Below, one piece after another: positions 1-32,360 of a stretch of 32,360 bases of DNA. The stretch is from an uncultured Spirochaetaceae bacterium (GTDB taxonomy: Bacteria > Spirochaetota > Spirochaetia > Sphaerochaetales > Sphaerochaetaceae). A program made the position numbers and the translations under genes. How positions within the stretch are numbered: the stretch's first letter is position 1; every line of letters starts with the position of its first letter. The stretch lies in NCBI GenBank assembly GCA_944389115.1, contig CALXLE010000057.1, positions 1 through 32,360 on the forward strand. Direction: 5' to 3'. The notes under the pieces are model-generated. The model ran no database searches. It saw only the letters and a program-made list of their open reading frames with translations, and was not told the origin of the DNA.

Positions 1-23
1 CTGACAGATACCTGGCCTTGGAA

Positions 24-311
24 TTAGCTTTCCAGAACCATCTCCTTCCCCTTCCTGAATCTTATATGATGATCCTCTGCCCATCTGATATAAGCACAGG
101 AGGGAGGAAGGCATGAAGAGAACATGGCATGTAGCGGGGTGAGCCTGCTGCAGCTTTTATTCAGCCGTGTACGATCCTTATAGACAGTACAGCGTTTTGT
201 TTCCTCATCAAGGAACCTGCAGGGAGAAGACAAATCGATTATGACATGATCCTCCGATACAGTACGCTCATAGCAGCACAGAGCGCATCCTATGCAGATA
301 TCATCCCACAT
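24..311 (-). CDS. Small CxxCxxCC zinc/iron-cluster protein (YkgJ/UPF0153-like)
   Basis: A 95-residue cysteine-rich protein. Cysteines lie at 6, 9, 12 and 13 (CxxCxxCC) and at 31, 41, 54, 67 and 72, the pattern of the YkgJ/YcgN (UPF0153) family, thought to bind a metal or Fe-S cluster; the biological role is unknown. Its start overlaps the surE stop in a TGATG arrangement, so it is probably translated by coupling as the last gene of the galK-like/surE unit. No terminator can be judged because only 23 bases remain to the window edge. The family call is from the cysteine pattern alone. Confidence 0.7.
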   Translation of the reverse strand: MWDDICIGCALCCYERTVSEDHVIIDLSSPCRFLDEETKRCTVYKDRTRLNKSCSRLTPLHAMFSSCLPPSCAYIRWAEDHHIRFRKGKEMVLES

Positions 312-1051
312 CAGGAAAGAAGACCCATTCCCCTCTCATCGATCTCAGGGAAGCACTTCACGATTGAGACAGAGGCCATACCGCTGCTGCATACATCGGA
401 ATCGACAGGATAATCCCCAGCATCCCCGCCTCTTGTGATCTCGCTGTCAGCCATAGCAAGAATCTTCTCCGTCCCGTTATCCTCTGCGATGATGATTGTA
501 TCGGAATATGAGGAGATCCCTATACCGGAAAGCCTCCATTCCCCTTTGAATGAAGCAGGGATATTCACATTCATGAAGGAATACTCAGGAATAGCTGCAG
601 CAAATGATGGAAGATTATCACGGATGAACTCCGCAGCAGCGCCGAACATATAAGAAGGAGCCCCAGATTCAAGTGATACTGCAATAGCCTTCATACCATA
701 CAAAGCAGCCTGCCTCGCAGCCGCACAGGTTCCAGAGTATATGATATCAGTGGAAAGGTTATATCCGTGGTTTATCCCTGATATCACGATATCGGGCATC
801 TCATGGAATAAAGAACAGCGATGACTGTATATTATGCAGTCAACAGGAGTACCTGAGAAATGGTAATGACCGGGAGCATACTCAACAGCCCTCATCCTTC
901 CTGTTATGGTGAAGCTATGAGATTTACCGCTCTGCTCGCTGTCAGGAGCAGCCACAGATATCCTATGTCCGGCCTCGGAGAGAATGGTATCAAGGGCTTT
1001 CAGCCCCATAGCCATATATCCATCATCATTTGAAATCAGTATATTCATCAT
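311..1051 (-). CDS. surE: 5'/3'-nucleotidase SurE
   Basis: SurE removes phosphate from nucleoside monophosphates in a metal-dependent way and is linked to stationary-phase survival. The N-terminus ILISNDDGY contains the metal-binding D9-D10 pair; the serine of SEQSG (S41) and asparagine of SGIN (N94) complete the known metal site, and YSGTCAAARQA follows as expected. At 246 residues it is close to the normal SurE length. The first ATG overlaps the stop of the upstream GHMP gene as ATGA (bases 1048-1051); a second ATG follows at once, so the exact start is uncertain by one codon. It is cytoplasmic and lies mid-operon. Confidence 0.95.
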   Translation of the reverse strand: MMNILISNDDGYMAMGLKALDTILSEAGHRISVAAPDSEQSGKSHSFTITGRMRAVEYAPGHYHFSGTPVDCIIYSHRCSLFHEMPDIVISGINHGYNLSTDIIYSGTCAAARQAALYGMKAIAVSLESGAPSYMFGAAAEFIRDNLPSFAAAIPEYSFMNVNIPASFKGEWRLSGIGISSYSDTIIIAEDNGTEKILAMADSEITRGGDAGDYPVDSDVCSSGMASVSIVKCFPEIDERGMGLLS

Positions 1052-2220
1052 CCATTTCCACTTATCACTTTGATGCTCCCAGAAGGAACATACTCCCTCA
1101 TGATCGGATGGAAGCCGAAAATGCGCTCATACTCCTCAAGCTGCTTTCTATATAGCTCCTCCGCCCCATCATCTATAAGAGCAATCAGTGTCCCTGATAT
1201 CCCTACAGAAATCTCGGTAATACCTTTTACTCCATGAGCCTCTATGCCACGCTTCACGAGCCAGTCGACCTCAGGGGAAGTAAGCTCCGCAAGCTCCGAG
1301 AGATTCCTCTGCTCTGCGGTGAATATCTTACCGAAGGCTGTGGAATTGCCGCTCTTTATCGAATCCATCGACTTCTTGGCGAAGGCTGAATCTTCGACAA
1401 CGAATGATAGCGTACGTTTAAGCTCCTCTGAGAGAGGCAGATGAAGATGGCGAATACCACGCTCAGTCAGCTGTCTGAGCTTATCGCCCCTTGGCAGGAT
1501 CTCCTTCATACGTTTTGCAGCCTCTACGCAGTTCGCCCTGAAGATTATGACTTCTTCCGAGAGCTCCCCCTCAGGAAGGCTGCAGTCAATGAAATATGAG
1601 CCCACACCGCTGCCCTTCACAAACGGGTAATCAAAGGATTCATAATCATAGCTCTCAAGATCAAAGAAGATTATCTTTCCAGGCTCTGCGGTGAATATTG
1701 TTATCAGATCGCGTAGCCTGAGCTTGTAGACCTCCGAGAATCTGTTTGCGCTGAAAGCAAGCCTTACCTGCCCATCGGCATCGAGCCCGAAATTGAAAAG
1801 CGTATTAAGGGCACACACAAGCCCGGATACAAGAGCTGCCGTAAGAGACGGATTATCCGCGACGGCGCTCTGTCCCTTGAATGTCATATCGAATCCGATA
1901 ATAGGAAGCTCTGCGGAGATGACCGCCTGGCATACGGCCTTGACAATCTGAGCCCACTTATCCTCCTTGCGCTGTCTTATCACCGCAAGCTGGAACTTCT
2001 TGCGCTCATTGCGGGACGCATTGAAAACCCGCACAAGATTATCTGTCCTAGGGGTTATTGCAACCCTCAATCCATGATCATTGGTACTCGTGATGGCATA
2101 TCCATTGCAGAACTCCGAGAATGCCCCAAGCAGCGTAGTAACCTGAGGAACCTCGACCAATACAGCTGGCGCCCCTCCATATTCCTCAGTATGGGCTTTT
2201 TCAATGCCGTCCATATGCAT
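1048..2220 (-). CDS. Galactokinase-like GHMP protein with eroded motifs
   Basis: A 390-residue protein aligning in layout with galactokinase, but the hallmark motifs are altered. The sugar-binding segment PGRVNLIGEHTDYNGG is represented by PQVTTLLGAFSEFCNGY (25-41), the ATP-binding GLSSSA loop by QSAVADNPSLTAAL (117-130), and the C-terminal GGGFGG loop by the segment ISVGISGTLIALI. D171 (RDLITIF) has the right 16-residue spacing to FFD to be the catalytic aspartate. It may therefore be a different GHMP kinase or a pseudoenzyme. The ATG at 2220 abuts the AAAGGTGGG ribosome site; the third-codon ATG at 2214 has better spacing and is the more likely start. A TTGCAG-18-TATAAT promoter lies upstream; surE follows with a 4-base overlap. 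Confidence 0.7.
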   Translation of the reverse strand: MHMDGIEKAHTEEYGGAPAVLVEVPQVTTLLGAFSEFCNGYAITSTNDHGLRVAITPRTDNLVRVFNASRNERKKFQLAVIRQRKEDKWAQIVKAVCQAVISAELPIIGFDMTFKGQSAVADNPSLTAALVSGLVCALNTLFNFGLDADGQVRLAFSANRFSEVYKLRLRDLITIFTAEPGKIIFFDLESYDYESFDYPFVKGSGVGSYFIDCSLPEGELSEEVIIFRANCVEAAKRMKEILPRGDKLRQLTERGIRHLHLPLSEELKRTLSFVVEDSAFAKKSMDSIKSGNSTAFGKIFTAEQRNLSELAELTSPEVDWLVKRGIEAHGVKGITEISVGISGTLIALIDDGAEELYRKQLEEYERIFGFHPIMREYVPSGSIKVISGNG

Positions 2221-2237
2221 CCCACCTTTCTGGTGGA

Positions 2238-2267
2238 ATTATAATAAATCACAGGGTTTTCCTGCAA
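2238..2267 (-). promoter_or_regulatory. Sigma70-type promoter of the galK-like/surE unit
   Basis: On the minus strand TTGCAG (2262-2267) and a perfect TATAAT (2238-2243) are separated by 18 bases and point at the galactokinase-like gene. It lies immediately past the rpmE terminator, so this unit has its own start of transcription. Confidence 0.7.
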
Positions 2268-2279
2268 GTACAGCTAAAG

Positions 2280-2306
2280 AAAGCAAAAGCCGGGATAAAA
2301 CCCGGC
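2280..2306 (-). terminator. Rho-independent terminator after rpmE
   Basis: On the minus strand a perfect 6-bp stem GCCGGG/CCCGGC closes a 6-base loop and is followed by TTTTGCTTTCTTT. It lies 22 bases past the rpmE stop and separates the rho-rpmE unit from the galactokinase-like gene. Confidence 0.85.
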
Positions 2307-2328
2307 CCTGCGATACGATTCAGCTGTC

Positions 2329-2535
2329 TTATTTTGCTGTTCTGTTGTATCTCTTGTTGAAGCGCTCAACTCTACCTGTTGTATCAACAAGCTTCTGTGT
2401 TCCTGTGAAGAACGGGTGGCATGCGGAGCAGATTTCAACATGCAGGTTCTTTGCAGTGGACTTTGTCTTGATCACATTGCCGCAAGAGCAATGGATTTCC
2501 TGAAGCTCATAATCAGGGTGGATATTCTTCTTCAT
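2329..2535 (-). CDS. rpmE: 50S ribosomal protein L31 (zinc type)
   Basis: A 68-residue L31 of the large ribosomal subunit. The start MKKNIHPDY and the four zinc-binding cysteines C16, C18, C37 and C40 (CSC...CSAC) mark the C+ (zinc-containing) paralogue. A strong GGAGGAAGG ribosome site precedes the ATG. It lies 53 bases after rho, a pairing also found in Treponema, and is followed by a strong terminator, so it is the last gene of the unit. Confidence 0.97.
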
Positions 2536-2588
2536 TTTCCTTCCTCCGGTCTATTGAATATATCGCCTGCTTTCACAGACAAAAGATT

Positions 2589-4403
2589 TCATATCATCCT
2601 CGCCGGTGTATTCATCGAATCGAGGAACTCCTTATTGTTGTTCGTTTTCCGCATCTTGTCAATGATGCTTACGGACATATCCATGTCATCGAGATTACCG
2701 AACGCTGTGCGCAGGAGATAGATTCTGGACCGTACATCCTCAGCAAGCAGCAGATCATCACGCCTTGTCCCTGATTTCTTGATATTGATTGCAGGGAAGC
2801 GGCGGTTATCAGCCATCTTGCGGTCAAGCACGATCTCATTGTTTCCCGTCCCCTTGAACTCCTCGAAGATAACTTCATCCATCCTGGAGCCTGTCTCGAT
2901 AAGCGCTGTCGAGATAATCGTAAGGGAACCGCCTTCCTCTATATTCCTTGCCGCACCAAAGAATCTCTTAGGCTTATGGAGCGCATTGGAATCAACTCCA
3001 CCGGAGAGAATCTTGCCAGATGCGGGAACTGTCTGGTTGTATGCACGGGCTAGCCTTGTGATTGAATCGAGAAGGATGACAACATCCTTCTTGTACTCAA
3101 CAAGTCGCTTTGCCTTCTCAATAACCATCTCAGCAACCTGAACATGATGCTGAGCCTGCTCATCGAATGTAGAAGCAATTACCTCAGCCTTTACATTCCT
3201 CTCCATATCGGTGACCTCCTCAGGACGCTCATCGACAAGAAGAACAATGAGTATGACTTCCGGATGGTTGGCTGTTATGGCATTCGCAATCTTCTGCATC
3301 AGAACTGTCTTACCAGTTCTTGGAGGTGCTACGATAAGAGACCTCTGGCCTTTTCCGATTGGACAGAAAAGATCGACGACTCTGGTGGAAAGATCAGCGC
3401 TGCCATCCTCCGGGATAACCTCCAGATGAAGCCTCTCATCGGGGAAAATCGGAGTCAGGGAATCGAACGGAGCGCGGACCTTCGCCATACGCGGCTCCTC
3501 ATTATTCACTTTGAGGACACGGATAACCGCAGCGCTCTTCTCGCCTTCCCTTGGGGCTCGGATCTGGGCGTATACGAAGTCCCCTGTCTTAAGGCCGACA
3601 GCCTTGATGATTGATGAAGGAACGTATACATCCTCCGTTCCTGCAAGGTAGTTGTTCACCGCATACCTGATGTATCCGAAACTGCCTTCCTGCAGGATCT
3701 CAAGCACACCTTCAACAAGGAGGGCCCCACCAGCTGCGGAGTGAAGCCTGAGCATCCTGGCTATAAGATCCTGCTTCCTTGAATCAAATATCACATCCTC
3801 TGGGATGCCAGCCTCTCTTGCCCTGTCCCTCAATGCATCGAGATGAAGAGCTGTAAGAACTGATATGAAGAGCTGGGGCGCATCAGGATGCTCGTCGAGA
3901 TTGACTTCTGGAGGATACTCCTCCTTCCTTCCCCTGTTGTTATTCCGCATATGCTTATCGCGGCGGTTCTGACGATAGCCATTCCTATCAAAACGCTCAT
4001 CACGATATCGCTGGCCATTGTCCTCGGACTCAGGCTCTGCCGCTGAAGCATCCGCTTCTTCCTGTACAGGTGCAGAACCTTCGGAGTCGGGATTGCCCTC
4101 CTGTGCAGCAACGGGCTCATCCGCTATGGGCTCTGCAGGAATCTCCTGGATCTCCGCAGCTGCAGGAGCCTCTGCCTCAACAGGCGATTCCTTGACATCT
4201 GCCTCGCTCGATGCAGGCGCGGCCTTGACCGTCACCCTCGGCTTTCTCTTTATTGTTACGCGCTTAGGCGATTTCTCACCTTCTGCAACTGGTCTTGTCT
4301 TTCTTGGTCTTCCTGGCCTTCTCTTGGCCGGGGCCGCTTCCTCTGCCGCAACTGCAGGTACAGCAGCTTCAGCCTCTCCAGCCTCGTCAAACAAATCTGA
4401 CAT
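2589..4403 (-). CDS. rho: Transcription termination factor Rho with long disordered N-terminus
   Basis: Rho is the hexameric RNA-dependent ATPase that ends transcription. Residues from about 175 hold the Rho N-terminal helical and RNA-binding cold-shock domains; the ATPase has Walker A APPRTGKT (359-366), Walker B VVILLD (441-446), the Q-loop [10 protein letters not shown] and the [12 protein letters not shown] segment. At 604 residues it exceeds the usual ~420 because of about 170 extra N-terminal residues: acidic and Ala/Pro-rich with an AT-hook-like KRRPGRPRK (27-35), then an Arg/Asn/Tyr-rich stretch (131-160). The start has a GGAG site 8 bases upstream. A promoter and a dyad lie upstream; rpmE follows. 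Confidence 0.97.
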
Positions 4404-4442
4404 TGAATATTCTCCGGGTTATTTCAATCAAAAGAATTGGAG

Positions 4443-4460
4443 TGCCCTCTTCAGAAGGCA
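4443..4460 (-). other. Hairpin in the rho leader
   Basis: The rho 5' leader can form TGCCTTC-TGAA-GAGGGCA, a 7-bp stem with one G-U pair and a four-base loop, between the predicted transcription start and the ribosome site. Rho genes are often controlled by their own product, so this could be a regulatory structure; that role is inferred. Confidence 0.35.
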
Positions 4461-4478
4461 AAACAAACTACAATCTGG

Positions 4479-4507
4479 ATGTTAATCGGTTCATGGTTTG
4501 TAGTCAA
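4479..4507 (-). promoter_or_regulatory. Promoter of rho
   Basis: On the minus strand TTGACT (4502-4507) and TAACAT (4479-4484) are separated by 17 bases in the 145-bp gap between cinA and rho. One arm of an 11-bp inverted repeat lies within the spacer. Confidence 0.55.
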
Positions 4508-4538
4508 CATGCGATTACACTATGACGCAAACCATGAA
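4490..4538. repeat. 11-bp perfect inverted repeat around the rho promoter
   Basis: TTCATGGTTTG (4490-4500) and its exact complement CAAACCATGAA (4528-4538) are separated by 27 bases. The left arm falls between the -10 and -35 boxes of the predicted rho promoter and the right arm lies upstream of the -35. No T-run follows in the cinA direction, so it does not look like a terminator; an operator is possible. Confidence 0.6.
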
Positions 4539-4548
4539 ATGAACGAAA

Positions 4549-5787
4549 TCACAGATAACCCCACGAAGATACTATTTTTTCAGGACTCTTTCCCTCGATA
4601 TACATCGAAAGGAGAATAAATGCAGCAGCTGCAGCACGCCTTCTGACAGATGCCCTTCCCCAGGAAGTGAAGCGGAGCACTATGCTCTCGCTCTCTCTGT
4701 CCTTACCGGCGAATCCTATATAGACAGTACCAACAGGCTTTCCCTCATCCTCATCCGGTCCAGCGACACCAGTGATTGAGAATGAATAATCAGAGCCCAT
4801 TATGCGCCTTACGCCTTCCGCCATCGCCTCAGCACACTCATAGGATACAGTTCCATGCTCTTCTATAAGCAAAGCGGGGACCCCCAGCACATTCTCCTTC
4901 GCAGATGCGGCATATGATGTCACAGCACCAACCATGAATGAAGATGAGCCCGGACGTTCCGTAAGCAGGGCAGAAGCAAGACCTCCAGTACAGCTTTCAG
5001 CTGCTGATACAGTAGCACCATGGCGCTTCAGTGAATCGATGAGCATTGTCAGCGGATCGGTATCACCATCGACGACGCGGCCTTCACCAAGCATGGATCT
5101 CAGCTTTGAAATCGCAGCATCGCGTTCATTCCTTGTCTTGCCGGATACATACAATGATATCCTGTAATCCTGGAATCTCGTTCCCCAGTCAAGCTCCGGA
5201 TCAATACCCTCGTAGAGTTCCTCAAGCTTCGCCTCTGCCGTTATGAATGTCGAATATTCATCTCGCTCGGCATCAGGAAGATCAAGCTTCTTCCTGATCA
5301 GAGGAAGAACGGAGTCGTAGAGCATCGGCTCAAGCTCTCTCGGGGGCCCAGGAAGGCAGACAATAAGGCAGGAACCGGCATAACCATAGAAACCAGGGGC
5401 TGTTCCGTTGCCATTCGGAATTATAGTGAATCCCTCAGGAATCATCGCTTGGCGCGAATTAGGGCCATATGCCCTGTCCCCCAGCTTTGAGACAAGAGCA
5501 TTCCAGCTGTCCTCATCCCTTATAAGTTTATGGCCAGAGGCAGCAGCAATGACATTGCGCGTCATATCATCGGTAGTTGGGCCAAGACCTCCTGTGATAA
5601 CCACAAGACCGGAACGGGCAATCTCCGCAGCAAGTACCGATCCGATAGTACCATCGTCCGGAAGTATCTCAAACTGCGATACATGAACGCCAAGATGGGT
5701 AAGCTCACGGCTTATCATCGGGCCATTCTTGTCCTGGATGATTCCTCTTGTGAGCTCTGTTCCTATCATTATGAGGCTAGCGTTCAT
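4549..5787 (-). CDS. cinA: CinA-family nicotinamide mononucleotide deamidase
   Basis: A 412-residue full-length CinA. The N-terminal molybdopterin-binding-like (COG1058) domain has GTELTRG and GGLGPTTDD (66-74); the C-terminal PncC-type amidohydrolase domain has AAESCTGGLA (around 263-271) with the nucleophilic serine S265, ITGVAGP (338-344) and GTVYIG. Such proteins deamidate NMN in pyridine-nucleotide recycling; the N-terminal domain can act on ADP-ribose. The start overlaps the lnt end by 11 bases and has a GGAGAGGAAG ribosome site, indicating translation coupled to lnt. It acts in the cytoplasm. Confidence 0.93.
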   Translation of the reverse strand: MNASLIMIGTELTRGIIQDKNGPMISRELTHLGVHVSQFEILPDDGTIGSVLAAEIARSGLVVITGGLGPTTDDMTRNVIAAASGHKLIRDEDSWNALVSKLGDRAYGPNSRQAMIPEGFTIIPNGNGTAPGFYGYAGSCLIVCLPGPPRELEPMLYDSVLPLIRKKLDLPDAERDEYSTFITAEAKLEELYEGIDPELDWGTRFQDYRISLYVSGKTRNERDAAISKLRSMLGEGRVVDGDTDPLTMLIDSLKRHGATVSAAESCTGGLASALLTERPGSSSFMVGAVTSYAASAKENVLGVPALLIEEHGTVSYECAEAMAEGVRRIMGSDYSFSITGVAGPDEDEGKPVGTVYIGFAGKDRESESIVLRFTSWGRASVRRRAAAAAFILLSMYIEGKSPEKIVSSWGYL

Positions 5788-7453
5788 TCTTCCTCTCCTT
5801 CACCGCCCTGATGATTCTCAGGACAGCTCCGATTGCAAGGACTGCATAGGAGATATAGACGGCGATATGGGCGAAAAGATCGATGTGGCTTGAATAGAAT
5901 GTGACAGGATTATCCTCATAGATCGGTACCTCATAAAGATTCCAGCCCATCGCAAATGGCTCCATGATATCATGGATTGTTCCCTCGGGAGTGATAAGGC
6001 ATGTGATACCGCTATTCGTACCGCGGACCATGGGTCTTCTCGTCTCAACAGCCCTGAGCGAAGCCATCGCCGCATGCTGCATCTCCGCGCTTACCTTCTT
6101 CGACCAGTTGTCATTCGTCATGTTGACGATGACATCGGCTCCTGCCGCAGCGAACTCCGATGAGATGTACCCGAAGACATCCTCAAAGCAGATTGGCGTC
6201 GAGAACTTCACGCCATCTGAGCTGAATACCACAGGCTCACTGCCCTGCTCCCACCAATTATAGTCGTTGGCAAGAAGCAGATTGTACAGCCATGGGAGCT
6301 CCTTCTCGTAAGGGAAGTACTCCGTGAATGGGACAAGATGCTGCTTCCTGTAAGTCTCCTGAATCGCTCCATCATCGAAGAGAATGACCGTATTGTAATC
6401 CGTCCGGTTCATAGATCCATCCTCAAGTATTGGAGGAAGCGACGGATCCTTTATCACGCCTTCAGGATTACCAGTCACAAGCGGCACTCCAAGATTCGAG
6501 GCGAATGAAACAAACTCATCAACAAGCCTCGCCGTAGCCTCATAGCCTGTACCAGGCTCTGAATATTTCGTGTGCCATGCAACAGAAGGAACGAACGCAG
6601 TCTCGCTCCATATTACTATATCAGGATTGGAGCCCTGAAGAGCCTCAAGCGTGAAGCGCCGGAGGTTGTTGAAGTTATGCAGATAGGTTGTATACCCACC
6701 CTTCCATGAATCATGATTATGCTGTACTGCCGCGACATTCCATATCCTGTCAGGCTCCTTGTTCCTCCATTCGCTTATCCTGACCGCACCATATATAAGC
6801 GAAGCGGCCATGAGCACAGCCCAGAGAATAAGGAAAGGAAGGTTTGACAGGATATACTTCCTGAACGGAACCTGCGTCCTTGATGCAAAATCAGAAAGAT
6901 ACCTTCCAAGGAAGGACTGCGGAAGGACCGCAAGGAATATTATGCCCCAGATTCCCGTGATGTCAGCAATCTGAACGAAGGCATGGAAGCGGAAGAACGC
7001 ATAGGAGATCGTTCCATATGGTATCCCTGCGAACCAGCTCTCGGAGAGATACGCATAGGCCACCCATATAATTGCCTGGAAAAAGTATCCGAAGCGCCTG
7101 AAGAACGAATCCGCAGCCTTCAGAGCCATGAAGGCCAGCATCATCTCGAATCCCTTTATCACAGGGATGAGAAGAATGGCAAGTGCATGGAAACTCTTCA
7201 GCCAGTATGAGAAGAAAACCTGAAATATAAATCCGAAAAGAAACCCGAAAAGCCAGATAACCTTCCATGATGTATGCCTTATCACAGCAAAGACGGGAAT
7301 CAGTGCTATGAATGCGAAAGGCCACACGCCATTTGCAGACATGAACCCAGGAGAAGCTATCGAAAGAACGAATGCGGAGGCTACTAAAACAACAACCTCA
7401 GAACAAAATGTCCTGAGGTTATATCCAGCCCTTATTGATGCTGTATTATCCAA
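5777..7453 (-). CDS. lnt: Apolipoprotein N-acyltransferase
   Basis: Lnt adds the third acyl chain to the N-terminal cysteine of lipoproteins in the inner membrane. The first ~225 residues are hydrophobic with several membrane segments; the nitrilase-like domain follows, with the catalytic set visible as E284 (IWSETAF), K370 (YRKQHLVPFTEYFP) and C422 (PICFED). At 558 residues it is of normal length. The start codon is TTG (bases 7451-7453), supported by GAGGA nine bases upstream; that ribosome site lies inside the last codons of the HU gene, which ends 5 bases before. This tight coupling fits one rpsT-HU-lnt-cinA unit. Confidence 0.95.
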   Translation of the reverse strand: MDNTASIRAGYNLRTFCSEVVVLVASAFVLSIASPGFMSANGVWPFAFIALIPVFAVIRHTSWKVIWLFGFLFGFIFQVFFSYWLKSFHALAILLIPVIKGFEMMLAFMALKAADSFFRRFGYFFQAIIWVAYAYLSESWFAGIPYGTISYAFFRFHAFVQIADITGIWGIIFLAVLPQSFLGRYLSDFASRTQVPFRKYILSNLPFLILWAVLMAASLIYGAVRISEWRNKEPDRIWNVAAVQHNHDSWKGGYTTYLHNFNNLRRFTLEALQGSNPDIVIWSETAFVPSVAWHTKYSEPGTGYEATARLVDEFVSFASNLGVPLVTGNPEGVIKDPSLPPILEDGSMNRTDYNTVILFDDGAIQETYRKQHLVPFTEYFPYEKELPWLYNLLLANDYNWWEQGSEPVVFSSDGVKFSTPICFEDVFGYISSEFAAAGADVIVNMTNDNWSKKVSAEMQHAAMASLRAVETRRPMVRGTNSGITCLITPEGTIHDIMEPFAMGWNLYEVPIYEDNPVTFYSSHIDLFAHIAVYISYAVLAIGAVLRIIRAVKERKNER

Positions 7454-7458
7454 TGTGA

Positions 7459-7773
7459 TCAGTCCTCATCGGCTGCATCCGTGATATCCCAGACAAAGTC
7501 CTTGAGCTCCTTTCCTGCACGGAAGATAGCGACTCCATGTCTATCCACGGATACAACATCACCGGTTTTTGGATTGCGTGCTTTCTCCCTGCCCTTCCTG
7601 ATACGGACTTCGAATGTTCCAAAACCACGCAACTCAATGATCTGATTCTTCTTCAGACCATCCTTGATTTCCTCGAAAAGCTCGTCGATAACCATATGAA
7701 TATCATTGCGGTTAGTACCAAGCTTCTCGTGAATGCTTTCTATAATCGCAGCCTTTGTCAGTTTCTGTTCCAT
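7459..7773 (-). CDS. HU/IHF-family DNA-binding protein
   Basis: A 104-residue nucleoid protein. It has the HU fold signature GFGTFEVR (50-57), the beta-arm tip RNPKTG (66-71) that intercalates into DNA, and the FRAGKELKDFV end. It has a short acidic tail (DAADED) beyond the usual ~90 residues. It lies 32 bases after rpsT and 5 bases before lnt; its final codons carry the lnt ribosome site. The HU versus IHF distinction cannot be made by eye. Confidence 0.93.
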   Translation of the reverse strand: MEQKLTKAAIIESIHEKLGTNRNDIHMVIDELFEEIKDGLKKNQIIELRGFGTFEVRIRKGREKARNPKTGDVVSVDRHGVAIFRAGKELKDFVWDITDAADED

Positions 7774-7805
7774 AATGAATACACCTCCGGAAAAGAAATC
7801 TATAA

Positions 7806-8066
7806 TCAGGCCATCTTATGATATGCGTGTGCGAGTCTGCTCTTCTTCCTGGCAGCAGTATTCTTGTGGATAATACCCTTTCCTGCAACTGTATCGAGAA
7901 GCTTGCAGCTGAGAGCCATAGCCTTCTCGGCCTCTGCCTTATCACCTGCTGCAACAGCTGCATCAAACTTCTTGATAGCTGTGCGTACGGTGCTCTTTGC
8001 AGCGTGATTGCGGATACGGCGCTGAGCTTCCTGACGTTCTCTCTTCTCTGCGGACTTATTAGCCAT
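7806..8066 (-). CDS. rpsT: 30S ribosomal protein S20
   Basis: An 86-residue S20, recognised by MANKSAEKRERQ, the basic helix RRIRNHAAKSTVRTAIKKF and the KGIIHKNTAARKKSRLA end. It binds 16S rRNA early in small-subunit assembly. The ribosome site TTGGAGG precedes the ATG. It is the first gene of the rpsT-HU-lnt-cinA unit and has its own promoter in the divergent region shared with the lipoprotein gene at 8332. Confidence 0.97.
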   Translation of the reverse strand: MANKSAEKRERQEAQRRIRNHAAKSTVRTAIKKFDAAVAAGDKAEAEKAMALSCKLLDTVAGKGIIHKNTAARKKSRLAHAYHKMA

Positions 8067-8114
8067 TTATTCCTCCAAACATTTCCGATAAATGAAATTA
8101 TTCTAAATAAATGC

Positions 8115-8131
8115 GCTGTCGCACGGACAGC
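8115..8131 (-). other. Hairpin in the rpsT leader
   Basis: A perfect 6-bp stem GCTGTC/GACAGC with a 5-base loop lies in the rpsT leader, between the predicted start of transcription and the ribosome site. S20 is autoregulated in some bacteria, so a control role is possible but unproven here. Confidence 0.3.
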
Positions 8132-8142
8132 AGCGATTAAAG

Positions 8143-8171
8143 AAATTACCATAAACGATACTGCTAGTCAA
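8143..8171 (-). promoter_or_regulatory. Promoter of rpsT
   Basis: On the minus strand TTGACT (8166-8171), a 17-base spacer ending in TGG and TAATTT (8143-8148) form a -35 / extended -10 promoter directed at rpsT. Confidence 0.6.
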
Positions 8172-8270
8172 CACTTTATCATGTAATGCTTTATGGATTG
8201 TCATCTCTGGCATTCACTGGGCCATTGTTAGCTTTCATCGAAAGGATAGTCCAAAATACATTAAAATTCC

Positions 8271-8298
8271 TTGACATAATGCCGGGGGGGGGTATGCT
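8271..8298 (+). promoter_or_regulatory. Promoter with a nine-G tract in its spacer
   Basis: A consensus -35 TTGACA (8271-8276) and a -10-like TATGCT (8293-8298) are separated by 16 bases, of which the last nine (8284-8292) are all G. The promoter points at the lipoprotein gene starting at 8332, with a GAGG ribosome site at 8321-8324. Gain or loss of one G would change the spacer to 17 or 15. A second AT-rich box, TATAAA at 8304-8309, lacks a -35 at normal distance. Poly-G tracts of this kind control phase variation of porA in Neisseria and lie upstream of tpr genes in Treponema pallidum; the same role here is inferred. Confidence 0.7.
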
Positions 8299-8331
8299 TC
8301 AGCTATAAATAATTCAGATCGAGGCAAAATC

Positions 8332-9831
8332 ATGAAGAAACTTCTTTTATTATCAACATGCATCATTTTTATCCTGCTTGCATCAGCATGCACTCAGTAC
8401 CAATGGATACCTATTCCAATGCCAGATGATTCGCAATCAGTAATTACTGATATCGAGGATGTGCAAGATAATATCAATACGGAAACCATTCTTTCTGATG
8501 CTTTAGCAAATCGTTATCCGGAAAAGATGATCGTATCAGTTGAGAAAATCAACGAAACAACAAGTTCAACAAGCAGAACAGTAAGTGAACCTGGGACATA
8601 TCGAATAACAATAACACTTGTCGACTATGAAGGAGAGGCCGGAGGAATATTGAACGGCAGTATCATATACATTTTCACTGTTGCTTCTGCTGATGCAACA
8701 CCAGCTTATGAAGTTCAGAATTCCACAATCAGCGTTATGGCCCAAAATGCAACTATACCGCTATCACCCACAATCGGAGGTTTTATAGGAACTACAAGCG
8801 GTGTTTCATTCTCTTCTACTGGAATTACAGTTGATAGTGCAATCTCTGTCACACAGAATAAATATAATGGGTTCTACACAGCAGGAAATTACACAATCAC
8901 CGAATCAGGCAAGAACAATCCTGGATCAGGAACCGAGAACAACCCCTTCCAAATCAGAAATGCAGATGATCTCGCGGCTATAAATTCTTACGGAGAGAAT
9001 GCATATTTGCAGCTTACCTCTGATATTACTGCCGGAAACATCTGGATTACGACAGATGGTATAACGCTTGATTTCAATGGCCACACTATTGATGCAACAG
9101 GTTCAAATGGCATCCTTGTAAATGGTGTTTCCACTACTTTCATCGATAATACTGGAAATGGCGGTATTTCAGCAGAAAGAGCGCTATGGGCTATAAATGG
9201 AGGCAGTATTACCGTCAATAGCGGTAATTATAATGCAAATACTACTGCTCTTACACTTGGGCAATGGGGCAAATCTGGAGAGACAGTTACAATCGATCAT
9301 GGAAATGCAGTAGTGAATGGTGGTACGTTTATTTCACACAATGCCTGTGTATCAGTTTTTGCGGAAAGCGTTCTTGTAGTGAACGGAGGCTCTTTCTCAG
9401 CGGACTCAAATACCGTAATCATGACAAATGGTTCTCAGGAACTTACTTCTCATCCATATTCAATAACCTTTAATTCAGGGGTGATAAATGGCTTCATGAG
9501 TCCAGAAGGCCGGGAAGAAGGATATCTTGCGGGAGGATTCTATATCGCAAATGCAGGTGAATTGAATCTTAATGGAGGCACTCTCAATATAACAGGAGGC
9601 AACGGACTTGTAATAAGAAGCGGTAACGTTAATATTTCTGAGAATGTCGCATTCAATCTAACAAATGTAGAAGGTGTCACAGAAGGACTTGTTGCAGATG
9701 CAAAAACGAAAATCCCAGCAAATTGCAAAATTGTTGTTGATACTCTGTCTGCTTACCCCGGAGGAACTCCAACTGTAACATCATCTACCCATGAAATTAC
9801 GTATGTAACAGATACCAACATAAATAACTGA
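8332..9831 (+). CDS. Lipoprotein with predicted right-handed beta-helix
   Basis: A 499-residue protein with a lipoprotein signal: charged MKK, hydrophobic core, then LASAC with the lipidated cysteine at 20. Residues ~80-190 look beta-rich. From GTENNPFQIRNADDLAAIN (201-218) to about 460 there are short repeated turns with NGG, such as INGGSITV, VNGGTFIS, VNGGSFSA and LNGGTLNI, typical of pectate-lyase-like beta-helices of surface proteins and adhesins. I do not recognise a specific family. It is richer in A+T than the housekeeping genes beside it and stands alone. Its promoter has a poly-G tract, suggesting phase-variable display. Export to the surface is inferred. Confidence 0.75.
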   Translation: MKKLLLLSTCIIFILLASACTQYQWIPIPMPDDSQSVITDIEDVQDNINTETILSDALANRYPEKMIVSVEKINETTSSTSRTVSEPGTYRITITLVDYEGEAGGILNGSIIYIFTVASADATPAYEVQNSTISVMAQNATIPLSPTIGGFIGTTSGVSFSSTGITVDSAISVTQNKYNGFYTAGNYTITESGKNNPGSGTENNPFQIRNADDLAAINSYGENAYLQLTSDITAGNIWITTDGITLDFNGHTIDATGSNGILVNGVSTTFIDNTGNGGISAERALWAINGGSITVNSGNYNANTTALTLGQWGKSGETVTIDHGNAVVNGGTFISHNACVSVFAESVLVVNGGSFSADSNTVIMTNGSQELTSHPYSITFNSGVINGFMSPEGREEGYLAGGFYIANAGELNLNGGTLNITGGNGLVIRSGNVNISENVAFNLTNVEGVTEGLVADAKTKIPANCKIVVDTLSAYPGGTPTVTSSTHEITYVTDTNINN

Positions 9832-9857
9832 CAATTTTTTCAATTTTCAATTTTTAA

Positions 9858-9888
9858 ATGGCCGTTTCCTATGATGCGGCCATCATTT
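9858..9888 (+). terminator. Terminator after the lipoprotein gene
   Basis: A 7-bp perfect stem ATGGCCG/CGGCCAT (9858-9864 and 9877-9883) with a 12-base loop is followed by CATTTT. Just before it are three tandem CAATTTT units (9832-9855), immediately after the stop codon. The T-tract is short, so termination strength is uncertain. Confidence 0.5.
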
Positions 9889-9917
9889 TGCCATTTATCG
9901 CTGTTTTTTAGTATATT
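9888..9917 (+). promoter_or_regulatory. Promoter of the AI-2E-family gene
   Basis: TTGCCA (9888-9893) and TATATT (9912-9917) are separated by 18 bases. The -10 ends only six bases before the ATG at 9924, which would place the RNA start at the start codon. No ribosome site is visible. Confidence 0.5.
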
Positions 9918-9923
9918 CTTTCC

Positions 9924-11069
9924 ATGGACAGAAAGAAGTTCTGGAGCTCGTTCCTTCTCGGTTCGATGCTCATTGCCGTATTCGTGATACTCTGGAATGG
10001 AAGCATAACGATTCCAGCTATATGGAGAACACTCTCCTCGATTCTGTACCCGATAATAGGCGGCATAGCAATTGCATTCATCATATCAATCCCCGCGGCG
10101 CCTATAAGAAAAGTTCTTTCAAATTATATGCCTGAAAAGAGGGCAAACGCTATTGCTGCAGTGGCTGCGGCCCTGATAATAGTGCTTCTTTCCGCAATAA
10201 TAATCTCGCTCATCATTCCGGAATTCATTTCCGCATGCCGCATCCTCGTTCAGCAGCTCTCCGCTTTCGCATCGGATAGCAGATTCTGGAGCAATATCGA
10301 TGTTGATTCGATTCCAGTAATCAATGAAATCATCGATAAAAACCCCGCTGGCGGCATCATGCTCTCAGCCAGTGCTATCGAATGGCTATCAAGCCTCAGG
10401 AATATGCTTATTACTATGACAATCGATACAATTTCAGGAGCTGTATCATCGATAGCCCTCTTCTTCGTATCACTTGTATTCGCATTCTACTTTATGATGA
10501 ACATGGAACTGCTCAGGCATGATGGGTACAGGATATTCGGGCGGAGAATAAGACCGGAGACAGGCAGGAAAATGAAGAGGATAGCATCAACAGTATCGCT
10601 ATCATTCACAAGATTCGCCGTAGCACAGGTGCTGGAGGCTGTGATCATAGGATCAATCTGTTTCGTAGGTATGCTTATCTTCCGTATGCCATATGCAGCT
10701 GCGGTATCTGCATTCACAGGGCTCATGGCCCTGATACCAATCTATGGAGCTGTGATTGGGGCCGCTGCGGGCGCATTCATAATCGCAGTCTCAGAACCGT
10801 TGAAAGGAGCGCTTTTCCTCGTATTCATATTCATACTCCAGCAATTCGAAGGCGATTTCATATATCCGCGCGTCGTGGGTACATCGACAGGCCTCCCACC
10901 TATCTATGTCTTTGCGGCAGTCACCCTAGGAGGAATACTCTTCGGTCTTGCAGGTATGATCCTTGCTGTTCCTGTCGTATCAGCAGCATATGCCCTGATT
11001 CCTTCAGAATATGAATCCACCACCAGCTCCGACACCGAAGCGAATGGGAGTCCCGCTGCTGAGGATTGA
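9924..11069 (+). CDS. AI-2E family transporter (PerM/UPF0118)
   Basis: A 381-residue inner-membrane protein of the AI-2E/PerM family. It shows an N-terminal pair of membrane segments, a long soluble stretch (~90-170) and a cluster of hydrophobic segments ending in PVVSAAYAL; LMALIPIYGAVIGAAAGAFI and YPRVVGTSTGLPP are family-typical segments. Members export AI-2 or act as sodium/proton antiporters, so the substrate is open. There is no ribosome site and the -10 box sits six bases upstream, suggesting a leaderless message. The last 66 bases overlap, on the opposite strand, the end of the predicted outer-membrane protein gene at 11004. Confidence 0.88.
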   Translation: MDRKKFWSSFLLGSMLIAVFVILWNGSITIPAIWRTLSSILYPIIGGIAIAFIISIPAAPIRKVLSNYMPEKRANAIAAVAAALIIVLLSAIIISLIIPEFISACRILVQQLSAFASDSRFWSNIDVDSIPVINEIIDKNPAGGIMLSASAIEWLSSLRNMLITMTIDTISGAVSSIALFFVSLVFAFYFMMNMELLRHDGYRIFGRRIRPETGRKMKRIASTVSLSFTRFAVAQVLEAVIIGSICFVGMLIFRMPYAAAVSAFTGLMALIPIYGAVIGAAAGAFIIAVSEPLKGALFLVFIFILQQFEGDFIYPRVVGTSTGLPPIYVFAAVTLGGILFGLAGMILAVPVVSAAYALIPSEYESTTSSDTEANGSPAAED

Positions 11070-11627
11070 ATAGGAGCATGAAGCATAGAACCGGAAAAAG
11101 CTGTTGCGATAGACCGATACGATACCAAGATCCGCCAGGGCTATCCACTCGCCGAACTGATTGAACTCTCCAGGGTCGCGCTCATTGACATCATTCGAGA
11201 CCGCTATTTTATAGAAGCTGTACCCCATTCCGGCCTCAATGAAGAGGCCCAGCCTCGGCGATAGCATATGGTAGTATGCGGCCCCGAGCGAAAGATCCAT
11301 CCTGTAATCGAATTTATATGATATAAAACCCTCTGTAGCCCCGCTATCCGCAACGAAACCTACTGGAAAGAGCATATCAAGGGAAGCAAAAAGGCCAAGA
11401 CGGAGATCTGGGGAATAGAAGCATATGAAATTGGCATTCAGCCCTGCAGAGTTGATGAAGCTTATCTTCCCTTCATTATATGCCGGAAAATACTGCTTCC
11501 AGTCAGGAGAGATCATGTTCATATCGTATCTCAGACCTGCGCCAAGCCAGAATTCAGGTCTGGCATAAATCGAGGAAAGAGCGGTGACAATCAGCACTGC
11601 CATCACAATGAGTCCTTTTCTAATCAT
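11004..11627 (-). CDS. Predicted outer-membrane beta-barrel protein
   Basis: The reading frame is open from 11660, but the ATG at 11627 is preferred: it starts a clear signal peptide (MIRKGLIVMAVLIVTALSSIYA), follows a GGGGG-type ribosome site and overlaps the upstream stop by 8 bases. The mature protein is rich in alternating hydrophobic and polar residues with Tyr/Phe/Gly and ends in GGGFIF, a terminal aromatic typical of outer-membrane barrels. No named family recognised. It is the last gene of a four-gene unit, and its 3' end overlaps the convergent AI-2E gene by 66 bases with no room for a terminator. Confidence 0.65.
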   Translation of the reverse strand: MIRKGLIVMAVLIVTALSSIYARPEFWLGAGLRYDMNMISPDWKQYFPAYNEGKISFINSAGLNANFICFYSPDLRLGLFASLDMLFPVGFVADSGATEGFISYKFDYRMDLSLGAAYYHMLSPRLGLFIEAGMGYSFYKIAVSNDVNERDPGEFNQFGEWIALADLGIVSVYRNSFFRFYASCSYSILSSGTPIRFGVGAGGGFIF

Positions 11628-12270
11628 TGCCGCCCCCGAATCTGATGCCGACCCCAGCAAATCCTCCGACTGTCATCATTATGAATCCATCCTCATAGAT
11701 ACTTGATGATGTCGAATCAAGGAATTTCATCAGATGGGCATCGTATTTCATCCCGAAAGATATATACAGATATTCCGTAACAGCTATATTGATGAACGGC
11801 TCTGCCTCGATTCCGAAGATGAGTCCAGTGCTGAAATAATCGTAGCTGCCGATCGAGGCTCTGAGAGACATTCCGATATCAACAATGCCGAACCGACCGC
11901 GGAATACCGGGCCGAGGCCTACGAACATGCCGATCTTCTGGCTGGATAAAGAATCGCTGGAGACATATGATGTGCCATCATGAACGATGGTCTCTGAAGC
12001 GACGGGGAATCGGAATACGGCGTTGAATGACAATCCCGTCGGATTGCTGTCATCAAAGAATGTATCGAATGTGAGGACTGGTGCAAGATTCCAGCGCTTT
12101 ATGAACTCAATATCTTCCAGATAACTGGCACTGGCATTCTGCGGAAGCGGATCTGAGAAGGCATTTGTAAGATACGAACCCTCAAACGAGAACCGCAAGT
12201 ACATTACAGCACCTGCCTCCAGCATAGCGCATGCCAGCATAAGAATCAGAACCGTAGCTACCTTCCTCAT
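11620..12270 (-). CDS. Predicted exported beta-rich protein
   Basis: A 216-residue protein with a signal peptide (MRKVATVLILMLACAMLEAG) and beta-strand-like alternation throughout, ending in GIRFGGGND. It looks like a small outer-membrane barrel or periplasmic beta protein; the family is not recognised. Its ATG overlaps the upstream stop as ATGA and its end overlaps the next gene, so the four genes are probably translated in a chain. A C-terminal GVGIRFGGG echoes RFGVGAGGG in the following gene, perhaps distant relatedness. Confidence 0.6.
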   Translation of the reverse strand: MRKVATVLILMLACAMLEAGAVMYLRFSFEGSYLTNAFSDPLPQNASASYLEDIEFIKRWNLAPVLTFDTFFDDSNPTGLSFNAVFRFPVASETIVHDGTSYVSSDSLSSQKIGMFVGLGPVFRGRFGIVDIGMSLRASIGSYDYFSTGLIFGIEAEPFINIAVTEYLYISFGMKYDAHLMKFLDSTSSSIYEDGFIMMTVGGFAGVGIRFGGGND

Positions 12271-13436
12271 ATTCCCACCGAAAAACCGAATCTCTGCTCC
12301 ACATATACTTTATCATTGAAAGCAGGATCATAAACACAGCCTATCTCATAATACAGCTTAGCAATATCGAAGATAATGAGTTCAGCACGGAATCCATAGC
12401 TACCCACGGTCTCCACGCCGAATGTCCGGGAGATGCTGTTAACCGGTTCACCGAAACCGACACCGAAATCCCAGAACACCATGATCAGTGGATATGTATC
12501 CCTGCTGTTTATCTGAGGGCCATAGACCGTAAGCGACAGCCTGTTTGTCAGGACCGAGCTGAATGCGGGGACATCGGAATTCCCCCAGATATCCCCTCCC
12601 AGAATATATTGAGGGATCCTGTCTCCGAAGAGATATCTGTACTCCGTGTGGTTATCCAGCACAATGCTCACCCATGACAGATCCCTTGGATCCGTCTGCC
12701 CGACAGAGAACAGCGTCTTTGACAGATCCAGCTCTGTCCAGGATGCAATGAAATTGCCCGTTTTATCGCTGAGGAGCATCCAGTCCGGCGCCATCCTCAG
12801 ATACGATGCAAGACGCACACCATCTCTACGGGTGACACGCGTTCGCATATAATCGACCACTACACCTGCCGTTATCGATGTCTGGAACATCATTCTGTCC
12901 CCTGACAGCTCAGGAGCACCGATCCATGATGAATCAGGGAACCTATCTATCCATCCACTGCTGTCGGTGTATCCGAACACCCCCTCTGTCTCGCTAGGAT
13001 CTGAAAGCCAGGAAAAGCGCTCATAGGCATTCTCGAATCTGCCATCTATTGAAAGGAAGACTGTGACAAGATCATTATCCGAGAACTCTGTGTCGACGAA
13101 TCCCTGCCCGAAGAAAAGATTGAACTCGTCGAAAAGGACAGAATACTCAGTAGGATAGTCCGGAGGATCGACCGCAAGGAATGATCCATCATCCGGATGC
13201 TGCCTCAGCTGTCTATATACAAGGCCATTGTCGAGACGGAATGCAAGCTCGGTCTTCGTACCGGGAATGAGATCAGGCATCGGAAAGTTGAACTGGTACA
13301 TGACTGAAGACGGGAAGACACCATGTGCGAACTCAGGCTCCGTTCTAATCTCAAACACATGATAGCCGAATCCTATCGCGCTCAGGGAAAGCATAGAGAT
13401 AACAGATAACAGAATCACAGACAGGAACCTTCTCAT
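12267..13436 (-). CDS. Predicted outer-membrane protein, paralogue of the gene at 13445
   Basis: The frame is open from 13505, but the ATG at 13436 is preferred: it has an AGGAGGT ribosome site that overlaps the preceding stop and begins a signal peptide (MRRFLSVILLSVISMLSLSA). The mature part (about 370 residues) is rich in aromatic beta-strand-like segments. It resembles its upstream neighbour: both have LFFGQGFVD / VYLDQGFWTN-like segments and VYGPQ / FTGPQ followed by similar C-terminal strands. No named family recognised. Likely localisation is the outer membrane or periplasm. Confidence 0.62.
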   Translation of the reverse strand: MRRFLSVILLSVISMLSLSAIGFGYHVFEIRTEPEFAHGVFPSSVMYQFNFPMPDLIPGTKTELAFRLDNGLVYRQLRQHPDDGSFLAVDPPDYPTEYSVLFDEFNLFFGQGFVDTEFSDNDLVTVFLSIDGRFENAYERFSWLSDPSETEGVFGYTDSSGWIDRFPDSSWIGAPELSGDRMMFQTSITAGVVVDYMRTRVTRRDGVRLASYLRMAPDWMLLSDKTGNFIASWTELDLSKTLFSVGQTDPRDLSWVSIVLDNHTEYRYLFGDRIPQYILGGDIWGNSDVPAFSSVLTNRLSLTVYGPQINSRDTYPLIMVFWDFGVGFGEPVNSISRTFGVETVGSYGFRAELIIFDIAKLYYEIGCVYDPAFNDKVYVEQRFGFSVGI

Positions 13437-13444
13437 GCTACCTC

Positions 13445-14647
13445 CTAAACCGAAACATAGAATGAGAGGGCGGCATTCTGCCACCACCTCGGCTTCTCTG
13501 CCCATATTCCACGTATGAAATCATACCCCACCTGATACTCAAGGCGTATGAATCCAAAAAGCCTCACCTGCACAACAGCTGTGAAGCTGGACTGAAGCTC
13601 GACAGCATGCGTCACATTCCCGGGCTCATTCACGACACCTCCGAACCTGATTGTATTGTAGAGATTCAGCTCGATGAATGTGAAACAGTCTCCTGCCATG
13701 AACTGAGGGCCTGTGAAATGGAGCCATATCCTATCAGAGATGTATCCGCGGAGCCTGTCTTCCGGGATCATGTGCTGGGGCACTATAGCCCCTGATATAT
13801 ACTGCAGCGTATTTGAGTGTCCGAAGTACATATTCACCCAGTTCCAGCCATTCTCCTGCTGTATGGAGAACAATTCCAGCTTCTCCTCTGCATAGAGCAC
13901 CATCCTCAGGTAATCGCTCTGCGTGCCATTGACTATATTGTTGGCAAGCCACCATGGCCCATACTGCAGCAGGAACTCCATATAAAAGCCATGCTCCGGC
14001 TCGGCGTCAGTCGGTGTGTCACGGTCAAGATTCAGATAGAGGTCGAGATAGATGAAATTCGATAGGACATTCCGCGAGCCCTGCAGCCAAGGGAAAGCTG
14101 GTATGGACTCTGTGTAGGGATATCTCAGATTACCTTCCCAGTCGGTGAATACGGGATCGCCATTATCACCATATCGTGACAGCCCAAGCCGTTCCAATGC
14201 CGCTGAGTAGTATGAATTGAATCCCAGCTTGATATTGAAGAGCGTGCCATCCGGATAGAGCGGGTTCGTCCAGAATCCCTGATCAAGATAGACATCTATA
14301 TAGGCTCTGGGATAGAAATATGTCCCCTGCAGGAATTCATACTCTGCCTCCTCTTCCTTCGTCATACTCCACTTGGGCCTTCCTGTCTTCCAGTCATACA
14401 ACTCAGAGATGACAGTCTCATTGAAGGCCATATTCATCTCAATCTGGAATTCAGCATCCTTCAGACCATCGATTATAGGGAAGAACTTCTCAAACCCGAA
14501 TGTCGTTCCAAGCGGAAAGAGATTGTATCCGAAGCTGTCAGGACCATTGGAGACACCGGATATGAATGCAGAGAGCGAATAGGAATCTGCTCCTGCAGGA
14601 AGAAGCAAGGTGAAGAGAAGAAAAGGAAGCAGCAGCCTTCGTCTCAT
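13445..14647 (-). CDS. Predicted outer-membrane protein, first of a four-gene unit
   Basis: A 400-residue protein with a signal peptide (MRRRLLLPFLLFTLLLPAGADS) and long stretches of alternating hydrophobic/polar residues with many Tyr, Phe and Trp, ending in the strand-like ALSFYVSV. This suggests an outer-membrane barrel. It is related to the next gene, from which it is 8 bases away. The ribosome site is weak (AGAG nine bases upstream). A terminator of the preceding gene lies in the gap upstream, so the unit probably starts its own transcript there, but I could not identify a convincing promoter. Confidence 0.62.
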   Translation of the reverse strand: MRRRLLLPFLLFTLLLPAGADSYSLSAFISGVSNGPDSFGYNLFPLGTTFGFEKFFPIIDGLKDAEFQIEMNMAFNETVISELYDWKTGRPKWSMTKEEEAEYEFLQGTYFYPRAYIDVYLDQGFWTNPLYPDGTLFNIKLGFNSYYSAALERLGLSRYGDNGDPVFTDWEGNLRYPYTESIPAFPWLQGSRNVLSNFIYLDLYLNLDRDTPTDAEPEHGFYMEFLLQYGPWWLANNIVNGTQSDYLRMVLYAEEKLELFSIQQENGWNWVNMYFGHSNTLQYISGAIVPQHMIPEDRLRGYISDRIWLHFTGPQFMAGDCFTFIELNLYNTIRFGGVVNEPGNVTHAVELQSSFTAVVQVRLFGFIRLEYQVGYDFIRGIWAEKPRWWQNAALSFYVSV

Positions 14648-14691
14648 ACCAGAACTCTGTAAGCCTCCCTTTTCATTCCCATCTTACACAG

Positions 14692-14724
14692 AACAAAGAA
14701 AAACCGGTCATAGCGATATACCGG
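14692..14724 (-). terminator. Terminator after the 255-residue membrane protein gene
   Basis: On the minus strand a stem CCGGT(ATA)/(TAT)GACCGG with one bulged G is followed by TTTTTCTTTG. It lies in the 135-bp gap before the outer-membrane protein unit. Confidence 0.65.
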
Positions 14725-14782
14725 ATAAATCCCTTCCGTATAGCCATATTATGCTTAGTTGTGCGTATTCTTTCCACTGCTA

Positions 14783-15550
14783 TCAGAAAAGCCCTGCCCT
14801 TTCGCCGCTGTTCTCGGCTATACGGGCCCTGAAAGACAGCGGATCGGGACGTCTTCCGAGATCCTCTTTGAACTTCGAAGTGATTGCGATGAAGATGAAA
14901 TAGCTGTACGGAAGTCCGAGATTCGTCTCTAGAAGGGAATTTATGACAAGAGTCCGCATTGAATCTGAGAAGGACAGCCCTACGCTTCTGACACCGCCGA
15001 TAAAGAGCGAGAGTTCCCACCCGGCCTGGACAAGTATGCCAATTGCAAGCAGCCATGGTATAGGGATACGATACTCCTTCTTCTCATACAGATTCCATAT
15101 GATGGCAAGAAGATACCCGATAAAAAGGATCAATGCCATCGATTGATGGTATGCTCCTGTCGTGCGCTGGATTGTTATCTCCGTTCCGGGGATGAACGAA
15201 GAGAGCATAGGGCAGCAGAACCACCACAGAAGGATCAGCAGTGACCAGGAGAAGAGATGCTCATCCCTTCGAAGCCAGAGCCAGATCCACACGAAGTTCG
15301 TGAATCCATAGCTCATGGACATCCATAGAAGAACAGGGAACATACCTCCTCCTGTTATGCTCCTTGTGCCGAGAAGAAGATGGAAAATACCATAGTCCAC
15401 GATGAAATAGACAACACCCATGATGATACCTACTATCGCGGTGATGCGCTTCTTCTGCCAGAGAAGCAGAATAAAGAAAAGCACGAGGAAGATAGTATCC
15501 AGAATGATATATGAGGTCGTGAATGTGCGCCTTGCGATTATCTCTGCCAT
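14783..15550 (-). CDS. Polytopic membrane protein of unknown function
   Basis: A 255-residue protein with about seven hydrophobic segments, the first at 13-30 (YIILDTIFLVLFFILLLW), and several Trp-rich segments. I do not recognise the family. A terminal soluble tail of about 30 residues is basic. It lies 20 bases after the YczE/YitT-like gene and is followed by a terminator, so the two membrane proteins probably form one short unit. Confidence 0.7.
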   Translation of the reverse strand: MAEIIARRTFTTSYIILDTIFLVLFFILLLWQKKRITAIVGIIMGVVYFIVDYGIFHLLLGTRSITGGGMFPVLLWMSMSYGFTNFVWIWLWLRRDEHLFSWSLLILLWWFCCPMLSSFIPGTEITIQRTTGAYHQSMALILFIGYLLAIIWNLYEKKEYRIPIPWLLAIGILVQAGWELSLFIGGVRSVGLSFSDSMRTLVINSLLETNLGLPYSYFIFIAITSKFKEDLGRRPDPLSFRARIAENSGERAGLF

Positions 15551-15570
15551 ATGATGATTGTAGCAGATTA

Positions 15571-16212
15571 TCAGAGATACTTCCCCCGCAAAGGTGAGAT
15601 AACTCTGTTCAAGAAACGCGCGAGAGTCCCGACCAGAAGCGCAGCAAGCAGCGTTCCCTCACGTACCCCTCCAAGGGAGTGGAGGAAGATAATCGAAAGA
15701 ATCAAGGAAATTGCAACAAGAGAACAGTCGACAGAGACTTTCGCTGTACCGAATCGAACACCGCTTTTCCTGGAAATTGCCAATGCAAGTCCTTCGCCAG
15801 CAAGCGGGACCGTATCGGAAGAGACCTCTGCAGAGACACCTATTGCCACAAGCACTATTCCAATGAAACAGAACAGAACCGACTCTGCATAATTGCTAGG
15901 TTCAAGCGGACCAAGTATGTACACAGCAGTATCGGTCATAAAACCGAAGACGAATGCTACAGGAAGCTGCAGAAGCTGTGCGGGGCTGTACTCATGACGA
16001 AGAATCACAACCTGCAAGACAATGAAAACAACATGCATGATTATGGTAACAACACCGACAGACAGCGGAGAAAACAGGCTTATCGTATATGGGACGCTCG
16101 ATATCGGAGAGGTGCCAAGATCCGCCGCAATCGAGAATGCCACACCGAGGGCCATAATCCACAGTCCGATGACAAGGACAGCTATCCGCAGGACTAAATG
16201 TTCTTTTCTCAT
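15571..16212 (-). CDS. YczE/YitT-like integral membrane protein
   Basis: A 213-residue membrane protein with about five hydrophobic segments. The N-terminal pattern, LGVAFSIAADLGTSPISSVPY, and the internal PLAGEGLALAISRKSG are characteristic of YczE/YyaS/YitT-like proteins of unknown function. The start ATG has no clear ribosome site. It shares a 139-bp divergent region with carD. Family assignment is from recalled motifs. Confidence 0.7.
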   Translation of the reverse strand: MRKEHLVLRIAVLVIGLWIMALGVAFSIAADLGTSPISSVPYTISLFSPLSVGVVTIIMHVVFIVLQVVILRHEYSPAQLLQLPVAFVFGFMTDTAVYILGPLEPSNYAESVLFCFIGIVLVAIGVSAEVSSDTVPLAGEGLALAISRKSGVRFGTAKVSVDCSLVAISLILSIIFLHSLGGVREGTLLAALLVGTLARFLNRVISPLRGKYL

Positions 16213-16338
16213 TTGAATATTGTTCTAAGGTTTATGGCCAATGAAATGCAAGGGAGATACATTATTGCATATTTTTCTGAGCTATCCCTCTTTCCTAGAC
16301 ACTTCGCAAATATTATGTACCTGATTTCCAATTCCATG

Positions 16339-16345
16339 CTAAAAT
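16339..16345 (+). promoter_or_regulatory. Extended -10 box directly upstream of carD
   Basis: TGCTAAAAT (-10 hexamer at 16340-16345 with an upstream TGC) ends six bases before the carD ATG and no -35 of good match is present. No ribosome site lies between, so a leaderless transcript is suggested. Confidence 0.45.
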
Positions 16346-16351
16346 AAGTAT

Positions 16352-16843
16352 ATGAATAGCACAGAAATAAATGCAGTTTTCAAGATCGGCGACAATGTCG
16401 TATACCCTCTTCAGGGTGTTGGCTGCATACTCGCGAAGGAGATGAGGAATACCCGCGAGTACTACAGAGTGCAGATAAACTCCTCTGATATGGATGTGCT
16501 ATTGCCTGTCGATACAGCCCAGTCGCTCGGGCTGCGTCATCTTGCGAGCGCTACAGAAGCAAGGAAGGCTATCTCTTCCCTCTCCGTAAGGAGGGAAATG
16601 GGCAGGACCGACTGGAAGCAGCGGTTGATACTCAACCAGGAACTGATGAAGGAAGGCTCGATGCTTGCCGTTGCGAAGGTCGTGAATTCGCTCTACCACC
16701 GCTCGAAGGTAAAGGAGCTCCCTGTCCAGGAAAGGAAGCTCTATGACAGTGCACTCACCCTGCTTGTAGATGAATCATCTTCTGTGCTAGGTATAGACCA
16801 GGAGGAGATGAAGAAGAAGATCTTCAGCAGACTTGAGAAATGA
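16352..16843 (+). CDS. CarD/CdnL-family transcription factor
   Basis: A 163-residue regulator that binds RNA polymerase and stabilises the open complex at promoters, notably rRNA promoters. The N-terminal Tudor-like domain begins FKIGDNVVYPLQGVG (10-24) and is followed by an alpha-helical DNA-binding part with VVNSLYHRSKVKELPVQERKLYDSA, the typical CarD segment. The start has no ribosome site and lies six bases after a -10 box. It overlaps ispD by four bases (ATGA), so the isoprenoid genes are coupled to it; CarD next to ispD/F is also seen in treponemes. Confidence 0.93.
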   Translation: MNSTEINAVFKIGDNVVYPLQGVGCILAKEMRNTREYYRVQINSSDMDVLLPVDTAQSLGLRHLASATEARKAISSLSVRREMGRTDWKQRLILNQELMKEGSMLAVAKVVNSLYHRSKVKELPVQERKLYDSALTLLVDESSSVLGIDQEEMKKKIFSRLEK

Positions 16844-17637
16844 GTATACCGCCATTTGCAGCAATAATAACGGCAGCAGGAGCATCTGTCCGCTTTTCAG
16901 GCGAACAGAAGGAGAAAGTAAAGAAGGAGTACCTTTACATTGATGGGCATACGGTACTCTATAGGGCTGCAAAGGCATTCTATGAGACACCTGGACTATC
17001 CTGCGTAATCGTCACATGTCCTGAAGGCTCGGAGGATGAGACTGCGGTAGCACTTGAGGACCTTATCGATATAGCGACGATACCACTGATGATCGTACCG
17101 GGAGGAGTCACAAGGAAGGAATCGGTAAGGATAGCGCTTGAGAAGCTTGGCAGCATTCCATGCAGATACGACTATATAGCAATCCATGATGGAGCACGCC
17201 CATACATTGACCGCAATCTTATAATCCGCGTACTTGCAGCTGCAACAATCGCCGGTGGTGCTGTTCCCGCAATCTCAGTTACAGATGCTGTGAGACGCAT
17301 CGGCAAGGATGGACTCATCAATGAGACGATAGATAGAACAGGTCTCATCACTGTGCAGACTCCTCAGATCTTCAGGGCACAGGAACTCATGGATGCCTAC
17401 GATTCATTCGTATTCCCTGAAGCCGATGACGATGCCGAGGTCTTCATGAAAGCTGGCTACAGCTGTACCGTCGTTCCCGGATCAAAAGCAAATACGAAGA
17501 TCACATTTCTATCAGATATCCCTGATGCGGAGAAGCAGATTGAGGAATATGCAGTAGCAAGGGAGAAAGGCAGGAACAGTGCAAAGGCCTCTCGGAGGAT
17601 GCGGGAGCTTATGTCCCAGGGAGATGATGAGGAATGA
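16840..17637 (+). CDS. ispD: 2-C-methyl-D-erythritol 4-phosphate cytidylyltransferase
   Basis: IspD joins CTP to methylerythritol phosphate in the MEP isoprenoid pathway. The nucleotide-binding AAGASVRF (12-19, R18) and KKEYL (28-32) correspond to the usual AAGxGxRM...PKQYL, with a few extra residues between; HDGARPY (116-122) holds the conserved aspartate. It is 265 residues, about 30 longer than usual, mostly because of a basic C-terminal tail. It overlaps carD and ispF by four bases each (ATGA), so the three are translated in a chain. Confidence 0.93.
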   Translation: MSIPPFAAIITAAGASVRFSGEQKEKVKKEYLYIDGHTVLYRAAKAFYETPGLSCVIVTCPEGSEDETAVALEDLIDIATIPLMIVPGGVTRKESVRIALEKLGSIPCRYDYIAIHDGARPYIDRNLIIRVLAAATIAGGAVPAISVTDAVRRIGKDGLINETIDRTGLITVQTPQIFRAQELMDAYDSFVFPEADDDAEVFMKAGYSCTVVPGSKANTKITFLSDIPDAEKQIEEYAVAREKGRNSAKASRRMRELMSQGDDEE

Positions 17638-18092
17638 GAGTTGGCTTCGGCAATGATATCCACAGGCTTGTTGAGGGCCGTCCTCTTATGATTGGAGGAA
17701 TTGAGATCCCCTTTGATAAAGGTGAAGAGGCCCACTCAGATGGGGATGTCCTTCTTCATGCAATAACCGATGCCATACTCGGTGCAGCAGCCATGGGAGA
17801 TATAGGTCAGCACTTTCCGGATGACAGCCCTCTGACAAAGGACGCATCCAGTTCATCATTCCTGAAGAACGTCCAGCTAATGACAGGAGCTAGGATAATA
17901 AACATTGATTCAACGATAACGCTTGAAAAGCCGAAGCTTGCAGAGCATATACCGGCAATAAGGAAATCAATAGCGGACTTGCTTGAAATCAATATCAAGC
18001 AGGTCTCTGTAAAGGCAAAGACTGCTGAAGGTCTTGGTCCAATAGGAGAAGGAAAAGCTATAAAGGCAGAGGCTGTTGTGCTTATTGAATAG
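17634..18092 (+). CDS. ispF: 2-C-methyl-D-erythritol 2,4-cyclodiphosphate synthase
   Basis: IspF forms the cyclic diphosphate of the MEP pathway as a trimer with a zinc site. The metal ligands are visible as D8, H10 (NDIHR) and H42 (HSDGDVLLHAI); KTAEGLGPIGEG near the end forms the substrate pocket. At 152 residues it is full length. The start overlaps the ispD stop by four bases. A terminator-like dyad follows about 50 bases downstream. Confidence 0.96.
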   Translation: MRVGFGNDIHRLVEGRPLMIGGIEIPFDKGEEAHSDGDVLLHAITDAILGAAAMGDIGQHFPDDSPLTKDASSSSFLKNVQLMTGARIINIDSTITLEKPKLAEHIPAIRKSIADLLEINIKQVSVKAKTAEGLGPIGEGKAIKAEAVVLIE

Positions 18093-18139
18093 TACCATAC
18101 TAGGATTATATTTTACTTATAGGTATTTAATGTATAAAA

Positions 18140-18171
18140 GACGCCAAATATCAATTATATTATCTGGCGTC
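18140..18171. terminator. Shared terminator between ispF and the TRAP operon
   Basis: GACGCCA (18140-18146) pairs exactly with TGGCGTC (18165-18171), with an AT-rich partly self-complementary loop. On the minus strand it is followed by TTTTAT, supporting termination of the TRAP operon; the plus-strand side is less T-rich. It lies between convergent genes and probably serves both. Confidence 0.65.
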
Positions 18172-18197
18172 AACAATTTAACAAAACTTAGAACATC

Positions 18198-19130
18198 TCA
18201 GTTTAAAAAGGTTTTCATAATGCCGTTTACTTTCTCATATGCTAGATGAGCCGAAGTATCCCAAGAAGTACCAGGATATTTCAGCATCTCAAGAGAAAGA
18301 AGTGGTTTATTAGATTTTGTTTGTTCTTGAGCAAGATATCCCAGTCTAAATAATTCTCCAATAATAAGATTGAGATGATCAATGTCATTGCATCCATTCT
18401 GTACTCCTAAAGCAGGATGAGTATGACCATAATCTTTATCGGCTTCATTTAAAATTGCATTGCCGATATGAATATGCCTAATCCCGATCCGAGCAACCTC
18501 TTGCAATGCCGCTATTGGATTCTCCTCCATAAGAGGAGAATGAGCTGTATCAACCATAACAAAAAGATTTGTAAGCCCTTCATTTCTAAGCTTTAATACA
18601 TAATCAACACATTCAGCTGTCGGCCCCAGCAAAAGTTTCTTAAAGCGATGTCTTTCAATAGTCTCGATAATCAAATCAATGTCGAACTGCTTACTATAAT
18701 CACAAATCTCCGTAATATATTCAGTAAACAGTTTCAATATATCTTCTCTATTCTCAGGATCTGTATCAGGCCCACTTGTTAATACAATAACTTTCGAATC
18801 GGCATTGGCTGCATTGTCTATATGCTTCTTTGCTAATTCCACTGCATTACGCCGTTCAGCTTGATTGTAACTACAGGGATTAAATTTACCAAAATGCTGA
18901 AATTCAATAGGAAAATTATAATTTATTCTTTTCCCTTCTCCCTTTGCTATCCGTACCTCCTCATTGAATATTTTTCCATCCAAAGGTAAATATGTTTCCA
19001 ATGCTTCATAATCAGGAAGGCGAGCAACACATGAAAATGAAGAGAGATGAGCCTCATCCGATTCAAAAGCCTCAGGGAAGAGCCCCGTTACCCCAATACC
19101 TAAGCAACAACATTCTTGTACATAATTCAT
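18198..19130 (-). CDS. Xylose-isomerase-like TIM-barrel enzyme
   Basis: A sugar phosphate isomerase/epimerase-like TIM barrel of about 310 residues. Family-typical metal ligands appear as the glutamate of IIETIERH, aspartate and histidine of MVDTAHSP, the HIHIGNA strand and the late glutamate of LLSLEML. The frame is open from 19172, but the ATG at 19130 is chosen because TAAGGAGGGGG lies just upstream and overlaps the dctM stop. It is the last gene of the TRAP operon; the substrate is unknown and may be an intermediate of the acid taken up by the transporter. Confidence 0.85.
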   Translation of the reverse strand: MNYVQECCCLGIGVTGLFPEAFESDEAHLSSFSCVARLPDYEALETYLPLDGKIFNEEVRIAKGEGKRINYNFPIEFQHFGKFNPCSYNQAERRNAVELAKKHIDNAANADSKVIVLTSGPDTDPENREDILKLFTEYITEICDYSKQFDIDLIIETIERHRFKKLLLGPTAECVDYVLKLRNEGLTNLFVMVDTAHSPLMEENPIAALQEVARIGIRHIHIGNAILNEADKDYGHTHPALGVQNGCNDIDHLNLIIGELFRLGYLAQEQTKSNKPLLSLEMLKYPGTSWDTSAHLAYEKVNGIMKTFLN

Positions 19131-19141
19131 AGTCCCCCTCC

Positions 19142-20437
19142 TTAGCCAAACCCCAGAACTTTTGGCAACCATACAGTAAGTCCAGGAATAAATATAAGGA
19201 GAAAAACTACAGCAAACTCCTGAATTACATATGGAATGATTGATCTAACCAGGGCATTGATTTTTACATCAGTAACACTGCTTGTCACAAATAACGCAAC
19301 ACCAACAGGAGGAGTAATCATGCCAATCATTAATGTCATTGTGAAAATTACTCCAAAGGTAAATACAGGAATCTCAAATGACAATGCTATCGGATATAAA
19401 ATAGGCGCCATAAGGATAATAGCAGCTGTAGCATCCATAAAACACCCAAGAATCCCAAGAAATATTGTCACAAATATTAAGAACAACCAGTCAGAATGAA
19501 TATTTGTTGTTATAAGTTCCGCCAATAATGTTGGAATCTGATTAACCGTTAAAAGCCATGAAACGAGATTACCAGCCCCAAAAAGTATAGCAACAGTACC
19601 CGTCGTAACTGCCGCATTTATGATTGCAAGTGGTATATCAGAAAATCTAAGCTCTTTTGTAACCACAAAACCAACAAAAAGTGAATAGATACACCCAACA
19701 GTAGCAGCCTCGGTCACCGTGAAGATACCAAACATAATTCCACCGAGAATGATCACAGGCAGAAGCAGAATAGGCCATGCGTTCAGACCAAGTTTAACAA
19801 GAGTTTTAATCGGAACTTTTTCTCCTGTCTTTATTCTGGCACTCATATTTCTTTTCTTGATTATAATCACACTTGTAATCATCATTGTAATCCCTAAAAT
19901 AAGACCAGGAACAATGCCAGCCATAAAAAGTCCACCTATGGAGACACCTCCTCCGACAGCAAGTGCAAAAAGAACCATTCCAACACTAGGCGGAATAATA
20001 GGACCGCAGATTGATGATGCTGCAGTAAGAGCGGCACTAAAATCCTTATCATACCCAGCATCTTCCATCATCTTCACTTCCAAGTAACCCATTGCCGCAA
20101 TATCAGCAACAGCTGTTCCACTTACTCCAGCGAAAAGCATACTAAGAAGTACATTAACATGAGCTAAACCACCTTTGATTGGACGAAGCAAAGCTACAAG
20201 AAAATCAGAGAGACGACTAAGAACTCCGCATTTATCCAAGAGCTGTCCCATTAATACAAACAAAGGGATTGCAAGCAATGGGAAAGAATCCATTGATGAA
20301 TATAATCGGCTTACAATAACAGAAGCAGATCCACCAAGATCAAAAACAAGAGATGCCAATCCAGATAAGCCCAAGCAAAATGCCACTGGCACACCGATAA
20401 TAAAAGAAATTACAAATACTACAAGTAATATAGCCAT
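19142..20437 (-). CDS. dctM: TRAP transporter large permease (DctM-like)
   Basis: A 431-residue inner-membrane protein with about 12 hydrophobic segments. The N-terminus (LLVVFVISFIIGVPVAFCLG), the SMLFAGVSGTAVADIAAMG region and the ITPPVGVALFVTSSV motif near the end are typical of DctM. It forms the sodium-driven channel for solutes captured by the periplasmic receptor encoded at 23006. It starts 10 bases after the small permease gene and has a GGGGGA ribosome site. Confidence 0.95.
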   Translation of the reverse strand: MAILLVVFVISFIIGVPVAFCLGLSGLASLVFDLGGSASVIVSRLYSSMDSFPLLAIPLFVLMGQLLDKCGVLSRLSDFLVALLRPIKGGLAHVNVLLSMLFAGVSGTAVADIAAMGYLEVKMMEDAGYDKDFSAALTAASSICGPIIPPSVGMVLFALAVGGGVSIGGLFMAGIVPGLILGITMMITSVIIIKKRNMSARIKTGEKVPIKTLVKLGLNAWPILLLPVIILGGIMFGIFTVTEAATVGCIYSLFVGFVVTKELRFSDIPLAIINAAVTTGTVAILFGAGNLVSWLLTVNQIPTLLAELITTNIHSDWLFLIFVTIFLGILGCFMDATAAIILMAPILYPIALSFEIPVFTFGVIFTMTLMIGMITPPVGVALFVTSSVTDVKINALVRSIIPYVIQEFAVVFLLIFIPGLTVWLPKVLGFG

Positions 20438-20447
20438 ATATTCCCCC

Positions 20448-20966
20448 TTACCGTTTCTTCCTGAACATATCAGGAATGGTCTTAAGCGGAATCTGAACGC
20501 CTAACATGGCAGATATCAATGAATAACTCAATTGCACAAGCAATAAGACCATAGACACAGGTATAGATAGATATGCCCAGAATATTGGTATCTGCATAGT
20601 TGGAAGCTTTTGTGATAATTGATTAGGAAGCACTTTACAGCTTTGATAAAGTACAACAGAACAAAACAATATCATGAAAACAGGGACAAGAATATCAAGA
20701 ATTCTCTTGCCATTCTCAGAAACCCTATTCCTTAGAAAATCAATTCCAACATGTGCTTTATCATGATATGCAATCGAAGCTCCCAAGAAACCTAGCCATA
20801 TTAAAAGAACCCTAGCGAGTTCCTCAACAACGACAAGTGAATTATTGAAAACGTATCGACATATTACTTCCAAAAACAATATCAGAGTAAGCAAACTTCC
20901 AACTATTACAGCTGCAAGACAAGTAATAAATACAGAGGCTTCAACAATCCGCCTAAATCTTTCCAT
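20448..20966 (-). CDS. dctQ: TRAP transporter small permease (DctQ-like)
   Basis: A 172-residue membrane protein with four hydrophobic segments, the expected DctQ layout, including VVEELARVLLIWLGFLGASI, the conserved EE..R...W segment, and YHDKAHVGIDFL. It partners DctM at 19142. A GGGAGGT ribosome site precedes the ATG, and 23 bases separate it from the DUF6282-like gene upstream. Confidence 0.93.
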   Translation of the reverse strand: MERFRRIVEASVFITCLAAVIVGSLLTLILFLEVICRYVFNNSLVVVEELARVLLIWLGFLGASIAYHDKAHVGIDFLRNRVSENGKRILDILVPVFMILFCSVVLYQSCKVLPNQLSQKLPTMQIPIFWAYLSIPVSMVLLLVQLSYSLISAMLGVQIPLKTIPDMFRKKR

Positions 20967-20989
20967 TGCAACCTCCCATTTAATCCAGG

Positions 20990-21913
20990 CTAAATTCCCA
21001 GCAGCTCGGAGGAATTATTTATTGACATTAAATCAATTTCATTCGAGCTAAATCCATTCTCCATAAGCAAGCCAACAAAAGCCGCCATCCCTTCTAATGG
21101 TGAAGGCCATGCTATACCTTTGAATGCCTGGCTAATCCCCAAATCTGTTCCTATCACAGATTTAGAGGGGCCAACGGCTCGAATCATACGAGCAAGAGTC
21201 TCAGGAGCCTGATTACTGAAATAGGGAACAATAGGATTAAAAACATACTCAACAAAAATCCCATCTTCATGCTTCCATATATCAAGTTCATCAAAGTCAT
21301 TGATAGCTTGAAGTGCATTTACATGTGTAAGTACAATCTTCTTACAGCCAGCCTCTTTTGCAGCCTTCACAAATATTGCCCGATCTCTTCTATTCATATG
21401 GCCACTGCAGATTACCGCGTCATTCTCAGCAATGATGCGCAAAACCTCGGGAACTTCTGGCAATAACTTCCCATCAACAGTGATATTAAGCTTTTTTCCA
21501 CGCTGATCAGAACGAGTCTTTGCAAGGTCGTGAACCATTGAATAATCACCTGGGCTCATTTCAGAACGATCCATACTGAAAAGTTCCATATTTCTTGTTG
21601 AATCAAGAAACGGCATCCATATAACTTTGACACCACACTGGATTGCAATCTCTACAGCTCTAGGATTGATTCCACCTACTGCATTCTCAAGACATAATCC
21701 TCCAACAACATGTAGTTTTGTAAACATACTGTCCAGAATTTGAGCAGTACAGCCACCTTGATAATGAGAAGTTTTGAATACAATTGCCTTCATTCCATAT
21801 CTTTCCGCCAGCCATGCCATCTCATAAGAATCGAGAACTCTGGCAAACGGATCCGGACCCGGGTGGACATGAAAGTCTATACGCCCGGACACTAAGTCCT
21901 TAACCTGTAACAT
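20990..21913 (-). CDS. Amidohydrolase-like metal-dependent protein (DUF6282-type)
   Basis: A 307-residue protein with an ordered set of likely metal ligands: HxH in DFHVHPGPD (H15, H17), KTSHYQGG, SGHMNRRD, LTHVNA and IGTDLG. That order (HxH, Lys, His, His, Asp along the barrel) matches binuclear amidohydrolases, and I believe it belongs to DUF6282. The substrate is unknown; its place between regulator and TRAP permeases suggests it processes the imported compound. It lies 14 bases after gntR with an AAGGAG site. Confidence 0.75.
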   Translation of the reverse strand: MLQVKDLVSGRIDFHVHPGPDPFARVLDSYEMAWLAERYGMKAIVFKTSHYQGGCTAQILDSMFTKLHVVGGLCLENAVGGINPRAVEIAIQCGVKVIWMPFLDSTRNMELFSMDRSEMSPGDYSMVHDLAKTRSDQRGKKLNITVDGKLLPEVPEVLRIIAENDAVICSGHMNRRDRAIFVKAAKEAGCKKIVLTHVNALQAINDFDELDIWKHEDGIFVEYVFNPIVPYFSNQAPETLARMIRAVGPSKSVIGTDLGISQAFKGIAWPSPLEGMAAFVGLLMENGFSSNEIDLMSINNSSELLGI

Positions 21914-21927
21914 TTAAACTCCTTAAT

Positions 21928-22590
21928 TCAATTCAGAGAACCTGGTATTTTCCTTTCCAGTCTTTCTCGCACATGCTTAATATGAATTAGGGTCAGTTTC
22001 TCGATATCATCAATTTTTTTGTTCTTGATTGCCTCAAATATTAGCCTATGATCTTTTACCTCAATCATATTTTCCTGATAATAGTCTATATTCTCTGGCT
22101 GATTGACATAATAAACATCAAACAAATCTTGAATATTATTATAAAGCTTTCCAAGGCGATTGAATCCGGTCAAATCATAAACAATACTATGAAAAGCTCC
22201 ACCATATCGATAGTACTGACCATAATTCCTTGCTTCCAACTGTTCTTCAGAGGCCCGCATTATTTTCTCAAGTTCTCCGATATTCTCCTCGGAAAAAGAC
22301 TCTGCAGCTTTCTTGTTAACAAATGTCTCAATAAGTTCCCTAGTTTCAAATAAATTCCCAATCTCCTGCCTATTGGGGAGCTTTAAGAATACTCCTCGTC
22401 TAGGAATTCTTGTAACAAGACCCTTTGATTCCAATATAAAGAAAGATTCTCTGATAACGGTCTGACTCACTTGAAAAAGCTTGGTATAAGATTCTTCACA
22501 AAGTTTATCACCATTATTTATCTTACGTTCTTTCATCATCTGGATGATACTGGCTGCTATCTTCTGCGGCATAGTCTGAAAATCAGTCAT
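21928..22590 (-). CDS. GntR-family regulator with FCD domain
   Basis: A 220-residue FadR-type repressor. Residues ~1-75 form the winged helix (VSQTVIRESFFILESKGLV is the recognition region), and the C-terminal all-helical FCD ligand domain contains histidines in AFHSIVYDL, DHRLIFEAI and HIKHVRERL that usually bind a metal and an organic acid. It lies inside the operon it probably controls, and iterons upstream of the first gene at 24023-24064 are candidate binding sites. The ribosome site is AAAGGTG. Confidence 0.92.
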   Translation of the reverse strand: MTDFQTMPQKIAASIIQMMKERKINNGDKLCEESYTKLFQVSQTVIRESFFILESKGLVTRIPRRGVFLKLPNRQEIGNLFETRELIETFVNKKAAESFSEENIGELEKIMRASEEQLEARNYGQYYRYGGAFHSIVYDLTGFNRLGKLYNNIQDLFDVYYVNQPENIDYYQENMIEVKDHRLIFEAIKNKKIDDIEKLTLIHIKHVRERLERKIPGSLN

Positions 22591-22617
22591 TATCGGTCAC
22601 CTTTTTACCTGATAGTG

Positions 22618-22992
22618 TCATTTATGAGCTATTATTTCAATCTCAATCCTATACTCTCCGACTAATGAAACTCCAACTGTTGAACGACTGGCAATTGCAT
22701 TATCAGAGAAATACTTAGAATAGATTGTATTCATTTTTCCGAAATCTGACATATCAGCTAAATAAACTGTTGATTTAACTATATTATCAAAGCCAAGGTA
22801 ACCAGCTTTTTCTAATACGGTCTTTATATTTTGTATTGTGCGTTCAGTTTCCTCCTCTATAGTTCCATACAACGGTCGTCCTGTGGCCAGATCTTTTGAT
22901 GTCATACCTGAAATAAACAGGAAATCATCTATTTCTATCGCGGTACAAAATGGAAGATCCTTTGCAGTCGATAAATCAATTATTCTCTTCAC
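22618..22992 (-). CDS. Rid (YjgF/UK114) family protein
   Basis: A 124-residue trimeric Rid-fold protein. RidA members hydrolyse reactive imines made by amino-acid enzymes. The family pattern is seen (FISGMT, TERTIQNIKTVLEKAG, STVGVS, RIEIEIIAHK), but where RidA has its imine-binding arginine (the R of VARLP), this protein has VSLVGEYRIE, so it probably belongs to a Rid subgroup with other or no imine deaminase activity. It starts with GTG, supported by AAAAGGAGG. It lies between the solute receptor and regulator genes. Confidence 0.88.
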   Translation of the reverse strand: MKRIIDLSTAKDLPFCTAIEIDDFLFISGMTSKDLATGRPLYGTIEEETERTIQNIKTVLEKAGYLGFDNIVKSTVYLADMSDFGKMNTIYSKYFSDNAIASRSTVGVSLVGEYRIEIEIIAHK

Positions 22993-23005
22993 TAATTTCC
23001 TCCTT

Positions 23006-24007
23006 TTATCTTAGTCCGGCTGCTTTCATTACTTTATCAACCAAATCTGCCCCAATGAGATCATCAAACTGTGTATAGACCGTTCTAGCTTGAGCTATAA
23101 TCCTTTCTTTTTCCTCTGGTTCAATCGTGTTAACGATTAATGTCTCCTCTAGCTTCTTAGCATTTTCCGCATCTGCTTCTGCGACTGTTCTTCTTTCTAG
23201 ATCTATGGCTTCCTTCATAGCATCTAAAATAATTGCCTGCTGTTCTGATGTAAGACCATCAAAAACATTCTTATTCATTGCAACAACCCAAGAATCATAG
23301 AATATATCTGTATATGAGAGATACGTCTGAACTTCATCAAACTTGTTGAGTGCAATGTTGGTTACTGTATTTTCCTGCGCATCAACAACTTTCTGCTGTA
23401 GTGCAGAATATAACTCAGAAAAGTCCATAGATACCGGATTGGCGCCAAGAGCTCTTAACGAAGCCATCTGGACAGGATCTCCCTGCATTCTTATTTTTAT
23501 TCCTTTAAAATCCTCGAGTCTTTCTATAGGCCGGATACTATTTGTTACTTCTCTATATCCAACTTCCGGGAACCCTAAGAACTGAAAACCTGCAGCCTTT
23601 CCATATTCTGTAAGTTCTTTACCTATTTCACCATCAATAAGGTCATATGCTACCTCTTTCTCCGGGAATAGATATGGGAAACTCAGCACTGACATCTGCG
23701 GAACAAATGAACTCACCCAGCCTGTTGTACAAATTACAATCTCCTGGTTTCCGATCCTTGTAGCTTCAAGCATTTCACGAATACCACCAAGCTGTGAGCT
23801 AGGGAAAAGATCTACTGTAATTTCACCATTTGTCTTTTCTTCAACAATTTTCTTAAATTCCTGGCACATTATGCCAATAGGATTCTCAAGTCCTTCAGGA
23901 AAACCTACTTTTAACCTTATAGATTTGCTCTCACCAGATCCTGAAGCAAAAATCAAACTAATTCCTAGCAAAAAGATTATTGCGAATACGGAAATCTTTT
24001 TCTTCAT
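23006..24007 (-). CDS. dctP: TRAP transporter solute-binding protein (DctP-like)
   Basis: A 333-residue periplasmic receptor with a signal peptide (MKKKISVFAIIFLLGISLIFA). The DctP fold is shown by IKIRMQGDPVQ with the carboxylate-binding arginine, ALGANPVSMDFSELYSALQQKVVDAQENTV-type helix region, and the FFPSSQLGG-like FPSSQLGGI. It captures a small organic acid for the DctQM permease. It is the first gene of a seven-gene minus-strand unit and has a strong AGGAGGAAGG ribosome site; three iterons lie upstream. Confidence 0.95.
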   Translation of the reverse strand: MKKKISVFAIIFLLGISLIFASGSGESKSIRLKVGFPEGLENPIGIMCQEFKKIVEEKTNGEITVDLFPSSQLGGIREMLEATRIGNQEIVICTTGWVSSFVPQMSVLSFPYLFPEKEVAYDLIDGEIGKELTEYGKAAGFQFLGFPEVGYREVTNSIRPIERLEDFKGIKIRMQGDPVQMASLRALGANPVSMDFSELYSALQQKVVDAQENTVTNIALNKFDEVQTYLSYTDIFYDSWVVAMNKNVFDGLTSEQQAIILDAMKEAIDLERRTVAEADAENAKKLEETLIVNTIEPEEKERIIAQARTVYTQFDDLIGADLVDKVMKAAGLR

Positions 24008-24022
24008 TCCTTCCTCCTTTTG

Positions 24023-24064
24023 TTATCGTTAATGCATTATCGTTTATGCATTATCGATAATTTT
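24023..24064. repeat. Three 14-bp iterons upstream of dctP (candidate operator)
   Basis: TTATCGTTAATGCA (24023-24036), TTATCGTTTATGCA (24037-24050) and TTATCGATAATTTT (24051-24064) follow without gaps. They also contain the palindrome TTATCGATAA and two ATGCAT boxes. They lie between the promoter region and the dctP ribosome site, the right place for a repressor such as the GntR protein encoded at 21928. Confidence 0.6.
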
Positions 24065-24092
24065 ATCTTTGCATAACTTTCTTGTTTGTCAA
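24060..24092 (-). promoter_or_regulatory. Probable promoter region of the TRAP operon
   Basis: On the minus strand a consensus TTGACA (24087-24092) lies upstream of the iterons. The -10 is unclear: AAGATA is at the usual 17-base distance, TAAAAT at 21 bases. Confidence 0.4.
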
Positions 24093-24225
24093 GCACAAAC
24101 TTTCAACAGAGAGATGTCACGCTTTCATTCACTCTCTTATTATCGAAAATACCCATATCGCAATAATAGGAAACATAAGAATTAAATCGGACCATTCATA
24201 CAGATCTATTATTTTTCCATATACA

Positions 24226-24261
24226 AAAGTTAAAGTAAAAGTTAAAGTAAAAGTAAGAGTA
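24226..24261 (+). repeat. Six tandem AAAGTW hexamers
   Basis: AAAGTT, AAAGTA, AAAGTT, AAAGTA, AAAGTA and AGAGTA follow in a row and end directly at the CGGAGG ribosome site (24262-24267) of the next gene. The array lies in the region where its promoter or leader must be. Confidence 0.75.
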
Positions 24262-24272
24262 CGGAGGCGTGT

Positions 24273-25769
24273 ATGGCATTACCAATAAACATAGAGGATC
24301 TTCTTGAGCAGAAAACAGTTGAAAGTTCACGCATCGATTACAAAGCAGGCTGGAATCCTGAGCCGATAATCCATACCATCTGCGCTTTTGCCAATGATAT
24401 CGACAATATCGGTGGCGGATATATTGTAATAGGCATTGATGAAGAAAATGGAATGCCAGTTTTCCCAATCAAGGGTATCGATAAGGATTCTATCGATACA
24501 ATCAATAAAGAGCTGTTGCAAAAATGCAATCTAATTGAACCAAGATATATTCCCGTCATCTCTCATGAAATATATGATGGCAAAGATATCCTTATACTAT
24601 GGATACCAGGAGGTAATGCACGCCCATACAAATGTCCCATAGAGATATACCAGAAGGCCAAGTCCCCTAAGGCTTACTATATTAGAAAAGGGTCCAATAC
24701 TATAAAAGCAAGTGCGGATGAGGAGCGACACCTGTTTTCAATATCGTCAAGCATACCATTCGATGACAGGCCCAATCCACAGGCAAGCACCAATGATATT
24801 GCCCCCTACCTCATAACCGATTTTCTTAATAAAGTTGGAAGTTCCATAAACATTGATCCAAAGACGAGCATCAGCGATGTAATGCTCCAGATGGGACTTC
24901 TGGATGGTCCGGCCGAAATGAGATTCCCTAAGAATGTTGCCCTGATGTTCTTTTCCGAGAATCCAGAGAGATTCTTCCCGTATGCCAGAATTGAATTCGT
25001 CGATAAACCCGATCCTGCAGGGGAGAATATGACTGAAACAACCTTCACGGGCCCATTGGACCAGCAGATAACAACAGCACTGAGATTCATTAAAGGATAT
25101 GTAATCAAAGAACGCATCCAGAAGCTCGAATATACAGCAGAGGCAGTACGTACTTTCAATTATCCTTTTGCAGCAATCGAGGAAGCTCTTGTTAATGCCG
25201 TATACCATAAGTCATATGAGATACGAGAGCCAATCACGATAACCCTTACACCCAAGCAGATTGAAATCAGAAGTTTTCCGGGCCCTGATCGCTACATAAC
25301 AGATGAGGATCTGGAAAATGGCCATCTAATAGGACTACAGTACCGCAATCGCAGAATCGGGGACTATTTAAAGGAACTGAAACTTGCGGAGGGGCGTAAT
25401 ACGGGAATACCGAAGATAATAGATTCTATGAGCAAGAATGGTTCTCCTTCACCATTGTTTATAACAGACAGTGAGCGAATACATTTCGGAGTCATCCTTC
25501 CTATCCATGAAAGCTTTCTACCAAAAGAAGATAAGAAAAACAAAGGACCTATACGCAGATCAAAAACAGAAATGAAGAAAGCTATCCTCTCAATCCTTGC
25601 TGATTGTGGAAAGATGTCGGTGGGTCAATTAGCCGATGCATTAGGTTATCCTATGCCAACATCCTCTCTCCGGGCTGCAATAAAGGAACTGGCAGAAGAA
25701 CAAAAGATTGAATACACGGAGAAAAACCTGAGAGCACCAAATCAGAAAATAAAGCTGAAGGTAAACTGA
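24273..25769 (+). CDS. AlbA_2 / HATPase_c_4 putative transcriptional regulator
   Basis: A 498-residue protein of the divergent AAA-4 (Schlafen AlbA_2) type. Residues ~10-150 form the AlbA_2 nucleic-acid-binding domain (EKQTVESSRIDYKAG-like start; IGGGYIVIGIDE). Residues ~290-420 hold a GHKL ATPase-like part: AIEEALVNAVYHKSY (301-315) and GRNTGIPKII (374-383). A C-terminal winged helix spans ~432-498. Such proteins are annotated as RecG-like or transcriptional regulators; function is not established. The ribosome site is CGGAGG. It is convergent with the prophage operon and close to its edge, so it may be an accessory gene. Confidence 0.85.
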   Translation: MALPINIEDLLEQKTVESSRIDYKAGWNPEPIIHTICAFANDIDNIGGGYIVIGIDEENGMPVFPIKGIDKDSIDTINKELLQKCNLIEPRYIPVISHEIYDGKDILILWIPGGNARPYKCPIEIYQKAKSPKAYYIRKGSNTIKASADEERHLFSISSSIPFDDRPNPQASTNDIAPYLITDFLNKVGSSINIDPKTSISDVMLQMGLLDGPAEMRFPKNVALMFFSENPERFFPYARIEFVDKPDPAGENMTETTFTGPLDQQITTALRFIKGYVIKERIQKLEYTAEAVRTFNYPFAAIEEALVNAVYHKSYEIREPITITLTPKQIEIRSFPGPDRYITDEDLENGHLIGLQYRNRRIGDYLKELKLAEGRNTGIPKIIDSMSKNGSPSPLFITDSERIHFGVILPIHESFLPKEDKKNKGPIRRSKTEMKKAILSILADCGKMSVGQLADALGYPMPTSSLRAAIKELAEEQKIEYTEKNLRAPNQKIKLKVN

Positions 25770-26126
25770 ATACTCCGCAAGACCAATGGCAGGCATCAAG
25801 CGAAATTTAAGGGCCATATCCTACAATAGGACATGACCCATATAGCCGGTGATTATTCAATCACCCTATAAGCCCAAGAAGTATCTCCTGCAGCGTATTT
25901 GCGCTTATAGTCTCTTACAGTATATGTATTCAACCCCGCAATCGATGCTGTCTTCTTGTACCCAAATCCCTAATGGAAGCTAAAATTGCAGGGGATTTCT
26001 AAAGATGCCAAAGGACTTGATAAGATACAATATTGTAATGACTTACAAGAAACAAATAACAATTTAAGAATGCTAAGAAGTGCCAAGAGATTTCAGAAAA
26101 TGTGTAAATCTGTAGACAATTCGTAG
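25770..26126. other. Gene-poor junction region next to the prophage end
   Basis: No intact gene is seen. It contains a hairpin ATATCCTA/TAGGACAT (25816-25834), another GGTGATT/AATCACC (25849-25866), an HTH-like coding remnant on the minus strand, the palindrome ACAATATTGT (26028-26037 region), two TGCCAA boxes each close to GATTTC (25994-26011 and 26081-26094), and a pair of GTAGACAA repeats (26112-26119 and 26123-26130). Such repeats fit an integrase attachment region but this is unproven. Confidence 0.4.
25853..25969 (-). pseudogene. Helix-turn-helix remnant, transposase OrfA-like
   Basis: A 38-codon open stretch on the minus strand between two stops encodes GFGYKKTASIAGLNTYTVRD followed by YKRKYAAGDTSW. 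This resembles the HTH of transposase OrfA or related DNA-binding proteins (GYKKTA..LGL...TVR). There is no start codon with a ribosome site and the rest of a gene is absent, so it is probably a decayed fragment. The family call is tentative. Confidence 0.4.
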
Positions 26127-26164
26127 ACAAAAATAGCCCTAGCAAGCTGTTAAGCTCACTAGGG
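26127..26164 (-). terminator. Terminator of the prophage late operon
   Basis: On the minus strand CCCTAG/CTAGGG encloses an inner AGCT/AGCT stem with loop TAAC and is followed by CTATTTTTG. It begins six bases after the stop of the last phage gene. Confidence 0.8.
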
Positions 26165-26169
26165 TCTCA

Positions 26170-26421
26170 CTACTGGTTATGATGATATCTCTCAAGGTTA
26201 GTAATCCTGACTTCATGCCTTTCAACCTGTTTAACAATTTCATCAAGTTCTTTCCCATGAAGTCTAAGCCGTTCATCACGAATCTTATCATTCTCTACCA
26301 TATGATCTATTGAGGCTTTCATATGAGTGATGTTAGAGCTTATTTTGAGAATCGGAGTCAGGATACTTATTAAAGCTCCTGCTGCTATGACTATTGCACC
26401 AATCATCGTTGCATTGTCCAC
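26170..26421 (-). CDS. XhlA-like phage lysis protein
   Basis: A small protein of 83 residues from the GTG at 26421, chosen because GGGAGG lies six bases upstream and it overlaps the holin stop as TAGTG; the frame is open back to 26463 but that part would lie inside the holin gene. It has one membrane segment (MIGAIVIAAGALISILTPIL) near the N-terminus and then a charged, heptad-like coiled coil (KELDEIVKQVERHEVRITNLERYH). Layout and position match haemolysin XhlA-type proteins that work with holins. It is the last gene before the terminator. Confidence 0.6.
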   Translation of the reverse strand: MDNATMIGAIVIAAGALISILTPILKISSNITHMKASIDHMVENDKIRDERLRLHGKELDEIVKQVERHEVRITNLERYHHNQ

Positions 26422-26663
26422 TATTTTCCTCCCTGAGACATATTTCTGATTGCTTCGTAGCAACCTGTTGAAGCCCAGCCAGAGACAAGACCAACAAGGG
26501 CTACATCAAATGAAAAGCCCTTCATCCAAAAGGCAAGGGCTATTCCAAGAATTGCATTGATAATAGGTATGTACTTGTTATCAATCTTGGGGCATAGGTG
26601 CTTAACCATAGCCCCCACGACATAACAGATCACTGTTATTGATGGGATCATGATTGTTTCCAT
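26421..26663 (-). CDS. Phage holin-like protein
   Basis: An 80-residue protein with two to three hydrophobic segments (ITVICYVVGAMVKHL; IPIINAILGIALAFWM; VALVGLVSGWASTGCYEAI), matching phage holin families seen in Firmicutes phages. It starts 16 bases after the tail gene with an AAAGGA site. Holins make the membrane hole for endolysin release; no endolysin gene lies downstream in this window, so it must be elsewhere or absent. Confidence 0.65.
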   Translation of the reverse strand: METIMIPSITVICYVVGAMVKHLCPKIDNKYIPIINAILGIALAFWMKGFSFDVALVGLVSGWASTGCYEAIRNMSQGGK

Positions 26664-26679
26664 ATGTTAATCCTTTAAA

Positions 26680-29532
26680 TTACGGAGTATCTGGTAATTT
26701 AGTCTTTACCGTTCCATTTGAGTCTATATAAAGCTGTCCCGGTTTTAATGAAGCCATCTTTTCTGTTGAAGGATCTATCGGAACACTTAAATACACTTCA
26801 TCGTTTGCAACCTTAATTGTCATATAAACGGTTTGATTAATCCAAACGCCATAAGAACCAGATGAAATAAGTACATCTACTATTCCATCGCCAAACGATG
26901 TTCCACTTACTGTATATTCAAGACCTGTATTAGCAATGTTTAAGCTGTTTAAGTTGTTATCATATAAAAAAAGCCAGAATATACCACTCGTTATCATTAT
27001 AAATGGATAAATGTATCTTAAGCCCGGTATATTTGACGAAGATACTTCAAAGATGTGTCCGTTGATTTCTTTGAGCAAATATTGAATAGCTGTGAAATCA
27101 GTACTACCTGTTATGGCTGCTGCTAAATTGCCAAGAAGAGTAGAACACTGTGAAGAACCTTCATCCGCTGTCACATAATAGTTGTTTGATTCTTTTGGTA
27201 TTACTTTCAACCCTCCACACTGAAGCTCTCCTTGAAATTTTGAATTACCACTAATATTCAGATCGTAAGCATTCATATTCTGTATATAGCCGTTTGTACC
27301 TTCTATTTTTCCATGAAATGTACCGCTATTTGCAGTAATCGAACCTGAAAGTTTTGCATCCACGGCTGTAACTAATCCAGTATTGAAATTAATATGGAAC
27401 TTCAAAGCTCTATTATCACCTTGAGAAGCTGCACCAAAGCGCATTGTTACACCATCTTGTGTTATCTCAAATGTAGCAAGATTGTTACCAACTGTCTTAG
27501 TGAATCGGAACTCACCAAGAACAGTGATAATCTGAGCAAAGAGATTTTCGACAAATGCTTCTTTGCTTGCCAATCTCTTATACCAGCTCATGTACTTGGT
27601 ATTTTGGACTGTATCGGAAGAAAGTGCATCATCGAGACATGAAGACATTATCTTGCCATACATATCAGGAGATACGTTAGCATTCTCACCTGTTACATAT
27701 ACTTCTTCCCAGCTTGTGCCATTCCATCTATAAGGGTTTCCTGCTTTGAATGTGTCAAAGCTCTTAGAACAAAGGAAGTAATCACCAACTGCAAGAATCA
27801 GGACATTTCCCTCATCATCATACCCCTGAGTTGGTACAGCACTGTCATATGCTCCTAGATATAAAGGGTCGGCCGTCTTATCCACCACGCCAAGGTTAAG
27901 AGTGTCCATAAGCTGCGTTCCGTTGAACAGGCTTATAGTGAAACCTTCTGCATTTCTATAAGGGATTATGACTGTATATGTTCCACCTTCTGCAACATAG
28001 CGATCATTGACATACCACTTCGGTCTTGCTTTGGTGTAGCCGTTGATATCAGCTCTGAAAGTGATTGTCTGAGAAGTCGTGAGCCTGTCATTGCGAACAA
28101 CTACAGTTGACGATGCTACAATCTCAAACTTGCTTCCTTCGCCTTTCCCTGCACAGTAGTAGCTTTTTGTGGACGTACCATCAGACATAAGAGTTGTCAC
28201 TCTTACCCATAGATACTTTTCAGCATCAATCTCTATTGAATCAGAGAACTCTGAATCCAAAGGACAAACGGTATTACTGTCAGAAAGAGCATAAGCGTAA
28301 CTGTATTTTACAGCACTGTTGCCTTTGTCTCCAACAGGTTTAGAACCATCAGGATTAACAACCTGATCTATGAAATTGGATAGGGTCTTATTGAGTGTTA
28401 TCTTGTTGCTTTCAGGCTTCTGCAAATCGAGTTCGAGCTTAAGGATTGAATATGTGTCGTTCACGCCATGTGGTGTGGATACAACCTTCATCTTCTTTCC
28501 CATTTCTAGGAAATCAACATCCTCAAACCATCCAAGGTCTACAACTGTCACCTCAATAGAATTGGAAAGCCCTGTAAGCGCATCGACTTCATCCAATACT
28601 TGCTGAATCCAGTCAGCAGGGTATCCGTCATAGCTACGCTGTTCTATAATAGCTCCATACTTCTCAAAGAGAGGTTTATTGACTATCACAAGTCCATTTG
28701 CCCCGAATATGTTATCCATATTGAGCTTGCCATTTATCGGGAAAGACTTTTCCAAATCCATATCCGATGATGTCACAGGGAACATCTGCTTATGGTGTGA
28801 GGTTTCAATGATATCCATTTCAGAGATATTGGTTGGATATCCTGTATTCTCGTTCTCATCGCCTGTAGGAAGGATACCTGTGATAATCTCTCCACCTTCC
28901 ACGGTCTGTGTAAGGTCAAGGATATTCTTTCCAAGCTCTGCTGTCTGGTCTAAGAGTTCATAGGAATCAATCCAGTCAATGTATGTACCCTCATCTTCAT
29001 GACGGAATGATATATGACCTCCGTATGCTTCCAAAAGGTCTTCCATAGCATCAAGGGATTTCTCCCATTCCATGTAAGCATAAGAGACTTCTTCATCTGA
29101 GCCATCAACTGAGATAGTACCAATAATGAACTGTCTCTCTTCTGTTACCTGAGAATTGTGGTCACTGATGATCTTGGTGAAAATCTCAATCGGTGTAGCT
29201 GATGTCGTCCCCTCATCATCCTCATATCCATCAGGATGGATAACGGAATCATTCAGAAAAGCGAACTCCCCTTCACAGGTAAACTTGCGTTCCTTATAGA
29301 AGCTCTCTTCTGAATCAAGCACCCTGCCACGGAAGATAATCTTATCGTTCTGCGTAACAGTGATGATGCTCTTCATCCTATCAAACGACTGGTAGTAAGG
29401 ATGCTGTGGATAGACAACGAACTCGAATGACCCCGCCTTGTTTTCCTCAAGAGTCAGCTTCATGTCTGATATATATTTCTCATCTATCCTATCGTCATAG
29501 AAGCATTCATTTTCCAGATATACCTTGAACAT
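26680..29532 (-). CDS. Phage tail endopeptidase / adsorption protein (Tal-like)
   Basis: A 950-residue siphovirus tail-tip protein. The first ~390 residues resemble the prophage tail endopeptidase (Tal) baseplate domain: a Dit-contacting start, then MEWEKSLDAMEDLLEAYGGHISF and VEGGEIITGILPTGDENE. The middle has beta-sandwich-like repeats and a KAGNPYRWNGTSWEEVYVTG segment like small sugar-binding or wrapping modules. Residues around 700-770 contain SGSITANSGTFHGKIEG, found in tail-tip/fibre proteins. It probably binds the host surface. It lies 10 bases after the Dit gene with an AAAGGT site. Confidence 0.8.
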   Translation of the reverse strand: MFKVYLENECFYDDRIDEKYISDMKLTLEENKAGSFEFVVYPQHPYYQSFDRMKSIITVTQNDKIIFRGRVLDSEESFYKERKFTCEGEFAFLNDSVIHPDGYEDDEGTTSATPIEIFTKIISDHNSQVTEERQFIIGTISVDGSDEEVSYAYMEWEKSLDAMEDLLEAYGGHISFRHEDEGTYIDWIDSYELLDQTAELGKNILDLTQTVEGGEIITGILPTGDENENTGYPTNISEMDIIETSHHKQMFPVTSSDMDLEKSFPINGKLNMDNIFGANGLVIVNKPLFEKYGAIIEQRSYDGYPADWIQQVLDEVDALTGLSNSIEVTVVDLGWFEDVDFLEMGKKMKVVSTPHGVNDTYSILKLELDLQKPESNKITLNKTLSNFIDQVVNPDGSKPVGDKGNSAVKYSYAYALSDSNTVCPLDSEFSDSIEIDAEKYLWVRVTTLMSDGTSTKSYYCAGKGEGSKFEIVASSTVVVRNDRLTTSQTITFRADINGYTKARPKWYVNDRYVAEGGTYTVIIPYRNAEGFTISLFNGTQLMDTLNLGVVDKTADPLYLGAYDSAVPTQGYDDEGNVLILAVGDYFLCSKSFDTFKAGNPYRWNGTSWEEVYVTGENANVSPDMYGKIMSSCLDDALSSDTVQNTKYMSWYKRLASKEAFVENLFAQIITVLGEFRFTKTVGNNLATFEITQDGVTMRFGAASQGDNRALKFHINFNTGLVTAVDAKLSGSITANSGTFHGKIEGTNGYIQNMNAYDLNISGNSKFQGELQCGGLKVIPKESNNYYVTADEGSSQCSTLLGNLAAAITGSTDFTAIQYLLKEINGHIFEVSSSNIPGLRYIYPFIMITSGIFWLFLYDNNLNSLNIANTGLEYTVSGTSFGDGIVDVLISSGSYGVWINQTVYMTIKVANDEVYLSVPIDPSTEKMASLKPGQLYIDSNGTVKTKLPDTP

Positions 29533-29542
29533 TACTCTACCT

Positions 29543-30190
29543 TTACAGGCTTGCCATCTGATAACGTATGGTCAGCGTGCCTGTACCGTTGACCTTGAGC
29601 CAATGCTCCCCTTCTGTGAGTCTGATGTCAGGGGAATAGATCTCCTCATTCGGAGGAACAACGACTGTTGCAGAACCGAATACCAATGACATTGAATTGG
29701 TAGCCATGAACGTAGGATTGACCGACTTACGCATATTGGTAAGCCTGATTGTCTTCGTATCCACAACGTCCTCTATAAGTACTGTTTCTTCACGCCAATA
29801 CTTATATGGGTCTGCTTCTATCGTGAAATTCATAGTTCCAAGAACCTTGTCTGTCTTCCACTTATCAATGGATACACGCCCGACATAGTAGAAATCCTCA
29901 TCATCGTCAAATACGATTCTGAACCTCTTACCATGAATAAGATTCTGGACATTCGAGAAGATATCCCAGAACTTTGACCTATCATCCACAACAGTGAATC
30001 CCAGCTTTATGGAACGTGTTTCATAGCGTATCTCTCCCAGAACCTCAGTGAGATCAAGAGAGCCGTCTGCGCCATCAACATCAACATAATGTTCCTTGAT
30101 TTTCGGAGAAGAGATTTCCCTAGAGCTGAGAATCAGCCCTAGGTCTTTATAACTGTCAATATCTCCGAATCTAACGTTACGAATAACCAT
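29543..30190 (-). CDS. Phage distal tail protein (Dit, Sipho_tail)
   Basis: A 215-residue protein of the siphovirus Dit family, the hub linking tail tube to tip. Seen are the HYVDVDGADGSLDLTEVLG segment, typical of Dit (V.GrdG..D.t), a FTIEADPYKYW motif and a C-terminal galectin-like beta domain ending in LTIRYQMASL. The ATG overlaps the tape-measure stop as TGATG. Gene order (tape measure, Dit, Tal) is standard for siphophages. Confidence 0.88.
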   Translation of the reverse strand: MVIRNVRFGDIDSYKDLGLILSSREISSPKIKEHYVDVDGADGSLDLTEVLGEIRYETRSIKLGFTVVDDRSKFWDIFSNVQNLIHGKRFRIVFDDDEDFYYVGRVSIDKWKTDKVLGTMNFTIEADPYKYWREETVLIEDVVDTKTIRLTNMRKSVNPTFMATNSMSLVFGSATVVVPPNEEIYSPDIRLTEGEHWLKVNGTGTLTIRYQMASL

Positions 30191-32360
30191 CAGATACCCC
30201 TTGCCCTCAAGCGAGAGCTTCTACCCAGCTCCGTATCAACGTATGGGCTGATAACCCTAGCCACTACCTGACCATCAATAACGACTTCCCTGTTTCCGCT
30301 TCTGAGGAAATCAAAGAACTCTGCAACCATCTGCCTGAATGTGACTATCTCTTCCCTTACGCTTCCAGAGTTACCACTGGTCTGCCTTTCTGCTTCTACG
30401 ATTGCAGGACTGAGTGCTTTAGCAAGTCCACCAACCCACTCTGTATTGTGTTCGAGAGGAACGATAGCTTCTGCTCCATCCTCTCCAATGAGAGCATGTG
30501 TAGCTTCGTTTACGATTCCACCTTCTGCCAGTGCAGGAGTGTATTGCTGTGCGCTTATTGTCGCCGTCTGAACACCAGCCGTAGCCATGACCAATGCAGC
30601 AGCCACCGCTCCTGCAATCGGCCCAAGCTGTGCAAAAGCTGTCATGGTAGCAGTTGCAGCCTGAATCCATACCTGAGCAATCTGAGTCACCTTATTGGCT
30701 TCAAACTGCTTTCTAGCAAGCTCATCTTTCTTCCTGAGAAGTTCCTCTTCGGCTGTTGCTTCCTCAGCATTAAGCTGGTCTTTGTAATCAGCCAGTTCCT
30801 TCTCATTTTGCTCAACGGCTTTAACATAATCGGCATAGGAAATCTTCCCTGAATAGAGCTGGTCTTTCAGAGCCTTATTCTCTTCATCAAGGGATTCTTC
30901 CTTATCTTCCAGCTTCTGCTCATTAAGTTCCTGCAAATCCTCATAATGGGCTTCGAGTTCAGCAATCTCATTCTCAAGATACTGATTCTCAAGGTCTTGC
31001 AGAGCTGTGAACAGAGGCGTGATATAGGTATCAACTGCATCCATCACGGAGCTGAAAGCATTTCCCATGTTGCTCATGAAAGTCTGGAATCCGCTCATCT
31101 GGTCTTTTGTCTTATTGAAGAAATTGACCACTGAGACGTTCAATTCATCCCATGATTCAATCCAGCTCTTAGTCTCTTCTTTATTCTCTACAGTTGCTTC
31201 CTTGAAGTTGACTAGAGCTGTACCAGCTGCATCCATCGCACTCTGAGTGTTCTGCATCGCTGTAACAAGCTCTTCAATCTCAGCTCTTGTTTCACGAGCA
31301 TTCAGACCCATTTCGCCTGATTCTGACACAGCAAGCGAGTACTCCTGATTCAGAGCCATGAGTTTTTCTTTCTGTGTATCAAACTGCTGATTCAATAGCT
31401 CAATCTGAGAGGTTATACCGTCCGTAGAGGTCTTCCAGTTCTCATTGTCTCCGGCAAGGTCTCTCATCTTCTTGGTAATCTCATCGAGATCACCATTGAT
31501 GGAATAAAGCTCATCATGGACTCCGCTTACAGAGAGAGCTGAATATGAGCCAGTGCCAAAAGATGATGCATTCTGGTTGTTTATTTCGGTAGCTATACGG
31601 TCAGCAAAAAGCTCAACAGCCTTTGACTGTTCAAGAGGTACTATAGCCTCTGCACCAGCTTCACCGACAATTGCCTGTGTAGCTCCATCAACAACGCCAC
31701 CCTGAGCCATCTTTGGAAGCTCAACTCTTTCAAGCGGAGATATCTCAACCCCAGGAATGGCATTGATTACATCTATTACCTTGTTGATACCTTCGACAAA
31801 CCAATTGACCTTATTCTCAAGCCAATTGAGTACACCATTGAAAGCACTCTTGAATGAGTTGGTAAAAGCATCGCTGATTGTTGTACCAATTGAGGTAAAC
31901 TTACTCTTCACATCGTCCCAGAGTCCTGAGAAGAAATCGCTCCAATCGGAGAAAATACCTTTCAGGTTGTTCCAAGCAGTAGAGAAGATATCAGAGAAGA
32001 ACTCACCAACAGGAGTGAATATCGTCTTTATCGAATCATATAGATCAGTGAAGAACGAACCCCAACTAGAGAACACTCCCTTGATGTTTTCCCAAGCTCC
32101 TGAGAAGTCACCTGTAATGGCATCACCCAGTGCTGTTACCGTACCTCTTACCGTATCCCACAGAGTTGTGAAGAATCCGACAACAGGTGAAAGAACATCC
32201 TTTATCTCTTCCCATGCATCCCCAAACTTCTCACCAAAGAAAGCATCGATTGGTGCAAAGATATTCTTGATGCTCTCAAAGAGACCATTGAAGAATCCTT
32301 CCCAGCTTGCAAAGACACCTTTTATGGCTTCCCAAGCTCCTGAGAAGTCTCCCTGCATAG
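30190..32360 (-). CDS. Phage tail tape measure protein, 5' end outside the window
   Basis: At least 722 residues of the C-terminal part; the frame is open at the right edge, so the methionine at 32358 is internal. Four 40-residue repeats start at residues 8, 48, 88 and 128 (AWExIKxVF..W..FF..L.D.VK). Two copies of the tape-measure motif occur: GGVVDGATQAIVGEAGAEAI (~220-239) and a near copy GGIVNEATHALIGEDGAEAI (~620). Long coiled-coil-like stretches and a hydrophobic Ala-rich segment lie between. It sets tail length and is injected with the DNA. Confidence 0.9.
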   Translation of the reverse strand, partial: MQGDFSGAWEAIKGVFASWEGFFNGLFESIKNIFAPIDAFFGEKFGDAWEEIKDVLSPVVGFFTTLWDTVRGTVTALGDAITGDFSGAWENIKGVFSSWGSFFTDLYDSIKTIFTPVGEFFSDIFSTAWNNLKGIFSDWSDFFSGLWDDVKSKFTSIGTTISDAFTNSFKSAFNGVLNWLENKVNWFVEGINKVIDVINAIPGVEISPLERVELPKMAQGGVVDGATQAIVGEAGAEAIVPLEQSKAVELFADRIATEINNQNASSFGTGSYSALSVSGVHDELYSINGDLDEITKKMRDLAGDNENWKTSTDGITSQIELLNQQFDTQKEKLMALNQEYSLAVSESGEMGLNARETRAEIEELVTAMQNTQSAMDAAGTALVNFKEATVENKEETKSWIESWDELNVSVVNFFNKTKDQMSGFQTFMSNMGNAFSSVMDAVDTYITPLFTALQDLENQYLENEIAELEAHYEDLQELNEQKLEDKEESLDEENKALKDQLYSGKISYADYVKAVEQNEKELADYKDQLNAEEATAEEELLRKKDELARKQFEANKVTQIAQVWIQAATATMTAFAQLGPIAGAVAAALVMATAGVQTATISAQQYTPALAEGGIVNEATHALIGEDGAEAIVPLEHNTEWVGGLAKALSPAIVEAERQTSGNSGSVREEIVTFRQMVAEFFDFLRSGNREVVIDGQVVARVISPYVDTELGRSSRLRARGI

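Follow-up and report, generated by a model that had tools for sequence, protein, structure and literature searches.

A poly-G tract in the promoter spacer as a probable phase-variation switch of lipoprotein genes in uncultured Spirochaetaceae

The porA promoter of Neisseria meningitidis contains a poly-G tract, and its output is high with 11 G, 2.2-fold lower with 10 G and 13-fold lower with 9 G (PMC3639595). In Treponema pallidum, tp0126 has a poly-G tract between its -35 and -10 boxes, with the best output at a spacer of 17 nt; the tprL tracts contain 7–11 G in vivo and transcription starts at the fourth nucleotide after the tract (PMC7864442). Mycoplasma hyorhinis has several vlp lipoprotein genes with their own transcripts, each of which is switched on and off by a homopolymer in its promoter, and the Vmm system of Mycoplasma mycoides relies on a change in repeat length in the promoter spacer of a surface protein gene (PMC10502178).

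The window analysed here, a stretch of 32,360 nt, is one contig (C57) of the 2.47-Mb draft genome (G000) of an uncultured Spirochaetaceae bacterium. It carries a lipoprotein gene (ATG at 8332) preceded by a homopolymer which, as in porA and tp0126, sits between recognisable -35 and -10 boxes (Table 1). The initial annotation had described TTGACA, seven bases, nine G and TATGCT with a 16-nt spacer, a layout which is exact by coordinates. It had also proposed that the tract is a length-dependent switch, and the sequence comparisons support this through the recurrence of the layout, its lipoprotein targets, the TANNNT motif and the variation in the number of G. The tract thus probably acts as a variable spacer whose length would submit the lipoprotein to transcriptional phase variation; we give this reading a probability of about 0.86.

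Table 1. Features of the lipoprotein locus in the window
Feature	Position	Strand	Basis or remark
Accessory segment: promoter, lipoprotein gene and hairpin	8200-9907	+	absent in G032 and G042
-35 box TTGACA	8271-8276	+	promoter scan and sequence; A-rich upstream in the family
Fixed part of the spacer, TAATGCC, 7 nt, short-spacer class	8277-8283	+	sequence; class defined by 7-8 fixed bases
Slippable G9 tract	8284-8292	+	sequence; length 8-15 in the family
-10 box TATGCT	8293-8298	+	TANNNT directly 3' of the tract in 99/111 sites
Predicted transcription start A	8305	+	inferred from the 111-site column profile
Shine-Dalgarno GAGG	8321-8324	+	sequence
Signal peptide and lipobox cysteine	8332-8391	+	lipobox analysis
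Lipoprotein gene, 499 aa, lipobox LASAC, Cys20	8332-9831	+	no Pfam family; beta-helix predicted for residues 193-499
Hairpin 3' of the lipoprotein gene, possible terminator	9858-9883	+	-14.7 kcal/mol for 65 nt, z -3.07

The pattern TTGACA-N5-11-G9 occurs once in the window, compared to 0 in 100 dinucleotide shuffles. A promoter scan ranks the poly-G promoter as joint best between 8060 and 10000 (10 of 12 matches), and Rfam gives no match at this promoter. The column profile of 111 sites of this kind shows A-rich blocks 5' of the -35 box, T90 and A93 at the first two positions 3' of the tract, T95 at the sixth, and A in 64% at position 12 after the tract, mostly preceded by a pyrimidine. This profile suggests a -10 box, a six-base gap and a start, so that transcription of the window gene is expected to begin at A8305. 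The sequence TATAAA (8304-8309), which had been named as a possible alternative -10 box, is an unlikely one, since its spacing from TTGACA is 27 and it covers the predicted start.

The 1.7-kb accessory segment lies between rpsT and the gene of an AI-2E-type transporter. Homology to the sister species G032 stops at 8199 and restarts at 9908, with flank identities of 98% on the left, over the first 760 nt of the query, and of 89% on the right; in place of the segment, G032 has about 109 unrelated bp and G042 about 55 bp. Promoter and gene thus come and go together. On the basis of these alignments, the lipoprotein gene is accessory and absent from the sister species. The initial annotation had presented it as the only gene downstream of the promoter. 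In fact the transporter gene follows on the same strand, 92 nt after the lipoprotein stop; a stable hairpin between the two genes nevertheless makes a single-gene transcript likely.

Pfam has no family for the window protein. In an AlphaFold2 prediction made with four relatives, its mean pLDDT is 82, and comparison of the model with known structures (Z up to 23.3) indicates that residues ~193-499 form a right-handed beta-helix, as found in lyases, tailspikes and adhesins. The matches, from a VIA search, include the L. reuteri SRRP (Z of 20.9), PfbA (20.6) and pertactin (19.7); they tell the fold and not the function. Foldseek against the PDB returned no significant match for this protein (best E 0.058). 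The lipobox and the beta-helix are compatible with a surface protein, which may be exported to the outer face. A lipoprotein with a beta-helix and no Pfam match, it does not belong to the Tpr family of T. pallidum.

With the window protein as query, a scan of the named genomes yielded no relative, whereas the search of the genus did. G016 has a full-length homologue (41% identity) with the promoter TTGAAA-N9-G9-TAGTAT, and the promoter of a 36% homologue in G042 reads TTGACA-C10-N10-TAGAAT. Another homologue, near a contig end in G044 (L267, G044:C36), has a G9 in its N-terminal coding region, and no signal peptide is recognisable upstream of this tract. Elsewhere in the window, a gene at 24273-25769 encodes Schlafen/AlbA_2 and RecG C-terminal-like domains, and large minus-strand genes occupy 26680-32358. 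One of the latter, of 950 aa, has a weak, below cut-off match to Prophage_tail; this region, at the contig end, is possibly a prophage or a tail-like module.

The tract had been singled out as the only such G run in the window, where it is indeed the sole run of at least seven G or C. It is not a singleton in the genome, in which G9 or longer tracts occur at 18 places. By inspection, 15 of these are just 5' of a lipoprotein start, within ~65 nt, one is within a lipoprotein gene and two are elsewhere. Fourteen tracts of G8 or more are located 5-13 nt behind TTGACA; together with three loci whose -35 box is variant or cut off (L004, L012, L013), this makes about 17 candidate switches. The intragenic tract (L006, G000:C67:17022-17030) is an in-frame G9 which reads Gly-Gly-Gly, where slippage would cause a frameshift.

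The layout TTGACA-N-G8+ is present in 34 of the 48 genomes of the genus, with 232 sites (the sum over the per-genome table) and up to 14 per genome, compared to 0 for the reversed pattern. The 111 distinct sites read in detail come from 13 genomes. TANNNT directly follows the tract in 99 of them (p of 5e-164 against an expectation of 1/64, a nominal value because the sites are partly related), and among the 107 sites which have an ORF, this ORF carries a lipobox in 99; neither motif was part of the site search. The genomes G047, G012, G041 and G006 are all from uncultured Spirochaetaceae bacteria. Across the class, 54 of 395 spirochaete genomes contain the strict G9 form, again with 0 in the control, and 18 of 20 sites in other genera or families precede lipoproteins (G054, G343, G348, G170, G178). 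Candidatus Aphodenecus pullistercoris (G220), of the same family as the window, Sphaerochaetaceae in GTDB terms, carries one site (L119) and Treponema bryantii NK4A124 (G272) another (L156). The isolate names and the sources of related records point to a gut habitat for these spirochaetes. The same poly-G spacer layout was also seen before pilin-like genes in Firmicutes-type genomes (L118, L121, L143) and, as pairs on single contigs, in an alphaproteobacterium and Streptobacillus notomytis (L057, L081, L134).

The tract length ranges from 8 to 15 over the 111 sites, with a mode of 9. Among pairs of paralogues of the same genome with identical 60-nt flanks, the number of G differs in 9 of 13, these pairs coming from four clusters and hence not being 13 independent events. 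Three promoters located at the same loci in G000 and G032 are 94-99% identical over ~315 nt upstream and have 10/9, 8/10 and 8/10 Gs. The tract therefore changes faster than its flanks, both between paralogues and between sister species, as judged from assemblies and not clones; many tracts are near contig ends, and at some loci the counts may be wrong by one. One locus of G032 (L239, G032:C5) has the same position and promoter as L204, with G10 versus G8, and no long ORF from the signal-peptide start, which may point to a broken gene or to an exchange of its body.

In some relatives the repeated base is C. The loci L275-L282 have poly-C between the -35 and -10 boxes, mostly before lipoproteins, several with the N-terminal type of the window protein; in L277, L280 and L282 the spacer contains C8-C9 and the lipoprotein N-terminus is of this kind. 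The occurrence of poly-C in some relatives and poly-G in others suggests that position and slippability are kept, and the letters are not.

The sites fall into two classes, with 7-8 fixed bases (16-17 nt at G9) or 9-10 fixed bases (18-19 nt at G9). The commonest assembled spacers are 19 nt, and 16-17 nt in the class of the window, mostly off the textbook 17, which suggests either that most copies are in a weak state or that the optimum differs in these organisms. A compensation between the fixed part and the number of G was looked for in the 111 sites and not found (Spearman -0.05); the total spacer is thus not visibly held at one value. By analogy with the described promoters, the 16-nt state of the window is probably weak and one or two extra Gs would raise output, while at most other sites, with 9-10 fixed bases, the loss of Gs would improve output.

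Some copies within one genome form groups with the same promoter, leader and signal peptide at the DNA level, and similarity is lost just after the lipobox cysteine. In G047, the 21-aa signal peptide is identical in six lipoproteins whose first 60 mature residues are unrelated. Two G032 loci (L240 and L244) are identical over the 90 nt that lead to the poly-G tract and diverge beyond it, and conversely L003 and L235 are 99.7% identical after the tract and ~66% before it; both cases would fit a recombination event within or close to the promoter. Contigs often end within a cassette, as expected for a repeat in a short-read assembly. The window gene belongs to the short-spacer class and its own signal peptide is not among the near-identical copies. 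As in the Vlp system, several lipoprotein genes, in this genome and in the genus set, have a common promoter, homopolymer and signal peptide. A broader proposal, which we make tentatively and hold to be somewhat less likely than its opposite, is that of a dispersed modular system, in which a cassette made of the poly-G promoter, the leader and the signal peptide would recombine onto unrelated lipoproteins and place each captured protein under its own switch. The two spacer classes would then respond oppositely to the gain or loss of a G, and so keep a mixture of on and off states.

The tract could instead be a fixed spacer element, constitutive or bound by a regulator as the G-rich motif of a shared regulon, with no switching. 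Indeed, conservation extends to the bases before the tract (AAC/TACC in the 111-site profile), and promoters that are copied as cassettes could mark a common regulator. However, the number of G differs between copies with identical flanks and between orthologues, the spacing to TTGACA ranges from 15 to 25 across the sites read, and a poly-C spacer, as found in some relatives, would destroy a G-specific site. A regulator does not exclude slippage either, since the T. pallidum precedents unite a CRP homologue and the poly-G length (PMC7864442). We consider a fixed element unlikely.

On the sense strand, G is strongly preferred to C (232 sites versus ~8), and this would fit a run that works through DNA structure, as a G-quadruplex or as an A-form-like spacer that tunes RNA polymerase, the length variation being secondary. 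A quadruplex needs four short runs, though, and a single run of 8-9 G folds poorly intramolecularly; poly-C versions exist; and the tract, being 5' of the predicted start, would not be in the RNA. This explanation seems very improbable. As for mutational or assembly noise without function, with G runs left by slippage or by two-colour sequencing artefacts, all genomes are assemblies and long homopolymers are error-prone. Yet the position of the tract is exact relative to the -35 box, the -10 box and the start codon in genomes of many projects, the reversed control gives 0, and artefacts would not pick lipoprotein promoters; this reading, already contradicted by the data, hardly deserves any credit.

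The phase-variation reading implies that the lipoprotein, of surface type, would be transcribed from a sigma-70-type promoter with the G9 tract as its variable spacer. Slippage during replication would add or remove Gs, which would shift the distance between the -35 and -10 boxes by single bases and raise or lower the transcription of one gene, reversibly and in individual cells; tract length would set expression, and mixed lengths would be expected in a population. The gene belongs to a multi-locus set, the ~17 candidate loci, with a shared promoter, leader and signal-peptide layout and with mature proteins that differ, some of them adhesin-like. Independent switching could then produce many surface combinations in a clonal population. 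The role of such a system may be adaptive, possible benefits being immune evasion, phage escape and niche choice.

Among spirochaetes, what is known of poly-G promoter switching comes mostly from the agent of syphilis, which is hard to grow. The same layout is found here at a much larger scale, in uncultured, presumably gut-dwelling spirochaetes and across several families of the class. A literature search limited to open-licence papers, hence weak evidence of absence, found no account of poly-G promoters of lipoprotein genes for Sphaerochaeta-type or gut spirochaetes. With the signature TTGACA, 6-11 nt, G8+, TANNNT and lipobox, uncultured genomes can be searched for candidate phase-variable surface proteins, and T. 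bryantii NK4A124 is a culturable relative for the direct study of spirochaete phase variation.

Compared with known systems, the window promoter resembles that of porA in that a poly-G tract lies inside the spacer of one surface protein gene; porA is, however, a single porin gene of an unrelated organism, and the dependence of expression on length, measured for porA, is inferred here. T. pallidum is also a spirochaete and tp0126 also has its poly-G tract in the spacer, but the tp0126/tpr targets are outer-membrane proteins, not lipoproteins, and the tprL tract is just before the start site. The available part of the T. pallidum source (PMC7864442) describes no shared promoter/signal-peptide cassette. 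Vmm of M. mycoides has in common a repeat in the promoter spacer of a surface protein gene, and differs by its dinucleotide repeat and single gene. The Vlp system of M. hyorhinis likewise combines multiple lipoprotein genes, each with a promoter homopolymer, but its tract is poly-A instead of poly-G and its phylum is unrelated, so that the present set would work like Vlp without being a member of it. The vlp genes are clustered and repeat-rich, whereas here the genes are dispersed over many contigs and their mature parts are mostly unrelated. Promoter-spacer slippage is thus already known from porA, tp0126 and vlp, and what is described here is a variant of it aimed mainly at lipoproteins.
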